A stretch of DNA of 64,000 nucleotides. Source: Acidobacteriota bacterium. Its GTDB lineage: Bacteria; Acidobacteriota; Terriglobia; UBA7540. The stretch is taken from contig JAMCXS010000027.1 in NCBI GenBank assembly GCA_023474345.1, forward strand, positions 1-64,000, read 5' to 3'. Under the pieces are notes generated by a model. That model saw only the letters and a list, made by a program, of their open reading frames with translations, did not search any database and was not told the DNA's origin. Position numbers and translations under genes: made by a program. Positions 1 to 64,000 of this stretch are shown piece after piece (the stretch's first letter is position 1; every line of letters begins with the position of its first letter).

Positions 1-95
1 GCGACTTGCTGAGGCGTTCCGTGGGCGGCCAGCCACTGTTGAAGCTGCTGTTGTTGATCGGTAGAAAGGTTCAAAGTGCGAGTCGAATTCGGCAT
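1..95 (-). CDS. IS630-type transposase, N-terminal fragment (runs off the window)
   Basis: An open frame starts with ATG at 95 and reads leftward out of the window, giving 31 visible residues. The stretch LSTDQQQQLQQWLAAHGTPQQ resembles the opening of IS630-family transposases, in which a short Ser/Thr-Asp/Glu-rich start leads into a TPQRV-like helix-turn-helix. Only the first helix can be seen, so whether the gene is intact is unknown. It lies inside the integrated element whose right end is marked by the integrase. The assignment is recognition of a short N-terminal pattern and is therefore tentative. Confidence 0.5.
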   Translation of the reverse strand, partial: MPNSTRTLNLSTDQQQQLQQWLAAHGTPQQV

Positions 96-123
96 GACCT
101 CAGTGTAACCAAGACCAGAACGG

Positions 124-381
124 ATGTCTAGGTATATGATGGACATATCACTAGGCTTAAGGGAGGTAACTCAGTACGCCGCTGTCTCAAACAGGACCAT
201 TAGAGCTTGGATCCATTCGTCGGTCGATCCACTGCCGGCAGTCCGGGTCAGAGGAAAGCTTTTAGTGAGGCGTGCGGAGCTCGATGCTTGGCTTGGAAGG
301 CATCGAGTACGGCCGTTGGGCGCCATCGATCTCGATGGTATCGTGAGGGGAGTTCTGCAAGGGCTGGCCCATGGGAGTTAA
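124..381 (+). CDS. Excisionase-like DNA-binding protein (MerR/Xis-type helix-turn-helix)
   Basis: Small 85-aa protein. The central part reads REVTQYAAVSNRTIRAWI followed about 20 residues later by RGKLLVRRAELDAWL. This is the usual pattern of excisionase-family winged helix-turn-helix proteins: a recognition helix, a short wing, then a conserved R-x-[ED]-L-D-x-W-L end. Such proteins bend DNA at attachment sites and bias recombination toward excision. The stop codon overlaps the start of the integrase gene by 11 bases, so the two are probably co-transcribed and translationally coupled. Alternative starts exist at the ATG pair at 136-141. A general helix-turn-helix regulator would look the same. 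Confidence 0.7.
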   Translation: MSRYMMDISLGLREVTQYAAVSNRTIRAWIHSSVDPLPAVRVRGKLLVRRAELDAWLGRHRVRPLGAIDLDGIVRGVLQGLAHGS

Positions 382-1651
382 AGTTCGAAAGCCGCGCGGG
401 TACAGGGCTTGGTGCGTTGTCGTTGATTACAAAGGCCAGCGCAAGACTACTGCTATCGGTAGTCGTGAAGCTGCTGAGCGCGTGAGGCGGGAAATAGAGG
501 TGCGCCTCGCTGTCGGCGGGAACGAACTGCTTGAACACAGACCGCCGTCACAACATACTCTGGCGGAGTATTCGAAAAATTGGCTAGCACACGTCGCAGA
601 TGAACGAAAGCCATGCACCGCTGGCTTTTACGGACAGTTCTTGCGGCTGTACGTCCTACCGAAATTCGGGCAATCGACGCTCGATTCCATCGAACGAAGA
701 GATGTAAAGGAATTCATCTCGGAGCTTGGCGAGCGTGGCTTCGCGAAGAACACCATTCGTCTCGCCGTCACGACGTTGCGCGCGACACTGAATGGAGCCG
801 TGGAGGACGGATTAATCGATCATAACCCAGCCCAACGGCTTGGCCGTTTTGTGAAATCGGAAAAGCCTGCACGCGAGGCGACATCGCTTAAGCCAAACGA
901 AGTGGAGCGTCTTTTAGCGGCCGCGAAAAACGCGCTTGAGTTGGCCGAATATGCTCTAATCCTCACAGCGCTCCGTGCCGGCCTACGCGAAGGCGAGATT
1001 GCAGCGCTCGAATGGGGCGACATTCACTTCGGGGACTGTGATGAGGGTCCTGATCGTTATATTCTTGTGCGGCGTAATTATGACCGACGGTGGTCCCGAA
1101 AGATGCTGACCACGAAGGGCAAGAAACCACGGCGAGTCGATATGAGCCGGGAACTCCGGCGTATCCTACTGCAACTTCGCGATAGAAAACTCGTCGATGC
1201 GGCGGGCAAGGGCAAGGCCGATATCTCAAATGAGCTTGTCTTCCCGTCACAGGCTGGTACCCCAATCGAAATGAACAACTTCTCTGAAAGGGTCTTCAAG
1301 CCACTAGTCTCTCGCACAGGGCTACGCAGGATCCGGTTCCACGATCTTCGCCACACTTACGGAAGCTTGCTCATCCAAGCAGGCGCATCACTTGCCTACA
1401 TTCGGGAGCAGATGGGGCATAGCTCGATCCAGGTAACTGTAGATATTTACGGCCACCTGATCCCCGGGGCGAACGTAGGGTTTGTTGATAAGCTCGACGC
1501 CATGACGTGTCCGCAAGAATCCGCAAGACAGCCGCAAGAAACAAAGTCCGAGGAATCGGATGAGTTCAAGCAAATCCTTGGGAATGAATGGCTGGGAGGC
1601 AGGGATTCGAACCCCGATACGCAGATCCAGAGTCTGCAGTCCTACCGTTAG
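371..1651 (+). CDS. Tyrosine recombinase / site-specific integrase
   Basis: The 426-aa protein has the two-domain layout of phage and island integrases: an N-terminal SAM-like core-binding domain (about residues 60-150, TLAEYSKNWL to NPAQRLG) and a C-terminal catalytic domain. Catalytic residues are visible: Arg in GLREGEIAAL (about 204), the HDLRHTYGSLL box (about 324), His in GHSS (about 349) and the nucleophilic Tyr in VDIYGH (about 359). It follows an excisionase-like gene with an 11-base overlap. The last ~20 codons (GGRDSNPDTQIQ...) are not integrase sequence; they are the antisense of a tRNA-Gln, so the C-terminus was supplied by the target site on integration. The element therefore lies to the left and uses this tRNA as attachment site. 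Confidence 0.95.
   Translation: MGVKVRKPRGYRAWCVVVDYKGQRKTTAIGSREAAERVRREIEVRLAVGGNELLEHRPPSQHTLAEYSKNWLAHVADERKPCTAGFYGQFLRLYVLPKFGQSTLDSIERRDVKEFISELGERGFAKNTIRLAVTTLRATLNGAVEDGLIDHNPAQRLGRFVKSEKPAREATSLKPNEVERLLAAAKNALELAEYALILTALRAGLREGEIAALEWGDIHFGDCDEGPDRYILVRRNYDRRWSRKMLTTKGKKPRRVDMSRELRRILLQLRDRKLVDAAGKGKADISNELVFPSQAGTPIEMNNFSERVFKPLVSRTGLRRIRFHDLRHTYGSLLIQAGASLAYIREQMGHSSIQVTVDIYGHLIPGANVGFVDKLDAMTCPQESARQPQETKSEESDEFKQILGNEWLGGRDSNPDTQIQSLQSYR
1592..1651. other. Presumed attachment-site (att) region in the 3' part of tRNA-Gln
   Basis: The integrase frame enters the tRNA-Gln 3' half and stops inside it at 1649-1651. This is typical for islands that insert into tRNA 3' ends and restore the tRNA. 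The exact core cannot be delimited, because the other end of the element, with the matching direct repeat, lies left of this window. Confidence 0.6.
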
Positions 1652-1662
1652 ACGACCTCCCA
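1592..1662 (-). tRNA. tRNA-Gln (anticodon CTG)
   Basis: On the minus strand a full cloverleaf can be folded. The acceptor stem is TGGGAGG with CCTCCCA and discriminator G. The D arm is GTC/GAC with a GG-containing loop. The anticodon stem GCAGA/TCTGC encloses loop CTCTGGA, giving anticodon CTG for glutamine CAG codons. The T arm holds the GGTTCGAAT loop. CCA is not encoded. The 3' end faces the integrase gene, whose reading frame runs through the tRNA in antisense, as expected for a tRNA used as integration site. Confidence 0.95.
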
Positions 1663-1727
1663 AAGTATCCTTACTTTTGTACCAGTTCCTGGGTGTATCT
1701 TGCAACTTAAAACGCCGGCGCGTGCCA

Positions 1728-3029
1728 TCAGCTTGCGATACCACACCACTGGCAGACGAATTCCAACTGGGCCTTGGTGGCCGCGACCACCGAACTAATT
1801 TCCAGATACTCGTCGGCGGCGTGAGTGTTGCCGCCGCGCGGGCCCCACAGCACTGCCGGTGTTTTAAAGGCCTGGTGAAACACATACATGTCACACGGAG
1901 CTTCGAAGCCTTGGATCACCGCTGGCTCGCCCAGCGCGTTTTGAACGCATTCGGCAAGTTCGCCAACCAGCGGCGCGGTTCTTGAAATGGCAGACCCGGG
2001 CAACCAGCGAATCGGGAACTCCGCTTTCGGCTTGGTCGGGAAAAATTCCGGCGAGGCCTTGACGATTCCTCCGAACCATTCGTGAAATTCCCGCTCAACG
2101 TCGTCCTGGTTCTCTCCCGGCATGAGTTGCCAGTACATCTCAATCTGACAGGTCTCCGGAATGGTAATAGGTTCCTTTGTACCCCAAGGGCCGGTGGTAA
2201 GCTTGGTGATCGAAACGGGCACGGGGTCTTCGGAGCCTGCGTAAATCTCGTGCACCGGGGCATTCCTCTTGCGTTGTTCTGCAAAGTCCTGCATCTTCAC
2301 AAGGAAGTATCGGATCGGGTCGATCACTCCCGTGGGGAATTTCCCCTCCGGGAGCACCCCTCCGGCGGAGCTGAGAGTGATTTGGACCGTGCGGCCGCCG
2401 CGGTGGGCCGGGCAAATGCGCAGGAAAGAAGGCTCTGCAATGATGGCGGCGTCGCCGTTATAACCTTTCACGCGCCCGGCAATTGTGCCGTTCACGCCTC
2501 CGAACTCCTCGTCCGCGACCGTTTCAATGATAAGATCACCCTTTAACTTGATGCCCAGGTCGCGTAAGGCCTCCGCCATAAAAAGATTTGTGCCCACGCC
2601 GCCCTTCATGTCATTGGAACCGCGCCCATAAAGCCGGTCGCCTTCCACCTCTCCGCCAAACGGGTCGCGTGTCCACGGCTGGGTTCCCCGCGGCACTGTA
2701 TCCACATGCCCGGACAGAACAAGCGAGCGCCCCCCACCCACGCCCTGAAGCCGCGCACCCACGTTCGGACGGTTACTGTAGTCCCGGCCCGGATAGAAAA
2801 GCGGGTCACCTTCAAGCTCTGGGACGTCGCAGAGATAATAAAGTTCCGTGTCCAGCCCCTGCGCCTTCAGAAACTCGGCCACGTGTTGCTGGCAGGCCTC
2901 CTCGTTTCCGATGGGCGGCATGTTTTCCGAGGGAATCCGGACAAGGTCACGTATGATTTTGACCAGCCTGTCGCGGTGACTGTCCACATAGGAAGAAAGA
3001 CGATTTCTAAGCGTAGCATCAAGAGGCAT
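1728..3029 (-). CDS. M20-family metallopeptidase (ArgE/DapE/CPG2-type amidohydrolase)
   Basis: Cytosolic di-zinc hydrolase of 433 aa that should cleave an amide bond in an N-acyl amino acid or small peptide; the substrate cannot be read from the sequence. The M20 metal ligands appear in order: His in LSGHVDTVP, bridging Asp in NDMKGGVG, the Glu pair in ADEEFGG, an acidic residue in AEPS and the last His in NTHAADEY. The lid domain lies in the middle third. I chose the ATG at 3029 because GGAG sits 7 bases upstream; an upstream in-frame start at 3131 would add 34 residues without a better signal. It stands alone between the tRNA-Gln and an IS remnant. Acetylornithine deacetylase and succinyl-diaminopimelate desuccinylase are closely related alternatives. 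Confidence 0.85.
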   Translation of the reverse strand: MPLDATLRNRLSSYVDSHRDRLVKIIRDLVRIPSENMPPIGNEEACQQHVAEFLKAQGLDTELYYLCDVPELEGDPLFYPGRDYSNRPNVGARLQGVGGGRSLVLSGHVDTVPRGTQPWTRDPFGGEVEGDRLYGRGSNDMKGGVGTNLFMAEALRDLGIKLKGDLIIETVADEEFGGVNGTIAGRVKGYNGDAAIIAEPSFLRICPAHRGGRTVQITLSSAGGVLPEGKFPTGVIDPIRYFLVKMQDFAEQRKRNAPVHEIYAGSEDPVPVSITKLTTGPWGTKEPITIPETCQIEMYWQLMPGENQDDVEREFHEWFGGIVKASPEFFPTKPKAEFPIRWLPGSAISRTAPLVGELAECVQNALGEPAVIQGFEAPCDMYVFHQAFKTPAVLWGPRGGNTHAADEYLEISSVVAATKAQLEFVCQWCGIAS

Positions 3030-3162
3030 AAGAATGCTCCATCCCCGGCTATCTTTGACAAAGTAGTCTACTGCACTCGTATTGTGCAGATTACTCTTGC
3101 CAAAATTGATCGTCAACAAATCCGTTTGCAATGCTGCTGCGTCCTGTTATGTTCGACGGCAC

Positions 3163-3450
3163 TTGCGCCGGGTGTGGGCACCGCTGTTGTTCGAGGGTGA
3201 GGAGCGGCAAGAGGAACGAAAGCGCCGTGATCCGATCCTGCCTACGCAGCCTCCCGCCTCGGCCTGGGCCATGAAGGGTTCGCGGGAAACCGCGGACGAG
3301 TTTCCGGTGTACAGCTTCCAGACGCTGGTGTCGGAGGTGGCGAGCCGGGCTCGGGTGACTTACGCGCTGCAGCGCGACGACTCGGACCTGACGTTCCGAC
3401 AGGTGTCGGAGCCGACCCCGCTCCAGGAGCGTGCGTACGAATTGATCTGA
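3163..3450 (+). pseudogene. C-terminal remnant of a DDE transposase (IS4/IS1634-like)
   Basis: From about 3163 the frame encodes LRRVWAPLLFEGEE, then a DP..P..PSAS-like linker, TADEFPVYSFQTLVSEVA and the end TPLQERAYELI. This succession of 'APLLF', 'T-D-PV-SF-TL' and 'TPLQ-RA-EL' is what I recall from the C-terminus of IS4/IS1634-type transposases. No upstream catalytic part is present, since the M20 gene start occupies that space on the other strand. It is therefore a dead fragment of a former insertion. Confidence 0.6.
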
Positions 3451-3726
3451 ACGTTCCCAGTCAGCGGAAACTGACTTTGACGCTATCCCGCGCTGGAAAT
3501 CAAGTAGATCCCCGCTCGGCGCCCTTGGAACTTCGGGCTAAGCTGGATTGTTGACCTTGGCACCTGGCGCTTCAAAGCAAAAGCTTGGGCGCATGCCATC
3601 GTCTTTCACTGCCTCAAAGTCGCGGTTGCTCCTGTCGTCTACTATCGCGATTTCCCAGCGTGCTCGTTTGGCTTCCCACAGCAAACCGCTCGGAATCCAA
3701 ATGCTGGTTGCGAAACGGATTCTGTT

Positions 3727-5859
3727 CTATTGGGGACCAATCTTGCTGAGATCGATGGGCTTGAAGCCAATGCCGTACGCCGGAGATCCGGGTTTGAGAG
3801 CAAAATCTCCCTGGGAAGGGTCCACAAACAGGGGATCGGCAATGAGCGAGTGCCTATCCTGCCCACGCGCCTGCCACTCCGCAAAGGACCATTTTCCGAA
3901 TCGGATCGGCCGGCCATCCGTCCGGAAGTAGAGATTGTGGTCAAAGTGATATTCGTTATTAGCCCATACCCCCTGAAATAACGGCCCGTGGTTCCAGTAG
4001 ACGATGTTGTGCTCAAAAGTAAAACTCAGGTGCGACTCGTCGCGCGAACGTCTGATCTGTGCTTCTTTCCCATATGCGAAGATATTGTTCCTGATTATGT
4101 TATTCGCCCCGTAGTTTTGATGGAAACCTCCGTCCTCGGTCCGATACACGACGTTGTTCTCGATGACGATATCGCTGCTGCCCTCGTCCGTATAAAGCCC
4201 CCAGCCTCCGTACCGGTAGCGGCTGACATCATGGCAAAGATTATTTCGTTCGACCGTTCCCGGCTGCACACCCAGCGTATAAATACAGCCCATATCACTA
4301 AGCATTCCCCGGCCAATGTTGTAAATGTTATTGAACTCAATTATGTTCGCTTTTGCGGCTGTCGGCTTGTAGCCCCATGTCCAGCCCACTGAAATTCCGG
4401 TGTAGTAGGTATCATCGATTTCATTATGGGAGATAGCGTTGTTGCTGCTCTCGCCAACCCAGATTCCCACCGCAGCCGGATAGACCAGGCCAATATCGTG
4501 AATATGATTGTCGGAAATTACATTCCCATCCGTTGCCTGGTCGTCACTATTGGGATCGGTCGGATCCCCGATCTTGACGCCGCCGGCCCCAAGGTCATAC
4601 ATGTCGTTTCCAATGACCCGATCGCCCTTGGACCCCTGCCTAATTCCCCACCACTTGGCCGCGCCCCCGCCAAACTCCACGGCATACCCTCCCAGATGTG
4701 CAAAGGTGCACTTTTCAATGTCGCAGGAGCGAGTGCCCATCCCTTCGACCGCCGCGGGAATGTCATACGCCGCCTGCAGGTCCACATAGCCGTTGGGACC
4801 CATCGACCAATCGGTATAACTCAGCGTCAACCCGCACAATCGAATGTCGTGAACCCAGCCAGTGCCGCCGCGCCCTTCAAACCGCACTAACTGTTCGAGC
4901 ACAGGCGCGATGACACGTACGTGATCCATCTTTTCTCCCGGCTCAGGGCGATAGTAAAGAATCCCCCTTCGACGGTCAAGATACCATTCACCCGGAGCGT
5001 CAAGAGCGTCCATCGTGTTTTCAACGCAGTAACGTGCATTGTCCTCGCGGTTCGATGGCGCAGGAGTCCTTGAGAGTGTGACCGTATGGGTCGCTTCATC
5101 TACACCGCGGATATACATCCTGAATTCAGCCCAGGCTTGCAGAGCCACAACTTCCACATGACCTTGCGCGGCCCACTGAGGCTGAATGTCACCTTGATGG
5201 AACTTGAATGTTGCCTGTTTTCCGGAACTGATTTTCCCGTCCACGAGGAAGAAGCCTGTGTTTGGTGTTCGGGCCCGCTGCCTTCGATGGCCGTTGACGA
5301 AGAGCTCACGGAAATACCACTTTCCTTCCTTAACTTCCGGGACATGGGCCATCCAAAGCTCTCCCCCGGCCTGGGCCACAAGTTTTCTGTCTGTGACCCG
5401 CTTCCAGCCGGTGATTTCTTTCCCGCCACTTAACACCGGTGTTTCGCCGGGATAGGCTGCGTAGGTGACGGGAGCTTGGGGCGTGCCGGAATCTTCCGGC
5501 GTAAATTCCAGAGGCTTTGCCAAGTCGTATTGCCCCCTGCGAATGTATACCGTGACAGGCTCTTTAAGTGGGCCGTTTGCTTTCAAATCACGGATGGCCT
5601 TTTGCGCCCTCTGCACAGTCCGAAACGGGCCATCCGTGCGGCCCGCATTCGGTTTGTCCAACTTGCCGGACCAAGCGTCGTTGCCGTCCGTCGCAACATA
5701 AAAAACTGTTTTGGCCGCTGTCTGGGGTAGGGCTGAAGCGCTGCACTTGCAGCTATACACCCCGGCGTGCGAAGCGCTCCGCGCCCAAGGAATCTGGGGC
5801 CGCGTGAAGAACAGAAAAATGGCCAGAATAACCAGCCCCGCTGCCAGCGATTTACTCAT
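3727..5859 (-). CDS. Secreted right-handed parallel beta-helix protein (pectate-lyase-like fold)
   Basis: Protein of 710 aa. Start chosen at ATG 5859 because GGAGG sits 7 bases upstream; earlier in-frame ATGs lack this. The N-terminus has a basic start and a hydrophobic segment (LAAGLVILAIFLFF), indicating a signal peptide or anchor. Then comes FYVATDGNDAWSGKLDKPN...DGPFRTVQRAQKAI, the usual entry of secreted polysaccharide-active beta-helix proteins, and a long series of N/D-rich rungs (e.g. NIIEFNNIYN, DIVIENNVVYR, NIIRNNIFAYG). The C-terminal PIDLSKIGPQ is a common end of the family. Predicted role: binding or degrading plant or microbial polysaccharide outside the cytoplasm; enzymatic specificity is unknown. 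After the TAG stop the same frame stays open for about 62 codons (see findings). Confidence 0.85.
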   Translation of the reverse strand: MSKSLAAGLVILAIFLFFTRPQIPWARSASHAGVYSCKCSASALPQTAAKTVFYVATDGNDAWSGKLDKPNAGRTDGPFRTVQRAQKAIRDLKANGPLKEPVTVYIRRGQYDLAKPLEFTPEDSGTPQAPVTYAAYPGETPVLSGGKEITGWKRVTDRKLVAQAGGELWMAHVPEVKEGKWYFRELFVNGHRRQRARTPNTGFFLVDGKISSGKQATFKFHQGDIQPQWAAQGHVEVVALQAWAEFRMYIRGVDEATHTVTLSRTPAPSNREDNARYCVENTMDALDAPGEWYLDRRRGILYYRPEPGEKMDHVRVIAPVLEQLVRFEGRGGTGWVHDIRLCGLTLSYTDWSMGPNGYVDLQAAYDIPAAVEGMGTRSCDIEKCTFAHLGGYAVEFGGGAAKWWGIRQGSKGDRVIGNDMYDLGAGGVKIGDPTDPNSDDQATDGNVISDNHIHDIGLVYPAAVGIWVGESSNNAISHNEIDDTYYTGISVGWTWGYKPTAAKANIIEFNNIYNIGRGMLSDMGCIYTLGVQPGTVERNNLCHDVSRYRYGGWGLYTDEGSSDIVIENNVVYRTEDGGFHQNYGANNIIRNNIFAYGKEAQIRRSRDESHLSFTFEHNIVYWNHGPLFQGVWANNEYHFDHNLYFRTDGRPIRFGKWSFAEWQARGQDRHSLIADPLFVDPSQGDFALKPGSPAYGIGFKPIDLSKIGPQ

Positions 5860-6353
5860 CGTGCGCCTCCGCATTGTGGATTGCTTCTTCAAGAGATTAT
5901 GCCGCGTCACACCCGCCCTCAGTCCCGATCATTAAGTCTAGCCCTTCAGCCCTCGAACGTATCCAATGAATTCCTCGCGAGCCCGTCCCGCCAGGAGTAG
6001 GCAATTCCTTCGGCCTCGTAAAATTTAATTTCAAAAGCACTGATTTTCAATTTAATCCTATAATCCCAAACCTCGTCAGCCCGGCCTAACCAAAACTGCA
6101 CGAAGGCGCAAAACACAGAGTGGAAATTCCAGCTGCACGTTGTGGGTAAATAGTCTATCGCGATTCGACGACTTTCAAACTGGCCTCGGAGAATCGCGAT
6201 CTTCTTGGCATTAACAGAAATAGACAAAGCAAAGATGAAAATATCCTTAGTCGGAAGCCTATTTCGCACTGCAACCTGCCTTTCTCGCATTTGCTGAAGT
6301 CTGGGTATTACCCGTATGGTTCAAAATACAAACATGTTTAAAGGGCCTTTCAG
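5860..6353. other. Non-coding stretch between the beta-helix and glycosidase-like genes
   Basis: About 490 bases, visibly more AT-rich than the flanking genes. An open frame at 5946-6290 on the minus strand has no recognisable pattern and no ribosome site. The region probably holds the promoter of the beta-helix gene; I could not point to convincing -35/-10 boxes. Confidence 0.5.
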
Positions 6354-9300
6354 TTACTGCAGAATCAGCAGCCAGCCCTTTCCTGGTTCAACTGGGATTT
6401 TCTCTGCCGGGGAAAAGGACTTCGCTTCCTGGAAGCCGGGGATGGGAGGAGCTGTAAGCTTTGTGATTGTTGCTTCCTGTCCCAAAGATTCCCAATCGAT
6501 ATTTAAGGAAACGGAGACCGGCTCCTTCGACCAACTGGCCAAGGAGATGAGAGCGCTGCCCTTTTTCTTATAGACGGTGGCAAGCACATCCTTACGGTCT
6601 GTTTTGACCGGGCAGGATGGAACCCAATACCCAATCATCTCCGCCTCCTGAATCTTAAAACTGGTCCAGAGCTTCCAGATGTTGCTGGGATTGTAGTGGT
6701 CAAAATACCGGGTTGTCATTCCGTAAATCATCCCGCGCCAGCGATTCCCGCCGCCTTGTAGCATGTCGCTGAATAGCCCAAACGGTAACCCGGAGATCTC
6801 CACCAGCCAGTAATCCGGGGATTCATTGTAGTTGTAGCCTTCTCCAAACCACAGGCTGTCGATGTAGGGAAAGTGCTCCATGTATTGGTTCGCGGGACTG
6901 ACCCTGAGGTCATGGAATGGAAAGTTGTTGCCCGAATGGAAGTCAATGAGGCTGCCCGGACGATTCCGATCCAAAACCTTCCGAACCCGCTTCATGACTT
7001 GGCGATCATAACCGATTCCATCCAAGTATAGCCCGTCGATCGCCGCCTGCCGGAGAAGATACGCCAAGCCTTCAAGGTAATAATTGTGCCAGCGGGACAG
7101 ACCAGTCTGAAGAATTGCCTCGTCAACCTCTCCGTCCGAAAGCGATTGATGCCAGCCGGGGGCATAATGTGAAACCAGATGCTCGCGAAGCCAGGAGCCT
7201 CCGCCTCCCGGTCCGTCCACAAAAACTTCATCTCCCAGACTCCGCAAGGCCCACATCTCAACCACGCGGTTGCTCAGTTCGCGCACGGTGTAATAGATTT
7301 TGGCCTTCAATCCCGCCGCATGCACCTCATTCACGTAGCTGGAGAGTTTATCTACGGTGAGAAAAGGATAGTTGATATACGGATTGAGATCATTCCCCTG
7401 ATGGATGTTAACGATGGTTGCGCCGGCGCGGAGCAGCTTTTCCACCGGTACGGCGCCCGGCTCAGGATATCCCTGCTGGTAGTAGCGCTGGCTCCAGTGG
7501 TCCGGATTCAGCGGTTTTACGGGAGTCACCAGAAGCGCAAAGGCAAAAACCAACTCTTCACCGGGCTCCATGATTCGCTCGCCGCTGTACGCGCGTACCA
7601 TCACCTGGTCAGCTTCTTCCGTGACCGTGCACCCCCCTTTGCCCTGGTTGCCCCACGCCTCGGGAATTCCTCCGGCCTTCAAATCATACAAGTTCCACTC
7701 TTCTTTAGGCCCTTTAAGCTGGCATTGCAAGCCTGCCTCGACTTCGCCAAGCCATACCTGGTTGTTGGCCCGGTTGATGTCCCAAACCCATTTCCACTCC
7801 TTCGGACGATAGCCCCCTTTGCGCCCCAGCCCCATCATGTAAGTGGCGATTTCCTTGCGAAGCGGAATCTCCAGACGAATATCTTTCACCGGAGTTCTAT
7901 TGTGCGCCGTAAGCGTTGCACGGTAGCTGATGTAACCATCGAATTCCATCCGGGCCTGGCAACAGAGACTCAGCCTGCCGGCGGTCAACTTCGTCTGGCG
8001 GGTGATTGCCCCTGCGTCTGAAGCGAGAATCTCTGTCGAACCTCCGCTCCAGTGGGCTTCTCCTTCGGCGGTTTCGACGACGAGCGAAAGCGGCTTAGCC
8101 AAAATTTCGTGTCCGTTGCTCCGGACGCTTTCCGGGAAGCCGTTCGCCGCGAATCGAACTTCTCTCCCGAGACAACCGACTGTCTGGCCTTGTACTTTCA
8201 AAGGGGTGTAAGGTTTTGTAACGTCATCATCGATGGCGATAGTCGAATCCAGCCACTTCAGCCGCGCTTGTCGCCAGAGGTCGCTCACCCCGGCATCTTC
8301 CAGCACTTGTTGCGAGACCTCCAGGCTTAACCGGATGGAAGTTTTTTCTGCGCCTTCGGGTTGGAGAACCAAGGTGCCACGGTACCTGCCGGCCGGCACA
8401 TCTTTGGTGATCTGTATCCCAAACCAGAGCGCCCGCACTGTGCCCTGCGGGACCGTGAAGGTCTTCTTCATAGGGCGTCCGGCCCAATCGGTTCCACCCA
8501 AATTGAAACATCGCATCGCCCTTTGCGGAATTTTTGCGCCTCGTGCGGACTTTAGATCCCCATAATGCACGGTGAGGTCTGAAATCATGCGCCCACAGGC
8601 ATAGATCCCAATCTGGAAAACATAAAACTCTCCTCGCCGTGCCGCGCCGCGAAACTCCACGGTCGGTCCCCGCTCGATCCAGCGCAGCGGCAAATCCTCG
8701 CTCATGCGGATGGGGAATTGGCGCTCTTCGGGAAAAGTCAGGTAAGTACGCCCGGGATGACGAGCCTGAAGGTTTCCAGTCTCTTCTACCGTGGCAATGA
8801 CCTCCATGGGGTCAAAACGGTTGAAGTCGTCCCGAGCCTGAATCTCCAACACTGTTGCCTGGGGCAGGGCACTCCAGGTATGTTCGCCAGAAGATCCCGC
8901 GGCCAGTTGATGCCGCGCCAGCCATGCCGCGTCTGCTGTCATTTTCGGAGAAAGATAGGTGATCGAATAAGCCCAGGGAACGGTGTCTGCTTTGTATGGC
9001 AAATAATAGAGGAAGTAGTTGCCTGGCACTGTTTCCGGCTGAAACACCAGATCGCCGAATTCTCGCTTGATCGTGATTCTTGCGAGATTTCTAACCGTCT
9101 TGCCGGTCTTGGCATCGACCAAAATGACCGCCTTGTTCTGCGGCTCGCGGTCTCTGCGCCGCCAAGGGATACGCGCCCAGATCGCGTCGGCCTTGTCTCC
9201 TACCCGGAGTTCCGCACGAACATCCCCCAGTTCGCGAGGCCAGCAAGGTCCAACACCGTACCGAACTACGTCGATCTTCTTATTGCCAAGGGTCTGATCT

Positions 9301-9458
9301 CGCTGGAGAGCGCGCGCCAAGGCTTTGGGCACAGCCTTGCTAACCCCGATCGCGCCCAGCGTCAGTTTCGCAAAATCGCGGCGGCTGAAAAGGCTCTTCC
9401 AAAATGTTTCGGGCATCGCCCAGAGCAGTTCATCCGGATTCTTTTTCTTTTTTGGCAT
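6354..9458 (-). CDS. Large Tat-exported glycoside-hydrolase-like protein (DUF6067-like)
   Basis: Protein of 1034 aa with a twin-arginine signal: SRRDFAKLTLGAIG at about residues 25-40, ending near KALARAL, so it is exported folded. The N-terminal half has beta-sandwich-like sequence (e.g. VPAGRYRGTLVLQPEG). The C-terminal half resembles a (beta/alpha)8 glycosidase: LKAKIYYTVRELSNRVVEMWALRS, a GLYLDGIGYDR strand and an FHSGNNF segment, with acidic residues at strand ends. I recall this overall architecture under DUF6067 in Acidobacteria and Planctomycetes; that label is from memory and unverified. Likely role: periplasmic glycan degradation. The neighbouring beta-helix protein and a second similar large protein at 15542 support this. 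Confidence 0.7.
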   Translation of the reverse strand: MPKKKKNPDELLWAMPETFWKSLFSRRDFAKLTLGAIGVSKAVPKALARALQRDQTLGNKKIDVVRYGVGPCWPRELGDVRAELRVGDKADAIWARIPWRRRDREPQNKAVILVDAKTGKTVRNLARITIKREFGDLVFQPETVPGNYFLYYLPYKADTVPWAYSITYLSPKMTADAAWLARHQLAAGSSGEHTWSALPQATVLEIQARDDFNRFDPMEVIATVEETGNLQARHPGRTYLTFPEERQFPIRMSEDLPLRWIERGPTVEFRGAARRGEFYVFQIGIYACGRMISDLTVHYGDLKSARGAKIPQRAMRCFNLGGTDWAGRPMKKTFTVPQGTVRALWFGIQITKDVPAGRYRGTLVLQPEGAEKTSIRLSLEVSQQVLEDAGVSDLWRQARLKWLDSTIAIDDDVTKPYTPLKVQGQTVGCLGREVRFAANGFPESVRSNGHEILAKPLSLVVETAEGEAHWSGGSTEILASDAGAITRQTKLTAGRLSLCCQARMEFDGYISYRATLTAHNRTPVKDIRLEIPLRKEIATYMMGLGRKGGYRPKEWKWVWDINRANNQVWLGEVEAGLQCQLKGPKEEWNLYDLKAGGIPEAWGNQGKGGCTVTEEADQVMVRAYSGERIMEPGEELVFAFALLVTPVKPLNPDHWSQRYYQQGYPEPGAVPVEKLLRAGATIVNIHQGNDLNPYINYPFLTVDKLSSYVNEVHAAGLKAKIYYTVRELSNRVVEMWALRSLGDEVFVDGPGGGGSWLREHLVSHYAPGWHQSLSDGEVDEAILQTGLSRWHNYYLEGLAYLLRQAAIDGLYLDGIGYDRQVMKRVRKVLDRNRPGSLIDFHSGNNFPFHDLRVSPANQYMEHFPYIDSLWFGEGYNYNESPDYWLVEISGLPFGLFSDMLQGGGNRWRGMIYGMTTRYFDHYNPSNIWKLWTSFKIQEAEMIGYWVPSCPVKTDRKDVLATVYKKKGSALISLASWSKEPVSVSLNIDWESLGQEATITKLTAPPIPGFQEAKSFSPAEKIPVEPGKGWLLILQ

Positions 9459-9509
9459 CTTGGCTCCGTTTGGACTTTATGAATGATTAGGTCGCTTGCT
9501 ATGACGACG

Positions 9510-9740
9510 GCCCGAGCATCCATGTCGATGTGGACAACTTGAGTACGCGCAAGCCAAACATGACCAGTGGCTGACGCCTTATCCCAACGGCCATTGTCAG
9601 TTTACTCCGATGCACGCCAACCGGCTGAATCAAACCGAGTGTTGATTCAACATTCTCAGCCGGCAGACCCTGCGGGCGGCCCGTTTCGCCACTGTTTGCT
9701 GACGCTGCCAGACGATCGATAACTTTGTGGTTAGACATAA
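9510..9740 (+). pseudogene. Degenerate IS630-family transposase remnant
   Basis: Reading across a frame change and in-frame stops, the + strand spells IHVDVDNLSTRKP, then QWLTPYPNGHCQFTPMHANRLNQTE, then FNILSRQTLRAARFAT. This is recognisable as the C-terminal catalytic part of IS630 transposases: the V-V-DN-L-T-H/R-K box with the second Asp, the 'HFTP-HASWLNQVE' box with the final Glu, and 'FSILQR--LR-ASF'. Several stops and a shift show it is dead. Together with the fragment at 1-95 it indicates past IS630 activity in this chromosome. Confidence 0.65.
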
Positions 9741-9788
9741 AATAAATGATAGCCGGTCTTTGTGCGAAGGCGAGGAGTGATTAAACCC

Positions 9789-10346
9789 GTGGGTGAGCCC
9801 TCGAACGGCCTCTGGAGCGAGTTTCGTGTCAGGTTCCAGCGCGCCAATGAACACTTGGCTTCGGAGATCGCTGTCGCTGGGGCGGATGTCCGTTTACTGC
9901 TAGACCAGTCACGGCAGCAACTCACTTCGATTACGTCGGACCAACTCGAGCCGGGAAAGCTTGCCTCCTTTGAACGACTGTTTGGCGAAATAGAGAATCA
10001 CCTCTTCTCAGAGCCGCTTGGGTCTTTTGAGAGACTTGGACCGATGGGAAGAACCCTATCGGCCATTGAGCGCCACCGGTTGGAAATGAACGATCTGGTG
10101 CACTGGTTACCGCCCGTGATAGCGATATCAGGAGCGGAATTGGTAGAAATGCTGGGGCCGGGCGTGAGTCGATCGTGGCGAAGGATATGGGTAAAGGGGT
10201 GTAAGTCAGCCCGCCCGCTAAGACTCCGTGAAATCGTCGCCGCCACCGTGCAGGAGCAATTGGCTCGCCGGGCCTGGACCGACGCTGCGTTCCAACTCGC
10301 GCTGGCCCAGACCGGACTGCACCTCGCAGCCCCCTGGCAAGCGTAG
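9789..10346 (+). CDS. Hypothetical protein upstream of the K+ channel gene (possibly truncated)
   Basis: Protein of 185 aa that I do not recognise. The GTG at 9789 has GAGGAG about 9 bases upstream and is the preferred start over the GTG at 9762. The sequence is mostly helical and amphipathic (LLDQSRQQLTSITSDQLEPG, LFGEIENHLFSEPLGSFERLG), with one hydrophobic segment WLPPVIAISGAELVEML. It ends abruptly at a TAG (10344). Another frame downstream (about 10384-10647) encodes a plausible membrane helix, LLVTVVTAGTLTGLVVL, which may be the continuation after a frameshift. It lies directly upstream of a Kch-type channel that is itself broken by a stop codon, so the pair may be decaying together. 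Confidence 0.45.
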   Translation: MGEPSNGLWSEFRVRFQRANEHLASEIAVAGADVRLLLDQSRQQLTSITSDQLEPGKLASFERLFGEIENHLFSEPLGSFERLGPMGRTLSAIERHRLEMNDLVHWLPPVIAISGAELVEMLGPGVSRSWRRIWVKGCKSARPLRLREIVAATVQEQLARRAWTDAAFQLALAQTGLHLAAPWQA

Positions 10347-10639
10347 CGCCTACGCTGGGAAGTGACGTTACGCTTATGATGGCTTGGGGCATCATACATT
10401 TGGCCGGCGCTACTGTGCCAGTCACATTCAAGACTCGCGCGAGCCGTCCTGGCGACGAAAGCTGCTGGTCACGGTTGTGACTGCTGGAACGTTGACAGGC
10501 TTGGTCGTGCTTTGCCAAGTAGGCTGCCGAATGCGGGGACCTTTCTCGGCTTGCGTTGCGCGGGCGTTCTGTGCCGGAATATGGCGGAGAAAGGCTGGGC
10601 TTGCGCGGCGGGCAAGCAGAAAAGTGAAGGAAAATCGCG

Positions 10640-11872
10640 ATGCATGAGCGAAGACCGGTGGTGTGGGGCGTCGCTCTAAGCCCGATCGCCCGGCTGCGTC
10701 GGATGGGCCGACGCTTCTATAAAACCGTTCGGGCGGAGTATTGGTTCCCACATGCCCCGCTTTCACTGGCGCTGGCGGCGGGAGGCGCTTTTCTGGTATG
10801 GCTTGCGGTCCGATTCTAGGAACGCGTCCTGCTCCTGGATTTTCCTGAGCACATTCTCGACCTACGTCCCGCGAGCGTGCCCTATGTGCTGATCGGGGTC
10901 GCGATGGTCATCATGTCTGTGGGGCTGCTCTTTCGGTCCCGGTTGTCATGGATCATGGGCATAGTGTTGACGGCATGCACCATATTGAGCGCAGTCTTAC
11001 TGGGCCATTTTTACTTTAATCTTTTGCTCATTTATTACGACGCCGCCTTGCTGATCGCGCTGTTGCTTGCCCACCGCTGGTTTGATCGCAGCAGCCTGGC
11101 TGCCGGGACGCTCTTTGCCATCACCAGCGGCTTGCTGCTGGTCATCTACGCTGTCTTTGGTGCTCTTTATCTCGGCAATCAGTTTTCACCGCCGATCAAG
11201 GGTATTGTCACCGCACTGTATTTCGCGATTGTCACGATGGGGACCGTCGGGTACGGAACACCCAATACGATGGAGGCGAAGCTGTTCACTGCTTCGGTGA
11301 TTATTCTTGGCCTGGCGGTGTTCGCCACTTCCCTCACGGCGATCATCGCACCATTGCTGGGACGCATCATATCCAGAAAGGAGAAGCGGATGAAACGATC
11401 GAACCACTTTATTGTGATTGGCTCAACTCCGCTTGCTTACAACACTTATCGGGAACTCAAGCGCCGCGATCATGCCGTGACGTTCATCCTGCCGCAGGCA
11501 CCGCCCGCGGGCGAAGTTGAGGAAGCCGACCTCATTGTGGGGGATGCTAACAGCCTTGAGACCTTGCGCAAGGCAAACGCTGCCGAAGCCCAGGCCGTCC
11601 TCGCCATGCGCACCGATGATTCGGATAACGCTTTCATTGCTCTGGCGGTGAAAGAACTCAAGGGAAGCGCCAAAACCGTCGTTGCTATCAACGACAGTAA
11701 GCACATGGAACGCATCAAGCTGGTGCAACCCGATATCGTCATCGCCCCAGAAGTGCTAGGCGGCGAATTGCTGGCCATGCCACTGAGCGGCGAACCCATC
11801 ACCAGCGACTTCTTGACCGAGCGATTTCTCAACTTCAAGCTCCCGGTAACATCCAAGCCTTTATCTCACTGA
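10640..11872 (+). pseudogene. kch: Kch-type voltage-gated K+ channel with RCK domain, interrupted by an in-frame amber codon
   Basis: The frame begins at ATG 10640 (AAGGA 8 bases upstream) and encodes an N-terminal tail and first membrane helix. It then meets TAG at 10817-10819 and resumes in the same frame to 11872. Past the stop it shows several membrane helices, the selectivity filter TVGYGTP, the inner helix ILGLAVFATSLTAIIAP and a cytoplasmic RCK/TrkA-N domain (HFIVIGSTPLAYNTYREL, DANSLETLRKA, DNAFIALAVKEL, VAINDSKHMERIKLVQPD). The order and wording match Escherichia coli Kch over its whole length, so the stop interrupts the loop after the first helix. Translation could restart at GTG 10877 or ATG 10904, giving a channel without its first helix. 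Real mutation, read-through or assembly error cannot be told apart here. Confidence 0.75.
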
Positions 11873-12091
11873 GTGGGTGGTATCCGGAAGGCTTTCCAGC
11901 AAAGTCCATCTTGGCACGCTCGGGCCATGAATGTCGATTTCAAGGCCCTCCTGGCCGCACAGACAAAGTTCATAAATAATCTAAGCGAAGGTTGGTATTC
12001 TAGGGATTAACTGACTTACTGTATTGCAGTTGGCAGAGCGCCACCGCGTAATACGGCGATCAATTCAGCGGTACTATAACTACAGGCGAAC

Positions 12092-12265
12092 GTGGAAGGC
12101 CTTTCGCGGAGGAAAGTTGTAGATATCCTACGGAAGGGACGCGGCCGAGTAGAAATTTGCAACCCGCGCGAGCGTATGGTCAAAGACGCGCAGGATGGCG
12201 GCGTGTTGAAACTTCCCAATGGACGGCCCTTCGACCGCCCGATAGCGCCATGGAGGTTGATCTGA
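12092..12265 (+). CDS. Possible 57-aa protein coupled to the radical SAM gene
   Basis: A GTG at 12092, preceded by an in-frame TAA a few codons upstream, opens a 57-codon frame. It is basic in its first half (SRRKVVDILRKGRGRVEI) and ends GRPFDRPIAPWRLI. Its TGA (12263-12265) overlaps the ATG of the radical SAM gene by one base, a common sign of translational coupling. I do not recognise the family and see no strong ribosome site, so it may be chance. Confidence 0.3.
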   Translation: MEGLSRRKVVDILRKGRGRVEICNPRERMVKDAQDGGVLKLPNGRPFDRPIAPWRLI

Positions 12266-13230
12266 TGAATTATGTGTTTGGCCCTGTACCGTCGAGGCGC
12301 TTGGGCCGATCCCTGGGAATTGACCCGATTCCGCTGAAGACTTGCAACTGGAATTGCGTTTATTGCCAACTGGGACGCACTGCGCCGCTTACGGGTGAGC
12401 GCGGCAATTACGCACCTCCCGGGCAAATCGTGAAGGAGGTCCAGCGAGCGCTCGAAGCGTACGGGTCCGGCGAGGTGGACTGGATAACCTTCGTTGGCTC
12501 TGGGGAACCCACACTGCATGAGAGCCTTGGCTGGATGATCAGGCAAGTAAAGGCCCTTAGCAACACTCCGGTGGCAGTGATTACTAATGGCTCACTGCTT
12601 TATCGGCCTGAGGTAAGAGAGGATCTCTCGATGGCTGATGCCGTGCTTCCTTCGTTGGACGCCGGCAGTGATTCACTGTATCGCGCCATTAACCGTTCCC
12701 ATCCGACATTCACTTTCGACCGGCTGGTTGGCGGCCTTGTGGAGTTTCGCCGTGGTTACACCGGCAAGCTGTGGATCGAGGTCATGCTGGTCAAGGGCCT
12801 CAATGACAGAGAAGCCGCGCTGAAAGACCTTGCCGCAGTTTTGGCGCGTGTCGAACCGGATGAGGTTCATATCAGTTTGCCGCTTCGACCTCCTGCCGAA
12901 TCCTGGGTGGAACCAGCGGACCCAGAGAGCACGGCGCGGGCTGCGGCGATTCTCGGCACCGTCGCCCGAATCCTGCCCCCCATACCGGAAGGCGTGAATT
13001 TTTCCAACTCCGACGACTTGCTTGATGCTGTGTTAGCCGTGATCTCCCGCCACCCGATGGGAGAAGATGAGTTGGCACGCACGCTGGAGCGATGGAAACC
13101 TGGGAATACAGAGAAGGCGTTGGAAATGCTGAAAGCCAGTGGCCGCGCTCAAGTCGTGACTCGATTCGGACGGCGGTTCTGGAGTGCCGCCGAAATGCGC
13201 TACGGAGACAAGGCTGCGCGCAAGCATTGA
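12265..13230 (+). CDS. Radical SAM protein (COG0731-like Fe-S oxidoreductase)
   Basis: Protein of 321 aa starting at ATG 12265, with GGAGG 8 bases upstream. The radical SAM cluster motif C-x3-C-x2-C is at about residues 28-35 (CNWNCVYC), followed by the SAM-binding GSGEPTLH segment and the ITNGSLL strand typical of the fold. The opening YVFGPVPSRRLGRSLGIDPIPLKTC is characteristic of the COG0731 group, related to the wyosine synthetase Tyw1 but mostly uncharacterised in bacteria. The C-terminal ~80 residues look like a small winged-helix domain (HPMGEDELARTLERW...ALEMLKASGRAQVVTRFGRRFW). The reaction is unknown. No functional link with the neighbouring channel gene is evident. Confidence 0.85.
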   Translation: MNYVFGPVPSRRLGRSLGIDPIPLKTCNWNCVYCQLGRTAPLTGERGNYAPPGQIVKEVQRALEAYGSGEVDWITFVGSGEPTLHESLGWMIRQVKALSNTPVAVITNGSLLYRPEVREDLSMADAVLPSLDAGSDSLYRAINRSHPTFTFDRLVGGLVEFRRGYTGKLWIEVMLVKGLNDREAALKDLAAVLARVEPDEVHISLPLRPPAESWVEPADPESTARAAAILGTVARILPPIPEGVNFSNSDDLLDAVLAVISRHPMGEDELARTLERWKPGNTEKALEMLKASGRAQVVTRFGRRFWSAAEMRYGDKAARKH

Positions 13231-13537
13231 GACGTTGCACCGAAGCGCGCACCGAGGGAGTAATGCCATGGCCCGTGACGTAAATCTTCCTGCCACCTGC
13301 CAGTAATCCTTGAATGGGGAGGGTGCACGGAATGTGACAAGCTGAAGTGTGAAGACGCACTCAGCATCATGGAAATGTCGTGAAATCGCAGCTTATGCGC
13401 AAGACGAACTTGAAAGGATCCTTATCCTACTCAGGACCCTTCCCGGAATAGGTTCTTAGCGACGAATTTAAAAATAGAAATGCCAGCGTACATTAGGACT
13501 TTGGATGAACACCGAACACAGGAGGAGAACCGCCATT
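13231..13537. other. Intergenic stretch without recognised feature
   Basis: About 300 bases between the radical SAM and DUF1847 genes. I see no open frame with a plausible start, no hairpin terminator and no repeat. An upstream in-frame ATG at 13505 could belong to the next gene. Confidence 0.4.
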
Positions 13538-14206
13538 ATGAAGGCGAATTTCGAACTGAGTTGCCCACTCTGCGGCGTACAGGCTTGCAAATATGAGCCC
13601 AATACAAAGAAGACACCTTTGTTTTGCCCCATGCCAACGGAAAATGAGCAGTTGGCAGCCATCGAGCGGGAATATCTGCAGGATGACGAGTTGCGAAAGT
13701 GGGCGTGCGAATCCGCACGCACAGAGTCTGCTGGTTATTGTCGCAGAACACGGATAGAGGAAATCATGGATTTTGCCCGCCGCATCGGAGCCACCAAGCT
13801 TGGCATCGCTCACTGTGTCGGCCTCATTGGGGAGGCCAAAGTCGCGCGTGAAATCTTCCTCGGCAATGGCTTCGAAGTGGAGGCCATCTGCTGCAAAGTG
13901 GGCTCCATTGATAAGGAAAAAATCGGATTGAATGACGAGGAGAAGGTGCAACCTGGTCAGTTCGAAGCGTTGTGCAATCCGGTTGCCCAGGCTGAACTGT
14001 TGGCCCGAGCCGGCACGCAACTGAATGTGGTGATCGGGCTGTGTGTGGGCCATGATAGTCTGTTTTTCAAGCACTCACAGGCGCCCGTCACCGTGCTGGT
14101 TGCCAAGGACCGTGTGCTGGGGCACAATCCGGTTGCGGCCCTGTACACCAGCCACTCCTACTATCAACGATTGAAAAAGCAGCCGACCAAGGGAGTTGAC
14201 GCGTGA
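13538..14206 (+). CDS. DUF1847 family metal-binding protein
   Basis: Protein of 222 aa rich in cysteines: CPLCGVQAC near the start, then CPMP, WACESAR, GYCRRTRIEEIMDFARRIGATKLGIAHCVGL, VEAICCKVGSIDKEKIG, LCNPVAQAELL and VVIGLCVGHDSLFFKHSQAPVT. This sequence of motifs is what I know as DUF1847, found in anaerobes and Acidobacteria and presumed to bind metal or Fe-S; the function is not established. Start taken at ATG 13538, behind GGAGGAG (spacing a little long); ATG 13505 is the alternative. It ends with VLGHNPVAALY and a basic tail. The gene appears monocistronic. Confidence 0.8.
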   Translation: MKANFELSCPLCGVQACKYEPNTKKTPLFCPMPTENEQLAAIEREYLQDDELRKWACESARTESAGYCRRTRIEEIMDFARRIGATKLGIAHCVGLIGEAKVAREIFLGNGFEVEAICCKVGSIDKEKIGLNDEEKVQPGQFEALCNPVAQAELLARAGTQLNVVIGLCVGHDSLFFKHSQAPVTVLVAKDRVLGHNPVAALYTSHSYYQRLKKQPTKGVDA

Positions 14207-14418
14207 CTAACTTATTTGAGATTTGAGATGGCATAGCCATCCTCAGTTGCTTCATCTTGCACGTGACGGATGCCACCTCGAAACCCAGCAACAGGCTATC
14301 AAGCTTGCCACTGTGCCCTCGGAGGCCCGCTTCTGCCGTTTCGTGACTTGATTTTGCGAAACAGATTGGTCTCGTGACTGCCAAGGCGGCGGGTAATTTG
14401 CAGTCGGTTTCAATGCGC

Positions 14419-15261
14419 TCACTGAAACACAAAGCGCGACCCTGTTGCGCACTCTTTAACTCGAGAGGGGAAGCGGTTCCAGAAGTAAGCGACTGCAGCG
14501 GGGCCGGTACAGTGCCCGGGAGCGATGACACGAACCTGGAAACGCTCCAGGGCGTCGCCCGTCGCCTCGATTCTTTTTCGTGAGGCTCTCAGAAGATGCA
14601 TCCCGCCGAGAACTGCATGAATCCTTTTTCGTCCCGTGACTCGCGAGATGTATTCCAGGGTGTTCACAACGCCCGCGTGCGCGCATCCCAGGAGCACGAT
14701 AATCCCGTTGGCGCTCTCGACAAAAAGCGCCTGATCATCAGCGAGTGGGTCCGGTTGCGTGCAGACGCGATCCAGGTAGAACGGCCCACCCGCATCTTCG
14801 AATTTCGTGATTCGCGGAATCTCTCCGGTTACCCACAGCCGGGGAAATATCTCGCACGGTTGCACGGTCCAGATCACGTCGTGGCCGCCACTCTGGACAG
14901 CCACCTTATCAGAGCGCGGCATCCCAATTTTCCGGTGGGGCGGCGCTTGCTGGCGCGAATATTTCGCATGAAACGCGGCCGGATGGACGTACACCTCGGC
15001 TTGCCGGGAACGCTCAAGCACTGTGTGAAGTCCTCCGGTGTGGTCGTAGTGACCGTGGCTGATAGCCACCGCCTCAAGCTTGCCCAGATGGATTCCAAGG
15101 TGGCGCGTGTTTTCGGCCAGCACCTTGCCTTGTCCGGTGTCAAAGAGAAGGCTCCGGCCATTCGCGTTGATCCAGAACGCGAGCCCATGCTCGCCCAGGA
15201 GCCCTGCGCCACGCACGGTATTTTCTGCAACAACGACAACTTCGAGCTTGTTTCCTGTCAT
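14419..15261 (-). CDS. MBL-fold metallohydrolase (COG1237-like)
   Basis: Protein of 280 aa of the metallo-beta-lactamase superfamily. It opens with EVVVVAENTV and GLAFWINANGRSLLFDTGQG, carries the metal motif SHGHYDHTGGL (H-x-H-x-D-H), a later His in LLGCAHAGVVNTLEYI and VLGGMHLL, and ends with APGHCTG. This spacing is typical of the COG1237 subfamily, which includes the archaeal dihydropterin synthase-like enzyme of methanopterin biosynthesis. In bacteria the substrate is usually unknown, so only the hydrolase fold can be claimed. It is convergent with the DUF1847 gene. Confidence 0.85.
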   Translation of the reverse strand: MTGNKLEVVVVAENTVRGAGLLGEHGLAFWINANGRSLLFDTGQGKVLAENTRHLGIHLGKLEAVAISHGHYDHTGGLHTVLERSRQAEVYVHPAAFHAKYSRQQAPPHRKIGMPRSDKVAVQSGGHDVIWTVQPCEIFPRLWVTGEIPRITKFEDAGGPFYLDRVCTQPDPLADDQALFVESANGIIVLLGCAHAGVVNTLEYISRVTGRKRIHAVLGGMHLLRASRKRIEATGDALERFQVRVIAPGHCTGPAAVAYFWNRFPSRVKECATGSRFVFQ

Positions 15262-15541
15262 GGCCTGAACGAGTTAGTCAGATTTCCGTCCACACGCGTT
15301 GGTTATGGGTAGACGCCAATGATATCACCTTAGCGCTGTGTCCTTTGTTCGTGAAGTACGGACTCGTGGTCTCATGGCGGTCAATCGTTTGTCCGCGAAC
15401 AAGAGATCCGTGCCGCACAAGCTGCTTTGCGCTGCTTGACATGAAGATCTGCGCCATACCATGGCTTCTCTCTATGGGCCTCAAAAAATTCTCCGGAAAC
15501 AGGGAAAAATCAGAAGTACGTTCATTGTCGGGAGCGCCGCC

Positions 15542-18052
15542 TCACAGCCTTAAATTGATTTTCAGGTGTTCCGGATCGGACGCAGGATCGAGACCGTGTT
15601 CGGGTGTCCAGTAGACAAGACAATGATTCTTCCCGTCCGAGTGCTTGCTTCTCAACTCGATTTGATCCGGGACGAACCATGTTCCTTCGTCGCCGGCAAC
15701 GAGTTCGACATTCAGAGGGAGCCTTGGCTGATTTTGCGATTCGAGGTTGAACGCGAAGATGCTAGGTCCGATTTCGTCTGAAGCCTTACCGATCACCTTA
15801 CCATTTACTTTCACCGTAACGAAGCCTTGCGCCCCCACATGTTTTCCTGAAACCACCAGCAAGGCTTCCGTGCCATTTGATGGCGCAGGAATCGGCTTTC
15901 GAGAGCGATTAAAATCACGTGGCTCCAACTCCAATAGCGCTTGTCGTCGAACGTCCAACCCATCTTCCTCTGATTTCAGAGGGGGTTCGGCGCCCTTGCC
16001 CGCAAGCACGACGGAAGCAGAGAGGTGCTGCGGCAGCGTCACTTCTACCTTTTCCTCTTGGTGCGACAGTGAAGCCCGATATGGCCGCCCTTCAGCGGAG
16101 TAGACGTGCGCCCATGTGAGCCTGGAATGATCTGGCACACGAAGTTCAAGAACGGTTCTTTCATTTTTCCCGCGCGCACCTGAAATGAAATTCAGCCGTG
16201 AGGTAACGGGCGCCACGTAATGGCCTTCAGCATTCTTAAAGAGGTTCGCGTCGTTAGCGCCAGTGACGGCGACGCAATGGGGCAAAAGAACCTGCTCTTT
16301 CTTGTGCAGCAAGTTGAAGAGAGGCGTGTAGACTTGCAACAGATCCGCTGCCTTCGGGTCAGGTTTTTGCTGAGAAATGGGGAAGGTATGAGCGATCATC
16401 TGAGGAAAAATGGCAAACTGCAAGCGGATTTTTAGCTTAGCTTCAAACCGCAGCATATCCTGCAGATACGGGTCAGGGTGTTCCCACGCTGAGGCAGGGC
16501 GATAAGGCGACACGTAACCCAATCCGCGAGTGTAGTCGTACTCGTGGCAATAGCCATCGACATCCTTGAGTACTTCGAGACGCCAGAACTGATTGACGTA
16601 GACTCGCTTCCCGTCGGCATGGGCCAGCCGGCAGATTGCCTGGACCGCCCCAGCGACGGGCTGAGCAAGATTCTCGACTTGCTGATTGCCAATCATGCTC
16701 ACTCCGTCTTGATGGCTGTAATCATCAATACTGGACCAGTCAAGCCGATCAATGCAAAAACCCTCGAGTTGAGGAAGGCGTTTCAAATGGCGGCGAACTT
16801 GATCCATGAGGTAAGGAAAGAACGTAGTGTGCGGTCCGGGGTTCATCACTTTAGCGCCTTCCCAGGTGGGCAGAGTTTGCCCTTTGGAATCCTTAACCAG
16901 GGAATCGCTGAATTTCTCCTGTAAGAGGCGGCTAGCTTCTTCCGCGTTGTCATTTTTTCCCCCGGCGCCCCCGTATTCAGTGACGTTGAAGTAAGCGAAA
17001 GTACCGATCTGGTGCTCGTGAAGCAGCTTGATAAATGAGCGAATGTCGGCATCGCCGATCATTTGCTTGAGCTTCCACCATCGGGCATAGGTGTACGGGT
17101 ACCATTCCTTTTCCTCGGGCATGTAATCTCCAAGGAACGGAAACCAGAAACTGGCCCAAATATAGCGAACTCCTTCACTCGCCATCTCCTTAAAAGCAGG
17201 ATGGTCCTGAATGTGATGATAGTAAAAGCTTCCTTCATACTCCCCGCGGGGCAAGGGAGGCTTGAAGTAATCCGGAAAGTCCGTGCTGTAGGAGCGTAAG
17301 ACCGAGCGATAATCGGCCGGGTGAGCATAAAAAACCAGGGAAAGCGTCTTCGGTTTGCCCGGGCGGAAATCCCGATGCCCCAGATGAACCCGAACCCGCT
17401 CCTGATCTATCCACTCAAACTGAAGATAGGGAATATTCTGATCCGGCGCGAGCGCAATCGTTATGGCATTTTGTGATTCCGGATCCCAGACGGAAATGAG
17501 CGGAAGAACATAGTAGCGGCCCGTTTTCCAGGCGCTGCTTCCGTAAGCAACCGGCTTGAAAGAAGGATAGGCTTCCACGTTCATAACGCCGCGTTCGGTA
17601 GGCGTGAAAATTTGGTTGCCGCTTCCCAGTACCGGGAAGTCCAGGATGACTTCGTGCGCGCCTTCGCCCAGATTTCCCTCGAACGCCAGGTCCCACCGCA
17701 AGCCGGTTTCGGTGGGCGTCCATCCCCCCGCGACCTTGACCGTAGATTCACCGCGAGGCTCCGGCTTGGGTGCCTTTCTGATTCCTGGTGGCGCCAGGGT
17801 GGAAATCGGAACGGCGCTGGCCCCTGTGACCTCGTTTCGGACTTGGATGGAAACAGGCTTCTTCAGCCAAGTCTGGGTCTTGGCGCCCAATCGGCTTTCC
17901 ATCTGAAGGATCAGGCCGTTTCGGTCGCTAATGATGCATTGGAGGCCCTCTTTTTCCATGACCAGAGGGCCGAGCACGCCGGCTGCGGCGAAGGAGCTAA
18001 GCCCCGACGAGGTGATCACCAAAACGCCCTTGCCGAATTCTCTGCGATTCAT
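15542..18052 (-). CDS. Large Tat-exported glycosidase-like protein
   Basis: Protein of 836 aa. ATG 18052 has GGGAG 8 bases upstream and begins directly with the twin-arginine signal MNRREFGKGVLVITSSG, so the protein is exported folded. The middle part resembles a (beta/alpha)8 glycosidase: FYYHHIQDHPAFKEM, IGTFAYFNVTEYGG, a GFCIDRLDWSS strand with Asp candidates, and DGKRVYVNQFWR. The C-terminal ~250 residues look like beta-sandwich modules (VTVKVNGKVIGK). It is similar in plan, though not closely, to the protein at 6354-9458. It probably acts on a polysaccharide in the periplasm; the substrate is unknown. An SDR and an aminotransferase gene follow on the same strand upstream. Confidence 0.65.
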   Translation of the reverse strand: MNRREFGKGVLVITSSGLSSFAAAGVLGPLVMEKEGLQCIISDRNGLILQMESRLGAKTQTWLKKPVSIQVRNEVTGASAVPISTLAPPGIRKAPKPEPRGESTVKVAGGWTPTETGLRWDLAFEGNLGEGAHEVILDFPVLGSGNQIFTPTERGVMNVEAYPSFKPVAYGSSAWKTGRYYVLPLISVWDPESQNAITIALAPDQNIPYLQFEWIDQERVRVHLGHRDFRPGKPKTLSLVFYAHPADYRSVLRSYSTDFPDYFKPPLPRGEYEGSFYYHHIQDHPAFKEMASEGVRYIWASFWFPFLGDYMPEEKEWYPYTYARWWKLKQMIGDADIRSFIKLLHEHQIGTFAYFNVTEYGGAGGKNDNAEEASRLLQEKFSDSLVKDSKGQTLPTWEGAKVMNPGPHTTFFPYLMDQVRRHLKRLPQLEGFCIDRLDWSSIDDYSHQDGVSMIGNQQVENLAQPVAGAVQAICRLAHADGKRVYVNQFWRLEVLKDVDGYCHEYDYTRGLGYVSPYRPASAWEHPDPYLQDMLRFEAKLKIRLQFAIFPQMIAHTFPISQQKPDPKAADLLQVYTPLFNLLHKKEQVLLPHCVAVTGANDANLFKNAEGHYVAPVTSRLNFISGARGKNERTVLELRVPDHSRLTWAHVYSAEGRPYRASLSHQEEKVEVTLPQHLSASVVLAGKGAEPPLKSEEDGLDVRRQALLELEPRDFNRSRKPIPAPSNGTEALLVVSGKHVGAQGFVTVKVNGKVIGKASDEIGPSIFAFNLESQNQPRLPLNVELVAGDEGTWFVPDQIELRSKHSDGKNHCLVYWTPEHGLDPASDPEHLKINLRL

Positions 18053-18104
18053 CGCATTCACTCCCGCCACTCAGGTTGAAAGTTCTTGCAAGGTTGCGAA
18101 TAGT

Positions 18105-18881
18105 TCACCCAACTTTCGGAATGCTCGTCCCGAGGTCTACTTTGATGACTTGGCCATTCACGTCTTCAGCCAATGATGAACAGAGCCATAGGAAAGCGTC
18201 AGCAACTGCCTGGGGGCGGACCTGCCGTTTCAGCGGAATAACCCGGTCCACCATTTCCCGATAGGATTCGTCTTCCCGGTAAATTCTTAATGAACTTCCG
18301 GCTGCCACGTGGCCAGGAGCTACCACGTTAAAGCGAATGTGGCGATCGGCGTATTCGAGAGCCAGGCACTTGGCAAACATCTCCAGAGCAGCCTTCGCCG
18401 AAGTATAGGCGGAAAAATCCGGCCAGGGTAGGGAAGCGACCAGTGAAGAAGTAAAAATCATCTGCCCGGCGATGTCTTGCCTGGTCCACTCACTCAGGAC
18501 CGCGCGCGCGAAGTAAGTTTGTCCCAGGAAATTGAACCGAAAGATACGGTCGAATTCCTCTACTGGCGTTGAGGAGAACGGGTGTATTGCACACCCTCCG
18601 GCAAGGCCGATTGCCGTATCTGTCTGCGGGAATTTGCCGAATATGCTCTGGACGGTCGAGGATACGGCGGCGGATTCGGTAACATCCATCGGGGTGTAGT
18701 ACCAGGAGTCCGCGGCTAAGTCCCAATCATTGACGCGTTGTCGCGCCTCTTCTTCCGGCCGAACATCTGTCAAGATCAGAAAAGCTCCAGCCTCTGCCAG
18801 GCGCCGAACCACAAACTCCGCAATGGCTCCCAGCGCGCCGGTTATCAGAACAGTTCTGCCTTTTAAACTGATTTCGACCAT
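18105..18881 (-). CDS. SDR-family NAD(P)-dependent oxidoreductase
   Basis: Rossmann-fold short-chain dehydrogenase of 258 aa. The cofactor loop reads TGALGAIAEF instead of the usual TGxxxGIG. LTDVRPEE ends the second strand, where an Asp favours NAD(H). The catalytic Ser is in FTSSLVAS and the Y-x3-K pair in YTSAKAALEMF. VAPGHVAAG follows, and the C-terminal VNGQVIKVDLGTSI is typical. Substrate probably a sugar, polyol or other alcohol. It lies 52 bases upstream of the Tat glycosidase-like gene on the same strand and may be co-transcribed with it. Confidence 0.88.
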   Translation of the reverse strand: MVEISLKGRTVLITGALGAIAEFVVRRLAEAGAFLILTDVRPEEEARQRVNDWDLAADSWYYTPMDVTESAAVSSTVQSIFGKFPQTDTAIGLAGGCAIHPFSSTPVEEFDRIFRFNFLGQTYFARAVLSEWTRQDIAGQMIFTSSLVASLPWPDFSAYTSAKAALEMFAKCLALEYADRHIRFNVVAPGHVAAGSSLRIYREDESYREMVDRVIPLKRQVRPQAVADAFLWLCSSLAEDVNGQVIKVDLGTSIPKVG

Positions 18882-19142
18882 GATGTCCCCCGAGTTTGCG
18901 TGGAGAGTATTATCTGGCAGCCGAAGCTCATCCAGATTTTCTTCGTCGACATCTCACGTTGGCCGCCCATGGGAGATTCTTAAGAGTTGACCACTGGAAT
19001 CTCGACGTTCGAAGGGTATTGGCCCGTATGATAGACGCGCTCGAAAGGAAAGCCGCAACCTAGCAGTTTTTTAAGCTCGTCAAAGTTTCACTCCTTCGGT
19101 ACTCGTTGCATTTTCAGCTTCGCGTTCGCAGAAAAAACACAT

Positions 19143-20018
19143 TCAGGTTGCTCGTAAGATCGATTTTGAATCTTGCAAGGATTTGGCTACGTAGCTTGAG
19201 AAAGCTTCCGCGAGTCGCCGGGTGATGGGGCCGCGCACATGCGGGAGTTCACGCGCTTCGATTTGGGAAACAGGTTGGACTTCCCGTGTTGTCGAGGTGA
19301 TGAAGACTTCATCGGCAGCCAGAAGATCTTGAAGCGTCAAAGGAGTTTCCCTGAGGCGCAACCCAACTTCGCCCGCGATTTCCAGCAGCACGCTTCGCGT
19401 GACCCCTGAAAGGCACCCTGATGACAGGGGCGGTGTCGCCACTTCCTCGCCTCGCACGCAAAAAATATTCGCCGCCGTGCACTCCGCCACTTCGCCGCGC
19501 TCGTTGAGCAGAATCACTTCGTCAAAAGCGCGGCGCAACGTTTGGTCGAGGGACCAGACGTTTCCGAGCCAGGATGTCACTTTCACTCCCGCGAGCGGAC
19601 TTGCAGCATAACGGCCGTGCTCGGCGACCGCCAGGCGCGCAACTCCTTTGCGTTGCAACAGATCAGCGGTGTAAATGATCGAATCCACATTGGGCATGGG
19701 CTCGTCGCTTACCCAGTAACCGATCTGGTTGTAAATAAAATAGATCCGCGCGCACCCTTGGTCGACATGGTTGGCTTCAATCAAATCGAAAAGCCGCTGC
19801 TGGGTGGTTTCAGCTTTGTACTCCAGCGGAAGCTTAATGCGCTCCGCGTCGGTCGAAAGGCGCTTCCAATGACGGTCGAAGGCAAAAGGATGACCGTCAT
19901 AAATCCGTATCGTTGTAAACAGCCCCCAGCCGTTCAAAAGTCCCGCTTGCCCCGGCGAGAGGCGCACCTTTTCCAGCGGGATGATATGGTCGTTATGACA
20001 AGCGTATTTGTGTAACAT
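19143..20018 (-). CDS. Class IV (branched-chain-type) aminotransferase
   Basis: PLP enzyme of 291 aa of fold type IV. It opens with IIPLEKVRLSPGQAGLLNGWGLFTTIRIYDG, matching the entry of IlvE, D-amino-acid aminotransferase and aminodeoxychorismate lyase. The Schiff-base lysine is in VKVTSWLGN. It is followed by EVILLNERGEVAECTAANIFCV and SGCLSGVTRSVLLE, the PLP-phosphate-binding signature with Thr. EVFITSTTREVQPV near the C-terminus completes the family pattern. Within the family the exact role (branched-chain aminotransferase, PabC-like lyase, or D-amino acid transaminase) cannot be decided from motifs. Confidence 0.85.
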   Translation of the reverse strand: MLHKYACHNDHIIPLEKVRLSPGQAGLLNGWGLFTTIRIYDGHPFAFDRHWKRLSTDAERIKLPLEYKAETTQQRLFDLIEANHVDQGCARIYFIYNQIGYWVSDEPMPNVDSIIYTADLLQRKGVARLAVAEHGRYAASPLAGVKVTSWLGNVWSLDQTLRRAFDEVILLNERGEVAECTAANIFCVRGEEVATPPLSSGCLSGVTRSVLLEIAGEVGLRLRETPLTLQDLLAADEVFITSTTREVQPVSQIEARELPHVRGPITRRLAEAFSSYVAKSLQDSKSILRAT

Positions 20019-20276
20019 GGTGTCCTAACCTGCTATGGCGTTGGTTCCCGTATGTGAGCACAATATTGATCTCTTAGCCGGGGAAGTGTCAAGTAAGGCT
20101 GGAGAGTTCTTTCCCGGCAGTGTAGTTGAGCTCCAATTCATAAGCTTCCGGATTTGTGCCGATCTATCATTTTACATTCCTTGCGAGCTTATACTATGTT
20201 TCAGGATTAACGGTGAATGAATAAGAACTCCAGCATGTCTCATAGGTCTGGTTTTTCAACTGTCGGAGAGCCGGGA

Positions 20277-20861
20277 ATGAAGATCGGGGTGATTTCAGAC
20301 ACGCATGGGTACGTTGATCCGCAACTGGTGAAAGTCCTGGCGGGCGTTGACGCCATTCTCCACGCCGGAGACGTCGGGACGGAAGCGGTCCTGAACGATC
20401 TGGAGTGCCTGGCCAGAGTATACGCGGTCCGAGGGAATGTAGACCCGGCTGAGATAAGTTTGCCTCCTTCCTTAGCCGTGCAGTTTCAGAATCTCCGCGT
20501 TGAGCTCCAGCACCAGTTATCGATACCGCAGCAAGAACTGGAGAACTGGGCGGATGGTGCATTGCTCCAGAGGCTGAATCCGGAGCGGTGCGCCCAATTC
20601 CTCAAGAGTTTTGATCCTGCCACCGAGGTGGTAGTATTTGGACATAGCCATTGTCCTTGCTTGTTCACCATCGGGCATCGACTGTTTTTCAACCCGGGCA
20701 GTTCCGGGGCCAGAAGGTTTCGCTTGCCCCGCTGTTGTGGGATACTTGAGCTCTTCCCTCGCGGTGTCCGAGGGTCGATAATAGGGCTGGAGGGGCAAAA
20801 CGAGAATCTGCCAAAGAGTATCTGGTTGCCCCTTGGAGAGTACGGCTTATGTCCAAGCTGA
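20277..20861 (+). CDS. YfcE/MJ0936-type metallophosphoesterase
   Basis: Protein of 194 aa beginning MKIGVISDTHGY (ATG 20277, GGAG about 9 bases upstream; an ATG at 20217 would add 20 unrelated residues). Calcineurin-like motifs follow in order: SDTHG, ILHAGDVG, VRGNVD, VVFGHSHCP and FFNPGSSGARR. Members hydrolyse phosphodiesters with Mn2+ or Ni2+; natural substrates are poorly known. The middle part differs from the standard PL..L....HG block: RVELQHQLSIPQQELENWADGA stands where a conserved GxxxxxxHG would be expected. A 31-aa membrane peptide overlaps its 3' end. Confidence 0.85.
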   Translation: MKIGVISDTHGYVDPQLVKVLAGVDAILHAGDVGTEAVLNDLECLARVYAVRGNVDPAEISLPPSLAVQFQNLRVELQHQLSIPQQELENWADGALLQRLNPERCAQFLKSFDPATEVVVFGHSHCPCLFTIGHRLFFNPGSSGARRFRLPRCCGILELFPRGVRGSIIGLEGQNENLPKSIWLPLGEYGLCPS

Positions 20862-20944
20862 AGAAAATCAAACGAGTCTTGGAGATCACGGCGACAGTGA
20901 TCGCTGTCGCCATTGTGGTGATCGAAAAATTCGAGAAAGCTTAA
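20849..20944 (+). CDS. 31-aa single-span membrane peptide
   Basis: ATG 20849 lies inside the 3' end of the metallophosphoesterase gene (13-base overlap), with GGAGAG about 8 to 10 bases upstream. The peptide has a basic start (MSKLKKIKR), one hydrophobic helix (ITATVIAVAIVVI) and a charged end (EKFEKA). The clean amphipathic design, ribosome site and overlap with the upstream stop suggest a real short membrane protein. I do not know its family or role. Confidence 0.5.
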   Translation: MSKLKKIKRVLEITATVIAVAIVVIEKFEKA

Positions 20945-20986
20945 CGTCAAGGGAAGCCTCTGGTGGCAAAAGACTCGGAACCAACG

Positions 20987-22435
20987 TTACAGTTTGGCCG
21001 GCGCGGAGCTGCTCAGATGCTCCGCAGCCCGGAGGAGTCTCCCAACCGTTCGTTGCCGTCCCAGCAGCGCCATGACCTCAAACAAGCCCGGCGCAACCGC
21101 CTGCCCGGTCAGAGCAACCCGAGCCGCGTTGATCAGTAAGCCCGCCTTGATTCCTTTTTCTTCCGCCAACTTTCTTAGACATTCTTCGGTCTGCGCGATA
21201 TCGAATGCTTCCACGCTTTCAAGCCTTTCGGCCAGTTGCCGGAGAAGATCGTGAAGGGCGGGATCTTTCCAGAATTTTTTCCGGGCATCGGCGGCATATT
21301 CAAAATCGTCGCTAAAGAATGCACGGCCACCCTGCGAGAAATCCTTCAACGTGCGGGCGCGCGTCTGGAGCAGGGCCACGGTTTTCTGGAAGGACTCGCC
21401 CGGCAAAAACGTTGCGGCTTGAACGCCCGCCGCCTCCAATTCGGCTTCGACTAAGGGCTGCAGACGGTCCAGGCTAAGGCTCCGCAGGTATTGGCTGTTC
21501 ATCCAGGCAAGCTTTTCAGGATCAAAGACCGCGTTAGATTTGGACACGGCCGCGAGATCGAACTCACGGACCATTGCTTCGGGAGGAAAAATTTCTTCCC
21601 CGCCTGGGGGCGTCCACCCCAGCAGGGCAAGAAAGTTGACGAGAGCTTCAGGGAGGATGCCCTGGTCACGATAGGCGCCGACGGAAGTTGCGCCGTGGCG
21701 CTTGGAGAGCCGCTGGCGGTCCGGGCCAAGAATTAAGGGCAGATGGGCAAAAACGGGCGTATTCGCGCCGAGAGCGTTATACACGAGAATTTGCTTCGGG
21801 GTGTTGGAAAGGTGGTCAGCGCCGCGAATGACGTGGGTGATGAGCATGTCCACGTCGTCGGCTACAACGCTCAAGTGGTAAGTCGGCTGGCCGTCCGAGC
21901 GCAGCAGGACGAAGTCTTCGATTTCCTGATTTTCCACCTTAATGGCGCCGAAAACCCGGTCCTCGAAGCTTGTTTCTCCAGTCTCGGGAACACGGAAGCG
22001 GAGCACGTAAGGGATTTTTTCAGCGAGCCGTTTTTGCCGTTCCGGCTCGGGGAGATTTCGGCACGTTCGGTCGTATTTCCAGGGGCGGCCGGAACCGACG
22101 CGGGAGCGCTTCAACTGAAGCTCTTCGGGAGTGCAGAAACAGGGATAGGCGTGGCCCACACGTTCAAGCTCGCGGGCCACAGCGCGGTAGCGGTCCAGGC
22201 GGTCGGACTGATGGAACGGTCCTTCGTCCCAGTTGAGCCCTAGCCACTTGAGGCTATCCAGGATGGCCGCCGTGAGCTCGGGCTTGGAGCGGTCGGCGTC
22301 GGTATCTTCAATCCTCAGGATAAAAGTGCCTTCTTGATGCCGCGCAAACAGCCAGTTGTAAAGCGCAGTGCGTGCCCCTCCGACGTGGAGATAACCGGTG
22401 GGCGAGGGTGCAAATCGAACACGAATCTCAGCCAT
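20987..22435 (-). CDS. gltX: Glutamate--tRNA ligase
   Basis: Class I aminoacyl-tRNA synthetase of 482 aa, charging tRNA-Glu (and possibly tRNA-Gln in organisms with the amidotransferase route). The N-terminus has RFAPSPTGYLHVGGARTALYNW, where HVGG is the HIGH signature. FILRIEDTDADRS follows, then the LSKRHGATSV signature (KMSKS equivalent) at about residue 240. The C-terminal helical anticodon-binding domain ends with LRAAEHLSS. Length and motif order are normal. It is convergent with the 31-aa peptide gene. thiO follows upstream in the same orientation with about 150 bases between. Confidence 0.97.
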   Translation of the reverse strand: MAEIRVRFAPSPTGYLHVGGARTALYNWLFARHQEGTFILRIEDTDADRSKPELTAAILDSLKWLGLNWDEGPFHQSDRLDRYRAVARELERVGHAYPCFCTPEELQLKRSRVGSGRPWKYDRTCRNLPEPERQKRLAEKIPYVLRFRVPETGETSFEDRVFGAIKVENQEIEDFVLLRSDGQPTYHLSVVADDVDMLITHVIRGADHLSNTPKQILVYNALGANTPVFAHLPLILGPDRQRLSKRHGATSVGAYRDQGILPEALVNFLALLGWTPPGGEEIFPPEAMVREFDLAAVSKSNAVFDPEKLAWMNSQYLRSLSLDRLQPLVEAELEAAGVQAATFLPGESFQKTVALLQTRARTLKDFSQGGRAFFSDDFEYAADARKKFWKDPALHDLLRQLAERLESVEAFDIAQTEECLRKLAEEKGIKAGLLINAARVALTGQAVAPGLFEVMALLGRQRTVGRLLRAAEHLSSSAPAKL

Positions 22436-22586
22436 AATTCATTGGTGAGCGATGGCAGCCCAGTCATTCATATCGAGCCGCCGTCGCCCAGTCAAATCAT
22501 CCATCCTAAGCGATTTCGAGAGAGAACGCGAGTGGAACCGGCGCCGCGCGGGATCCCTCCCAATGCCGAAACTTGAACATGATGCT

Positions 22587-23735
22587 TCAATTGCTCTTGA
22601 ACCGTCCGGGAGAGTAGGTTTCCAGAGGAAAAGAGGAAGAACCGGTCAGAAGCAGTTCGGAAATCAACTTGGCCGTCACGGGCGCCAGCAGAATTCCATT
22701 GCGGAAATGGCCGGTGGCAAAGACCAGGTTCTTCGGTTCTCCATAGCCCAGAATGGGGTAATGATCTTTTGTGTCGGGCCTCAGGCCGGACCACGCGCGG
22801 CGAAACGCAGCCTTCTTGAGCAAAGGAGCGATGCGGGAAACCCCCTGCATGATGGATTCAAGTCCCTCCGCCGTGACGGCTTTTTCGTAACCGATGTATT
22901 CCGCCGTCGTTCCCGCGACCACCGTTCTGCCGCCGCGAGGAACAACGTAATGAATCCCGGAGCGGACGACGCAGGGCAATTCCTCGCGGGTCTCAAACTC
23001 AATCATCTGGCCGTGGCAGGGTTCCATTTCTAAATTCAGCCCCAAAGTGGCCGCCAAGGCCTTGGACCAGCATCCCGCAGCCAGCACAAAGTTGTGGGCG
23101 GAAAATGTCAAAGCACTACCTTTCTGATCCGCCGTTGCCTGGACACTTTCCACGCGGCCGCCCTGAACCTCAAAGGTTGTTGCGGTGGTTTTCCAATGGA
23201 ACTCCACGCCCGCCTTCTCACCGGCTTTAATTAGGGCGTGAGCCAGCCGCACGTTATCCAGCCAGTGATCTCCGTCAACCAGGAGAGCGAGCTTGATTTG
23301 GGGTGAAAGACCCGCGACGCGCTTCCGAGCCATCTCGCCCGTCAGACGCTCGAGAGGCAAGCCCAATCGGGTTTGATTCGTGTAAATGTGATCGAGTTCT
23401 TCACACTCGTGCTCGTCGATGGCGACGAGGAGTGTGCCGTCGCGCCGGTAATTCACGCGCTCTCCGCTCAAATCCTCGACCTCCGTGACGAAGTCCTGGT
23501 AAAGGTCGCGACTGGCCGTGCAAAGCTCGAAGAAAGGATCAGGTTCGAGCATTTCGCCTTGCGGGGCGATCATGCCGGCCGCGGCCCCGCTGGCTTCCGC
23601 ACCGGGTTCCGCGCGGTCAATCACTGAAACCTTCACTCCGGATCGCGCGAGGCGCAGGGCAATCGCGCTGCCGATAATTCCGCCGCCTATAATCACCACA
23701 TCTGCTGTCTTTGTTGAACTTAGCGTTTGCGCCAT
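22587..23735 (-). CDS. thiO: Glycine oxidase ThiO (FAD-dependent oxidoreductase)
   Basis: Protein of 382 aa of the DadA/ThiO family. The FAD-binding dinucleotide motif VVIIGGGIIGSAIALRLARSG is at about residues 14-34. AEASGAAAGMIAPQGE follows, the ThiO-typical flavin contact. The C-terminus has GLRPDTKDHYPILG and LVFATGHFRNGILLAPVTAKLI. ThiO oxidises glycine to iminoglycine for the thiazole moiety of thiamine in aerobic bacteria. No other thiamine genes are nearby, so the assignment rests on family motifs alone; another amino-acid oxidase of this family is possible. Confidence 0.85.
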   Translation of the reverse strand: MAQTLSSTKTADVVIIGGGIIGSAIALRLARSGVKVSVIDRAEPGAEASGAAAGMIAPQGEMLEPDPFFELCTASRDLYQDFVTEVEDLSGERVNYRRDGTLLVAIDEHECEELDHIYTNQTRLGLPLERLTGEMARKRVAGLSPQIKLALLVDGDHWLDNVRLAHALIKAGEKAGVEFHWKTTATTFEVQGGRVESVQATADQKGSALTFSAHNFVLAAGCWSKALAATLGLNLEMEPCHGQMIEFETREELPCVVRSGIHYVVPRGGRTVVAGTTAEYIGYEKAVTAEGLESIMQGVSRIAPLLKKAAFRRAWSGLRPDTKDHYPILGYGEPKNLVFATGHFRNGILLAPVTAKLISELLLTGSSSFPLETYSPGRFKSN

Positions 23736-23912
23736 TCGTACTGTTCTTCCTCCATTCCACCGCCCCAGCGGGCTGAAAATTGCAAATCAATGCATCAAGC
23801 CATTTAAGAGTGTAACTCTTCATTCGAAATAACGCGGCATTCAAAGTGGCGGCTTCATGACCGGGAGGCAGATCCGGAAGGGAAGAGGCATGCCTTCGTA
23901 AAGCGCATCGCG

Positions 23913-24058
23913 TTTAGCTTCGTTTTCGGTTCGTTTTTTTAACCATCCTTTATTTTCAACAACTTGGCTAGCTTCGTTTTAGCTTCGTTTTCGGTTCGTT
24001 TTGCCCGTTTTCGAAACGCCTACCCTTTGTTTTCAACAACTTCCTAGCTTCGTTTGGC
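23913..24058. repeat. Imperfect tandem repeat, about 2 units of 65-80 bp
   Basis: The block TTAGCTTCGTTTTCGGTTCG occurs at about 23914 and again at about 23979. TTTTCAACAACTT followed by CTAGCTTCG occurs at about 23953 and again at about 24031. The two units differ in the central GC-rich filler and contain further partial copies of AGCTTCGTTT. On the minus strand it reads as a Lys/Asn/Glu-rich pseudo-peptide, which is not a gene. Confidence 0.75.
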
Positions 24059-24825
24059 CAAAAAAAGAATTCTTTTTTTTCTGCATTTTTGCGCGATCTT
24101 GAGTCTATCTCATTCATTGTTAGCGATTTATCTGTATTCCAAGGCTCGCATAATCGCTTGTACATTTCCCGTTCCACGTTTACGCCATCGCGTAAGTGCC
24201 CGAATATCAATCAATTGCTGCCAGCAGTTTTTGCCACCCCTCCGCAAACCATTGCGGGCCATCTATCATCGCACGCCAAGAGCCACTTCCTCGCGGCCTG
24301 GGGGTTGTAGGGACGCCCCGGCAGCGCGTCTGAGACGTTCCAGCGGAATGTCTCTACGGGGACAGCAGAACCATTGGGCACACCACAGGCGGCGGTGGTG
24401 ACACCGCCGCTACAGCGCCCAAAAGAAGACTAGCACGATAGCCGATGAGTGTCAAGAACATTCTGCAGCGGAGCGCGGGCGGCGGTTCATCCCGGCTACC
24501 GGGAACACAATTCCAAGCGTGGCGCCTCCAGCGCCTTTTCCGAACGTAAGAACTTTATTCCCGCCTTGAATTCCGAGTTCCTGATTCACCGATCACCAAT
24601 TACAGATTTCAAATTGCAGATGCCTATGCATCAACTACTAAGAAGTCGTAACTTGTAATTTGCGATTTATTTTTCCCAGCCCCCGCCCTCTGACGCGTGA
24701 GTTCGATTGCATTTCACCCGCCTGGGATGTATACAGTTGGGGTTTTTAGTTTTGCCGTGGCCGGTTCCCGTACACATTGCGGAAAACGCAATGCGCCAGC
24801 CCGCTATGCCAGTTGGCGAAACTAG

Positions 24826-24845
24826 GGGCGATTCACGAATCGCCC
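24826..24845. repeat. Short inverted repeat
   Basis: GGGCGATTC and GAATCGCCC face each other across two bases, a 9-bp perfect stem. It lies about 30 bases from a longer, differently sequenced palindrome (24873-24894), forming a pair typical of dispersed intergenic repeat elements. Confidence 0.7.
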
Positions 24846-24872
24846 GGGCGAGGGATTCGGCGAATGCTCCAG

Positions 24873-24894
24873 GGGGCAATTCATGAATTGCCCC
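24873..24894. repeat. Perfect 22-bp palindrome
   Basis: GGGGCAATTCA is followed immediately by its exact reverse complement TGAATTGCCCC, and the next bases (TACG) extend a TAGGGG...CCCCTA-like symmetry imperfectly. No neighbouring gene start is near enough to call it an operator; a dispersed repeat is more likely. Confidence 0.75.
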
Positions 24895-25027
24895 TACGAT
24901 CAAAATGGATCTTGGTTTGGTAGGGACGCCTCGCTGAGACGTCTTTGGAAGGCTGGAACCGGCAGCCTCAGGCAGCGGCAAGAGCGTTTTGCTGCGTTCG
25001 AGGTCATCGGATTGAGAGGAGGGTCAG

Positions 25028-26614
25028 ATGAACAGGCGAACCTTTTTGGCGGCGGTGACTGTTGGTAGCCAGACGGCAGGAAAACTAGTCGCCGGGGACG
25101 ACGCGGCCAGCCGCCCGCAAAGCCCTGCGCCCCGGTCCGAGTCCCTGCAGCCGGACCTGTACCGTCGCAGGATGTGGTATGCCGGCGGGCCGAACGCTTC
25201 CGACTCGAACGCTGGAACGGCGCAGCGGCCGGTGAAGACCGTCGCGAAAGCGGTTTCGCTTGCCAGGCCTGGAGACGTGGTGATTTTTGCGCCCGGAGTT
25301 TATCCCTGCCTGAGTGTGAAAGTTCCGGATGGCGCCGAGGACCTGCCGATTATTCTGCGGTCGGACGGCAGGGGAAAGGCCATTTTCATAAACGACGGCA
25401 CGCAAGAGCTTCTGCTGCCGGGATGGTACAACACGATCGACGGCCTGGAGTTTCACATGACTTCCAGCCAGCCCAAAGGGCACGCAATCCAAATCGAGCG
25501 GAAGCGGCACGTCATCATCCGCAATTGCCGTTTTTACGCCTGCCGGATGGGCGTGATCGCATTCAGCACGCACTATCTGCGCATTACGAATTGCGAGATG
25601 GCTTACTCGGGAGTCTGCGGGATTGACCTTGTCGGATCTGGAAGGGACATCCATGGCCAGTGGGACCCGGCAGACGAAAACAGATACGTGGAAATCCGGA
25701 ACTGCTATCTGCATGACGCCGGATGGGGCGTTGCCGGCACCGAAGGACACGGGATCAACGTCGCCGGGGCGATGGAATTCCTCTCGATTGAGAATTGCCA
25801 GATCGACAACAATTCCGGCGACGGCATCCTCTATGAGGACTGGGCCATCCACGCCACAGCGCGGTACAACGTGATTCGAGGGACGGGAATTGCCGCCGTC
25901 TGGATCGACAACGCCACGATGAACATTTTTGAGAGCAATTACCTGGAAGCCAATAACGTGGCGGTCTGGCTCTCCGGGGAAGAGAGCAGCAACAGGCACC
26001 TGGACGACTTTATCGCCATCCGCAACAACATTATCGTCCACAACGACTGGTCCGCCATCAGCCCCTCTGTTTACGGAAGGCAGACATTACTTATAACTTC
26101 TAATACTCGCGACGTCTATTTTGACAACAACACCGTGGCGTTCAACAACAGCAAGCGGGTGGTCGGCTTTGAGAACCGTCCCCCCTGGAACCAACTCACC
26201 AGTATTTGGTTCCGTAACAATATATTCTGGGAGAATACCGGACCGGTGGGCGCCGATCCTGGCCTGGACATTAACCAGTTTCACTTTGTGAACAACCTTT
26301 GGGATAAACCGTACCCGGGGGATCGGGAAGCCAAAGTCGGGAACCCGCTTTTTGTTGATCCGAACGCGCACAACCCGGAGGGTTACAAGCTTCAGGCCGG
26401 CTCCGCCGCCCGAGGCCAGGGCATGCTCCTTTATGAGAACCCGGTGGACTTCTGGAACGGCTTCCGGCCGCATCTGTCAAAGAGCAAAAAGTATGACATC
26501 GGCGCCCATCAATATGGGACGAGAGGCGCTGCGCACATCGGGCTGGATCTCGCTACGTTCCCGTATGAAGTGCCACCCTTCAAGCTGCAATTCAAAGCCA
26601 AACCGAAGTTATAA
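25028..26614 (+). CDS. Tat-exported right-handed parallel beta-helix protein
   Basis: Protein of 528 aa starting at ATG 25028 with GGAGG 7 bases upstream. The N-terminus MNRRTFLAAVTVGSQTAGK is a twin-arginine signal. Then WYAGGPNASDSNAGTAQRPVKTVAKAVSLARPGDVVIFAPGVY, the usual entry of extracellular beta-helix enzymes, leads into rungs such as RHVIIRNCRFYACRMG, RYVEIRNCYLHDAGWG, SIENCQIDNNSGDGIL and FIAIRNNIIVHNDW. The C-terminus has NPLFVDPNAHNPEGYKLQAGSAARGQG, as in the beta-helix protein at 3727-5859. Predicted polysaccharide lyase, hydrolase or binding protein outside the cytoplasm; no catalytic residues can be assigned with confidence. Confidence 0.85.
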   Translation: MNRRTFLAAVTVGSQTAGKLVAGDDAASRPQSPAPRSESLQPDLYRRRMWYAGGPNASDSNAGTAQRPVKTVAKAVSLARPGDVVIFAPGVYPCLSVKVPDGAEDLPIILRSDGRGKAIFINDGTQELLLPGWYNTIDGLEFHMTSSQPKGHAIQIERKRHVIIRNCRFYACRMGVIAFSTHYLRITNCEMAYSGVCGIDLVGSGRDIHGQWDPADENRYVEIRNCYLHDAGWGVAGTEGHGINVAGAMEFLSIENCQIDNNSGDGILYEDWAIHATARYNVIRGTGIAAVWIDNATMNIFESNYLEANNVAVWLSGEESSNRHLDDFIAIRNNIIVHNDWSAISPSVYGRQTLLITSNTRDVYFDNNTVAFNNSKRVVGFENRPPWNQLTSIWFRNNIFWENTGPVGADPGLDINQFHFVNNLWDKPYPGDREAKVGNPLFVDPNAHNPEGYKLQAGSAARGQGMLLYENPVDFWNGFRPHLSKSKKYDIGAHQYGTRGAAHIGLDLATFPYEVPPFKLQFKAKPKL

Positions 26615-27271
26615 TGCGCTCTGAGTCAACTTTGATTGCCTGCTCGTGCGGGGTTGGCCTGCTGGCGGCAAGCATTGATTTCTACGGTTGTTTCCAAACC
26701 GATTTTCTGAAACCTTGGTGGCGCACACCGGCATCCAAGAGTTGTGGGCAGCCTTCGACTCCGCTACTTGAATCTGCTGATGGCCTTGCTTGTCGCCATC
26801 ACCTTGAGCCTTCCGGTTCGCACGGAGGTGTGCGGCGCAGTTCCCATCAACCCGGTTTACGCGCAATCGAGGCAGGCTCAGGCGCGTTCCGACCGGGGCG
26901 CGATTCCAGGTCCGGCTCATACGCCGCTATGCCAATTGCGAATCCGTGGGTTCGTTGCAAGTGTTCCTGAACCACCCCAGCATTCACTCAGGTGGACATC
27001 AGCGCCGCTCGAAAGGCTTGCGATTTATTTGCTGCCTCCCACTCGAACGGCGGCAATGCACGTGATCGCGATCTCTCCACCAGGCGCTTCCCCGCCACTG
27101 TTAACCGTCCTGCGACTCTGATCTTTATCCCGAATTCCGACCTCAAACCGTACTGCCCTTGCGGTTCACGCCGGCGCGTATAGGGGGCTGCATTTAGGGA
27201 GTGCGGCAACGGGTGTTCCGGGGATTTCAAGCACAAGTTTGAATCAAAAAATTAAAAAGATCGGAGATACC
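26615..27271. other. Intergenic stretch without supported gene
   Basis: About 650 bases between the beta-helix and beta-propeller genes. Frames at 26614-26970, 26744-27121 and on the opposite strand are composition-driven and have no recognisable motifs or ribosome sites. The GGAG before 27272 belongs to the next gene. Confidence 0.5.
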
Positions 27272-28792
27272 ATGATTAGTAAGTACGCTGAAAGCAATTG
27301 CAAGAACTCTGGGCCGCTTGGCCGGCGCCGAAGGTTGTTTGCCGCTGTGCTGCTGCTGTTCGCTGGTGCGTGGCTGACGCAGCCGCGAACCGGCGCGGCG
27401 CAGGGCAGAAATTCCACTCTGGACGCTATCGCGGCGGAGTTTCCTTATCAATACCTGCCACAAAACCTTCCCAGCGCCAGCCTGGCCCGATACTATCCTC
27501 AAACGTGGACGACCTACGCTTCAAACCAGGGACGAAACGCCGTTTTCGCCCTGATGGAAGGCGCACCTTCCGCTTTGCGCGAAGGCGTGCGCTGGCAGTT
27601 TGCCGGGGCGGGCGCCATCCCGCTGGATGGCCCTCCTATCGACAATAACGTCGTCACCACGGCCTACGGAGTGGGAATGCCGGTGGGCGTTTCCGTAGTG
27701 AAAGGAATAACCTACGTGGGCAGCGATAACGGCTACACCTACGCGCTGAACGCCGTCACGGGCAAGCTGATCTGGGCGCATTACGGCTGGAACATGAGCA
27801 TGAGCAATCCGTTGGTGGTTGACGGCCGAGTGTATGTTTCAACAGGCAGCGCCTACTTCAACTATGCCAACACCATGCTTTATGTGGAGGGAAAGCGTCC
27901 GACACGCGGCCCCGGGCTCAATTCCATGTATGCGCTCGACGCCCGAACCGGAAAGGAAATCTGGGTCTACCATTTCCCCGGCGAGGCCATGCCGACCGCC
28001 GCGTATGAAAACGGCTTCCTCTATATCGGAACCGGCGATGGCCACGTCTACAAGCTGAATGCCGCGACCGGCAAGCCCGCTTGGATTTCCGACATCGTGT
28101 CATTCGTCAGCATGTCGTCTCCCGTGCTGGACAACAAATACCTGTTTGTTGGAGGCACCCATCCGAACTTCTTTTACGCTTTGGACAGAAAAACCGGCAA
28201 GGTGGCGTGGAAGACGACGCTGCCAAAGCTGGTGGCAACAGGAATGGGCGACGCCACGCCCGCCTACCAGGATGGCATCGTGGTCCAGGAAGCGACCGTC
28301 CAGACGGGCAATCCGCAGAAACCGGTGGCCAACGTTCTGCTGGCGCTCGATGCAAACACTGGCAAGATCATCTGGAAGCACCGGTTCGGTAAAGGCCCCG
28401 TGCCGCCGGCTATGAAAACAGCTACGCCGATGATCGCCGAGGGCAAGGTGTTTGAAGGCAGCCCGGTGACCGGTAACTACTATGCCTTCGACCTGAAGAC
28501 CGGCTGCGAACTCTGGAGGGTTCATCTTGGAGCTCAAATCCGGGCCGGTGGGGCACTGGCGAATGGCATCGTTTATGTACCGTACAAAGCCGGCGATATT
28601 GCTGCTATCCGGATTGCAGACGGGACTCTGATCGGCAACAAACATATCGGCGGAGCGTTTGGCCCGTCGTCGCCCGTCATCGTGGGCGGAACACTCTACG
28701 TCACCAACATTTTCGGCTACGTTCTGGCGATACCGATCTCTGATATTCCCGGACCGGTAAGGACCGTGCAGCAAAGAGCACCCGCCCGCTAA
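27272..28792 (+). CDS. PQQ-binding-like beta-propeller protein, secreted
   Basis: Protein of 506 aa starting at ATG 27272 (GGAG 6 bases upstream; the in-frame TTG 33 bases earlier is less likely). A signal peptide is visible: RRRLFAAVLLLFAGAWLTQPRTGAAQ. The rest is a series of propeller blades with the tryptophan-docking wording ALNAVTGKLIWAHYG, ALDARTGKEIWVYHF, KLNAATGKPAWIS, ALDRKTGKVAWKT, ALDANTGKIIWKH and AFDLKTGCELWRV. Family members bind pyrroloquinoline quinone or serve as scaffolds. The calcium/PQQ residues of true alcohol dehydrogenases and the vicinal Cys pair are not apparent, and there is no cytochrome domain, so catalysis is uncertain. Confidence 0.85.
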   Translation: MISKYAESNCKNSGPLGRRRRLFAAVLLLFAGAWLTQPRTGAAQGRNSTLDAIAAEFPYQYLPQNLPSASLARYYPQTWTTYASNQGRNAVFALMEGAPSALREGVRWQFAGAGAIPLDGPPIDNNVVTTAYGVGMPVGVSVVKGITYVGSDNGYTYALNAVTGKLIWAHYGWNMSMSNPLVVDGRVYVSTGSAYFNYANTMLYVEGKRPTRGPGLNSMYALDARTGKEIWVYHFPGEAMPTAAYENGFLYIGTGDGHVYKLNAATGKPAWISDIVSFVSMSSPVLDNKYLFVGGTHPNFFYALDRKTGKVAWKTTLPKLVATGMGDATPAYQDGIVVQEATVQTGNPQKPVANVLLALDANTGKIIWKHRFGKGPVPPAMKTATPMIAEGKVFEGSPVTGNYYAFDLKTGCELWRVHLGAQIRAGGALANGIVYVPYKAGDIAAIRIADGTLIGNKHIGGAFGPSSPVIVGGTLYVTNIFGYVLAIPISDIPGPVRTVQQRAPAR

Positions 28793-28940
28793 TTTTGCGC
28801 TGCGGGAGAAAGTGAAACGCTGCGGCTGCTGCCTTGCCGGGCGCGAGTGGCGATGCGGACACCATCCCCTACAAAGGAATGCTCGACGCACGCAGTCGGT
28901 AAAGACGCGGACATAAGCAAAGGCGGCATAGGCTGCGCCT

Positions 28941-29294
28941 TTATGCTGAAGATCGTGATTGCCGCTGCATGAACCAATTCGCCAGGAAAAGCAGCCCGAT
29001 CAGGAACGCCGGCCCGCTGGTAATGAGATAGGCCGGAGGACGGAATCTCCACATGGAGAGCACGCCGAGGGCAATGAATCCCGCACCGCCCAGCCACTCC
29101 CATTTCCAGGCGAAGATGAGAACAATGACAATCAAATAGGTGGGAACAAGGTGGATCGCGAAGGCAAGAAGCTGCTTTTCGAGGGGCAGGTTCATGCTGA
29201 ATACGTCGAGGGCGAAGAGACTGATGAACAGCGCGAACGCTATGCCTAACGCCCGCGGAGCCCAGTATAGCAACCGCTTTTGAGTGGGGGCCAT
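28941..29294 (-). CDS. Small hydrophobic membrane protein
   Basis: Protein of 117 aa; ATG 29294 has AGGAGG 6 bases upstream. Four hydrophobic segments can be seen: APRALGIAFALFISLFALDVF, AFAIHLVPTYLIVIVLIFAW, WLGGAGFIALGVLSMW and LITSGPAFLIGLLFLANWF. These are linked by short loops, and the protein ends in a basic tail (MQRQSRSSA). It resembles a widespread group of uncharacterised four-helix inner-membrane proteins; no function can be stated. It lies downstream of, and in the same orientation as, the URO-D family gene but is separated by about 130 bases. Confidence 0.7.
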   Translation of the reverse strand: MAPTQKRLLYWAPRALGIAFALFISLFALDVFSMNLPLEKQLLAFAIHLVPTYLIVIVLIFAWKWEWLGGAGFIALGVLSMWRFRPPAYLITSGPAFLIGLLFLANWFMQRQSRSSA

Positions 29295-29428
29295 GGGAAT
29301 CCTCCTGTGGCCGGTTTTTTGTAGCAACAGGATGCCGGGAACCGGTAAAAAGCGCAGTGATGACGCTCACGCAACTCTGTGAGCCCCGGAAAGGATTAAA
29401 GGACGGTGGCCACTGCATGAAGAATTGA

Positions 29429-30610
29429 CTATGACCTGGCGACGCGGTCGGTAATGTACAGTATGCGATCCCAATCGGCGTCGGCGGTGACCATGTCACT
29501 GACGCCGAGGATGAAGTGGCTCTCGCCGCTGTAACGCTCGAGGATCTGATCGATGGAGCGCCGGAACTCGTCGTCGGTGGTGCTGGGCGGGCAGAGCAGG
29601 GTGGAAGGAATGCCGCCCCAAATCGTGATCTTGTCATTGAAGTCGGCGCGGAATTCTTCCAGGCGCACGCTGGTCATCGGATAAGGACAGATGGAATCCG
29701 CTATATCGAACCCGGCGCGCACCAGCAGCGGCAGCAGTCGCCGGTTCTCGCCGTCCGGGTGGGTCATCAGGTACTTGCTTTTCTGGTGCAGGACTTCGGT
29801 GTAATCCCGCAGAGCCGGAAGGATGTGCTTTTCAAAGAAAGGAGGGTAGGTGATTGAGTCGTCGTAGTTGGAACCGAGAAAGATGACCTCGGCGGGAGAG
29901 TCGGCTCCGATTTGCTTGATTTGCCGGTAGAAGGGCTCGATTTCGGCGGCCAGGCGTTCGACTTTTTCCGGGTAATCGTACATGGCGAAGAAGAACTGTT
30001 CGATGGTCATCAGCTCTTTCATGATGTGATGAACGGGGCAGGCCGGTCCCAGCAGAAAAGCGACGGCAACGCCGCGTTCTCCGACCTCCCGGCGGCGCGC
30101 GAGATAGCCATCGAAATACGGCTCGACTTTGAGATGAGAAAAGATATGGCCCACCACGTCAAAATCGCGCGGCTCGCGGATGGCGTGCCCGGTGATCCAG
30201 GGCATCGATGCGCCCGCGTCGAGCATTTCCTCGGTCAGCACGAATTCCGTACGGATGGAGCCCACGGGCGTGTGATATTCCACGGTGGTTTCCTCGCCGC
30301 GCCGGGTCACACGACGGTCAACATCCTGAAGCGTGACACGGTAAGGAAAAACCGGAAAATGAAAGATACCAAGCGCGCGATCGACCATGGCCTCAGGATT
30401 CGAGCGGTCGGTGAAATCGGGCACGGAGGAGTAGCAGCCCACGTCCAGCCGCTCGGTGATCTCGGTGAGCGTTAGGGACCGAAGCTCGGCGGGCAGGGTT
30501 CCGTGACGCAAACGGACACGATGCCAGAATTCCAGGCGCGGCATCCACGGCAGCCGGTCAGGCACTTCGCCACGGATCGCCGCCAAACAGCGTTCGCGAT
30601 GGGTCATCAT
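29429..30610 (-). CDS. Uroporphyrinogen decarboxylase-family protein
   Basis: Protein of 393 aa. The start MTHRERCLAAIRGEVPDRLPWMPR is the signature entry of the URO-D/MtaA superfamily. Other matching stretches are AVAFLLGPACPVHHIMKELM, PEVIFLG-like PAEVIFLGSNYD, KHILPALRDYTEVLHQKSKYLMTHPDGENRRLLPLLVRAGFDIADSI and HFILGVSDMVTADADWDRI. The last two correspond to the metal/corrinoid-methyltransferase-like branch rather than heme-pathway HemE, which would have a conserved RQAGR segment that is absent here. Role is probably a zinc-dependent methyl transfer or decarboxylation on an unknown substrate. GAGGAAAG precedes the start. Confidence 0.85.
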   Translation of the reverse strand: MMTHRERCLAAIRGEVPDRLPWMPRLEFWHRVRLRHGTLPAELRSLTLTEITERLDVGCYSSVPDFTDRSNPEAMVDRALGIFHFPVFPYRVTLQDVDRRVTRRGEETTVEYHTPVGSIRTEFVLTEEMLDAGASMPWITGHAIREPRDFDVVGHIFSHLKVEPYFDGYLARRREVGERGVAVAFLLGPACPVHHIMKELMTIEQFFFAMYDYPEKVERLAAEIEPFYRQIKQIGADSPAEVIFLGSNYDDSITYPPFFEKHILPALRDYTEVLHQKSKYLMTHPDGENRRLLPLLVRAGFDIADSICPYPMTSVRLEEFRADFNDKITIWGGIPSTLLCPPSTTDDEFRRSIDQILERYSGESHFILGVSDMVTADADWDRILYITDRVARS

Positions 30611-30854
30611 GGCCTTTCCTCGGGGCAGGAAGGCTACTATAAATCCTTAAGACCCGGGGGTCAAATGCGGATTGACCATGGCGCATGGGCCCGCGGGCGC
30701 ACGCGCCATTCTTTTGCCAAAGACAAGCGGCCGGCGAGGACAGCGCCCCTGTATTGAGGCTGGATGGGCTGGACAACGGAAAAGCGCACGTGGGAATCCA
30801 AACAGCATAGACAGTGCTCTGGGCGTGAGGTACCATCGAAGGAAGGTGAAACAG

Positions 30855-31535
30855 ATGCGCAGCATTCTAGCTTCAATCATCGCCGTGCTGGCGGGGCCGG
30901 TGCTCATGGGAGCCGCCGCGAATCCGAAGCCCGCGATTCCCGTCGGAACAAGAATTGACGTGCAAATGATTTCGGCGCTCAGTTCTTCGGCGAACCGTTC
31001 CGGGGACGGCTTCACGGCACAAGTGCAGGACCCGATTTTCGTCGGTGGCGAGGAACTGATTCCCGCGGGCAGTACGTTGCGCGGACATGTGACCTTTGTC
31101 AAGCCTCCCGGGCGGGTAAAAGGCAAGGCCGAAATGCGCCTGGTGGGCGACAACATCGTGACTAAGGACGGCCACGAATACGCCTTTACCGCGCAACTGA
31201 CCAACAGCAACGAGTCAGACGTGAAAGTGAATGGCAGTGAAGGAACGATTGAAGGGCCGGGCAAGAGCAAGAAACAGGCAGCGAAAGAAAGCGGCGTCGG
31301 CGCCGCCGTGGGAGCGGGCGCGGGAGCCATTGCCGCGGGAGGCACGGGCGCGCTTTATGGTCTGGGCATCGGAGCGCTCGGCGGTTTGATCCACACCCTG
31401 GCCAAGCACCACAAGAATGTTGTGATCAACTCCGGCACGCAGTTGGTTTTTGTGCTGACTTCGCCCGGGACTGCGACCAAGGTAACTCCTTCGAACGCGG
31501 CTGCCGCACCCTTCGTCTGTACTACCTGCGACTGA
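30855..31535 (+). CDS. Secreted protein with glycine-zipper region
   Basis: Protein of 226 aa starting at ATG 30855 (AAGG upstream; earlier in-frame starts lack a signal). A signal peptide SILASIIAVLAGPVLMGAAA precedes PVGTRIDVQMISALSSSANRSGDGFTAQVQDPI, then IPAGSTLRGHVTFVKPPGRVKGKAEMRL. Both are close to stretches in the protein at 33749-34981, showing a shared domain. Near residues 130-170 is a Gly/Ala-rich zipper (GVGAAVGAGAGAIAAGGTGALYG) that may insert in a membrane. The end TKVTPSNAAAAPFVCTTCD carries two cysteines. A cell-envelope structural role is inferred; the function is not known. Confidence 0.7.
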   Translation: MRSILASIIAVLAGPVLMGAAANPKPAIPVGTRIDVQMISALSSSANRSGDGFTAQVQDPIFVGGEELIPAGSTLRGHVTFVKPPGRVKGKAEMRLVGDNIVTKDGHEYAFTAQLTNSNESDVKVNGSEGTIEGPGKSKKQAAKESGVGAAVGAGAGAIAAGGTGALYGLGIGALGGLIHTLAKHHKNVVINSGTQLVFVLTSPGTATKVTPSNAAAAPFVCTTCD

Positions 31536-31681
31536 GCGGCAGCGTTTCGAAAATCGCGAACCTTGGTTGCTGAAATCCAACCAGAGGGCGGAGAACTATT
31601 TCCTTTCCGCCAGCAGCAAAGAGCCACATCTTATCAGTCCAACTCGCCGGGACGCATACGGCGTGCGCCCCGGCGTTTCCG

Positions 31682-32905
31682 CTAACGGTGTGGACCCCTT
31701 CCGTGGTTCCCACCTCCACCCCTCTCTGGGCGCGAAGGCTGGGCAGGCCGCTCCGGCGCGGCACGACGTGCGAACTGGCGCGCTTCCGGCGGACGCCCAC
31801 GGTTTGGAGCGGGTCGGTACGAGCTTGGCGCCTCACGCCTGTACGCTGGCGGTTGGGGCCTGTTCTGTTGAGGAGCGGGACGCTCCACGCGGCCACGGGG
31901 CGACGAATACCGTGGCGCGTTAACCGCCGGGGCTCTTTCAACCCGAGCAGGAGCAGAATACTGAGTCCTGCCGCCGCGGAATGCTGTGCGAGGCGGTTCC
32001 CGGTAAGGAGCGCCGGCGCTGCTGGCGCGCACAACCTGGTTTCCTCTGAACATTCCCGGCCTTGGCGTCGCAGCGATGGCAGGACGGCCGCGATTCATGG
32101 TCGCTCGCTGCACGGGGTTTGCTCGGGCAAAACGTTCCTGCTCCATCTGCTGGCCAACCGGCCCGAAGCGCCTGTACCTGGCGGCGGCCAACTGAGCAGG
32201 CGTGGGGCGAGCATTGATGCCTCCCGGGCCGCCATTGTAGCTGATGCGAGTGCCGCGAACATTCCTTATATTCTGGTAATAAACGTTTGTTATGTTAGTG
32301 GTTCGGATGTTATTCACCGCGCGATTGTAAAAGAACCTGTCGTGGTTCCAGTAGCCGCCGCGATAGCCGAAACCCGGGTAACCAAACCCGTAGTCAATTC
32401 CCCCGTAGTAGCCCACTAATGTTCCCCAGTAGCCCGGGTGCCAGTAATACAGGCCACCGCCGAAGCCCCAATAGCCCGGAGTCCATAAAGCGCCCACGAA
32501 AGGCGCAGCCACCCAGGTGCCGGGGACCCAATAGTATCCATAAGCCGGGTCCCACGCCCAATATCCGGGCGTCCAGATATAGCCGGGGCCCGGGCAGGGA
32601 GGTTGAACGTAAACGGGCAGTGCCGGCGGACCGAAGCTGACCGACACGCCTATAGCCACCGCCGCAGAGGATGATGCCGGCACAACCAGCATCACCAGAA
32701 AAAGCAGAAACGGTATAACAGCGCACGCGGCGATCCGCGCTCGCAACCGGCCCGCGTGCCTTACCTTCAAGGGTGCGATTGTACGCTCCGCTGACGCGGG
32801 TGCGCCTTCCTCCGGTCTGGTCTTGGAAAGCTCGGTGCAGGGCGATCCGCTTTCCCAGGTTCTGCGTCTACAACAACCAATGCTGAATTCGTCTTCTTCT
32901 CTCAT
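31682..32905 (-). CDS. YXWGXW repeat-containing envelope protein
   Basis: Protein of 407 aa; ATG 32905 has GGAGG 7 bases upstream. A hydrophobic segment (IAACAVIPFLLFLVMLVVPASSSAA) acts as signal or anchor. The region after it contains repeated aromatic YxWxPGYW-type units: PGYIWTPGYWAW, GYYWVPGTWV, ALWTPGYWGF and LYYWHPGYWG. The C-terminal ~180 residues are low-complexity, rich in Arg, Pro and Gln (RPAPQQNRPQPPAYRREAPSS). Proteins of this type are common in Acidobacteria and are presumed exported surface or stress proteins with no known activity. A cysteine pair (GCC) lies before the hydrophobic segment. Confidence 0.75.
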   Translation of the reverse strand: MREEDEFSIGCCRRRTWESGSPCTELSKTRPEEGAPASAERTIAPLKVRHAGRLRARIAACAVIPFLLFLVMLVVPASSSAAVAIGVSVSFGPPALPVYVQPPCPGPGYIWTPGYWAWDPAYGYYWVPGTWVAAPFVGALWTPGYWGFGGGLYYWHPGYWGTLVGYYGGIDYGFGYPGFGYRGGYWNHDRFFYNRAVNNIRTTNITNVYYQNIRNVRGTRISYNGGPGGINARPTPAQLAAARYRRFGPVGQQMEQERFARANPVQRATMNRGRPAIAATPRPGMFRGNQVVRASSAGAPYREPPRTAFRGGRTQYSAPARVERAPAVNAPRYSSPRGRVERPAPQQNRPQPPAYRREAPSSYRPAPNRGRPPEARQFARRAAPERPAQPSRPERGGGGNHGRGPHR

Positions 32906-33748
32906 CGATGCACCTCCGTAACTCCATTCCACGTCCCGAAATTCAGATGGGAGTCCAAATCCGTGTCCGCCTCATTAAAACCCCATTGTGGCTGAGCCGC
33001 GAGCATAGATCCCGGTCTCCTTCGTCTCCGCTGCATGGCGCGCGTGTTCTTGTTTTTCGCGCATTCGCTGCCGAGGCTACAGCGATTATACGCAACTTTT
33101 TGCCCGTTATGCCGTTATCCGATAAGCCTTGTATTATCTGATTGTTGGTGGTTGGGTAGAAGGTCGGACTTTCTTCAGGAAGCTCACAAAATTGGCCGGT
33201 AGTGGGTAAAAATTACAAGGCGGCGAAGATACAAGTCAAAAACTGGCGGATTTGATTTGCGGCCCGACTTTTTCGGTTCTTTCCGGGTTTATATAATCTT
33301 GAGACGTCTGGGCACAGCGTGAAGACCGCTCAAGGTGGATGCCTAGGTTTGCTGAACTGCAGGGAAGATCATCGCGCGAGCACGGCTGTGAGATGGACAG
33401 AGCGAATGGGCCTTGCTGCGGGAGACGGTTGGGCGGAAAATGAAGATGTGTGATGCGCGCCTTTTGTCGGTCAGTGGGAGGCGGTGAGATTGCGAGATCA
33501 GCGTTTTCACTCGAAGGCAGGCAACCACGATGGCAAAGCAAAGTATTTGCACGGTTTTTACAGGTTGCGCGAAACCTGCCCATTAAGACTTGCGTCAAAG
33601 AGTTATGAAGAGTGAAGGAGATGGACAGTCGAGACAGAAAAGGCTGGCGGATTACGGTTAGGGGCGGTTTTTCTGGGCACCGGAAGCGACTGCGGGAAAG
33701 AAGCTTACTCAACAAGATGTTTCAGAAAACTTAGCTGCGCGGGGGGTC
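32906..33748. other. 840-base region without supported gene upstream of the BON-domain gene
   Basis: The minus-strand frame at 33236-33715 has no protein character. A TATAAT box occurs at 33292-33297 on the + strand, and from about 33304 the sequence is purine-rich with several short hairpins, such as CAGGTT/AACCTG around 33561-33580. It could be a long untranslated leader or a structured RNA for the downstream gene, but I cannot match it to a known RNA family. Confidence 0.35.
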
Positions 33749-34981
33749 ATGATGTCCAAACATGCATTGAGATTAGCCGTCGTTGTAGCGAGCGGGGTGC
33801 TTTTGTTTGGTGCGGGCCGCCTGGCGGCCACTCCGCAAGCAAGCGGGGCGATCAGTGACAGCGCCATCACCACTGCTATCCAGGCCAAACTGTTCGAGGA
33901 CCCTGTGCTTAAGACGCAGGACATCCACGTTTCAACCCAGCAAGGTGTTGTGACGCTGACGGGTACGGTTCAGACCGAGTTGCAGCGAGCGGCCGTCGAC
34001 CGCATCGCCAGCACCCAACCGGGTGTGGTGAAGGTGATTGACAGCCTCAGCGTTGGGGAAACGGCTCCCGATACGAATTCGGGTAGCGCTCAAATGCAAT
34101 ACCCCGCTCCAGCTGAATCCGACACACAAAATTCTTTTTCGACCGCTGGCGTCTCACAAAACCAGGTGGTCCCTCCCACGTTGACATTGCCTGCGGGTAC
34201 TCTGATAACCGTGCGCTTAACGCAAGAATTGTCAAGCAACCGCAACCAGCCGGGTGACACTTTTACGGCGACGCTCGCGGAACCGCTGGTCGTGAACGGC
34301 TGGGTTGTGATGCGGCGCGGCCAAACGGTGGTGGGCCATGTTGCCTTGGTCCGGAAGGGAGGCCGCGTCAAGGGCGTTTCCGAAATGGGATTGGAGTTGA
34401 ACCAGATTACGCTGGTGAACGGGCAGCAACTGCCAATCCGCACAAGGCTGGTGGAAGCGAGCGCCGGTCCCTCCCATGGACGTGACATCGAAGCAGCGGG
34501 AACCACAACAGGTTTAGGCGCTATTATTGGCGCGATAGCCGGGGGCGGTGAGGGCGCGGGAATCGGCGCCGCGGCCGGCGCTGCCGCAGGGGTTGCCGGG
34601 GTGCTGCTGACGCGTGGCCGGCCCACCGTGATCATGCCAGAAACGCTTTTGACCTTCCGGTTGGAGTCCGGGCGTACTATCTCGACTGCAGAAAGCCAAG
34701 TGGCTTTTCGGCCGGTTAACCGGGAAGACTATCCACGAAACGAGCTTCAACACCGGCCGCAGCGTGTCATCGTTACTGCGCCAGGATATGGTTACCCGCC
34801 GCCCTACTGGGGCTACTACGGCGGGCCTTACTACCCTTACTATTTTGGTACAGGATTCTACGGGGGATATCCTGGCTGGGGATTCGGATACTACCGCGGT
34901 CCGGGTTTCTTCCGGGGTTTTAGAGACCGCGGGGACCGGGATTGGGGGCACGGACGCGGAGGGCGTGGGTTTCGGCATTGA
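33749..34981 (+). CDS. BON-domain and glycine-zipper envelope protein
   Basis: Protein of 410 aa, exported by a signal peptide (LRLAVVVASGVLLFGAGRLAA). Residues ~35-100 form a BON domain: ISDSAITTAIQAKLFEDPVLKTQDIHVSTQQGVVTLTGTV...VDRIASTQPGVVKVIDSL. This lipid- or envelope-binding module is seen in OsmY. Residues ~150-240 repeat the domain of the protein at 30855-31535 (PAGTLITVRLTQELSSNRNQPGDTFTA, RRGQTVVGHVALVRKGGRVKG). Residues ~255-290 form a glycine zipper (GLGAIIGAIAGGGEGAGIGAAAGAAAG). The end is Tyr/Gly-rich, then Arg/Gly/Asp-rich. A stabilising role in the outer membrane or periplasm is inferred. It is preceded by an unusually long gene-free leader region. Confidence 0.8.
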   Translation: MMSKHALRLAVVVASGVLLFGAGRLAATPQASGAISDSAITTAIQAKLFEDPVLKTQDIHVSTQQGVVTLTGTVQTELQRAAVDRIASTQPGVVKVIDSLSVGETAPDTNSGSAQMQYPAPAESDTQNSFSTAGVSQNQVVPPTLTLPAGTLITVRLTQELSSNRNQPGDTFTATLAEPLVVNGWVVMRRGQTVVGHVALVRKGGRVKGVSEMGLELNQITLVNGQQLPIRTRLVEASAGPSHGRDIEAAGTTTGLGAIIGAIAGGGEGAGIGAAAGAAAGVAGVLLTRGRPTVIMPETLLTFRLESGRTISTAESQVAFRPVNREDYPRNELQHRPQRVIVTAPGYGYPPPYWGYYGGPYYPYYFGTGFYGGYPGWGFGYYRGPGFFRGFRDRGDRDWGHGRGGRGFRH

Positions 34982-35481
34982 GGGTTTGATTGGCGTCGGG
35001 TCAAATGGTGGCAAGCGAGCTTCCGGGCACGAGAAAGGCCAGGAGGTTCGCTTGCCGCTGCATTTATGGGCCAGACCAATGTGTGTGAGCGTTCCCTGGC
35101 GCGCCCGGAAAACTTCTTTGATCCATAACTGTCCTCCTGAGGCCCTTCGGTGTTGTGTTACGCCTGCGGGCTGTAGTATGTCACGCGTGCGAATGGGATT
35201 GAAGGCGAAGGCACAGTTTTCAGACCGTGGCTATCTTGTCACATGGGAAATGAAAATCGGAGGGCTCATGTCGCTGCGCCTCCCCTCCAATCGAGTTGAA
35301 GAACTGGCAAATGGTGTGCCCTTTGTCTTCCTGCCATAGACTCTTCAAGAGTTTTGAGTCGTGTCAAGACTTGCGCCCGAACGAACGCACTCCAACCAAG
35401 CTTGGGGTAAGAAGTTGCAGGCCGGCGATGTATTCTTGAGCGAAATTATGCGGGGATTTTTGAGGAAGGCTCTTCTCGGAT
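34982..35481. other. Intergenic stretch between convergent genes
   Basis: About 500 bases between the BON-domain gene and the MBL-fold gene, which point toward each other. An open frame ending at 35339 encodes about 50 residues (GLKAKAQFSDRGYLVTWEM...) without recognised pattern or good ribosome site. I see no clear terminator hairpin. Confidence 0.45.
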
Positions 35482-36570
35482 TCAGGGACTTGGCGTTTGG
35501 GTAGAGGCGGAAGTCTCCTTGCTCCCACTGGTGAGCTGCCGATAAATGGCTGCCACAACTTCCGACTGAAGTTCCGGCGCATGCCAGTGATTATTTTGAA
35601 ATGGGACCAAGTCATTTTCGATCTGCCGCTCGGTTTTCCCTTGTTGGACTCGAGACTGGACCTGGTTCAACAGCCATACGAGAAACTGGCGGAATTGTTC
35701 TACTTGCTGCCGGCCGCCGGGCTCACCGTGTCCGGGGACGAAAACGTCTACGTCCCAAGACTCAATCTGGTGAAGCGTGCTGATCCAATGACGGATATTT
35801 CCCGAGTTCATTCGCGGGATATATTCGTTTTGAAAAAGGTCGCCCAGGAAGAGAACTTTGGACTGGGGCAGATACACGACCGCATCACCGGGAGAAGCGT
35901 TATCTCCGACGTTGATCACTTTGATCTGCGGGTTGGGGATGGGAAGAGTCATTTTCTGATCAAAGGTTTTGTTGGGCGGGGTGGGGTGGATGCCCCGCAT
36001 GCTTTCCTCGAGCCGCCAGTCATCTTCAATCCGCCCGGGGAGTTTGCTCCGGTAACGCTCCATCAGGGTTGCGGCCGCGGGAGTCGAGATAATGGTGGGC
36101 CTGAAATCTTCAAAGGCTTCGTTGCCCAGCATGGAATCCGGCGACGCGCTGGTATTGATGACAAAGCGCACTGGGATGTCGGTACGCTGGCGAATCTCGT
36201 AAAGCAGCGCTCGAGCGTTAAACGGCGTATTGGTGGTGTCAACTACCACAACGCCTTCGGGAGTGATAATGAAGCCCGCGTTTCCCGGGCGGCTGAAGTT
36301 CGGATCGCCTTCCTGCTCAAGAATATCTTCCGCGCGCCAGACAAAAACATTAGGCTTGATTTCGAGGATTTTGTAATGCCCGTCTTCCACAGGAAAGAGC
36401 GGCGGAGGAAGAATCAAGAGCAAAAAAGCCAGCAGAGCTAGAAAATACCCGAACGAAATGTTCAGATTGTTAGTGGATTCGGCACGCGCTGGTAGTGCGG
36501 CTGGCAACATGGTTGCTCCTGCCTTTTGAGGCCTTCGAGCGCCCGCCGATTCCGGATCTGAAGATGCCAT
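35482..36570 (-). CDS. Membrane-anchored MBL-fold protein with degenerate metal site
   Basis: Protein of 362 aa. ATG 36570 begins one base after the archease stop codon; an upstream ATG at 36597 would overlap archease. A hydrophobic segment (FGYFLALLAFLLLILPPPLF) anchors it. The metallo-beta-lactamase fold is clear from GNAGFIITPEGVVVVDTTNT, FVINTSASPDSMLGNEAF, VVYLPQSKVLFLGDLFQNEYIPRM and VDVFVPGHGEPGG. The hallmark H-x-H-x-D-H of active enzymes, here expected in VINTxxxxDxxxGN, reads SASPDS, so both first-site histidines and the last His are gone. The second loop reads NASPGD where GHTPGD is usual. Only the C-terminal GHG is kept. It is therefore probably not a di-metal hydrolase and may bind a ligand or partner. 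Confidence 0.8.
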   Translation of the reverse strand: MASSDPESAGARRPQKAGATMLPAALPARAESTNNLNISFGYFLALLAFLLLILPPPLFPVEDGHYKILEIKPNVFVWRAEDILEQEGDPNFSRPGNAGFIITPEGVVVVDTTNTPFNARALLYEIRQRTDIPVRFVINTSASPDSMLGNEAFEDFRPTIISTPAAATLMERYRSKLPGRIEDDWRLEESMRGIHPTPPNKTFDQKMTLPIPNPQIKVINVGDNASPGDAVVYLPQSKVLFLGDLFQNEYIPRMNSGNIRHWISTLHQIESWDVDVFVPGHGEPGGRQQVEQFRQFLVWLLNQVQSRVQQGKTERQIENDLVPFQNNHWHAPELQSEVVAAIYRQLTSGSKETSASTQTPSP

Positions 36571-36571
36571 T

Positions 36572-36988
36572 TCAGATGTCCAAATAAACTTGCGCACGCC
36601 AGCCCTCCCCGCATTTTTCCAAGCTGAGCTGATGGTAGGTTACGGCTTTAATCAGCAAGTTGGTCTGGTGTCGCGCTCGGTTAAATTTTTCACCCCAGGC
36701 CCGGCCTGAAGCGGCATGATCGTCGAGGGTCTTCAGTTCGAAATCGCGGAATAACCAGCGCTCGGCGTCATGAAGATACAATAGTTCGCTCAACCAGTTT
36801 ACCAAAAGATTGACCGGATCGGAGCCGGTGACCTCAAAGAAAACTTCTTCCTTTGGTTCAACAGAGTCCTGGTCCACAATCAGATGGAACATGGCCCGCG
36901 CGGCGTTCTCAAAGGTTTCCTTGCGCGTGGAACCAAAAGCTTCAAATCCCACGTCCGCTGTATGCTCGAGAATACGAAAACCGGGCAT
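36572..36988 (-). CDS. Archease
   Basis: Protein of 138 aa starting MPGFRILEHTADVGFEAFGST, the standard archease opening. DPVNLLVNWLSELLYLHD follows, and the C-terminal ATYHQLS-like AVTYHQLSLEKCGEGWRAQVYLDI. Archease activates the RNA ligase RtcB by promoting guanylylation; conserved acidic residues (Asp in HTADVG, the terminal Asp) are present. No rtcB is within this window. An in-frame start at 37057 would add 23 basic residues atypical for the family, and no clear ribosome site marks either start. The stop is one base before the ATG of the MBL-fold gene, so the two are co-transcribed. Confidence 0.9.
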   Translation of the reverse strand: MPGFRILEHTADVGFEAFGSTRKETFENAARAMFHLIVDQDSVEPKEEVFFEVTGSDPVNLLVNWLSELLYLHDAERWLFRDFELKTLDDHAASGRAWGEKFNRARHQTNLLIKAVTYHQLSLEKCGEGWRAQVYLDI

Positions 36989-37373
36989 GGTTTGCGACAC
37001 GGCCCGGCAAGACGCCGGCCTGCTCCTTCTACGAGAATTGACTTGGCTTTCGCCCACGCTGGTACTGTGAGTTCACACCTTTATGATAACGGAGAGAATC
37101 GGCTGGGGGTAGCGGTTCGGCATAAGGCTGATAGGTTCGGGAGGAAAAAGAAACGGTTCACCGATTTTCAACTCGAAACATGGTCGGCGGACTGGCCGCA
37201 TGGATTCGTCGTTTGGCTTGCGAATCCAGCCAGAAGGCTTGTTGAGCAATTTGGACGGGCGAGGTGACTGATGAACGGCGGGGTTCTGATGGGGCAATCA
37301 TGTTGCAATTTCTGTGGTCAGGACTGGGAGATTGTTAATCCGTGATGATGAGCCGCGTTTGCAGGGAAAGGAA
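36989..37373. other. Intergenic stretch upstream of archease
   Basis: About 385 bases with no supported gene. Frames at 36884-37267 and 37073-37297 are shadows. The region ends at the terminator of the small Lys-rich ORF unit. Confidence 0.4.
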
Positions 37374-37400
37374 AAGGCCCGCCAGCGAGCGGCGGGCCTT
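37374..37400 (-). terminator. Rho-independent terminator of the 14-codon ORF unit
   Basis: On the minus strand AAGGCCCGCC, a 7-base loop, then GGCGGGCCTT forms a perfect 10-bp GC-rich stem followed by TTCC. It begins 27 bases after the TAA of the tiny ORF and closes a transcript of roughly 165 bases starting near 37540. Confidence 0.85.
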
Positions 37401-37427
37401 GAGAAGGGATATTCTGAAAAAAGTTGC

Positions 37428-37472
37428 TTACCTCTTCTTTGCCTTTGGTTTCGCCTTTTTCTTGGCGGCCAT
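37428..37472 (-). CDS. Putative 14-aa lysine-rich microprotein
   Basis: ATG 37472 to TAA 37428 encodes MAAKKKAKPKAKKR: eight of fourteen residues are Lys or Arg, the rest Ala, Pro and Met. A strong Shine-Dalgarno AAGGAGGT lies immediately upstream, with only 3 bases between GGAGG and ATG, shorter than ideal. The unit has its own consensus-type promoter (37548-37576) and terminator (37374-37400), so a short abundant RNA is expected. The peptide resembles the tail of histone H1-like or HU-like basic proteins and could bind nucleic acid. The RNA itself may instead be the functional product. No homologue is known to me. Confidence 0.5.
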   Translation of the reverse strand: MAAKKKAKPKAKKR

Positions 37473-37547
37473 AGACCTCCTTCACATCGCGTTAGTAAGC
37501 TTCGCGTCAGGTCAACATCTTGTGTCCCAACGCGCTTCTACCCACAC

Positions 37548-37576
37548 TATATAGTGTTTAAGAAAGGCTTTGTCAA
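37548..37576 (-). promoter_or_regulatory. Strong sigma-70-type promoter for the 14-codon ORF
   Basis: Minus strand: -35 TTGACA (37576-37571), 17-base spacer, -10 TATATA (37553-37548). The -35 box is perfect, the spacer is the preferred length and the -10 matches 5 of 6 positions. The -10 is embedded in the palindrome ACTATATAGT. Transcription should start near 37541, giving a leader of about 70 bases before the tiny ORF. Confidence 0.8.
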
Positions 37577-37686
37577 GAAAAATCTGCATCCTTGTCACAG
37601 ATCGTCCGCGATGGGATGCCACGGTCGGAATTCCCGGACTACGTTGAATTCGCGCGCCTTATCACCGTCACTACTGCTCGTTATGT

Positions 37687-37716
37687 TTGACCACTTGCTA
37701 AATAGTCTGGTATTGT
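37687..37716 (+). promoter_or_regulatory. Possible thrS promoter
   Basis: TTGACC (37687-37692), 18-base spacer and TATTGT (37711-37716) lie about 40 bases before the thrS start. The match is moderate. The leader would be too short for a T-box, and no T-box sequence is seen. Confidence 0.4.
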
Positions 37717-37753
37717 TAACATTTGTATTTCTTCAGGAACGAATCCTAAATAC

Positions 37754-39691
37754 ATGGCGAATGTCAAGGTTACCCTTCCTGACGGTACGAGCAAAGAATT
37801 CCCCCAAGGCGTGACGCCGCGCGAAGTGGCCCAGTCGATCGGACCGGGGCTTGCAAAAGCGGCGCTTGCGGCCAAGATTGATAGCCGTCTGGTGGATCTC
37901 TCTACTCCGATTGATGCCAGCGGAGCGTTGCAGTTGATTTCGCCGTCAACGCCCGAAGGCCTGATGATTTATCGCCACTCGTCGGCTCACCTTTTGGCCG
38001 CTGCGGTGCTTGAACTTTTTCCCGACGCACATCCGGGTATCGGACCTCCGACCGAGACCGGCTTTTTTTACGACTTTTACCGAGAAAAGCCCTTTACCGA
38101 AGACGACTTGGCGAAAATTGAGGCCAAGATGCGGGAGCTTGTCCAGGCCGACTTGCCTTTTGAGCGGATCTGTTTTTCGAAGGAAGAGGGGACAAAAGTT
38201 TTCGAGCAGATGGGAGAATTCCTGAAGTGCGAGCTGATTCAGGAAAAAGCGGAGCCGGTGTTTTCCGCGTATCGCACCGGCAAGTTTCTGGACTTTTGCC
38301 GCGGCCCGCACATCCCTTCCACCGGGCGGATCAAGGCCTTCAAGTTATTAAGCGTGGCGGGGGCGCATTGGAAGGGCGATGAGCACTCGCACCCTATGCA
38401 GCGCATCTACGGCACATCTTTCTTTACGCAGAAAGAACTGGATGATTTCCTTATCCGGATAGAGGAAGCCCAGAAACGTGACCACCGGCGGCTGGGCAAG
38501 GAATTGGATTTGTTCAGCATTCAAGATGAAGCCGGCCCGGGGCTGATATTCTGGCATCCGAAGGGCGCCATCATCCGTAAGGAAGTGGAAGATTTTCTCC
38601 GCGACGAACTGCTGCGGCAGGGGTACCAGTTGGTATATACTCCTCACGTGGCCCGGCTGGATTTGTGGAAGACCAGCGGCCACCTCGGGTTTTATCAGGA
38701 AAATATGTTTGCTCCGATTCAACTGGACGATGCGGAATACCAGTTGAAACCCATGAATTGCCCCTTCCACATCCTGATTTACAAGGATGCGCGGCGAAGT
38801 TACCGGGAGCTTCCGGTGCGACTCGCGGAGTTCGGGACAGTCTATCGCTATGAGCGTTCCGGCGTGATGCACGGATTGCTGCGGGTGCGGGGCTTTACGC
38901 AGGACGACGCGCACATTTTTGCCACGCCGGAAACCGTGGAAGCGGAGGTCGCCGCTTGTATTGATTTCGCGCTGTTGGTGCTGCGGACTTTCGGATTCGA
39001 AAAGTTTGAAGTCGAGCTTTCCACCTGGGACCCTGAGAACCGCGTGAAATATTCCGGTGAACCCGAGCTTTGGGAATTGGCGGAGCGCACGCTCGAATCG
39101 GCGCTGAAAGCGCGCGGCATGCCCTACAAGCGCATAGTCGGCGAGGCGGCATTTTACGGGCCCAAGATTGATATCAAGCTGGTGGACGCGCTGGGGCGCC
39201 TGTGGCAGCTTTCAACCGTGCAGTTCGACTTCTTCCTGCCGCAGCGGTTTGGGTTGGAATATGTGGGCGCGGACGGCCATTCACACCAGCCGATTATGGT
39301 GCACCGGGCGCTGCTTGGTTCCGTCGAGCGTTTCTTCGGCGTTCTGATTGAGCACTATGCGGGAGCTTTTCCTGTGTGGCTTTCGCCCGTGCAGGCGGTA
39401 GTTTTGCCGATTAGTGAGAAACATTTAGAATATGCGCGGAAAGTCACCGAGGAGCTGCGCCAGGCCAATATCCGGGTGCAGCTTGATGACCGGAACGAGA
39501 AACTCAATGCGCGGATCCGGGACGCTCAGCTTCAGCGGGTTCCTTTTATGCTGGTGGTCGGCGAACGAGAAATGTTGGCGGGAGGAGTGGCAGTCCGCCG
39601 GCGCGACACTGGCGATGCGGGTTTTCGGCCACTTGCCGAATTTAAGTCGTGGCTTCGAGAGCTTATCGACACGCGAGCCATTAAATGGTAA
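37754..39691 (+). CDS. thrS: Threonine--tRNA ligase
   Basis: Class II synthetase of 645 aa with the full bacterial plan. It has a TGS domain (VKVTLPDGTSKEFPQGVTPREVA), an editing domain with HSSAHLLAAAVLELFP and a C-x3-H-type partner near DFCRGPHIPSTG, then a catalytic core. In the core are motif 2 (MHGLLRVRGFTQDDAHIF), the zinc Cys in PMNCPFHI, and motif 3 (VHRALLGSVERFFGVLIEHYAG). The anticodon domain ends the protein (PVWLSPVQAVVLPI). It heads the translation cluster with infC, rpmI and rplT downstream, a conserved bacterial arrangement. No clear Shine-Dalgarno precedes the ATG (AGGAA is 12 bases away). Confidence 0.98.
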   Translation: MANVKVTLPDGTSKEFPQGVTPREVAQSIGPGLAKAALAAKIDSRLVDLSTPIDASGALQLISPSTPEGLMIYRHSSAHLLAAAVLELFPDAHPGIGPPTETGFFYDFYREKPFTEDDLAKIEAKMRELVQADLPFERICFSKEEGTKVFEQMGEFLKCELIQEKAEPVFSAYRTGKFLDFCRGPHIPSTGRIKAFKLLSVAGAHWKGDEHSHPMQRIYGTSFFTQKELDDFLIRIEEAQKRDHRRLGKELDLFSIQDEAGPGLIFWHPKGAIIRKEVEDFLRDELLRQGYQLVYTPHVARLDLWKTSGHLGFYQENMFAPIQLDDAEYQLKPMNCPFHILIYKDARRSYRELPVRLAEFGTVYRYERSGVMHGLLRVRGFTQDDAHIFATPETVEAEVAACIDFALLVLRTFGFEKFEVELSTWDPENRVKYSGEPELWELAERTLESALKARGMPYKRIVGEAAFYGPKIDIKLVDALGRLWQLSTVQFDFFLPQRFGLEYVGADGHSHQPIMVHRALLGSVERFFGVLIEHYAGAFPVWLSPVQAVVLPISEKHLEYARKVTEELRQANIRVQLDDRNEKLNARIRDAQLQRVPFMLVVGEREMLAGGVAVRRRDTGDAGFRPLAEFKSWLRELIDTRAIKW

Positions 39692-39791
39692 GCTCGACCT
39701 AGTGGCGGGAAGAGAGAAGACTTTCCTAAGAGTAAGAATACGGTTAACTTAATTACTATGGAGTGGTCCAGACGACCAGGAGGGCTAGTTT

Positions 39792-40412
39792 ATCAGTAAC
39801 CGATTTGTTCGCATCAACGAAAGGATTCGTGCCCGGGAAGTTCGGCTGATTGACGAAGAAGGCAACCAGCTGGGTGTGATGGCTCCGTTCGAAGCTTTGA
39901 AGATTGCCCGAGGGCATGGGCTTGATCTCGTAGAAGTCGCGCCGCAGGCAAACCCGCCTGTTTGCCGGATTATCAATTACGGAAAATATCTTTATCAACA
40001 GAGCAAGCGGGAGCATGAGGCTCGCAAGCATCAGAAAGCCGCAGGCCTGAAAGAAGTCAAGATGCGGCCGCGAATCTCCGTGCATGATTTTGAAACCAAG
40101 CGGAACCGGATCATTGAGTTCATGCAGGAGGGCGCGAAGGTCAAAGCCTCAATTACGTTCCGTGGACGTGAAAACGCCCACCGCGATCTCGGCTGGGAAA
40201 TGATGAGGCGATTGACGGAAGAGTTGGCGGAGATAGGGCAGTTGGAGATCGGGCCGCGAATGGAAGGCCCCAATCTTTCGGCGATATTTTCTCCGAAAAA
40301 GCTGACGACCAAGTCGGCGCGACCGCCGCGTCCTGCCGCTCAAGACCAACAGCAACCGCATGTGCCGGTTCCACCTAAACCCGCGCCGGTTCCAGGAACT
40401 TCGGGAGGATAA
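39792..40412 (+). CDS. infC: Translation initiation factor IF-3, with ATC start codon
   Basis: IF-3 (206 aa) binds the 30S subunit and checks start-codon pairing. The conserved N-terminal domain reads [30 protein letters not shown] and begins at ATC 39792, with AGGAGGG 7 bases upstream. An in-frame TAG two codons before it excludes any upstream start, and the next ATG, GTG or TTG in frame comes only after the N-terminal domain. AUU/AUC/AUA starts in infC are the known basis of IF-3 autoregulation (AUU in E. coli). The C-terminal domain ([32 protein letters not shown]) is complete, followed by a Pro/Gln-rich tail of about 25 residues. rpmI follows after one base. Confidence 0.95.
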
Positions 40413-40413
40413 T

Positions 40414-40626
40414 TTGGCAAAAGCAAAGATGAAACTGAAAACTCACAGGGGTGCCGCCAAGCGGTTCAAGCTGACTGCCGGGGGCAAGGTTATCGGTGGA
40501 CACGCGGGCGCGCGCCATATCTTGACTTCCAAGAGTCGCAAGCGTAAACGAAAACTGGGTACACAATCGGTCGTTTCTGACGTCGATGCCGTCCGTGTTA
40601 AATCCATGCTGCCCTACGGTCGCTAA
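40414..40626 (+). CDS. rpmI: 50S ribosomal protein L35
   Basis: Small basic ribosomal protein; the core [44 protein letters not shown] is the L35 signature. TTG 40414 gives 70 aa and lies 4 bases after GGGAGG; ATG 40429 gives 65 aa, the usual family length, with longer spacing. Either start is possible. It sits one base after the infC stop and is followed by rplT, the standard infC-rpmI-rplT order, expected to be regulated by L20 in many bacteria. Confidence 0.95.
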
Positions 40627-40791
40627 CCGGAACGAACCAAACGAGGCAGGCTCCGAAGCTGGGACTACCTGCTGACCGAGCATTTGCTTTATAATGGCGG
40701 TTTGGTTTGAGAGGTCCGTACCGGTTGGGTGCGGGAAGGCTAGCGGCTGGGTGCCTTCACCGCCCCGAAATCCACTGAAAGGAGTAAACCC

Positions 40792-41172
40792 ATGCCAAGA
40801 GTCAAGCGCGGAACTGTGCGCCGCGCCCAACGCAAGAAGCTTTCAAAGCTCACCAAAGGCTACTTCCTCAAGAAGAGCAAACTTTATAAGTTCATGAAAG
40901 AGGCCGCGGACCGCGCGGGGCGTTTTGCCTACCGCGATCGCCGGCGCCGGAAAAGGGATTTCCGGAGGATTTGGATCGTGCGGATTGGTGCCGCCGCCCG
41001 GCAGAATGAACTGACCTATAGCCAGTTCATCCACGGCCTGAAAAAGCTCAGCATCGAGCTTGACCGCAAGGCTTTGGCTGAGATGGCTGCCCGCGACGCG
41101 GCTGCTTTCGCGGAACTGGCCGCCAGAGTGAAACAGGCAGGTTCAGAGCCAGCCGCGCCAGCGAAGGAGTAA
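40792..41172 (+). CDS. rplT: 50S ribosomal protein L20
   Basis: Protein of 126 aa with the L20 sequence [52 protein letters not shown] and [34 protein letters not shown] precedes the ATG by 7 bases. It binds 23S rRNA early in 50S assembly and is often the autoregulator of its operon. The C-terminal Ala/Glu-rich tail ([12 protein letters not shown]) is a modest extension. Confidence 0.97.
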
Positions 41173-41189
41173 GCGCGGGTGCGGGGGAC

Positions 41190-41488
41190 ATGAGAAGAAC
41201 CTTTATAAGGCTCGCAGTATGCGTCGCTGCTGCCTTTGGTCTCACGATCATTGAGACGGTCGTTTTTCCTTGTTGGAACCGCCGGACTGGCTGATATACA
41301 TTTTGTTTCCGGGAGAGTTTGTCGCTGAGAGCATTAATTGGCGTCCCGGGAGCGAAAATTTTGCGGGGGCCTTTTTAGTTGCCTTCGTGGTTACCACAAT
41401 TTTTTATTTCACGGTGATCTTCGCGTTCGCCAGTTGGTTCCGGCAACGTCGCCGCGTGGCTCAGGACTCGGGCAGGAATTCCAAGTGA
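41190..41488 (+). pseudogene. Small two-helix membrane protein split by a frameshift
   Basis: ATG 41190 (behind GGGGG) encodes MRRTFIRLAVCVAAAFGLTIIETVVFP, a clear membrane helix, then runs into a stop. From about 41270 the -1 frame continues LLEPPDWLIYILFPGEFVAESINWRPGSENFAGAFLVAFVVTTIFYFTVIFAF with a second helix and a basic end. One missing T in the TTTTTCCTTGTTGG stretch would join both into one ~99-aa protein. The final codons overlap the GTG start of pheS. A genuine mutation, an assembly error or two separate peptides are all possible. The family is unknown to me. Confidence 0.5.
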
Positions 41489-42639
41489 CCATCGACGAAA
41501 AAGTCAGGAAAACGCTGAAAGAGCTGGAAGCAAAGACCCCGGACGAGGTTAACAACCTTTTCGCCGGGGTGATCGCAGCCGTGGAGTCTGAACGGCAAAA
41601 ACTGGTTACTCGCGGCACCGCCGACGAAAGCGAACGCGAGCGGCTGGCCAAAGAGCTTCGAGACCGCTGGCTGGCCCGCAAGAGCGGAATCATTTCATCC
41701 ATCGATGAGTGCTGGCTGAAGACTGCTCCGAAGGAACTCAAACCGGCTGTCGGACGAGCGTTCAACGAACTTCGCAAGGCTTCTGCCGTGCTTGAGACGA
41801 ATGAGTTGCTGAAAGCCATCCCGCTCAAGCGCCGAGGCAAGCGTCAAGGCGAACTTATTTTTTCGGCTGATGCTGGAACGAGCAAGATGGGCGGGCGTGA
41901 CCTGACATTGCCTGGCTACCGGCGGCCTCTCGGCTCGGTTCATCCTGTCACCCAGGTGATGCGCGAAATTGAGGACATTTTTCTGGGGCTTGGTTTTTCG
42001 ATTGAGTCGGGTCCGGAGATTGAGTCTGTCTATTACAATTTTGAGGCTTTGAATATTCCTGAAAGCCACCCGGCGCGGGATGACTGGGACACCCTTTACG
42101 TTAATTCCCAGGTTCTCCTGCGCACCCACACATCTCCTGTGCAGATCCGGGCTATGGAGAAACACGGTGCGCCCCTTTATATCATCTGTCCGGGCAAGTG
42201 TTACCGGCACGACAACCCGGACTCTACACATGCCACCATGTTTCACCAGGTCGAGGGGCTGGCGGTGGATACGGATATCAGTTTTGCGGACTTGAAGGGT
42301 ACACTCGACTTCTTTGCCCGGAAGTTTTTTGGGGAGAAAATCCGCACCAATTTTTTCCCGAGTTTTTTCCCCTTCACTGAGCCCAGTGGTGATTTGGCGA
42401 TCAGTTGCGTCTTTTGTGAAGGGAAAGGGTGCCGTGTGTGCAAGGAGAGCGGTTGGGTGGAGGTGATGGGATGTGGGATGGTGCACCCCGAAGTGCTCCG
42501 TCACGGCGGCATAGACCCGGGCCGTTATTCGGGCTGGGCGTTTGGGCTCGGCGTTGAGCGATTTGCGATGATGAAGTATGACATCAATGATATTCAACTT
42601 TTCCACCAAGGGGACGCGCGTTTCCTGGAACAGTTTTGA
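41485..42639 (+). CDS. pheS: Phenylalanine--tRNA ligase alpha subunit
   Basis: Protein of 384 aa. The GTG at 41485 overlaps the previous frame's stop and has AGGA about 8 bases upstream; earlier in-frame codons run inside the small membrane gene. The N-terminal coiled coil that contacts tRNA (KVRKTLKELEAKTPDEVNNLFAGVI) is followed by class II motifs: PGYRRPLGSVHPVTQVMREIEDIFLGLGF, motif 2 (HATMFHQVEGLAVD), CRVCKESGWVEVMGCGMVHPEVL, and motif 3 (GWAFGLGVERFAMM). The four cysteines around CVFCEGKGCRVCKESGW suggest a small zinc ribbon insert. It pairs with PheT encoded 84 bases downstream. Confidence 0.96.
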   Translation: MTIDEKVRKTLKELEAKTPDEVNNLFAGVIAAVESERQKLVTRGTADESERERLAKELRDRWLARKSGIISSIDECWLKTAPKELKPAVGRAFNELRKASAVLETNELLKAIPLKRRGKRQGELIFSADAGTSKMGGRDLTLPGYRRPLGSVHPVTQVMREIEDIFLGLGFSIESGPEIESVYYNFEALNIPESHPARDDWDTLYVNSQVLLRTHTSPVQIRAMEKHGAPLYIICPGKCYRHDNPDSTHATMFHQVEGLAVDTDISFADLKGTLDFFARKFFGEKIRTNFFPSFFPFTEPSGDLAISCVFCEGKGCRVCKESGWVEVMGCGMVHPEVLRHGGIDPGRYSGWAFGLGVERFAMMKYDINDIQLFHQGDARFLEQF

Positions 42640-42722
42640 TGCGTATGGGAAGGATTCATATTTCAGTCTAAGAAACTGACCTCGGGCGGCTGAGCGAGAG
42701 TTCTCCTCATGAGACTTTGCAG

Positions 42723-44777
42723 ATGAAAGTTTCCCTGAACTGGCTTAAAGAATTTGTGGAGATTCCGGTGGAACCCCGGCGATTGAAGGCGGATCTTATC
42801 GGCGTGGGGCTTAATGTGGAATCCTTCGCGGAGGCTGGCGACGACTGTATTTTCGAGATCGAAGTGACTACCAATCGCCCGGATTGCCTGAGCCATTATG
42901 GAACTGCGCGGGAAATTGCAACGCTTTATCGCAGGCGGCTGAAGCGGCTGGAATTTAACCTTAGGGAAGCGGGCGCGCCCGCCTCGGGCGAAGCTTCGAT
43001 TGAGATTCTTAATCCGGAACTCTGCACGCGCTATTGCGGTCGGGTAATCAAAGGCGTTGAAGTGAAGCCTTCGCCGGACTGGCTTAAGCAGCGCCTCGAA
43101 GCCATTGGCCAGCGGCCCATCAACAATGTTGCGGACATTACCAATTACGTGCTCATGGAACTTGGCCACCCGCTTCATGCTTTTGACCTTTCGCGGCTGG
43201 AGGATCACCGAATTGTGGTCAGGCGCGCCCAGGCGGGCGAACAACTTCGCACGCTCGACGGCGTGGACCGGACGCTTGGTTCCAATGACCTGGTTATCGC
43301 CGACGCGGTCAGGCCGGTGGCGCTAGCCGGCGTGATGGGCGGGGAGGATTCCGAAATCTCTTCGAGCACGCGAACGGTTTTGCTTGAGAGCGCGTGGTTT
43401 GAGCCGGTTTCCATCCGCCGAACCTCGAAGTTGCACGGCATGCACACCGAAGCGTCCCACCGGTTCGAGCGCGGCGCTGATATTGAAATGGCTCCCAGAG
43501 CGCTCGACCGCGCGGCCGGCCTGATTGTACAGCTTGCCGGAGGTGAAATCCTGCGCGGTGTGCTGGATGTCTACCCTGCTCCCCGCCCGCGCAACCCTAT
43601 TGTGCTGCGGCGAAGCGAAGTACAAAGGATCATGGGGACGGAAGTTTCCTGGGAGGAAATCGAGCGTTCCCTCCGCGGTTTGGGTTTCGAGGTCGAAAGA
43701 CGCGGGACTGACGGTTGGCGAGTCATGCCGCCTTCATTCCGCCTGGATGTGAGCAGCGAGATCGATTTGATTGAGGAGGCGGCGCGGCACTTTGGCTACA
43801 ACCGCTTGCCCTCGCGGGTGAAGCCGGCGCCTCCGCGCATCATCGGTAGTCGGGCGAGAGAAGTTGAATTGAGGGTTTCGGACATCCTGGTGGAGATTGG
43901 CTACCGGGAAATTATTCCTTCGCCGATGGTCGATCCTGAGGAGAACGCGCGTTTTACCGACCGGCCTCCCGTGGTGGTGGCAAATCCTCTGAGTCAGGAC
44001 GCTTCCGCGATGCGCTCATCGGCTATTCCGAGCATGGTTCGGACTCTCAAGTGGAACCTGGATCGCTACCGAAACGACCTGAGTCTTTCTGAGCTGGGGA
44101 AAATCTATACCACACGCGCGGAGGGGCTTCCTGAAGAGAAGCGAGTTCTAACGCTGGGCTCGACGGGACACCGTCAGCCTGCAAGCGTGCACGGCGAGGA
44201 AAAACGCCTGGACTTCTTCGACCTCAAAGGCGACGTCGAAGAACTCTTGGGCGCATTTGAGATGCCGGGACTTACGTTTGAGCCTTCCGGCGGTGGCTAC
44301 CACGAGCAGGGTCTCGGAGGCCGCTTTGTCGCGGGAGGAGCAACAGTCGCACTCTTGGGCAGGTTGAAAGAAGATCTTGCGCGCCAATATAAACTGCGGC
44401 AAGAGGTGTGGCTGGCGGAAATCGATTTCGACCTTTTGCTGAAAACGCCTTTACGGCATCCTAGTTTCAAGCCGATCTCGAAATTTCCCCCCGTCGAACG
44501 CGACTTCTCATTGATCGTGCCTGAAACGGCAACTTACAGCTCCCTTGAGGCGGCGGTCCGCGGCCTCGGGCTTGAAGAAACGCAGAGTATTCTGCCGGTT
44601 GAACGCCGGCGAAGTGAGGAACTTGCAGCAGGTACAATTCCGAAGGGGCATGTCAGTCTCTTGCTCCGCATTACTTTTCAAAGTCCGACCCACACGCTCG
44701 CGAGCGAGGAAGTTGAAGCTGCAAGCCGGCGCGTCGTTGAGGCTCTTGAACCTTTGGGTGTCCGAATCAGAACTTAA
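42723..44777 (+). CDS. pheT: Phenylalanine--tRNA ligase beta subunit, lacking the OB-type tRNA-binding insertion
   Basis: Protein of 684 aa against about 790-800 in E. coli. It starts MKVSLNWLKEFVEIPVEPRRLKADLIGVGLNVESFAEAG and passes directly to FEIEVTTNRPDCLSHYGTAREIATLYRR. The ~110-residue EMAP/OB-fold domain (B2), which in standard PheT is inserted between these two parts of B1, is absent. The B3/B4 domain (GHPLHAFDLSRLEDHRIVVRRA, LDGVDRTLGSNDLVIADAVRPVALAGVMGGEDSEIS), B5, the catalytic-like B6/B7 region and the C-terminal ferredoxin-like anticodon-binding domain (FPPVERDFSLIVPE) are present. ATG 42723 lacks a clear ribosome site; TTG 42717 is the alternative. A coiled-coil gene follows after 16 bases. 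Confidence 0.95.
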   Translation: MKVSLNWLKEFVEIPVEPRRLKADLIGVGLNVESFAEAGDDCIFEIEVTTNRPDCLSHYGTAREIATLYRRRLKRLEFNLREAGAPASGEASIEILNPELCTRYCGRVIKGVEVKPSPDWLKQRLEAIGQRPINNVADITNYVLMELGHPLHAFDLSRLEDHRIVVRRAQAGEQLRTLDGVDRTLGSNDLVIADAVRPVALAGVMGGEDSEISSSTRTVLLESAWFEPVSIRRTSKLHGMHTEASHRFERGADIEMAPRALDRAAGLIVQLAGGEILRGVLDVYPAPRPRNPIVLRRSEVQRIMGTEVSWEEIERSLRGLGFEVERRGTDGWRVMPPSFRLDVSSEIDLIEEAARHFGYNRLPSRVKPAPPRIIGSRAREVELRVSDILVEIGYREIIPSPMVDPEENARFTDRPPVVVANPLSQDASAMRSSAIPSMVRTLKWNLDRYRNDLSLSELGKIYTTRAEGLPEEKRVLTLGSTGHRQPASVHGEEKRLDFFDLKGDVEELLGAFEMPGLTFEPSGGGYHEQGLGGRFVAGGATVALLGRLKEDLARQYKLRQEVWLAEIDFDLLLKTPLRHPSFKPISKFPPVERDFSLIVPETATYSSLEAAVRGLGLEETQSILPVERRRSEELAAGTIPKGHVSLLLRITFQSPTHTLASEEVEAASRRVVEALEPLGVRIRT

Positions 44778-44793
44778 ACGCAGGGGGTCGGCG

Positions 44794-45075
44794 ATGGGGC
44801 CAAGTACTATGGATCTGAACGAGAGTTTCCAGCGACTGGAAGAAAAAATTTCAAGAGCAGGTGAGGCATTCAAGCGCGCAGTGGCTGAAAAGCGCGACCT
44901 TGAGCACGCGCTCGAAAAACTGAAGGAAGGTTCTAGCGAGAACGAAAGACGGTTTGAGGCCTTGCAACATGAAGTCCAACTGTTGCGGCGCGAGCGCGAG
45001 GAAGTTCGAGTTCGAATCGAGAAGCTTTTAGAGCAGATCGAGCAGTTGACAGGTTCCGGCTTCGCCGAACAATAG
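44794..45075 (+). CDS. Small coiled-coil protein (ZapB-like position)
   Basis: Protein of 93 aa, almost entirely heptad-patterned: FQRLEEKISRAGEAFKRAVAEKRDLEHALEKLKEG and LQHEVQLLRREREEVRVRIEKLLEQIEQL. The ATG at 44794 follows CAGGGGGTCGGCG. It lies between pheT and zapA with short gaps and so belongs to the same operon. A partner role in cell division next to ZapA is inferred from position and coiled-coil form. ZapB of E. coli is similar in size and structure but not demonstrably homologous. Confidence 0.75.
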   Translation: MGPSTMDLNESFQRLEEKISRAGEAFKRAVAEKRDLEHALEKLKEGSSENERRFEALQHEVQLLRREREEVRVRIEKLLEQIEQLTGSGFAEQ

Positions 45076-45135
45076 CTCGAAGTCCGCGATGTGCTTCGGT
45101 GCACACGCGGAATGGCACTGGAGGGAAGGAGAAAT

Positions 45136-45435
45136 ATGGCCAATCCCCAGGAAGCGGTTCGAGTCGAAATCTTTGATCAAGATTACCGTGTGAAGGGCAC
45201 GCTCGATCCTGAGTACCTCGAGGTGCTTGCGAAGTACGTGGACGGCAAGATGCGGTCGATTGCAGCCCGCAGCCACAATGTGGATACCGTGCGCGTGGCA
45301 GTGCTCGCCGCGCTAAACATTGCTGACGAATACCATCAACTGAAGTCGAAGTATGATGCGATCGCTCAGCAAGTGGAACAGAAAGTGGGCGAGTGCAGCG
45401 ACGTGCTTGATCAGTTCCTCGACCGGGCTGTTTGA
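45136..45435 (+). CDS. zapA: Cell division protein ZapA
   Basis: Protein of 99 aa. AAGGAG precedes ATG 45136. AVRVEIFDQDYRVKGTLDPEYLEVLAKYVDGKMRSIA is the conserved N-terminal ZapA domain, followed by VDTVRVAVLAALNIADEYHQLKSKYD and a C-terminal coiled coil. ZapA binds FtsZ and bundles its filaments at mid-cell. Length and arrangement are normal. The gene follows the coiled-coil gene in the pheST operon and precedes ymdB. Confidence 0.93.
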   Translation: MANPQEAVRVEIFDQDYRVKGTLDPEYLEVLAKYVDGKMRSIAARSHNVDTVRVAVLAALNIADEYHQLKSKYDAIAQQVEQKVGECSDVLDQFLDRAV

Positions 45436-45536
45436 ACTCTACCACCGTACTTCCTCGCTGTTTGCCTTGAAAGGCGTTGACCCTCGGCACTGCCCACCGA
45501 TCTTCCCCGCGATGGGCTCGAAATTAAAGGAGAGCG

Positions 45537-46334
45537 TTGCAGAAGACAGTTAAGATCCTTTACATTGGCGATATCTTTGGCCGCCCGGGACGGCGAATTG
45601 TGAAGGAAGTCCTCCCCGAGATCACGCGGGACTATGCCCTGGATCTGATTCTGGCCAATGGTGAAAACGCCGCCGCCGGGTTTGGTATTACGCCGCCGCT
45701 GGTGGAAGAATTGTTGGACTTGGGGATTTCCGTTCTGACCTCGGGAAATCACATTTGGGATAAGAAGGAGATCGTAGCTTACCTGATGGAGCGGCAGGAC
45801 GGCCGCTTGCTGCGTCCCGCAAACTATCCAGACCACGTGCCGGGGCGCGGCCTATTCGTGGGCAGGACACGCGCGGGGCTGGATTACGCGGTTCTTAACC
45901 TCCAGGGTCGAGTCTTCATGCAGGCAATTGACTGTCCCTTCCGGACGGCGGACAACCTGCTTTCCACCATTCCCGAGTCTGTGAAAATACGGATTGTGGA
46001 TATGCACGCCGAGGCGACTTCTGAAAAACTGGCCATGGGTTGGTACCTCGACGGCCGGGTTACGGCGCTGGTGGGTACTCATACCCACGTTCCTACGGCG
46101 GACGAAATGGTGTTGCCGCAGGGAACAGCTTACATCACGGATCTGGGGATGACCGGACCTTATGAGTCGGTGATCGGAATCGATAAGGATACGGTTATCC
46201 GCAAATTTCTTAGCCAGATTCCCGAGCGCTTTGAAGTCGCCAAAAATGACGTCCGGTTTTATGCGGCTGTGGTTGAGGCCGATCCGGAAACGGGACGCGC
46301 GGTCTCGATTGAACGAATCGCCCGGAAGTTATAG
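45537..46334 (+). CDS. ymdB: YmdB-family metallophosphoesterase (TIGR00282)
   Basis: Protein of 265 aa beginning with TTG 45537, AGGAG 4 to 5 bases upstream. The family pattern is complete: KILYIGDIFGRPGRR, LILANGENAAAGFGI, LTSGNHIWDKKEI, VDMHAEATSEK, LVGTHTHVPTADE, YITDLGMTGPYESVIG and the C-terminal FEVAKNDVRFYAAVVE. In Bacillus the enzyme hydrolyses 2',3'-cyclic nucleotides and affects biofilm and motility; the role elsewhere is not settled. It lies between zapA and uppS in the same direction. Confidence 0.92.
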   Translation: MQKTVKILYIGDIFGRPGRRIVKEVLPEITRDYALDLILANGENAAAGFGITPPLVEELLDLGISVLTSGNHIWDKKEIVAYLMERQDGRLLRPANYPDHVPGRGLFVGRTRAGLDYAVLNLQGRVFMQAIDCPFRTADNLLSTIPESVKIRIVDMHAEATSEKLAMGWYLDGRVTALVGTHTHVPTADEMVLPQGTAYITDLGMTGPYESVIGIDKDTVIRKFLSQIPERFEVAKNDVRFYAAVVEADPETGRAVSIERIARKL

Positions 46335-46431
46335 GATTCTGCCGGCTACGCCTACCGGCGGTAACAAGGACATGTGTGAGTTGAAGCGGCTGAGACCCCT
46401 ATGTTATTTTGGTAACCGTTATTGAAAGAGT

Positions 46432-47205
46432 ATGCGAATACATAGGCCTACCGTGAAAACCAGAACCCCGGAAGCCCACCTGCTTCCTCAAGTTGACCTG
46501 ACTCGATTGCCACAGCACATTGCCATTATTATGGATGGCAATGGCCGGTGGGCCAAGAAACGCCGGTTGCCGCGGATTGCCGGCCATCGCGCGGGCATTC
46601 GCGCGGTACGTCAGGTGGTCGAGGCATGCGCCCGCATGGGGGTGCGCTGCCTTACCCTTTATGCGTTCTCTGTGGAGAATTGGAAGCGTCCGCATACCGA
46701 GGTCAAGCTTTTGATGGACCTGCTCCGTGAATACCTGAAAAAGGAAATTGCGGAGCTTAACAAGAATAATATCCGGTTTGGAGCCATCGGAAGGATAAGT
46801 AACCTTCCCCCTTTGGTTCAGAAAGACCTTTATACCACCATCGAAAAGACTCAAGATAATACCGGACTAAGGCTGACGCTCGCTCTTAACTACGGCGGCC
46901 GCGCGGAACTGATCGATGCGGTTCGGGACCTTGTCACTCATTTGCACCGCGATGGCGCCCTTGATGTGAACGCTATTACAGAAGACGAGCTCAGCCGGCA
47001 TCTTTATACTCGCGATTTGCCCGATCCGGATTTGCTGATCCGAACCAGCGGAGAGATGCGCTTAAGCAATTTTCTCTTATGGCAGGTTGCGTATTGTGAA
47101 ATCTGGGTGACGGATACGTTGTGGCCCGACTTCAAGGAACAGGATTTGTTCCAGGCAGTCGCCGACTTTCAAAAGCGGGAGCGGCGTTACGGTGGCTTAG
47201 GATGA
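46432..47205 (+). CDS. uppS: Isoprenyl transferase (undecaprenyl diphosphate synthase)
   Basis: Cis-prenyltransferase of 257 aa making the C55 lipid carrier for cell-wall sugars. The conserved regions are present: HIAIIMDGNGRWAKKRRLPRIAGHRAG with the catalytic Asp, LTLYAFSVENWKRP, LRLTLALNYGGRAELIDAVR and DLLIRTSGEMRLSNFLLWQVAYCEIWVTDTLWPDF. The ~25 residues before the core (PTVKTRTPEAHLLPQVDLTRLP) are a modest extension. Its neighbours cdsA, dxr, rseP and ispG form the usual isoprenoid/envelope cluster. Confidence 0.96.
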   Translation: MRIHRPTVKTRTPEAHLLPQVDLTRLPQHIAIIMDGNGRWAKKRRLPRIAGHRAGIRAVRQVVEACARMGVRCLTLYAFSVENWKRPHTEVKLLMDLLREYLKKEIAELNKNNIRFGAIGRISNLPPLVQKDLYTTIEKTQDNTGLRLTLALNYGGRAELIDAVRDLVTHLHRDGALDVNAITEDELSRHLYTRDLPDPDLLIRTSGEMRLSNFLLWQVAYCEIWVTDTLWPDFKEQDLFQAVADFQKRERRYGGLG

Positions 47206-47272
47206 CCCGAGAACAACGGCTTAATGTCTGTCCTGCACGGAACCACCTGTCCGGCCCTCCACAGTGGATTCC

Positions 47273-48094
47273 ATGAAACAGCGGATTCTGACTGGCTTAC
47301 CTGTGGCCCTGGCAGCAGTGTACCTGATTGTCCAGGAGCGTGAATGGCTCTTTGTTCTGGCAGTTCTTGTAACCGTGGAGATCAGCCTACATGAGTTTTT
47401 CTATGTCAGCAGGCAGGCGGGTCTAAAGAACTGGCCGCTTCTGGGCTATTTGGGGGGAGGATTGCTCTGCCTGTCCCAGTTTGCGGATTTGCGCCGGACG
47501 AGCTTTAGCGAATCTCTTGGCCTTTTGCTGGTGGTTCTGGGGATTCCGACACTAGGCCTTGCGCTGGTTTCGAATCTCAAGGACTATCTATCGAGTGTGG
47601 CCTCAACCCTGCTCGGGGTTTTTTATGTGGCTTTCACCTTTTCATGGCTTGTGCCTTTGCGCTTTTCTGAGCCTGCCGAAGGCCGGAACTTGGTTCTCCT
47701 ATTGTTCGCGATTGTTTGGGGCGAAGATATCTTTGCGTATACGGTTGGACGTTTAGCAGGAAAGATTCCATTGGCTGAACGTATTTCACCACGGAAAACG
47801 GTGGAGGGAGCTGTTGCCGGCCTTGTCGGAGCGATCCTGATCGCCTGGGGCTTCGGGCACGTGTTTTGGCAGACAGGTGACCAAAAAACAGTTATTCTGG
47901 TAGCGGGATTGGTTGCGGTGGCGGGTCAGGTTGGCGACCTGGTGGAATCCGGCTTGAAGAGGGCCGCGAACCTGAAGGACTCGGGAGCAATTCTGCCCGG
48001 CCATGGGGGAATGCTTGATCGTATCGACAGCCTGTTGTTTGCCGTTCCGACGCTCTGGTTGGTGTGGAATCTAAAGGACTTGTGGTGGCGATGA
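47273..48094 (+). CDS. cdsA: Phosphatidate cytidylyltransferase
   Basis: Integral membrane enzyme of 273 aa making CDP-diacylglycerol for phospholipid synthesis. About eight hydrophobic segments are visible. The C-terminal signature is complete: IPLAERISPRKTVEGAVAGLVGAI, then VAGQVGDLVESGLKRAANLKDSGAILPGHGGMLDRIDSLL with the metal-binding acidic residues. ATG 47273 is preferred over the GTG nine bases earlier; no strong ribosome site. Its TGA overlaps the dxr ATG (ATGA). Confidence 0.94.
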   Translation: MKQRILTGLPVALAAVYLIVQEREWLFVLAVLVTVEISLHEFFYVSRQAGLKNWPLLGYLGGGLLCLSQFADLRRTSFSESLGLLLVVLGIPTLGLALVSNLKDYLSSVASTLLGVFYVAFTFSWLVPLRFSEPAEGRNLVLLLFAIVWGEDIFAYTVGRLAGKIPLAERISPRKTVEGAVAGLVGAILIAWGFGHVFWQTGDQKTVILVAGLVAVAGQVGDLVESGLKRAANLKDSGAILPGHGGMLDRIDSLLFAVPTLWLVWNLKDLWWR

Positions 48095-49284
48095 AAGGAA
48101 TATGCATTCTCGGATCGACGGGTTCGATTGGTCAAAACAGCTTGCGTGTGTTGAGCGGCTTACAAGACCGCTTTAGAGTGGTATCGCTTTCGGCGGGCCG
48201 GAATATTGACGCACTGGCAGAGCAGATCGTGGCTTTCCGACCCAGTGTTGCTGTTGTGGCGCAAGCTGAATCCATCGAGCCTTTGCGGGTGCGTCTCGAA
48301 GCTCGGAACTATCGTCAAAATGTGACCATAGTTGCCGGCACCGCGGGACAAGTGGAAGCGGTTACCCATCCTGAAGTCGACTTTATTGTTGCGGCGTCTC
48401 ATGGCACGACTGGCCTGTTGGCCACCTACCAGGCTATCTGTGCCGGCAAGACGGTAGGCCTTGCAAACAAGGAGGTTATGGTGGTGGCGGGCGAAGTGAT
48501 TACGAAGGCGGCCCGCTCTCACGGGGTGGAAGTTCTTCCCATTGATAGCGAGCATTGCGCCGTACACCAATGCCTCCGGTCTGGCCTTCACCAGGAGGTG
48601 CGTCGCCTGATCCTGACAGGTTCCGGCGGTCCGTTTCTCAAGGCCTCCCGCAAACAGCTTGACTCTGTGACTCCCGAAATGGCGCTTAAACATCCGGTCT
48701 GGAAAATGGGGGGCCGGATTACTATTGATTCTGCGACTCTGATGAACAAGGGCTTTGAAATCATTGAGGCGCGCTGGCTTTTCGGTCTTCCTTCCCAGCA
48801 GATCGATGTTTTGATTCACCCGGAATCTGTCATACATTCCATGATAGAATTTCAAGATGGATCGGTAATGGCTCAGCTTTCCGTCGCCGACATGCGCCTT
48901 CCTATTCAATACGCACTGACTTACCCGGAACGTGTGCCTGCAAATGGGAATCTGCCGCTGTTGGATTTGATCGCTACGCGGCGTTTAAGGTTTCAAAAGC
49001 CGGATGAGCGGCGATTTCCCTGCTTGGCGTTGGGCCGGGCGGCTTTAGAGCAGGGCGGGGCAATGCCGTGTGCTTTGAATGCGGCGGACGAAGTGGCGGT
49101 GGAAGCTTTTTTGGCTCACCGGCTTCGTTTTTCCGACATTCCGCGTCTAATTGAAAGGGTGTTGAACGAGACGCCTGGGGCACGTCTGAGCTCCATGGAA
49201 GAAGTTCTGGAATGCGACAAGCGCTCTCGTGAGCGTGCGGGCGAATTGCTGGAGGAAATAGCCGTAACGCGCACGCTGGTGTGA
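48091..49284 (+). CDS. dxr: 1-deoxy-D-xylulose 5-phosphate reductoisomerase
   Basis: Second enzyme of the MEP pathway, 397 aa, converting DXP to MEP with NADPH. The N-terminal CILGSTGSIGQNSLRVL holds the dinucleotide motif. VGLANKEVMVVAGE, LPIDSEHCAVHQCL and LTGSGGPF follow, with the metal/substrate residues. KMGGRITIDSATLMNKGFEIIEARWLF, IHPESVIHSMIEF and LNAADEVAVEAFL complete the pattern. Cys replaces the common Ser in the DSEHSA motif. The start overlaps the cdsA stop by four bases, indicating tight coupling. Confidence 0.97.
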   Translation: MKGICILGSTGSIGQNSLRVLSGLQDRFRVVSLSAGRNIDALAEQIVAFRPSVAVVAQAESIEPLRVRLEARNYRQNVTIVAGTAGQVEAVTHPEVDFIVAASHGTTGLLATYQAICAGKTVGLANKEVMVVAGEVITKAARSHGVEVLPIDSEHCAVHQCLRSGLHQEVRRLILTGSGGPFLKASRKQLDSVTPEMALKHPVWKMGGRITIDSATLMNKGFEIIEARWLFGLPSQQIDVLIHPESVIHSMIEFQDGSVMAQLSVADMRLPIQYALTYPERVPANGNLPLLDLIATRRLRFQKPDERRFPCLALGRAALEQGGAMPCALNAADEVAVEAFLAHRLRFSDIPRLIERVLNETPGARLSSMEEVLECDKRSRERAGELLEEIAVTRTLV

Positions 49285-49304
49285 GTAACGGAGAGGTCTG
49301 ACAT

Positions 49305-50633
49305 ATGATTTCGAGCTTCCTCACCGATGCCGTCGTTGTCGTGGTGGTTCTGGGGGGTATGGTTTTCCTGCACGAACTGGGTCACTTCCTGGCGGCGAAG
49401 GGTTTCGGCGTGCGCGTACTTACCTTCTCCCTGGGCTTCGGCAAACGCCTTTTCGGCTTTAAGCGGGGTGACACGGACTATCGGGTTAGCATTTTGCCGC
49501 TGGGCGGGTATGTCAGGATGGCAGGAGATGATCCGACCGCAGTCCTTACGGGCGATCCTGGCGAGTTTTTGTCGCGGCCTCGTTGGCAGCGATTTGTGAT
49601 TATCTTGATGGGCCCCGCGATGAATTTCGTCTTGGCCATCGTTGTTCTTGCAGGAGTTTACCGATTCCACTATCAAAAACCGGCTTACGAGGACGAGCCT
49701 GTCAAGATCGGTGCTGTGGAACCTCACTCGGCGGCGGCAGCTGCGGGGCTTCAGCCCGGTGATGTCGTCGTGAAGTTTGACGGCGTAAACGATCCAAAGT
49801 GGCAGAATATCAAGTTCAACGTCCTCACAGGAGCCGGGCATGCCATTTCACTCACTGTTTTGCGTGATGGGAAGCTGATTCATACGACGCTCACTCCGGA
49901 AGCTGAAGGCCCCAACCGCACCGGGCGAGCCGGTTGGCTTCCGTACATGCCCGGGATTATCGAAGAGGTGAATCCCGGCCAGCCCGCAAGCAAGGCGGGT
50001 CTGAAGCCTGGGGATATGATTGTGGGCTTTGACGGGAAGCGGATTTACTATTGGCCGCTGATCGTTCAGGAATTGCGCGACAGCCATGGCCAGGAAGTTC
50101 AACTGACCATCCTGCGTGACGGGAAACTGTTTCAGGTTCAGGTGAAGCCTGAGTATACGGAAGTCATGGGGCTAAAAACGTGGCGGATTGGTGTGACGAT
50201 TCGCAACAACGAATTCGTGGTTCGAGAGTTGCCGCTGGCACTCGCCATTGAGCATGCTTTGAGAGACAATTACCGAAATTTTCTGGAAACGTTTGACGTG
50301 CTGGGAAAAATTGTGACGCGGCAGATGTCGGCCCGGTCTCTGGCTGGCCCTATTGGAATTGCCCAGATTTCCGGTGAGGCGTACAGGAGGGGCATCTCTG
50401 ATCTGCTGATGATTGTCTCTTTTATCAGCCTGCAATTGGGGATTCTCAATTTGTTACCGATTCCGATTCTGGACGGCGGGCAGATTTTCCTCTTGGCGAT
50501 TGAGGGCTTCATGCGGCACGATCTCAGTCTGGAGATCAAGGAGCGCTTTGCCCAAGTCGGAATTGTGTTCTTACTGCTCATTTTTGTTTTTGTCGTGTAT
50601 AACGATATTGTGAAGACGATCCGTCCTTCTTGA
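49305..50633 (+). CDS. rseP: Site-2 protease RseP
   Basis: Intramembrane zinc metalloprotease of 442 aa. The HELGH motif is at about residue 22 in the first membrane helix (MVFLHELGHFLAAKGFGV), and the second metal ligand is in LNLLPIPILDGGQIFL near residue 385. Two PDZ domains are visible between them, with AAAAGLQPGDVVVKFDG and ASKAGLKPGDMIVGFDG. Four membrane segments fit the family. RseP cleaves anti-sigma factors and signal peptides in the membrane. It is 20 bases downstream of dxr and is followed by ispG. Confidence 0.95.
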   Translation: MISSFLTDAVVVVVVLGGMVFLHELGHFLAAKGFGVRVLTFSLGFGKRLFGFKRGDTDYRVSILPLGGYVRMAGDDPTAVLTGDPGEFLSRPRWQRFVIILMGPAMNFVLAIVVLAGVYRFHYQKPAYEDEPVKIGAVEPHSAAAAAGLQPGDVVVKFDGVNDPKWQNIKFNVLTGAGHAISLTVLRDGKLIHTTLTPEAEGPNRTGRAGWLPYMPGIIEEVNPGQPASKAGLKPGDMIVGFDGKRIYYWPLIVQELRDSHGQEVQLTILRDGKLFQVQVKPEYTEVMGLKTWRIGVTIRNNEFVVRELPLALAIEHALRDNYRNFLETFDVLGKIVTRQMSARSLAGPIGIAQISGEAYRRGISDLLMIVSFISLQLGILNLLPIPILDGGQIFLLAIEGFMRHDLSLEIKERFAQVGIVFLLLIFVFVVYNDIVKTIRPS

Positions 50634-50680
50634 GTGTGGGGGCAAGTTCTCGTATTTACTTCAACAAAGGGGCAATAACC

Positions 50681-51859
50681 GTGAACTTCAGCGATGAAGA
50701 ACATTTTCCCGCAAGACGGAAGACCCGGCCGGTTAAGGTTGGACGGCTGATAGTTGGCGGGGATGGGCCGATTTCTGTGCAGTCCATGACCAAAACCGAT
50801 ACGCGCGACGTGGAGAAGACCGTCGAGCAGATCCAGCAAATGGAGCAGGCGGGGTGTGAGATCGTGCGGTTGGCCGTTCCGGATATTGAAGCCGCAAAGG
50901 CCCTCCCGGAAATCCGCAATCGGTGTCCGGATTCCATCCTGGTTTCTGATATTCATTTCCAATACAAGTTTGCGCTGATGGCGCTTGATGCGGGAATCGA
51001 CAAGTTGCGCATCAATCCCGGAAATATCGGTGACGCGGAGAAGGTTCGGACGGTAGTGCGGCGCGCCCAGGAACAAAAAGTTCCCATCCGGATTGGCGTG
51101 AATGCCGGTTCGCTTGAGCGCCGGTTGCTTGAGAAATACGGATTCCCGACCCCCGAAGCAATGGTGGAGAGTGCCGAGTACCACATCCGCATTCTTGAAG
51201 ATCTCGGTTTTGCAGATACGATCATTTCTCTGAAATCCTCGAACGTCAAGCTGACTGTTGCCGCATACCGCTTGTTGGCTTCGCGGTGCGATTACCCCTT
51301 TCACCTGGGAATTACCGAGGCTGGAACGCAATTTTCAGGCACCGTGAAATCCTGTGTGGGGATGGGCATGTTGCTGGGTGAGGGAATTGGCGACACGATT
51401 CGGGTTTCGCTGGCCACGGACCCCGTGGAAGAGGTTCGCGTGGGCTACGAACTGCTGAAATCGCTTGAATTGCGCAGCCGCGGCCCCGTGGTGATCGCAT
51501 GTCCGACGTGCGGACGGCTGGAAGTCGACTTATTTAAGATAGCGGGCGAAATCGAGCAGGCTACCGCGCACATCAAGACGCCTCTCACCCTGGCGGTGAT
51601 GGGCTGCGCCGTGAACGGGCCGGGAGAGGCGCGGGAAGCAGACTTGGGCGTGGCGGCTGGAAGAGGCAACGGAATGATTTATCGCCAGGGAAAGGCGATT
51701 CGCCGCGTGAAAGAAGAAGAAATTGTTTCGGCTTTCCTAGAAGAAATTGAGCGCTTCGTGGCCGACAAAGCCGCCGGGCGTGTTGGCGCGCCCACAGAAC
51801 AGAATGGTGAAACGCCAGAAATATCCTCGCCCCCAAGCCCGCTGGTGACGCTTCGTTAA
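50681..51859 (+). CDS. ispG: 4-hydroxy-3-methylbut-2-enyl diphosphate synthase (IspG)
   Basis: Fe-S enzyme of the MEP pathway, 392 aa from GTG 50681 (AAGGGG about 8 bases upstream); TTG 50630 or GTG 50636 would give longer forms overlapping the rseP stop. RRKTRPVKVGRLIVGGDGPISVQSMTKTDTRD is the standard opening. DIHFQYKFALMALDAGIDKLRINPGNIG and VGMGMLLGEGIGDTIRVSL follow. The cluster cysteines are in IACPTCGRLEVD and VMGCAVNGPGEAREADLGVA. The C-terminal ~40 residues form a Pro/Glu-rich tail (APTEQNGETPEISSPPSP) beyond the usual end. Confidence 0.95.
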   Translation: MNFSDEEHFPARRKTRPVKVGRLIVGGDGPISVQSMTKTDTRDVEKTVEQIQQMEQAGCEIVRLAVPDIEAAKALPEIRNRCPDSILVSDIHFQYKFALMALDAGIDKLRINPGNIGDAEKVRTVVRRAQEQKVPIRIGVNAGSLERRLLEKYGFPTPEAMVESAEYHIRILEDLGFADTIISLKSSNVKLTVAAYRLLASRCDYPFHLGITEAGTQFSGTVKSCVGMGMLLGEGIGDTIRVSLATDPVEEVRVGYELLKSLELRSRGPVVIACPTCGRLEVDLFKIAGEIEQATAHIKTPLTLAVMGCAVNGPGEAREADLGVAAGRGNGMIYRQGKAIRRVKEEEIVSAFLEEIERFVADKAAGRVGAPTEQNGETPEISSPPSPLVTLR

Positions 51860-52244
51860 AGGCAAGGCGCGAGCTTTAACGAAGCCGCGAGTGGAAGTGT
51901 TCCCATCGGCTCTAGCAAGCGCCGTTGACAGGCGGCCTCCTCCATCTGGTTTTCCCGCATCGTGGCACGCCTTGAAGGTCTAAAACTCACGCACCGCCTT
52001 TTCATAGAGGGTAAGGCTTACGGGTCAAGTGCCTGGTTGCCTCGAAGCCTGGTTTTGCTTATCCCTTTCTGTTATCTTCTCAGTAATCCGCGAGGCGCGC
52101 TGTTCCAGCATCGGATTACTCGCGCTGCTTTGAACCTGCTTGAGGGTTCTGAGTCGTTGCCTGTTCTCCGCGATTTCGAAACGTCCGATTCGATATGATG
52201 TTGGGGACGACAATTTCTAGCTGGAACCGGAGGGGATGTTGCCC
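51860..52244. other. Intergenic stretch after ispG
   Basis: About 385 bases. The frame at 51962-52198 (78 codons) lacks a ribosome site and recognisable sequence. No terminator or repeat was recognised. GGAGGGG at 52229-52235 is the ribosome site of the amidase gene. Confidence 0.45.
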
Positions 52245-53678
52245 ATGTCAAGATTTGAAGAGTTTGCTTTCATGGACGCGATTGCGCAAGCTGAGATGGT
52301 GCGTCGTGGGGAAGTGAAGCCGGTTGAACTTGTAGAGGCTGCGATCGAGCGCACCGAACTTCTGAATCCTAAGCTCAACGCGGTTGTTACCAAGATGTAC
52401 GAACATGCGCAGGATGCCGCCAAGGGTTCCTTGCCGAATGGCCCTTTTCGCGGCGTCCCTTTCTTATTGAAAGACTTGCAAGCGGCGTACGCGGGGGTGC
52501 GCATGACCTTCGGAAGCCGATTCCTGAGGGATTTCGTTCCCGGACGTGACACTGAATTAGTCACCCGGCATAAGCGCTCCGGGCTGGTGATTCTGGGCAA
52601 AACGAATACGCCGGAATTCGGAATTCTTCCGACCACTGAGCCACTTTTGTTCGGAACAACTCATAATCCCTGGAACGTGGATCGTTCCGCGGGAGGATCG
52701 AGTGGTGGTTCCGCGGCGGCGGTGGCGGCGGGAATCGTCCCCATAGCCCACGCGAATGACGGCGGAGGGTCCATCCGAATCCCGGCTTCATGCTGCGGAC
52801 TTTTTGGACTGAAACCCACGCGCGCCCGCAACCCTCTGGGGCCGGAGGTGGGCGATGTTATGGGGGGCTTGGTGGCCGAGCACGCCCTCACGCGCTCGGT
52901 CCGCGACAGCGCCGCGTTGCTCGATGCCACGGCGGGTCCCGATGTCGGTGATCCTTATTGGGCTCCTCCGCCACTTCGCCCGTATGCGGAAGAAGTCAAG
53001 TGCGACCCAGGCCGCCTCCAGATAGCTTTTTCAACCAAGGCCCCATCGGGCGCTAAAATCCATCCTGATTGTGTAAACGCGGTTCTCGACGTTGCCAAGC
53101 TATGTGCGGAACTTGGGCATGAGGTGACCGAGGCGGCTCCCGAGATCAACGGCCCGATGCTGGTGCAGGCATTTACGGCAGTTTGGGCTGCGGGAAGCGC
53201 CTCGGGGATCGATGCTTTTGCATTCCTGACCGGCCAGGCGCCCCAACCGGAGCAATTTGAGCCGCTGACCTGGGGGCTCTACGAAATGGGGAAGAAAGTG
53301 ACCGGTCCTGCCTACCTGCTGGCGCAGATGGTTCTGCAGCGAATTACTCGCGACGTTGCACGGTTCATGGAGAAATACGACGCATGGCTGACGCCCACGC
53401 TGGCCGAACCACCCGTCCCGCTCGGGACATTTGATTCGACCCCGGATAATCCCCTTCGTGGGTTTTACCGTGCGGTGGACTACGTGCCGTTTACACCTAT
53501 TGCCAATGCTACGGGACAGCCAGCGATGTCGGTGCCGCTTTATTGGAATTCAGAGGGACTGCCCGTCGGGACACACTTTTTTGGCCGCTTTGGCGACGAA
53601 GGTTTACTGTTCCGGCTTGCTGCTCAACTTGAGCGGGCGCGGCCATGGACCGACCGGCGCCCAGCGATTCACGCTTGA
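52245..53678 (+). CDS. Amidase (amidase-signature family)
   Basis: Cytosolic hydrolase of 477 aa; ATG 52245 sits 9 bases after GGAGGGG. The Ser-cisSer-Lys triad is visible: Lys in FLLKDL, the glycine/serine-rich loop [44 protein letters not shown] with both serines. The C-terminal half has [16 protein letters not shown] and [10 protein letters not shown]. The family includes GatA, fatty-acid amide hydrolases and aryl-amidases; GatA is unlikely because the sequence is closer to stand-alone amidases and no gatB/gatC is near. The natural substrate cannot be inferred. Confidence 0.9.
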
Positions 53679-53734
53679 GGATTGTATTCGATTGCGAGTG
53701 CGCGACGCCGCTTTGGAATTCTTCCTTCCCGTTC

Positions 53735-54715
53735 TCAGGCGGGAGTTGATGCGGAAGTTGAGGGACGATGTCTGCGTCCTTCCAGGATTTTCAGCAAGCG
53801 GAAGAATTTAAGCGAGCGGCGAACGTCGTCCAGGATCTGCCGTCTTAGCGTCTTAGGATCTGGAAATTTGATCTCGTCGCGCAGCCGGTAAAGGAATTCA
53901 ATTTCCATACTGCTGGCATCCACTTTTCCGCCGAAATCCAGCAGGTAAGACTCAACCGTGATCGGGTGTGGCCCGAAAGTGGGCTTTTGCCCAACGTTCG
54001 TTACAGACTGGTGGACATTTTCCCCCAAGTGGGTTCGCGAAATGTAGACACCATTTTTGGGAAGCCGCTGTTCGACGGCGCCCAGATTCAGTGTGGGAAC
54101 AGTTTGTTTGTGCCCCAGGCCCTCGCCAACGACGACAGGTCCGGCCACTGAGTAAGGTCTGCCCAACATCCGGCCCGCAATATCCACGCGTCCGTCCGCC
54201 ACCAACTGTCGAATTCGGCTGCTTGACACCTGTTCGCCGCGAATGGTGAGCATAGGCAGAGTTTCGACCCGAAAACCGCTTTGCTTGCCGAGTTCCAGAA
54301 GGGTTTCGGTGTTGCCGGCACGATGACGCCCGAAGCGAAAGTTCGATCCCACGTGAACCACAACAGCACCCAGTTTCTCCACGAGAACCCTTTGCACAAA
54401 CTCCGCGGGGGAGAGGCGAGCCAATTCCTCATTGAAACGCAAGATGATGAGGAATTCGATGTTTTCCTTATCAATCAATGCAATTTTGGTCCGCAGAGGC
54501 GTCAGCGTTGCTGGTGCTCGTGCGGGGGCGATGACTTTTGCCGGATGAGGATCAAAAGTGACGACAACGGCTTTACCCCCCACTTCGCGCGCGGAGCGAA
54601 CCACGCGCTCTAACAGCGCTCGATGGGCCAGATGAACGCCGTCAAAATTGCCGATAGTCACCGCGCTTGAGTGGAGCGGCTCGCGCAACTCCGAAAGATC
54701 TCGAACGACTCGCAT
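53735..54715 (-). CDS. ribF: Bifunctional riboflavin kinase / FAD synthetase
   Basis: Protein of 326 aa. The N-terminal FAD synthetase (nucleotidyltransferase) part has SSAVTIGNFDGVHLAHRALLERVV, VVTFDPHPAKVI, VVHVGSNFRFGRHRAGNTETL and VSSSRIRQLVADG. The C-terminal riboflavin kinase has GRPYSVAGPVVVGEGLGHKQTVPTLNL (with the PTxN motif), NGVYISRT and the ending EIEFLYRLRDEIKFPDPKTLRRQILDDVR. It phosphorylates riboflavin and adenylates FMN. It lies 3 bases after the PhnP-like MBL gene, so the two form an operon. Confidence 0.96.
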   Translation of the reverse strand: MRVVRDLSELREPLHSSAVTIGNFDGVHLAHRALLERVVRSAREVGGKAVVVTFDPHPAKVIAPARAPATLTPLRTKIALIDKENIEFLIILRFNEELARLSPAEFVQRVLVEKLGAVVVHVGSNFRFGRHRAGNTETLLELGKQSGFRVETLPMLTIRGEQVSSSRIRQLVADGRVDIAGRMLGRPYSVAGPVVVGEGLGHKQTVPTLNLGAVEQRLPKNGVYISRTHLGENVHQSVTNVGQKPTFGPHPITVESYLLDFGGKVDASSMEIEFLYRLRDEIKFPDPKTLRRQILDDVRRSLKFFRLLKILEGRRHRPSTSASTPA

Positions 54716-54718
54716 ATC

Positions 54719-55480
54719 TTAGTTCAGCTCGATCTTCAGACCGTCGTAGGCCAGTTGCACGTTGGGAGGCAGCCCGGCATTCGTTTCCTCGTGATGCAGT
54801 TCGTGGGCGATGTGCGTGAAATACGCCCGAGCGGGTTTGAGTTGCTCCACCAGCCTGAGGGAATTTTCGACGGTGGAATGCGTTGGATGCGGCTTGTGCC
54901 GCAGCGCATCGAGAATCAAGACATCCAGTCCCTCAAGCAAAGGCAGCGTTTCCTCCGGGATGGTGCTGAAGTCGGTCACGTAAGCCGTATTGTTGAAACG
55001 AAACCCCAGAACGGGGAGATTCCCATGCAGAACGGTTATCGGGATCATGCGCTGTTCCCATAGATCGAAAGGGCCGTCGATCAGATGAGGATCGATTTTC
55101 AAGATTCCCCCGTAAGCGTATGTTTGCTCGAAGATGTAGGCGAAGATGCGCCGCAGGCTCTGCATGCAGCGCGTGTCGGCATAAATGGGAATGGGAGTTC
55201 GCTGCCGGAAAAAGAACGGGCGAACATCATCAAGGCCTAACACGTGGTCGGCGTGGGCGTGTGTAAATACGATAGCATCGACCCGCTCGATTTTTTCCCG
55301 CAAAGCCTGAGCGCGAAAATCGGGCGTGGTATCAATCACCACGGTCCGCCCCGAGTATTCGAGCATCAAAGAGGGTCGGGTGCGTTTGTCGTGGGGAGCG
55401 GACGATGTGCAAACCGAGCAACGGCAGCCGAGAAGAGGAACCCCTGTGGATGTGCCTGTGCCCAGGAAGGTCAGTTTCAT
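54719..55480 (-). CDS. PhnP-like MBL-fold phosphodiesterase
   Basis: Protein of 253 aa: MKLTFLGTGTSTGVPLLGCRCSVCTS at the start, with three cysteines as in PhnP-type structural zinc sites. IDTTPDFRAQAL and the metal motif FTHAHADHVLGLDDVRPF follow, then YVTDFSTIPEE and LDALRHKPHPTHSTVENSLRLVEQLKPARAYFTHIAHELHHEE. PhnP hydrolyses cyclic ribose phosphates; without other phn genes nearby, a general phosphodiesterase role is safer. Its ATG overlaps the DUF1844 stop by four bases, and ribF follows after 3 bases. Confidence 0.9.
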   Translation of the reverse strand: MKLTFLGTGTSTGVPLLGCRCSVCTSSAPHDKRTRPSLMLEYSGRTVVIDTTPDFRAQALREKIERVDAIVFTHAHADHVLGLDDVRPFFFRQRTPIPIYADTRCMQSLRRIFAYIFEQTYAYGGILKIDPHLIDGPFDLWEQRMIPITVLHGNLPVLGFRFNNTAYVTDFSTIPEETLPLLEGLDVLILDALRHKPHPTHSTVENSLRLVEQLKPARAYFTHIAHELHHEETNAGLPPNVQLAYDGLKIELN

Positions 55481-55920
55481 TTGCGCTTGCTTACCCGTTG
55501 CTTCTGGACTTCAATAAAGCTCATCCGGAGTTCATAAAGTACTTCATCGAGTAGTCTAGCCTCTTCCGCGGAAAGGTTGCCCCGGGTCTTTTCCTGCAAG
55601 ACTTCGAGGAGATCGATGGTTCGGCGGCAATTTACAAAGTCCGGAGAAATGTACTCTCCGCCGGGGCCGGGCAGCAAGCCTAGCTGAAACATTGCGGTAG
55701 TGCTCAGATAAGACACGAGGGTGGCAAACCTCGCCGAGTCCTCTGGAACCGTCGGTTCTGACTCCTGTGCGGCCGCAGGTTCCGTATCCTCCCGGACTTG
55801 GTCCCGAGCCTCGGGCTCTTGCGTTCTCTCGAGTTGGCTGGGCACGCGCTCACCTTCGCTGGTGAACGGGCGTCGATCCACTACCTTGAAACCTGAAGAT
55901 TCAACCTTCTCGTCCGCCAT
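55477..55920 (-). CDS. DUF1844 domain protein
   Basis: Protein of 147 aa. The first ~65 residues are Glu/Arg-rich and probably disordered. The C-terminal domain FATLVSYLSTTAMFQLGLLPGPGGEYISPDFVNCRRTIDLLEVLQEKTRGNLSAEEARLLDEVLYELRMSFIE is the DUF1844 signature, found mostly in Acidobacteria, Planctomycetes and deltaproteobacteria-like groups. Function unknown. It is first in an operon with the MBL and ribF genes, and the 3.5-kb transposon begins 85 bases upstream of its start. Confidence 0.88.
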   Translation of the reverse strand: MADEKVESSGFKVVDRRPFTSEGERVPSQLERTQEPEARDQVREDTEPAAAQESEPTVPEDSARFATLVSYLSTTAMFQLGLLPGPGGEYISPDFVNCRRTIDLLEVLQEKTRGNLSAEEARLLDEVLYELRMSFIEVQKQRVSKRK

Positions 55921-55997
55921 CGTATCCCTTTCCTGAACCCCTGTGATGAATTGAAAATCTTAGTGTAGCAACAATCCTGCAGCCCAACAAGAGAGCG

Positions 55998-56005
55998 GAG
56001 AGGCT
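55998..56005 (+). repeat. Left 8-bp target-site duplication of the transposon
   Basis: GAGAGGCT directly precedes the left terminal inverted repeat and is repeated exactly after the right one at 59529-59536. An 8-bp duplication fits IS1- and IS1595-type transposases. Confidence 0.9.
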
Positions 56006-56024
56006 GGTAGTGGTATAGTTTGAA
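56006..56024 (+). repeat. Left terminal inverted repeat of the transposon
   Basis: GGTAGTGGTATAGTTTGAA matches the reverse complement of 59510-59528 at 18 of 19 positions, with looser similarity continuing inward (AAAT against GAAT). Confidence 0.92.
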
Positions 56025-56069
56025 AATTCCCTCTCTTGACTCCGCTGGTAGGCATGGCATTATGGAGTC

Positions 56070-56192
56070 ATGAAAAAATCAAAGCCGCGACCAAAACCAA
56101 AACGCAAGCCAACCGAGAAACAGCCTAAAGAAGATTTTAATCAAGCCGCCTTCCGGGTCGCTCAACAGACGATCCGGCAATCCGAGTCGTAA
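56070..56192 (+). CDS. 40-aa basic protein in the transposon
   Basis: ATG 56070 to TAA encodes a Lys/Arg/Pro-rich first half (MKKSKPRPKPKRKPTEKQPK) and a helical second half (EDFNQAAFRVAQQTIRQSES). The second half reminds me of short uncharacterised proteins found in several soil bacteria with a D-x-N-Q-x-A-x-R-V core. A TTGACT box at 56036-56041 with a CATTAT-like -10 would place the transcript start at or near the ATG, suggesting a leaderless message; GGAG two bases before ATG is too close to act normally. Function unknown; a DNA-binding role is possible from composition. Confidence 0.55.
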   Translation: MKKSKPRPKPKRKPTEKQPKEDFNQAAFRVAQQTIRQSES

Positions 56193-56241
56193 CGCAACCC
56201 CTCATATCGAACCCAGAAGCTTGCATAGCTAAAATTCATGC

Positions 56242-56290
56242 TTGACAAGCCTATAACTATTTGCTACGGTAGCACAATAGGAGGTATGAA
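56242..56290 (+). promoter_or_regulatory. Promoter with small palindrome and ribosome site for the 130-aa gene
   Basis: A perfect -35 TTGACA (56242-56247) is followed after 17 bases by a poor -10 position (TACGGT) that lies in an 11-base palindrome GCTACGGTAGC (56263-56273). AGGAGG (56279-56284) is correctly spaced to ATG 56291. The GCTACG core recurs in the other two promoters of the element, pointing to a common regulator. Confidence 0.55.
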
Positions 56291-56683
56291 ATGTTCAGGC
56301 CGCCCACCACGGAAGAGGTTGACTCGGAACTTCGGGATTTAGAGGTCAAGCTTCTAGAGTATAACAAACTCATCGAGCGGAAGCAAACGCTTCTAGAGTA
56401 TAAAGCCGTGCTAGCGAAAATGAATCCTAACGGCGCAAAGGTCGCAGAGGACGTACCGTCTCCTAGCCAGGTACCAACTTTGGGGACCGTAGAGGCTGCA
56501 AGGAGGGTACTTGCATCGGTCCCAGAAATGCAGATAGGCAACATTGTATTAGAGGCTCGTAGGATCGGCTGGCACGGTAGTGGGAATGATCGTACGGATA
56601 AAAATAGATTCTTCGCTGCAATGTACAGGAAGAAGGACCTATTTGAGAGATCATCCAATGGAGCTTGGAAACTGAGGAAATAG
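56291..56683 (+). CDS. Coiled-coil plus winged-helix-like protein of the transposon
   Basis: Protein of 130 aa that I do not recognise at family level. Residues ~8-50 form a charged coiled coil (EEVDSELRDLEVKLLEYNKLIERKQTLLEYKAVLAKM). After a linker (SPSQVPTLGT) the C-terminal ~65 residues (VEAARRVLASVPEMQIGNIVLEARRIGW..., then NRFFAAMYRKKDLFERSSNGAWKL) have the helix-helix-wing pattern of HARE/HB1-type winged helices that end in F-x-G-x-W-x-L. Such domains often link chromatin or restriction functions to DNA. A regulatory or DNA-targeting role in the element is inferred. It ends 1 base before a strong hairpin terminator. Confidence 0.65.
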   Translation: MFRPPTTEEVDSELRDLEVKLLEYNKLIERKQTLLEYKAVLAKMNPNGAKVAEDVPSPSQVPTLGTVEAARRVLASVPEMQIGNIVLEARRIGWHGSGNDRTDKNRFFAAMYRKKDLFERSSNGAWKLRK

Positions 56684-56684
56684 A

Positions 56685-56716
56685 AACAGCCAGTAAGTGC
56701 CACCTTACTGGCTGTT
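56685..56716. terminator. Hairpin terminator inside the transposon
   Basis: AACAGCCAGTAAG and CTTACTGGCTGTT form a perfect 13-bp stem with a 6-base loop, immediately after the TAG of the 130-aa gene. The 3' side continues CAAAACG rather than a T-run. As the stem begins with AA it would leave a short U-tract in both directions, so it may act on both strands. Confidence 0.75.
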
Positions 56717-56820
56717 CAAAACGTCAAATCCGATTCGCACTCAGAAAGGACGCTACACGTGTTTTTATACTACATTCGCGGACCACCAGTCAAGACCAAA
56801 CTCGCCCATTGGGGAACATT

Positions 56821-56849
56821 CGGGGAGTGCTTAAATCTAGTGCTCCCCG
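56821..56849. repeat. GC-rich hairpin before the tRNA-like structure
   Basis: CGGGGAGTGC and GTGCTCCCCG pair over ten positions with two G-T wobbles around a 9-base AT-rich loop. It lies 11 bases upstream of the tRNA-like sequence and may belong to the same RNA. Confidence 0.6.
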
Positions 56850-56859
56850 CAACTAAGTA

Positions 56860-56934
56860 AGGCCCGGAAGGCGAACGGTTCAGCCGCAGCCCTTGCAAAG
56901 TCTGAGAACTGGGTTCGACTCCCAGACGGGCCTT
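56860..56934 (+). ncRNA. tRNA-like cloverleaf with 8-base anticodon-type loop
   Basis: Acceptor AGGCCCG pairs with CGGGCCT. A D-like arm GGC/GCC has a loop containing CGGTTC. An anticodon-like stem CAGCC/GTCTG (one C-U mismatch) closes the 8-base loop CTTGCAAA. The T arm CTGGG/CCCAG has a canonical TTCGACT loop. One unpaired A separates the T arm from the acceptor. The flanks continue pairing (AGTAA with TTACT), extending the acceptor helix beyond a normal tRNA. The centre of the loop would read GCA (Cys) or UGC (Ala) depending on register. The departures from the canonical form mean it may be a degenerate tRNA, a tRNA mimic, or part of a terminator for the 49-aa gene whose stop codon it touches. 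Confidence 0.5.
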
Positions 56935-57083
56935 TACTTCATTTTATCACGCTTCTCTTGTTCCTTGGCCCAGCGTGCTTCAACTGCCTTGCGTGCGCTT
57001 TCGCTCCGCTCTCGCGGCGTTAGATTCTTCGCCCTCGCCTTTCCGCCTTTTCTTCCCAGTGCTACAGCATGAGGATTTTTCAT
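56934..57083 (-). CDS. 49-aa KGG-type basic protein, apparently leaderless
   Basis: From ATG 57083 the peptide reads MKNPHAVALGRKGGKARAKN, then LTPRERSESARKAVEARWAKEQEKRDKMK. The G-R-x-G-G-K-A-R-A...LTPxxRSExARKAxxARW pattern is a recurrent short motif in bacterial and phage small proteins of unknown function, probably DNA-binding. A longer frame from 57122 would overlap its own promoter. The -10 TACACT (57095-57090) lies about seven bases before the ATG, so the transcript should begin at or next to the start codon without a leader. It is divergent from the transposase gene and is a candidate autoregulator acting at the shared palindromic site. Confidence 0.7.
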   Translation of the reverse strand: MKNPHAVALGRKGGKARAKNLTPRERSESARKAVEARWAKEQEKRDKMK

Positions 57084-57089
57084 GCTGTT

Positions 57090-57118
57090 AGTGTATACGT
57101 AGCGGTAAGAACTGTCAA
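57090..57118 (-). promoter_or_regulatory. Divergent promoter with partial operator for the 49-aa gene
   Basis: Minus strand: TTGACA (57118-57113), 17-base spacer, TACACT (57095-57090). The + strand sequence ATACGTAGCG at 57095-57104 equals the left half of the palindrome in the transposase promoter, while the right half is only partly kept (14 of 18 positions overall). It overlaps the -10 side of the spacer. Confidence 0.7.
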
Positions 57119-57151
57119 GCAAAATATTTTCGTTGGATGCTCATTTTTCTC

Positions 57152-57181
57152 TTGACTTTAATACGTAGCGCTACGTATAAT
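57152..57181 (+). promoter_or_regulatory. Transposase-operon promoter with 18-bp palindromic operator
   Basis: TTGACT (57152-57157), 18-base spacer, perfect TATAAT (57176-57181). The perfect palindrome ATACGTAGCGCTACGTAT (57161-57178) fills the spacer and enters the -10 box, so a bound dimer would block RNA polymerase. Transcription should start near 57188, 18 bases before the transposase ATG. Confidence 0.85.
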
Positions 57182-57205
57182 GGACCCATAAGTTGAGAGG
57201 ACGCC

Positions 57206-58030
57206 ATGAACAGATTGAACAGAGAAAAACAAGCCCAGATGGTAGCGGCACTCGTAGAAGGCAATTCCATAAATTCCACCGTGCGTATGACCAGAGTCTC
57301 CAAGGTCACAATCTTGAAGCTGATTAGAGACCTTGGAAACGCTTGCGCCAATTATCAGGACCGCACGTTTCGCAACCTGAAATGCAAGCGGATTCAATGT
57401 GATGAAATCTGGCAATTCTGCTACTGCAAGGAAAAGAACATTCCCGCTAAATTGAAAGGCAAGTTTGGATATGGTGACGTGTGGACTTGGGTTGCGATTG
57501 AAGCAGACACGAAGCTTGTTCCTGCCTTCATGATCGGAAACCGCGACGGGCAGTCGGCTATAATGTTCATTGATGATCTGAAGAGCCGGCTTGCTAATCG
57601 GGTTCAATTGACTACCGATGGGCTGAAGGTTTACCTAGAAGCGGTTGAGGGTGCATTTGGAGCGGACATCGACTATGCCCAACTAATTAAGATTTACGGA
57701 GCGACACAAGAGGAAACGCGCTACAGCCCAGCCGAGTGCATCGGCTGCGAAAGTAAAATCGTTCAAGGCAAACCGGATATAAAGTACGTTTCCACTAGCT
57801 ACGTGGAAAGGCAGAATCTCACCATGCGGATGAGCATGAGGCGTTTTACTCGCCTGACAAACGGGTTTTCAAAGAAAGTTGAGAACCATGCTTACGCTGT
57901 GGCGATTCACTATATGCATTACAACTTCTGCCGGATTCACAAGACTCTAAGGGTTACTCCTGCGATGGAGGCTGGAATTACAGATCACGTCTGGACAATC
58001 AAGGAAATGCTTGATAGAGTCGGCCTCTAG
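57206..58030 (+). CDS. IS1-like DDE transposase
   Basis: Protein of 274 aa. An N-terminal helix-turn-helix (REKQAQMVAALVEGNSINSTVRMTRVSKVTILKLIRDLG) precedes the catalytic domain, with the first Asp in IQCDEIWQFCY, the second in QLTTDGLKVY and the Glu in TSYVERQNLTMRMSMRRFTRLTNGFSKK, followed by HYMHYNFCRIHKTLRVTPAMEAG. This wording is what databases call IS1-family transposase with a single frame, unlike E. coli IS1 InsA/InsB, which needs a frameshift. GAGG lies 7 bases before the ATG. Its TAG is followed immediately by the ATG of the methyltransferase-nuclease gene. Together with the inverted repeats and 8-bp duplication it should mobilise the whole 3.5-kb element. Confidence 0.9.
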   Translation: MNRLNREKQAQMVAALVEGNSINSTVRMTRVSKVTILKLIRDLGNACANYQDRTFRNLKCKRIQCDEIWQFCYCKEKNIPAKLKGKFGYGDVWTWVAIEADTKLVPAFMIGNRDGQSAIMFIDDLKSRLANRVQLTTDGLKVYLEAVEGAFGADIDYAQLIKIYGATQEETRYSPAECIGCESKIVQGKPDIKYVSTSYVERQNLTMRMSMRRFTRLTNGFSKKVENHAYAVAIHYMHYNFCRIHKTLRVTPAMEAGITDHVWTIKEMLDRVGL

Positions 58031-59488
58031 ATGGAAATACCGACTCAGATCATTTACTGCGGTGACTGCCTTCAACAGCTAAGCAAGCTACCTGACTCAA
58101 GTGTCGATCTCATCTACATTGATCCGCCTTTCAACTCCAACCGCAATTACGAAGTGTTTTGGGGAGAGGCCAAAGAGAAGCGAGCCTTCGAGGACCGCCA
58201 CGCATCGACCGCTGCATATATCGACTTCATGCGCCCGCGATGTGTGCAACTGGCGCGCGTCCTCAAACCTACCGGGAGCTTTTACTATCACTGCGACTGG
58301 CACGCCAGCCACTACGTCAAGGTCATGCTCGACCAGATTTTCGGAGAGAACAGTTTCCAGAACGAAATTATCTGGAAGAGGATTACCGCACATTCCGACA
58401 CTCACGGTTTTGGTCACGTTCATGATGTGGTCTTTCGCTACTCAAACGGGGGCAAGCCAACATTTAACGTTGAACTAAAGCCCTATCCGCAAGAGTACAA
58501 GGACCGCTATTTTATTTTTGAGGATGAATACGTCAAGACCCGTGGCAAGCATTGGCGTGCCGACATTACGGGAGCCGGTTTGCGGAATGGAGAAACCGGA
58601 AAAATATGGCGCGGGTTCGATCCCTCCCAAATTGGGCACGGAAGGCACTGGATGCAACCGCCAGCAGAGTTAGACAAGCTGTTAGAAGAAGGGCGGATTT
58701 ATCTTCCGCCGGACGGTGGAGTTCCAAAATGGAAACGATATGAAAATGAATTAAAGGGGGTTCCGGTTGACTCTATTTGGGTTGACGTGCCATCACTGGC
58801 GGGGCTTTCAAAGTCGGCCAAAGAATCCCTCGGCTACCCGACACAGAAACCACTCGCGCTATTGAATCGGATTATCAAAGCCAGTAGCAATCCGGGCCAA
58901 ATTGTTTTGGACGGCTTTTGCGGCTGCGGTACGGCCTTGGTATCGGCTCAAAATCTTGGCCGCAAATGGATAGGAATCGACATTTCACCGACCGCTTGCC
59001 GGGTCATGGCGAAGAGGCTTGTGAAAGACTGCGGGCTCATCGAAGGCAAGAATTTCGTGGTGCGAGATCTACCGTGGTCTGAATCGCGGTTGCGTAAAAT
59101 TCCGCCGTTCGAGTTCGAGAATTGGGCCGTAATCGCGCTAGGCGGCATCAAGAATAAGGCACAAGTGGGAGACATGGGGATTGACGGCAGAATCTATCCA
59201 GCGCACGCCACACCGAAAGGCGGAAAGAAGGCCGGGGAATTGGACTTTATGGATACGTGGTATCCGATTCAAGTGAAGCAAAAAGACAAAGCTGGAAGGC
59301 CCGATATCGACACATTCGAGGCCATAATGATGCGTGAGAATCGCGCTAAAGGGTTCTTTGTGTCGTTCGACTTTAGTCACGACGCCTTGACCGAAATCGA
59401 CAGGTTTTTCCGACGCGAGCATCGCGTCATCGTGCCCTTGACCGTACGAGATATCTTGGAAGAGGAAATAGCTGCAAAGCTGTCCTAG
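58031..59488 (+). CDS. DNA methyltransferase fused to a restriction-endonuclease-like domain
   Basis: Protein of 485 aa. Residues ~1-340 are a beta-class N4-cytosine/N6-adenine methyltransferase: the catalytic DPPF is at residues 31-34 (LIYIDPPFNSNRNY), and the SAM motif is late, at about residue 294 (VLDGFCGCGTALVSAQNLGRKWIGIDIS), preceded by YPTQKPLALLNRII. Residues ~360-485 form a second domain (FENWAVIALGGI, VGDMGIDGRIYP, WYPIQVKQKDKAG, KGFFVSFDFSHDA) with the D...Q-x-K layout of Mrr-type PD-(D/E)xK nucleases. This suggests a single-chain restriction-modification enzyme or a methyltransferase with a nuclease-derived specificity domain. Translation begins on the base after the transposase stop, so synthesis is coupled to it. 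The target sequence cannot be read. Confidence 0.88.
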   Translation: MEIPTQIIYCGDCLQQLSKLPDSSVDLIYIDPPFNSNRNYEVFWGEAKEKRAFEDRHASTAAYIDFMRPRCVQLARVLKPTGSFYYHCDWHASHYVKVMLDQIFGENSFQNEIIWKRITAHSDTHGFGHVHDVVFRYSNGGKPTFNVELKPYPQEYKDRYFIFEDEYVKTRGKHWRADITGAGLRNGETGKIWRGFDPSQIGHGRHWMQPPAELDKLLEEGRIYLPPDGGVPKWKRYENELKGVPVDSIWVDVPSLAGLSKSAKESLGYPTQKPLALLNRIIKASSNPGQIVLDGFCGCGTALVSAQNLGRKWIGIDISPTACRVMAKRLVKDCGLIEGKNFVVRDLPWSESRLRKIPPFEFENWAVIALGGIKNKAQVGDMGIDGRIYPAHATPKGGKKAGELDFMDTWYPIQVKQKDKAGRPDIDTFEAIMMRENRAKGFFVSFDFSHDALTEIDRFFRREHRVIVPLTVRDILEEEIAAKLS

Positions 59489-59509
59489 CACGGTTCGTGC
59501 CTTAGATTC

Positions 59510-59528
59510 TTCAAACTGTACCACTACC
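59510..59528 (-). repeat. Right terminal inverted repeat of the transposon
   Basis: Read on the minus strand the end is GGTAGTGGTACAGTTTGAA, one base different from the left end. It begins 22 bases after the stop codon of the methyltransferase-nuclease gene, so the coding cargo fills the element to its edge. Confidence 0.92.
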
Positions 59529-59536
59529 GAGAGGCT
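59529..59536 (+). repeat. Right 8-bp target-site duplication
   Basis: GAGAGGCT, identical to 55998-56005 on the other side of the element. Confidence 0.9.
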
Positions 59537-59938
59537 CGGTCCTGGATGAACTGTCGAAAGCCCATGCCATTGTCATCCAGACCTTCAGCCGCCGTCAACC
59601 TGGGGATACACGCAGTCGGTTTGTTTGAGCTGCGGATCCACGTCAAGAGCAGCTGGCCGTGGTACCGGCCCGGACCACCTCGGGCCAGGGCATCTAACGG
59701 GACTTTGTCCAGCCCGGCGAGCAAGTAAGAACGCGATGGCCCCGCTTAGAAAGGTTATACGGAACTGATATTTAGCTGTGGTGATAAGACTGCCTAAGCG
59801 GTCAGTAAATCTGATGGGTCGGCCATTAAACGGGCCGGCAAGATTACCGTGGGTTGTTCGACTATATCGTAGCGCTCTATCGACCGATGACCGGCCTTCG
59901 GCGCTCCGTGTTCGAAGGTTCCAGAATGATGCCCATGT
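59529..59938. other. Intergenic stretch right of the transposon
   Basis: About 400 bases. Frames at 59524-59724 (minus) and 59546-59728 (plus) overlap each other and have no recognised pattern or ribosome site. No promoter or terminator was identified. Confidence 0.4.
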
Positions 59939-60640
59939 TTAGTGCATCACCCAGCCGCCATCCACTGCCAGAGTCTGTCCCGTCATTCCATCGCCCAGAT
60001 AGGACGCCAGGAAAACGCAAGCCCGGGCAACGTCGATCGGCAAGATGCGGCGTTGCAAGCACTGCTGAGCCACCATCGCCGAAACCTGCGCCGGATTCAC
60101 GAAGTTCGGTTCACCTTCCGTTTCAATCGCTCCCGGGGCGATACAGTTCACATGAACATTGTCGGTCCCGAATTCTCTTGCCAACGCACGCGTGAAGCCG
60201 ATCACGCCTCCTTTGGCGGCCGTATAGTGCACCAGCCGCTTGACGCCGAGGTAAAAATTGATGGAAGCGACATTGACAATTTTCCCACCACGCCGTGCGG
60301 TCATTGCCGGTGCTACTGCCTGGGTGCAATGGAACATTCCCTTCAAATTTACATCCAGCGTTTCATCCCACTGCTGTTCGGTCATGGACAGAAAATCCTG
60401 CCGCGGATATATGCCCGCGTTATTCACTAAAACGTCAATCCGCCCTTCGCGGCGAAGCACCTCGTCAACCGCGCGTTGCACTTCCGTTCGGGACCGTACA
60501 TCGGCCGTCAAGACTGCCTCGCCAGAGGTTCGATCGAGCACAAATACGTGCGCCCCTTCCTCCGCGAACAGTTGGACGATAGCCGCTCCTATGCCAGCGG
60601 CACCTCCCGTAATTACAGCGACTTTATCTTGAAGCAACAT
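59939..60640 (-). CDS. SDR-family oxidoreductase
   Basis: Classical short-chain dehydrogenase of 233 aa. The cofactor motif is TGGAAGIGAAIVQLF, with VFVLDRTSG placing an Asp at the end of strand 2 (NAD preference). NNAGIYPRQDF, the catalytic Ser in VNVASINFYLG and Y-x3-K in YTAAKGGVIGFTRALARE follow. CIAPGAIETEG and GQTLAVDGGWVMH complete the fold. Likely substrate is a sugar or polyol, judging from the neighbouring zinc dehydrogenase, SIS isomerase and ROK kinase. It is the downstream gene of a minus-strand pair with the dehydrogenase at 60827-61960. Confidence 0.9.
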   Translation of the reverse strand: MLLQDKVAVITGGAAGIGAAIVQLFAEEGAHVFVLDRTSGEAVLTADVRSRTEVQRAVDEVLRREGRIDVLVNNAGIYPRQDFLSMTEQQWDETLDVNLKGMFHCTQAVAPAMTARRGGKIVNVASINFYLGVKRLVHYTAAKGGVIGFTRALAREFGTDNVHVNCIAPGAIETEGEPNFVNPAQVSAMVAQQCLQRRILPIDVARACVFLASYLGDGMTGQTLAVDGGWVMH

Positions 60641-60826
60641 AAGCCTTATCTCCTCCTGGTTTCCGCGCCATCATCGCAAATCATGAACTCCGCCTGATTG
60701 TTGCGGATAGAATCGAATGCCGAAAAAAGCGCATGCCGGCTTTCCCCATCTCTGTTTTCTGGTCCGAGGACGAGGCCAGCCCGTGCGCAGGCGACAAGCC
60801 GAGTCGATTGTTCGCCGAGCACGCAA

Positions 60827-61960
60827 TCACCCGCGACTGCCGTTTGAGCGTCCGGTATCATTCCTGGACTCACGATCCGGAAGAAAGACCACCTTGTAAG
60901 CCTGCTTAGGGACTTGGAGCAGAAGATCGAAACCTTGCTGGTACTGCTTCAGCGGCAGGCAGTGAGTGATCATCGGTGCGGGGTTGACCCGACCTGAAAA
61001 GATCAGTTCATATGCCTCTCTTACATCGCTGTAAAGCGCATTCGATGAACTCGTGACAGTCCGCTCGGATCCGAGCGTTGCCATGTTGATGTCTACGCGG
61101 GCGCTATGGACCGCCACATTAACATAGGTTCCTGATTCCTCCAGCATCATCAGCGCTTCGGCCACCGTCTCCGCGGTGCCGACGGTGTCATAAATACAGC
61201 CCACTGTCGCTCTGCCGGTATGGCGCGAAATCACATCGCGCACATCTTCGCTCGTGGGGTCGATCGCGATGATGTCAAATTGCTCAACAATACTCCGGGC
61301 CAGCGGAGATATTTCGGAAACGAAAACCCTTCCCGCGCCACGTGCCTTGGCCACTTGAGCCACACACAGCCCGACCGGGCCGCCACCGATGCATAGAACG
61401 CTGCCGCCGGCCGCTGGTGATCCCCTGCCCACAACGTGAACCGCTACGCAATAGATATCGCCCATGGCGGCTTCCTGGAACGAGACGTGGTCAGGTAGAG
61501 GGAACACCAGATCTCCCCAAGCCGGACAGAATTCCGCGTACGCACCGGGATAGAGGTCCATATTTCCCCAGCCCTGTGCATGACCGATGTGGGTGGTCGC
61601 GCGGCAGAGATTCTCCCGCCCGGACCGGCAGAATCCGCAGCGTCCGCACACTCGGAAGGCCTGGACACCCACGCGCTTACCCAGCAGCGGTTCGTATCTC
61701 TTCGAATTCACGGCGGCAACGATACCCGCAAATTCATGGCCGAGGATCAGGTTGGGAGGATTATCCACGTGGCGGCCGAGTGTGTGCAGCGCCCAAGGGT
61801 TCTCACCCGCCCAGTATCGCAAGTCGCTCCCACATATTCCACACGCTTTTACCTGAATCAATACTTCGTCCTCGGTCCTTAGAACAGGAATCGGTGCCTC
61901 AATCAGTTCCAGCTTTTTGGGACTTCTCAATACCACCGCTTGCATTGTCTGATCCTTCAT
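60827..61960 (-). CDS. Zinc-dependent medium-chain alcohol/polyol dehydrogenase
   Basis: Protein of 377 aa; ATG 61960 lies 6 bases after GAGGGG. The catalytic zinc ligands are in ACGICGSDLRYW (Cys) and ILGHEFAGIV (His-Glu). The structural zinc Cys cluster is CGRCGFCRSGRENLC. The Rossmann part has VLCIGGGPVGLCVAQVAKARGAGRVFVSE. The family includes sorbitol, threonine and galactitol dehydrogenases. With the SDR gene downstream and kinase/isomerase genes beyond, a role in sugar or polyol oxidation is inferred. Confidence 0.9.
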   Translation of the reverse strand: MKDQTMQAVVLRSPKKLELIEAPIPVLRTEDEVLIQVKACGICGSDLRYWAGENPWALHTLGRHVDNPPNLILGHEFAGIVAAVNSKRYEPLLGKRVGVQAFRVCGRCGFCRSGRENLCRATTHIGHAQGWGNMDLYPGAYAEFCPAWGDLVFPLPDHVSFQEAAMGDIYCVAVHVVGRGSPAAGGSVLCIGGGPVGLCVAQVAKARGAGRVFVSEISPLARSIVEQFDIIAIDPTSEDVRDVISRHTGRATVGCIYDTVGTAETVAEALMMLEESGTYVNVAVHSARVDINMATLGSERTVTSSSNALYSDVREAYELIFSGRVNPAPMITHCLPLKQYQQGFDLLLQVPKQAYKVVFLPDRESRNDTGRSNGSRG

Positions 61961-62333
61961 AATCATCCCCTCGGTTGGAAAGCTTAGTTGCTAATTCCTG
62001 ACCCGTGAAGTCCAGTCCATCCGGATGGAAGACTTCCCTGGGACTGGCAAAGGCCCCGTAGTGTTGATGTGATTCCCGAGGTCGAACTCTTTGCGACAGG
62101 TTGCCGCACTCTCGTGTCCACTCATGTAGATCGCCTAATCATACATCGACTCATGGCCTACAAATGACCTTGTAATAAAGCTCATTACGTCAAAAAGGGA
62201 GTCGCACAGGCCCTGTGTGCCTGGGGACGCTGAAGTGTTAGCACCGCAGGCTTGTAAGGAATCGGATAGGCGACGCAATCCCAACACATTATAATCCCGG
62301 AATCGAAAAATAGATGGTACCGTTGCGGTCCAA
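61961..62333. other. Divergent intergenic region of the sugar cluster
   Basis: About 370 bases between the divergent dehydrogenase and SIS genes. It holds a near-palindrome GCACAGGCCCTGTGTGC (62203-62220 area), which could be a LacI/ROK-type operator, and the motif ACTCATG twice around 62120-62155. Both are only suggestive. Confidence 0.4.
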
Positions 62334-62362
62334 TTGACTCTCACGCATGGATCACTTAAACT
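62334..62362 (+). promoter_or_regulatory. Promoter of the SIS-domain gene
   Basis: TTGACT (62334-62339), 17-base spacer, TAAACT (62357-62362). Transcription would begin near 62369, which excludes an in-frame upstream start at 62334 and supports the ATG at 62391. Confidence 0.65.
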
Positions 62363-62390
62363 ACAAAGGATAAATTTAAAGATAAGGAAT

Positions 62391-62990
62391 ATGATGATTG
62401 CAGAACAATTGACTTCGTATGCTGAAGGGTTGAAAAAGTCTCTGGACTCCGTGCCGGTTGACAAGTTCGAAGAATTGGTCCATCTGATGGAATCCTCCGC
62501 CCAGGAAGGGCGACAGGTCTTTGTAATGGGCAACGGCGGCAGCGGATCGACCGCGTCACACATGGTCTGTGATTTAAACAAGGGCGTTTCTTTCGGGCTG
62601 GAAAGACGTCTGAGAGTTATTTGCTTGAATGACAACGTCGCAACGATTCTGGCCTACGCCAATGATGTTTCCTATGACGAGGTTTTTGTCGAGCAATTGA
62701 AGAATTTTCTTCGGCCCGGGGACGTGGTGATTGGAATTTCCGGCAGTGGCAACTCGCTGAACGTTTTGAAAGCAATTCGGTACGCGAACGAAGCGGGCGC
62801 GCACACAGTCGGATTGACAGGTTTCGACGGCGGGAAGCTGGCGAAAGAAGTAAAGACCTCTCTATGGGTGAACGTCCACGACATGCAAAAAGCCGAAGAC
62901 GTTCATATGATTCTTTTCCATGTGCTGATGCAGGTTCTTTACGAGCGGTTTCGGGGTTCCGTTGAACCTTCTCGTGCCGCTAGGGCCTAA
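62391..62990 (+). CDS. SIS-domain sugar-phosphate isomerase (GmhA-like)
   Basis: Protein of about 199 aa (ATG 62391 or 62394, AAGGA just upstream). The sugar isomerase fold is clear: GRQVFVMGNGGSGSTASHMVCDLNKG, the phosphosugar-binding loop, then PGDVVIGISGSGNSLNVLKAIRYANEAGAHTVGLTGFDGGKLAKEV and AEDVHMILFHVLMQVLYERF. It is close in layout to sedoheptulose-7-phosphate isomerase GmhA. In this gene context it may instead isomerise another phosphosugar. It is convergent with the ROK gene. Confidence 0.88.
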   Translation: MMIAEQLTSYAEGLKKSLDSVPVDKFEELVHLMESSAQEGRQVFVMGNGGSGSTASHMVCDLNKGVSFGLERRLRVICLNDNVATILAYANDVSYDEVFVEQLKNFLRPGDVVIGISGSGNSLNVLKAIRYANEAGAHTVGLTGFDGGKLAKEVKTSLWVNVHDMQKAEDVHMILFHVLMQVLYERFRGSVEPSRAARA

Positions 62991-63030
62991 GGTTCGGAAG
63001 CCTGCACCAGATCTGAATACATTATGTAAT

Positions 63031-63993
63031 TCAGAGTCCTGTAGCCACGCACAGAGCGGCGATGTCGCCGATCTTTTCGCCCAAGGCCGCCGGTACAATC
63101 TGGCATACTTCCGCTGCCAATGATTCACGTTTGACGACGGCCCGGGCAGGTGCCAGCAGGCTTTCACCAAGTCGCATGGCTAATCCTCCAATCACGATGA
63201 CCTCCGGATTGAGGATATCCACAAGTATCGCCAAGGCCTCGCCGAGTCTCCGGCCTGTTGACTGAATAATTTGCTTGGCTAAGGCGTCACCTTGTTGGGC
63301 CGCTATGCCCACATCGCGAGCAGTAATTGCTTGATGGGTCTGCAGGTGCTCTGCCAGCAGGGTTTTCTTTCCTCTTTTTTGCGCCAACTCCACCGCGCGT
63401 AAGGCCACTTGCGCCATGCCACCTCCGCTTGCCCAGCCTTCAACCGAACCTGCCTTGTTATATCCAATGGGTCCCCGGCGAGTTAACCGCACATGCCCAA
63501 TTTCTCCCGCAAGGTCAGTGGTGCCGTGATAGAGGTGGCCATCCAGAATAATACCGGCACCCAGACCTGTCCCCATGGTCAGAAAGACCATATTCCGGAA
63601 CCCTTGGCCTGCGCCAAAGCGATTTTCCGCCACTGCCCCCGCGTTGGCGTCGTTCTCAAGCTGGCAACCTGTGTGGAACTCCTTTTCAAGGATCGACGTT
63701 ATGGGAACATCCGTCCAGGTGGGAAGGTTGGGCGGTGACTGAATGACGCCGGCAACACGATCCAAAGGACCACCACAGCTCACGCCAATTCCCTGGATGT
63801 CAGCCTCCGTCAAGCGTTGGCCGGTGAGGATCTCATGAATTCCTGCCTTGATCATTTCAATCGCACGCTCGGGACCCTCGGCAGGCAGAGTGGGAAACTC
63901 CTTCCGAGCAAGAACATCCGGAAGGCACATAGAAAGCAGGACTGCCGTTTTGGTTCCTCCAACGTCGACGCCAACTAATACTTTTTCGCTCAT
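63031..63993 (-). CDS. ROK-family sugar kinase or regulator without the zinc cysteine motif
   Basis: Protein of 320 aa. The N-terminal phosphate loop is LVGVDVGGTKTAVLL. Conserved ROK parts follow: GIGVSCGGPLDRVAGVIQSPPNLPTW, LENDANAGAVAENRFGAG, FLTMGTGLGAGIILDGHLYHG and LAGEIGHVRL. The next block, normally CxCGxxGC binding zinc, reads GPIGYNKAGSVEGWASGGG, so all zinc cysteines are missing while His of GEIGHV remains. There is no N-terminal helix-turn-helix, so a kinase (glucose, N-acetyl sugar or similar) is more likely than a repressor. It starts 8 bases from the window end, so its ribosome site and upstream partner are not visible. Confidence 0.88.
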   Translation of the reverse strand: MSEKVLVGVDVGGTKTAVLLSMCLPDVLARKEFPTLPAEGPERAIEMIKAGIHEILTGQRLTEADIQGIGVSCGGPLDRVAGVIQSPPNLPTWTDVPITSILEKEFHTGCQLENDANAGAVAENRFGAGQGFRNMVFLTMGTGLGAGIILDGHLYHGTTDLAGEIGHVRLTRRGPIGYNKAGSVEGWASGGGMAQVALRAVELAQKRGKKTLLAEHLQTHQAITARDVGIAAQQGDALAKQIIQSTGRRLGEALAILVDILNPEVIVIGGLAMRLGESLLAPARAVVKRESLAAEVCQIVPAALGEKIGDIAALCVATGL

Positions 63994-64000
63994 TCCTATT

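Follow-up and report, generated by a model that had tools for sequence, protein, structure and literature searches.

An IS1-related cargo transposon from an Acidobacteriota genome and its relatives, some of which appear to carry tRNAs with non-cognate anticodons

The stretch of Acidobacteriota DNA that we analysed (the window, 64,000 nucleotides) contains a 3,523-bp element at 56006-59528 that almost certainly belongs to a large transposon group, related to IS1 and bearing cargo. The best overall explanation, to which we assign a probability of about 0.72, is a complete transposon of this kind, from a group in which tRNAs with an anticodon foreign to their body are recurrent cargo.

A bounded IS1-type element in the window

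Inverted 19-bp ends with one mismatch enclose the element. Its features are as follows.

55998-56005, no strand: target duplication, left copy, 8 bp, GAGAGGCT
56006-56029, + strand: left terminal inverted repeat, beginning GGTAGTGGTATAGTTTGAA, with the family-wide GGTAGTG consensus
56070-56192, + strand: 40-aa left-end ORF, by eye similar to the KGG protein of the family in its N-terminal part
56263-56273, no strand: putative operator of the 130-aa gene, a palindrome (GCTACGGTAGC) in its promoter region
56291-56683, + strand: small protein of 130 aa, coiled-coil-like by eye
56685-56716, no strand: putative terminator of the 130-aa gene, a perfect 13-bp hairpin at its end
56861-56933, + strand: tRNA-like gene (Rfam RF00005) with an 8-nt anticodon loop, CTTGCAAA, and an imperfect anticodon stem
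56934-57083, - strand: protein of 49 aa with the KGG motif (GRKGGKARAKNLTPRERSESARKAVEARW), oriented divergently from the transposase
57095-57107, no strand: repeat ATACGTAGCGGTA, KGG gene promoter region
57162-57177, no strand: 16-bp palindrome TACGTAGCGCTACGTA spanning the transposase promoter region, a candidate operator
57206-58030, + strand: IS1-related DDE transposase, 274 aa in one frame (Pfam and NCBIfam profiles)
58031-59488, + strand: 485-aa fusion of a DNA methyltransferase (motifs DPPF and FCGCGT) with a nuclease domain of Mrr type (GIDG...QVK)
59505-59528, - strand: right terminal inverted repeat
59529-59536, no strand: target duplication, right copy, a perfect match to the left GAGAGGCT

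The best score for ends plus an 8-bp repeat around the transposase was 19/22, and none of 200 Markov shuffles of the 14-kb stretch scored as well (16 at most). With ends, duplication and transposase all present, the first-pass annotation was right to describe the transposon as intact, of IS1 type, and furnished with cargo and a tRNA-like RNA. It overstated the case in calling all frames between the ends open, as genes cover most of the element but not all of it. Only one copy is present in its own genome, which is 75% complete. As to the empty site that the annotation had suggested seeking in relatives, the one genome of the same genus that was compared (G001, locus L083) is homologous to the left flank up to 55995, two bases short of the duplication, but 40 relatives gave just three matches to the right flank, all short and weak, and no clean empty site was found. 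This pattern of flank homology fits insertion of the element.

The transposase scored 29.6 bits against Pfam DDE_Tnp_IS1 (cut-off 24.1), 57.1 bits against the NCBIfam IS1 model NF033558 (cut-off 100) and 18 bits against the IS1595 model (cut-off 75). The profile comparison proposed at first pass thus placed it above the Pfam IS1 threshold and below both the NCBIfam IS1 and IS1595 thresholds, the last giving no grounds for IS1595 membership. Target duplications in the IS1 family are 8-9 bp long, a range that includes the 8 bp seen here, and plasmid-borne relatives are annotated as "IS1 family transposase". Judged by these scores, the transposase is an IS1 relative but an untypical member: it shares kinship and 8-bp duplications with the family, and differs from typical IS1 in its single 274-aa frame, its score below the NCBIfam cut-off, the 1.3-6.9 kb size range of its group, its KGG partner gene and its cargo.

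A widespread group of cargo transposons

Using a search that was blind to end sequence but required an 8-bp duplication, we found 162 non-redundant elements from many phyla, this one included (102 cellular and 60 on viral contigs). In all, 363 loci were examined, 140 of which yielded no element with two defined boundaries, owing to contig ends, short flanks, decay or ends more than 5 kb away; one shuffle per locus for all 162 loci yielded no elements. A GGTAGTG start was present in 135 of the 162, although it had played no part in the search, and lengths ranged from 1.3 to 6.9 kb, the largest being doubtful. The expectation that both ends would recur at a spacing of a few kilobases around the same core was borne out by this family, with a median length of 3,006 bp, but no copy holding the entire gene set of 56006-59528 was found among the loci searched.

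The core includes a small KGG-motif protein, encoded in 151 of the 162 elements; one plasmid annotation labels it "histone H1". The 40-aa left-end ORF had tblastn relatives in L002 (78%), L005 (68%) and L007 (59%). For the 130-aa protein, which has no Pfam match, profile searches detected no relative inside the 162 elements; the single relative detected is in L019 (32%, E 3e-17), where it likewise lies upstream of a tRNA and a transposase; L019 was excluded from the 162 because its ends were unresolved.

Cargo across the family is interchangeable and frequently of toxin-antitoxin or defence-like type, as counted from 105 ORFs with a minimum length of 140 aa in the first 58 other elements, with the 25 commonest of 42 and the 25 commonest of 191 families considered and an ORF free to match several. 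These data suggest that small modules for defence or toxin-antitoxin functions are carried across phyla by a transposon group that is common and poorly annotated. An IS1-type element with cargo had at first seemed exceptional; that view is not supported, since members of this group carry cargo as a rule and "transporter IS" (tIS) is an established term (PMC3129680, PMC9330008).

The tRNA-like gene of the element

The presence of a tRNA-like RNA inside the element held up: 56861-56933 scored 34.2 bits against the Rfam tRNA model (gathering score 29) and 30.3 bits against a covariance model that we built. The gene nonetheless looks decayed or very divergent, and it is unlikely to be active. There is about an even chance that it is a functionless dead tRNA remnant or an intergenic fold, so that the protein cargo alone counts. 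It has the lowest score of the 18 tRNAs in its genome, ARAGORN did not call it at default settings (a relaxed setting reads a "tgca" anticodon), its anticodon stem is imperfect and its folding is no better than that of shuffles (z about -1). Against such a loss of function, six of seven acceptor pairs and all five T-stem pairs are retained, and its position, strand and gene order agree with those of better tRNAs in relatives; in L019, for example, a small protein is likewise followed by a tRNA, with TGC on a Ser body, and then by a transposase.

tRNAs across the family

A tRNA or tRNA-like gene was found in 20 of the 162 elements (17 among the 102 cellular ones and 3 among the 60 on viral contigs), three of which, 56006-59528, L032 and L357, have a degenerate or odd one; the other 142 had none at the sensitivity used. 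We left L319 out of this count (dubious ends and a cognate-looking tRNA). ARAGORN at default made only four calls in the first 59 elements and missed some clear tRNAs, its -ps80 setting gave floods of false calls and was discarded, and a first T-arm scan missed L125 and L151. A strict scan of cellular loci found 11 tRNAs in 305,526 bases inside elements and 2 in 660,308 outside (p 1.2e-4); this test omits the viral tRNA-array loci L448 and L399 (28 outside hits), and the excess is gone when they are included (14 inside, 32 outside, p 1.0).

By our count, 13 of 21 element tRNAs have an anticodon impossible for their class, compared with 0 of 60 canonical tRNAs, the class being that of the nearest-scoring body among 60 tRNAs from two genomes, an assignment that was correct for 52 of 60 controls and weak in the case of class I and of L022, L379 and 56861-56933. 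Ser-type bodies with non-Ser anticodons were assigned in this way in L019, L020a, L377 and L391, and in L384 through likeness to L391; three UAA-reading anticodons sit on leucine bodies. Intact tRNAs include those of L309 (UAA, Leu body), L377 (UAU, Ser body), L185 (GGG, Leu body) and L020 (AGC, Ser body). Between L384 and L391 the flanks have diverged, but the tRNA and its anticodon are retained, and its anticodon and T stems show compensatory changes. On the transposase tree the tRNA label needs 18 changes, at least nine on well supported branches, and so the tRNA has been gained or lost many times. In L147, also excluded for unresolved ends, a GAC anticodon on a Ser body adjoins the transposase. 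On this comparative evidence, non-cognate tRNAs are very probably real, recurrent cargo of IS1-like transposons.

Because 13 of the 21 anticodons are impossible for their class, three of them UAA-reading on leucine bodies, and none of the 60 canonical tRNAs is of this kind, IS1-like transposons seem to carry candidate suppressors, both missense and nonsense, among their tRNAs. Neither SerRS nor LeuRS reads the anticodon, so the non-cognate tRNAs would receive serine or leucine and could insert it at codons for alanine, glycine, proline or isoleucine, or at stop codons. They would most likely be dose-limited suppressors restrained by the element's regulators; that they suppress in the host is possible, at somewhat less than even odds. 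In the proposed scheme the single DDE transposase would move the entire unit, the KGG protein may be its partner or regulator, and the cargo would reward the host for keeping the unit, a role probably filled here by a single-chain restriction-modification-type enzyme and in other elements by toxin-antitoxin and defence genes. More tentatively, IS1-like transposons may be dedicated vehicles for recoded tRNAs, a mobile module of a regulator (a wHTH or RelE-HTH cassette) and a suppressor tRNA that would make the host mistranslate when triggered. Such mistranslation could act as an RNA toxin, abort phage infection or supply conditional changes in the proteome, and many orphan allo-tRNAs from soil might have their natural place in such elements.

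We considered whether the element itself needs the suppressor and rejected this, as the transposases of L166, L307 and L309 contain no stop. Reading TAA as leucine in these three would extend no recognised gene by more than one residue at its 3' end.

In 14 of the 20 elements the tRNA lies on the transposase strand, at most 500 bp upstream of the transposase, where it might block transcription or be a site of processing ahead of the transposase promoter. We think it improbable that this, rather than decoding, is the tRNAs' role: the other six are elsewhere or on the opposite strand, and neither the non-cognate anticodons nor the preserved anticodon of L384 and L391 would be explained. Also improbable is a protective role, in which the tRNAs would guard against toxins that cut tRNA, or against anticodon nucleases of phage and host, by serving as decoys or as cleavage-resistant substitutes. 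Toxin-antitoxin and defence-type genes do abound in the cargo, and tRNAs co-occur with RelE-like cassettes (6 of 11 elements compared with 14 of 151, p 5e-4; a filter-free scan found no further tRNA in five RelE elements, the remaining elements having been scanned with filters). However, decoys have no need of Ser or Leu bodies with foreign anticodons, RelE-type toxins cleave their target, mRNA, and no anticodon nuclease was recognised among the listed and partly scanned ORFs of tRNA-bearing elements.

Relation to transporter ISs and allo-tRNAs

Siguier is said to have described tISs in 2009 together with IS1595 and its relation to IS1. Like a tIS, the present element combines IS ends and a transposase with passenger genes, the methyltransferase fusion and the tRNA-like gene lying inside its ends; unlike tISs of the IS1595 type, its transposase is IS1-like and the KGG gene is near-universal in its group. 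We found no description of tRNA cargo on a tIS in the literature searched.

Allo-tRNAs were reportedly introduced by Mukai in 2017. A 2020 review lists UAU among their predominant anticodons, mentions one allo-tRNA pseudogene that overlaps a transposon gene, leaves the purpose of allo-tRNAs and irregular soil tRNAs open, and presents a link to transposons or toxin-antitoxin systems as hypothesis (PMC7609411). As described there, allo-tRNAs resemble several element tRNAs whose nearest bodies are of Ser type with non-serine anticodons (UAU in L377), and the two share an occurrence in Acidobacteria and soil; they differ in acceptor/T stems of 8/4 rather than 7/5, and the element tRNAs also include Leu bodies with UAA-reading anticodons and are sited within defined transposon ends. 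No 8/4 or 9/3 arrangement was seen, base 8 being unable to pair with base 65 in 22 of 23 tRNAs, 56861-56933 included, with positions set at a fixed distance that fails for L140; the exception is the degenerate L032. Lying within exact transposon ends, these tRNAs are cloneable units for a direct test of allo-tRNA purpose, for example L309, which at 1,323 bp holds little besides a UAA-reading tRNA and the transposase.

The methyltransferase-nuclease fusion

The protein encoded at 58031-59488 matched the N6_N4_Mtase profile (1.7e-47), a PADLOC type II methyltransferase (7.8e-67) and, weakly, Mrr_cat (7e-4, 20.1 bits, just below the cut-off of 21). DPPF, CGCGT, GIDG and QVK are invariant across four aligned proteins, indicating that the methylase and nuclease motifs are intact. 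With its N6/N4 methylase and PD-(D/E)XK-like C-terminus it resembles single-chain restriction-modification enzymes, and related genomes hold relatives at 45-49%. Among all 363 loci, a transposase followed by such a fusion was also found in L455, L402 and L416.

The first-pass reading, that the fusion makes the element addictive because loss of methylation would expose the host to the nuclease, is quite unlikely and was set aside as the main explanation for want of evidence: intact motifs in both domains, the PADLOC match and the recurrence 3' of the transposase at three other loci favour it, but gene loss removes both activities of a single chain, so post-segregational killing would need unequal decay, and 11 relatives from related genomes (flanks of at most 1.5 kb) show just a short transposase fragment, in L093.

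Fusion pieces also occur at contig ends in two genomes (G018 and G038), with no transposase in view. What distinguishes the present protein from other methyltransferase-Mrr fusions is its place on an IS1-like element, a setting shared by L416, the one of the three fusion loci that is bounded (both ends, 21/22, plus an 8-bp repeat), and probably by L455 and L402.

Boundaries and contents of the window element

The first-pass annotation had described an intact transposon, and its boundaries held up: inverted ends (GGTAGTGGTAYAGTTTGAA) delimit 56006-59528, and GAGAGGCT is present on both sides. The observed end-plus-repeat score was 19, and none of 200 shuffles of the same 14-kb stretch reached 17 or more. 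The element opens with a 40-aa left-end frame and a 130-aa frame. A hairpin and a tRNA-like stretch follow, then the 49-aa KGG-motif frame on the opposite strand, the transposase, and the methyltransferase-Mrr fusion, whose first base directly follows the transposase stop codon.

Features of the window element.
56006-59528, IS1-like transposon
56263-56273, 57095-57107 and 57162-57177, GCTAC/GTAGC-related sequences in promoter regions
56861-56933, tRNA-like stretch
56934-57083, opposite strand, 49-aa KGG-motif frame
57206-58030, transposase
58031-59488, methyltransferase-Mrr fusion (485 aa)

Because related GCTAC/GTAGC sequences sit in three promoter regions, the layout suggests that a single repressor may be common to all three. 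The annotation had also proposed looking for an empty site in related strains. Left-flank homology to the single same-genus genome compared runs to 55995 and then ends, which fits insertion at 55998; no empty site was found, and for the right flank a comparison with 40 relatives gave just three matches, all short and weak.

A family of IS1-like elements

A transposase scan of species genomes gave 148 relatives, with 80 loci retained, and whole-genome searches and viral-contig scans enlarged the set to 363 loci, duplicates counted. Elements were called blind to their end sequences, as an exact 8-bp repeat flanking 22-bp ends that match at 17 or more positions. This yielded 223 elements, or 162 once clustered at 95% (median 3,006 bp), a few of which look spurious (for example, L319 and L393); a shuffled control, one for each of the 162 loci, gave zero end-plus-repeat pairs. 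The sequence GGTAGTG starts 135 of the 162.

The small KGG protein is encoded by 151 of the 162 elements, on the transposase strand in 136 and with a start no more than 200 bp from the left end in 97. In the elements read it is usually a single chain of 70-100 aa; in the window it appears as two separate halves, one at the left end and one facing the transposase. On a Mesorhizobium loti plasmid (L476, 2075-2284), a KGG gene adjoining an IS1-like transposase carries the annotation 'histone H1'. A complete-looking 4.2-kb element (L018) lies on a contig labelled Asgard archaeon, possibly a binning error, and an IS1-like element in L072 (2577-5897 in locus coordinates) lies inside a CRISPR array, with DR16 repeats at 551-2515 and 5968-6003 on either side.

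tRNA genes within the elements

The tRNA-like stretch of the window scores 34.2 bits (Rfam), lowest among the 18 tRNAs of the genome, the next being 48.9. Using a covariance model built from 23 canonical tRNAs on the 162 element loci, plus a separate scan that added L384, we located 21 genes for tRNAs or tRNA-like RNAs, distributed over 20 elements (L319 excluded). In 14 elements, as in the window, the tRNA is on the transposase strand, at most 500 bp upstream of the transposase. Strict tRNA-scan hits at cellular loci numbered 11 inside versus 2 outside elements (p 1.2e-4), and 13 versus 4 at all loci minus two viral tRNA-array loci (p 1.5e-4; L319 dropped); with those two retained there was no excess (14 inside, 32 outside). 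The anticodon result is independent of which loci enter this density test.

Anticodons were read by ARAGORN at a relaxed setting, except AGC in L020, read by loop position, and bodies were assigned by nearest-neighbour score. Serine tRNAs belong to class II.

Anticodons and bodies of element tRNAs.
ACT (three) and GCT (one): class I bodies
TTA, reading stop codon UAA (three): Leu bodies; L166, L307, L309
GGG; TCC: Leu bodies
AGC, Ser body, and AGA, Leu body: two mis-assigned tRNAs in tandem upstream of the transposase, L020 4643-4848
TAT: Ser body
GTA: Ser body in L391; L384 assigned by likeness to L391
CGC; TGC: class II bodies; L379 alternatively GCA
GTC; TTC; tRNAs of L357, L032 and the window: pairing ambiguous

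By class alone, 13 of the 21 element tRNAs have an impossible anticodon, compared with 0 of 60 canonical tRNAs (p 5e-10, the rows not being fully independent): nine class II tRNAs lack any anticodon for Ser, Leu or Tyr, and four class I tRNAs have a Ser anticodon. A leave-one-out control recovered the correct isotype for 52 of the 60 canonical tRNAs, including all 14 of class II. One 1,323-bp element (L309) is near-minimal, with a transposase, a Leu-bodied UAA-reading tRNA and a shortened left-end KGG gene.

Neither SerRS nor LeuRS uses the anticodon for recognition, so tRNAs with Ser or Leu bodies should be chargeable whatever their anticodon. On the simplest reading, the element tRNAs would act as missense or nonsense suppressors, presumably regulated, since unchecked suppression would be harmful.

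A review of allo-tRNAs (PMC7609411) reports Ser or Ala incorporation by these tRNAs in E. coli, where a UAU group was not functional. It also notes one pseudogene that overlaps with a transposon gene, and raises a connection with transposons or toxin-antitoxin systems as a hypothesis. Unlike the allo-tRNAs of that review, the element tRNAs have 7/5 stems. The transporter IS concept is already in print (PMC3129680, PMC9330008). We found no account of tRNA genes as IS1-like transposon cargo in the literature searched, of which coverage was incomplete, and an earlier description is possible.

Turnover and associations of the tRNAs

Mapped on the tree of transposases, tRNA presence requires 18 changes, of which nine or more fall on well supported branches. 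It does not cluster (97 of 500 shuffles came out as low): the tRNA comes and goes among elements. The GTA tRNA common to L384 and L391 shows compensatory changes in its anticodon and T stems, and the sequence on both sides has diverged. L019 encodes a relative of the window's 130-aa protein (32%, E 3e-17) and shares its order of protein, tRNA and transposase; its tRNA combines a Ser body with the anticodon TGC, and the window loop CTTGCAAA may represent a degraded version of this type.

Elements with a RelE-like cassette carry a tRNA in 6 of 11 cases, versus 14 of 151 others, an association partly sought, as the L384 tRNA was noticed during cassette inspection. A RelE-like toxin gene accompanies the tRNA in L015, L029, L140, L189, L391 and L384, with an adjoining XRE gene where read; three of these tRNAs share the rare ACT anticodon.

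Protein cargo

The first 58 elements other than the window's supplied 105 ORFs of 140 aa or longer; of these, 18 matched HTH_3, eight IrrE/M78 peptidase, seven P63C, five SDH protease and three Fic, with one each for BglII, GmrSD, MT-A70 and an IS1595 transposase. Overlapping PADLOC matches comprised RmrA and PD-Lambda-2_B (six each) and SoFic and PDC-S04 (three each). The elements thus often carry small modules of toxin-antitoxin or defence type.

The window's methyltransferase-Mrr fusion, with its motifs conserved, fits this pattern. Across all 363 loci, a similarly built protein, a methylase followed by a GxDxGxDG...VK domain, lies on the same strand, directly 3' of the transposase, at three viral-contig loci: L455 (4820-6085, oriented locus coordinates), L402 and L416, the last within a 4.2-kb element with ends matching at 21 of 22 positions and an 8-bp repeat. 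In flanks of at most 1.5 kb around 11 fusion relatives in related genomes, we found no IS1-like transposase except a short fragment. The fusion thus occurs on and apparently also off IS1-like elements.
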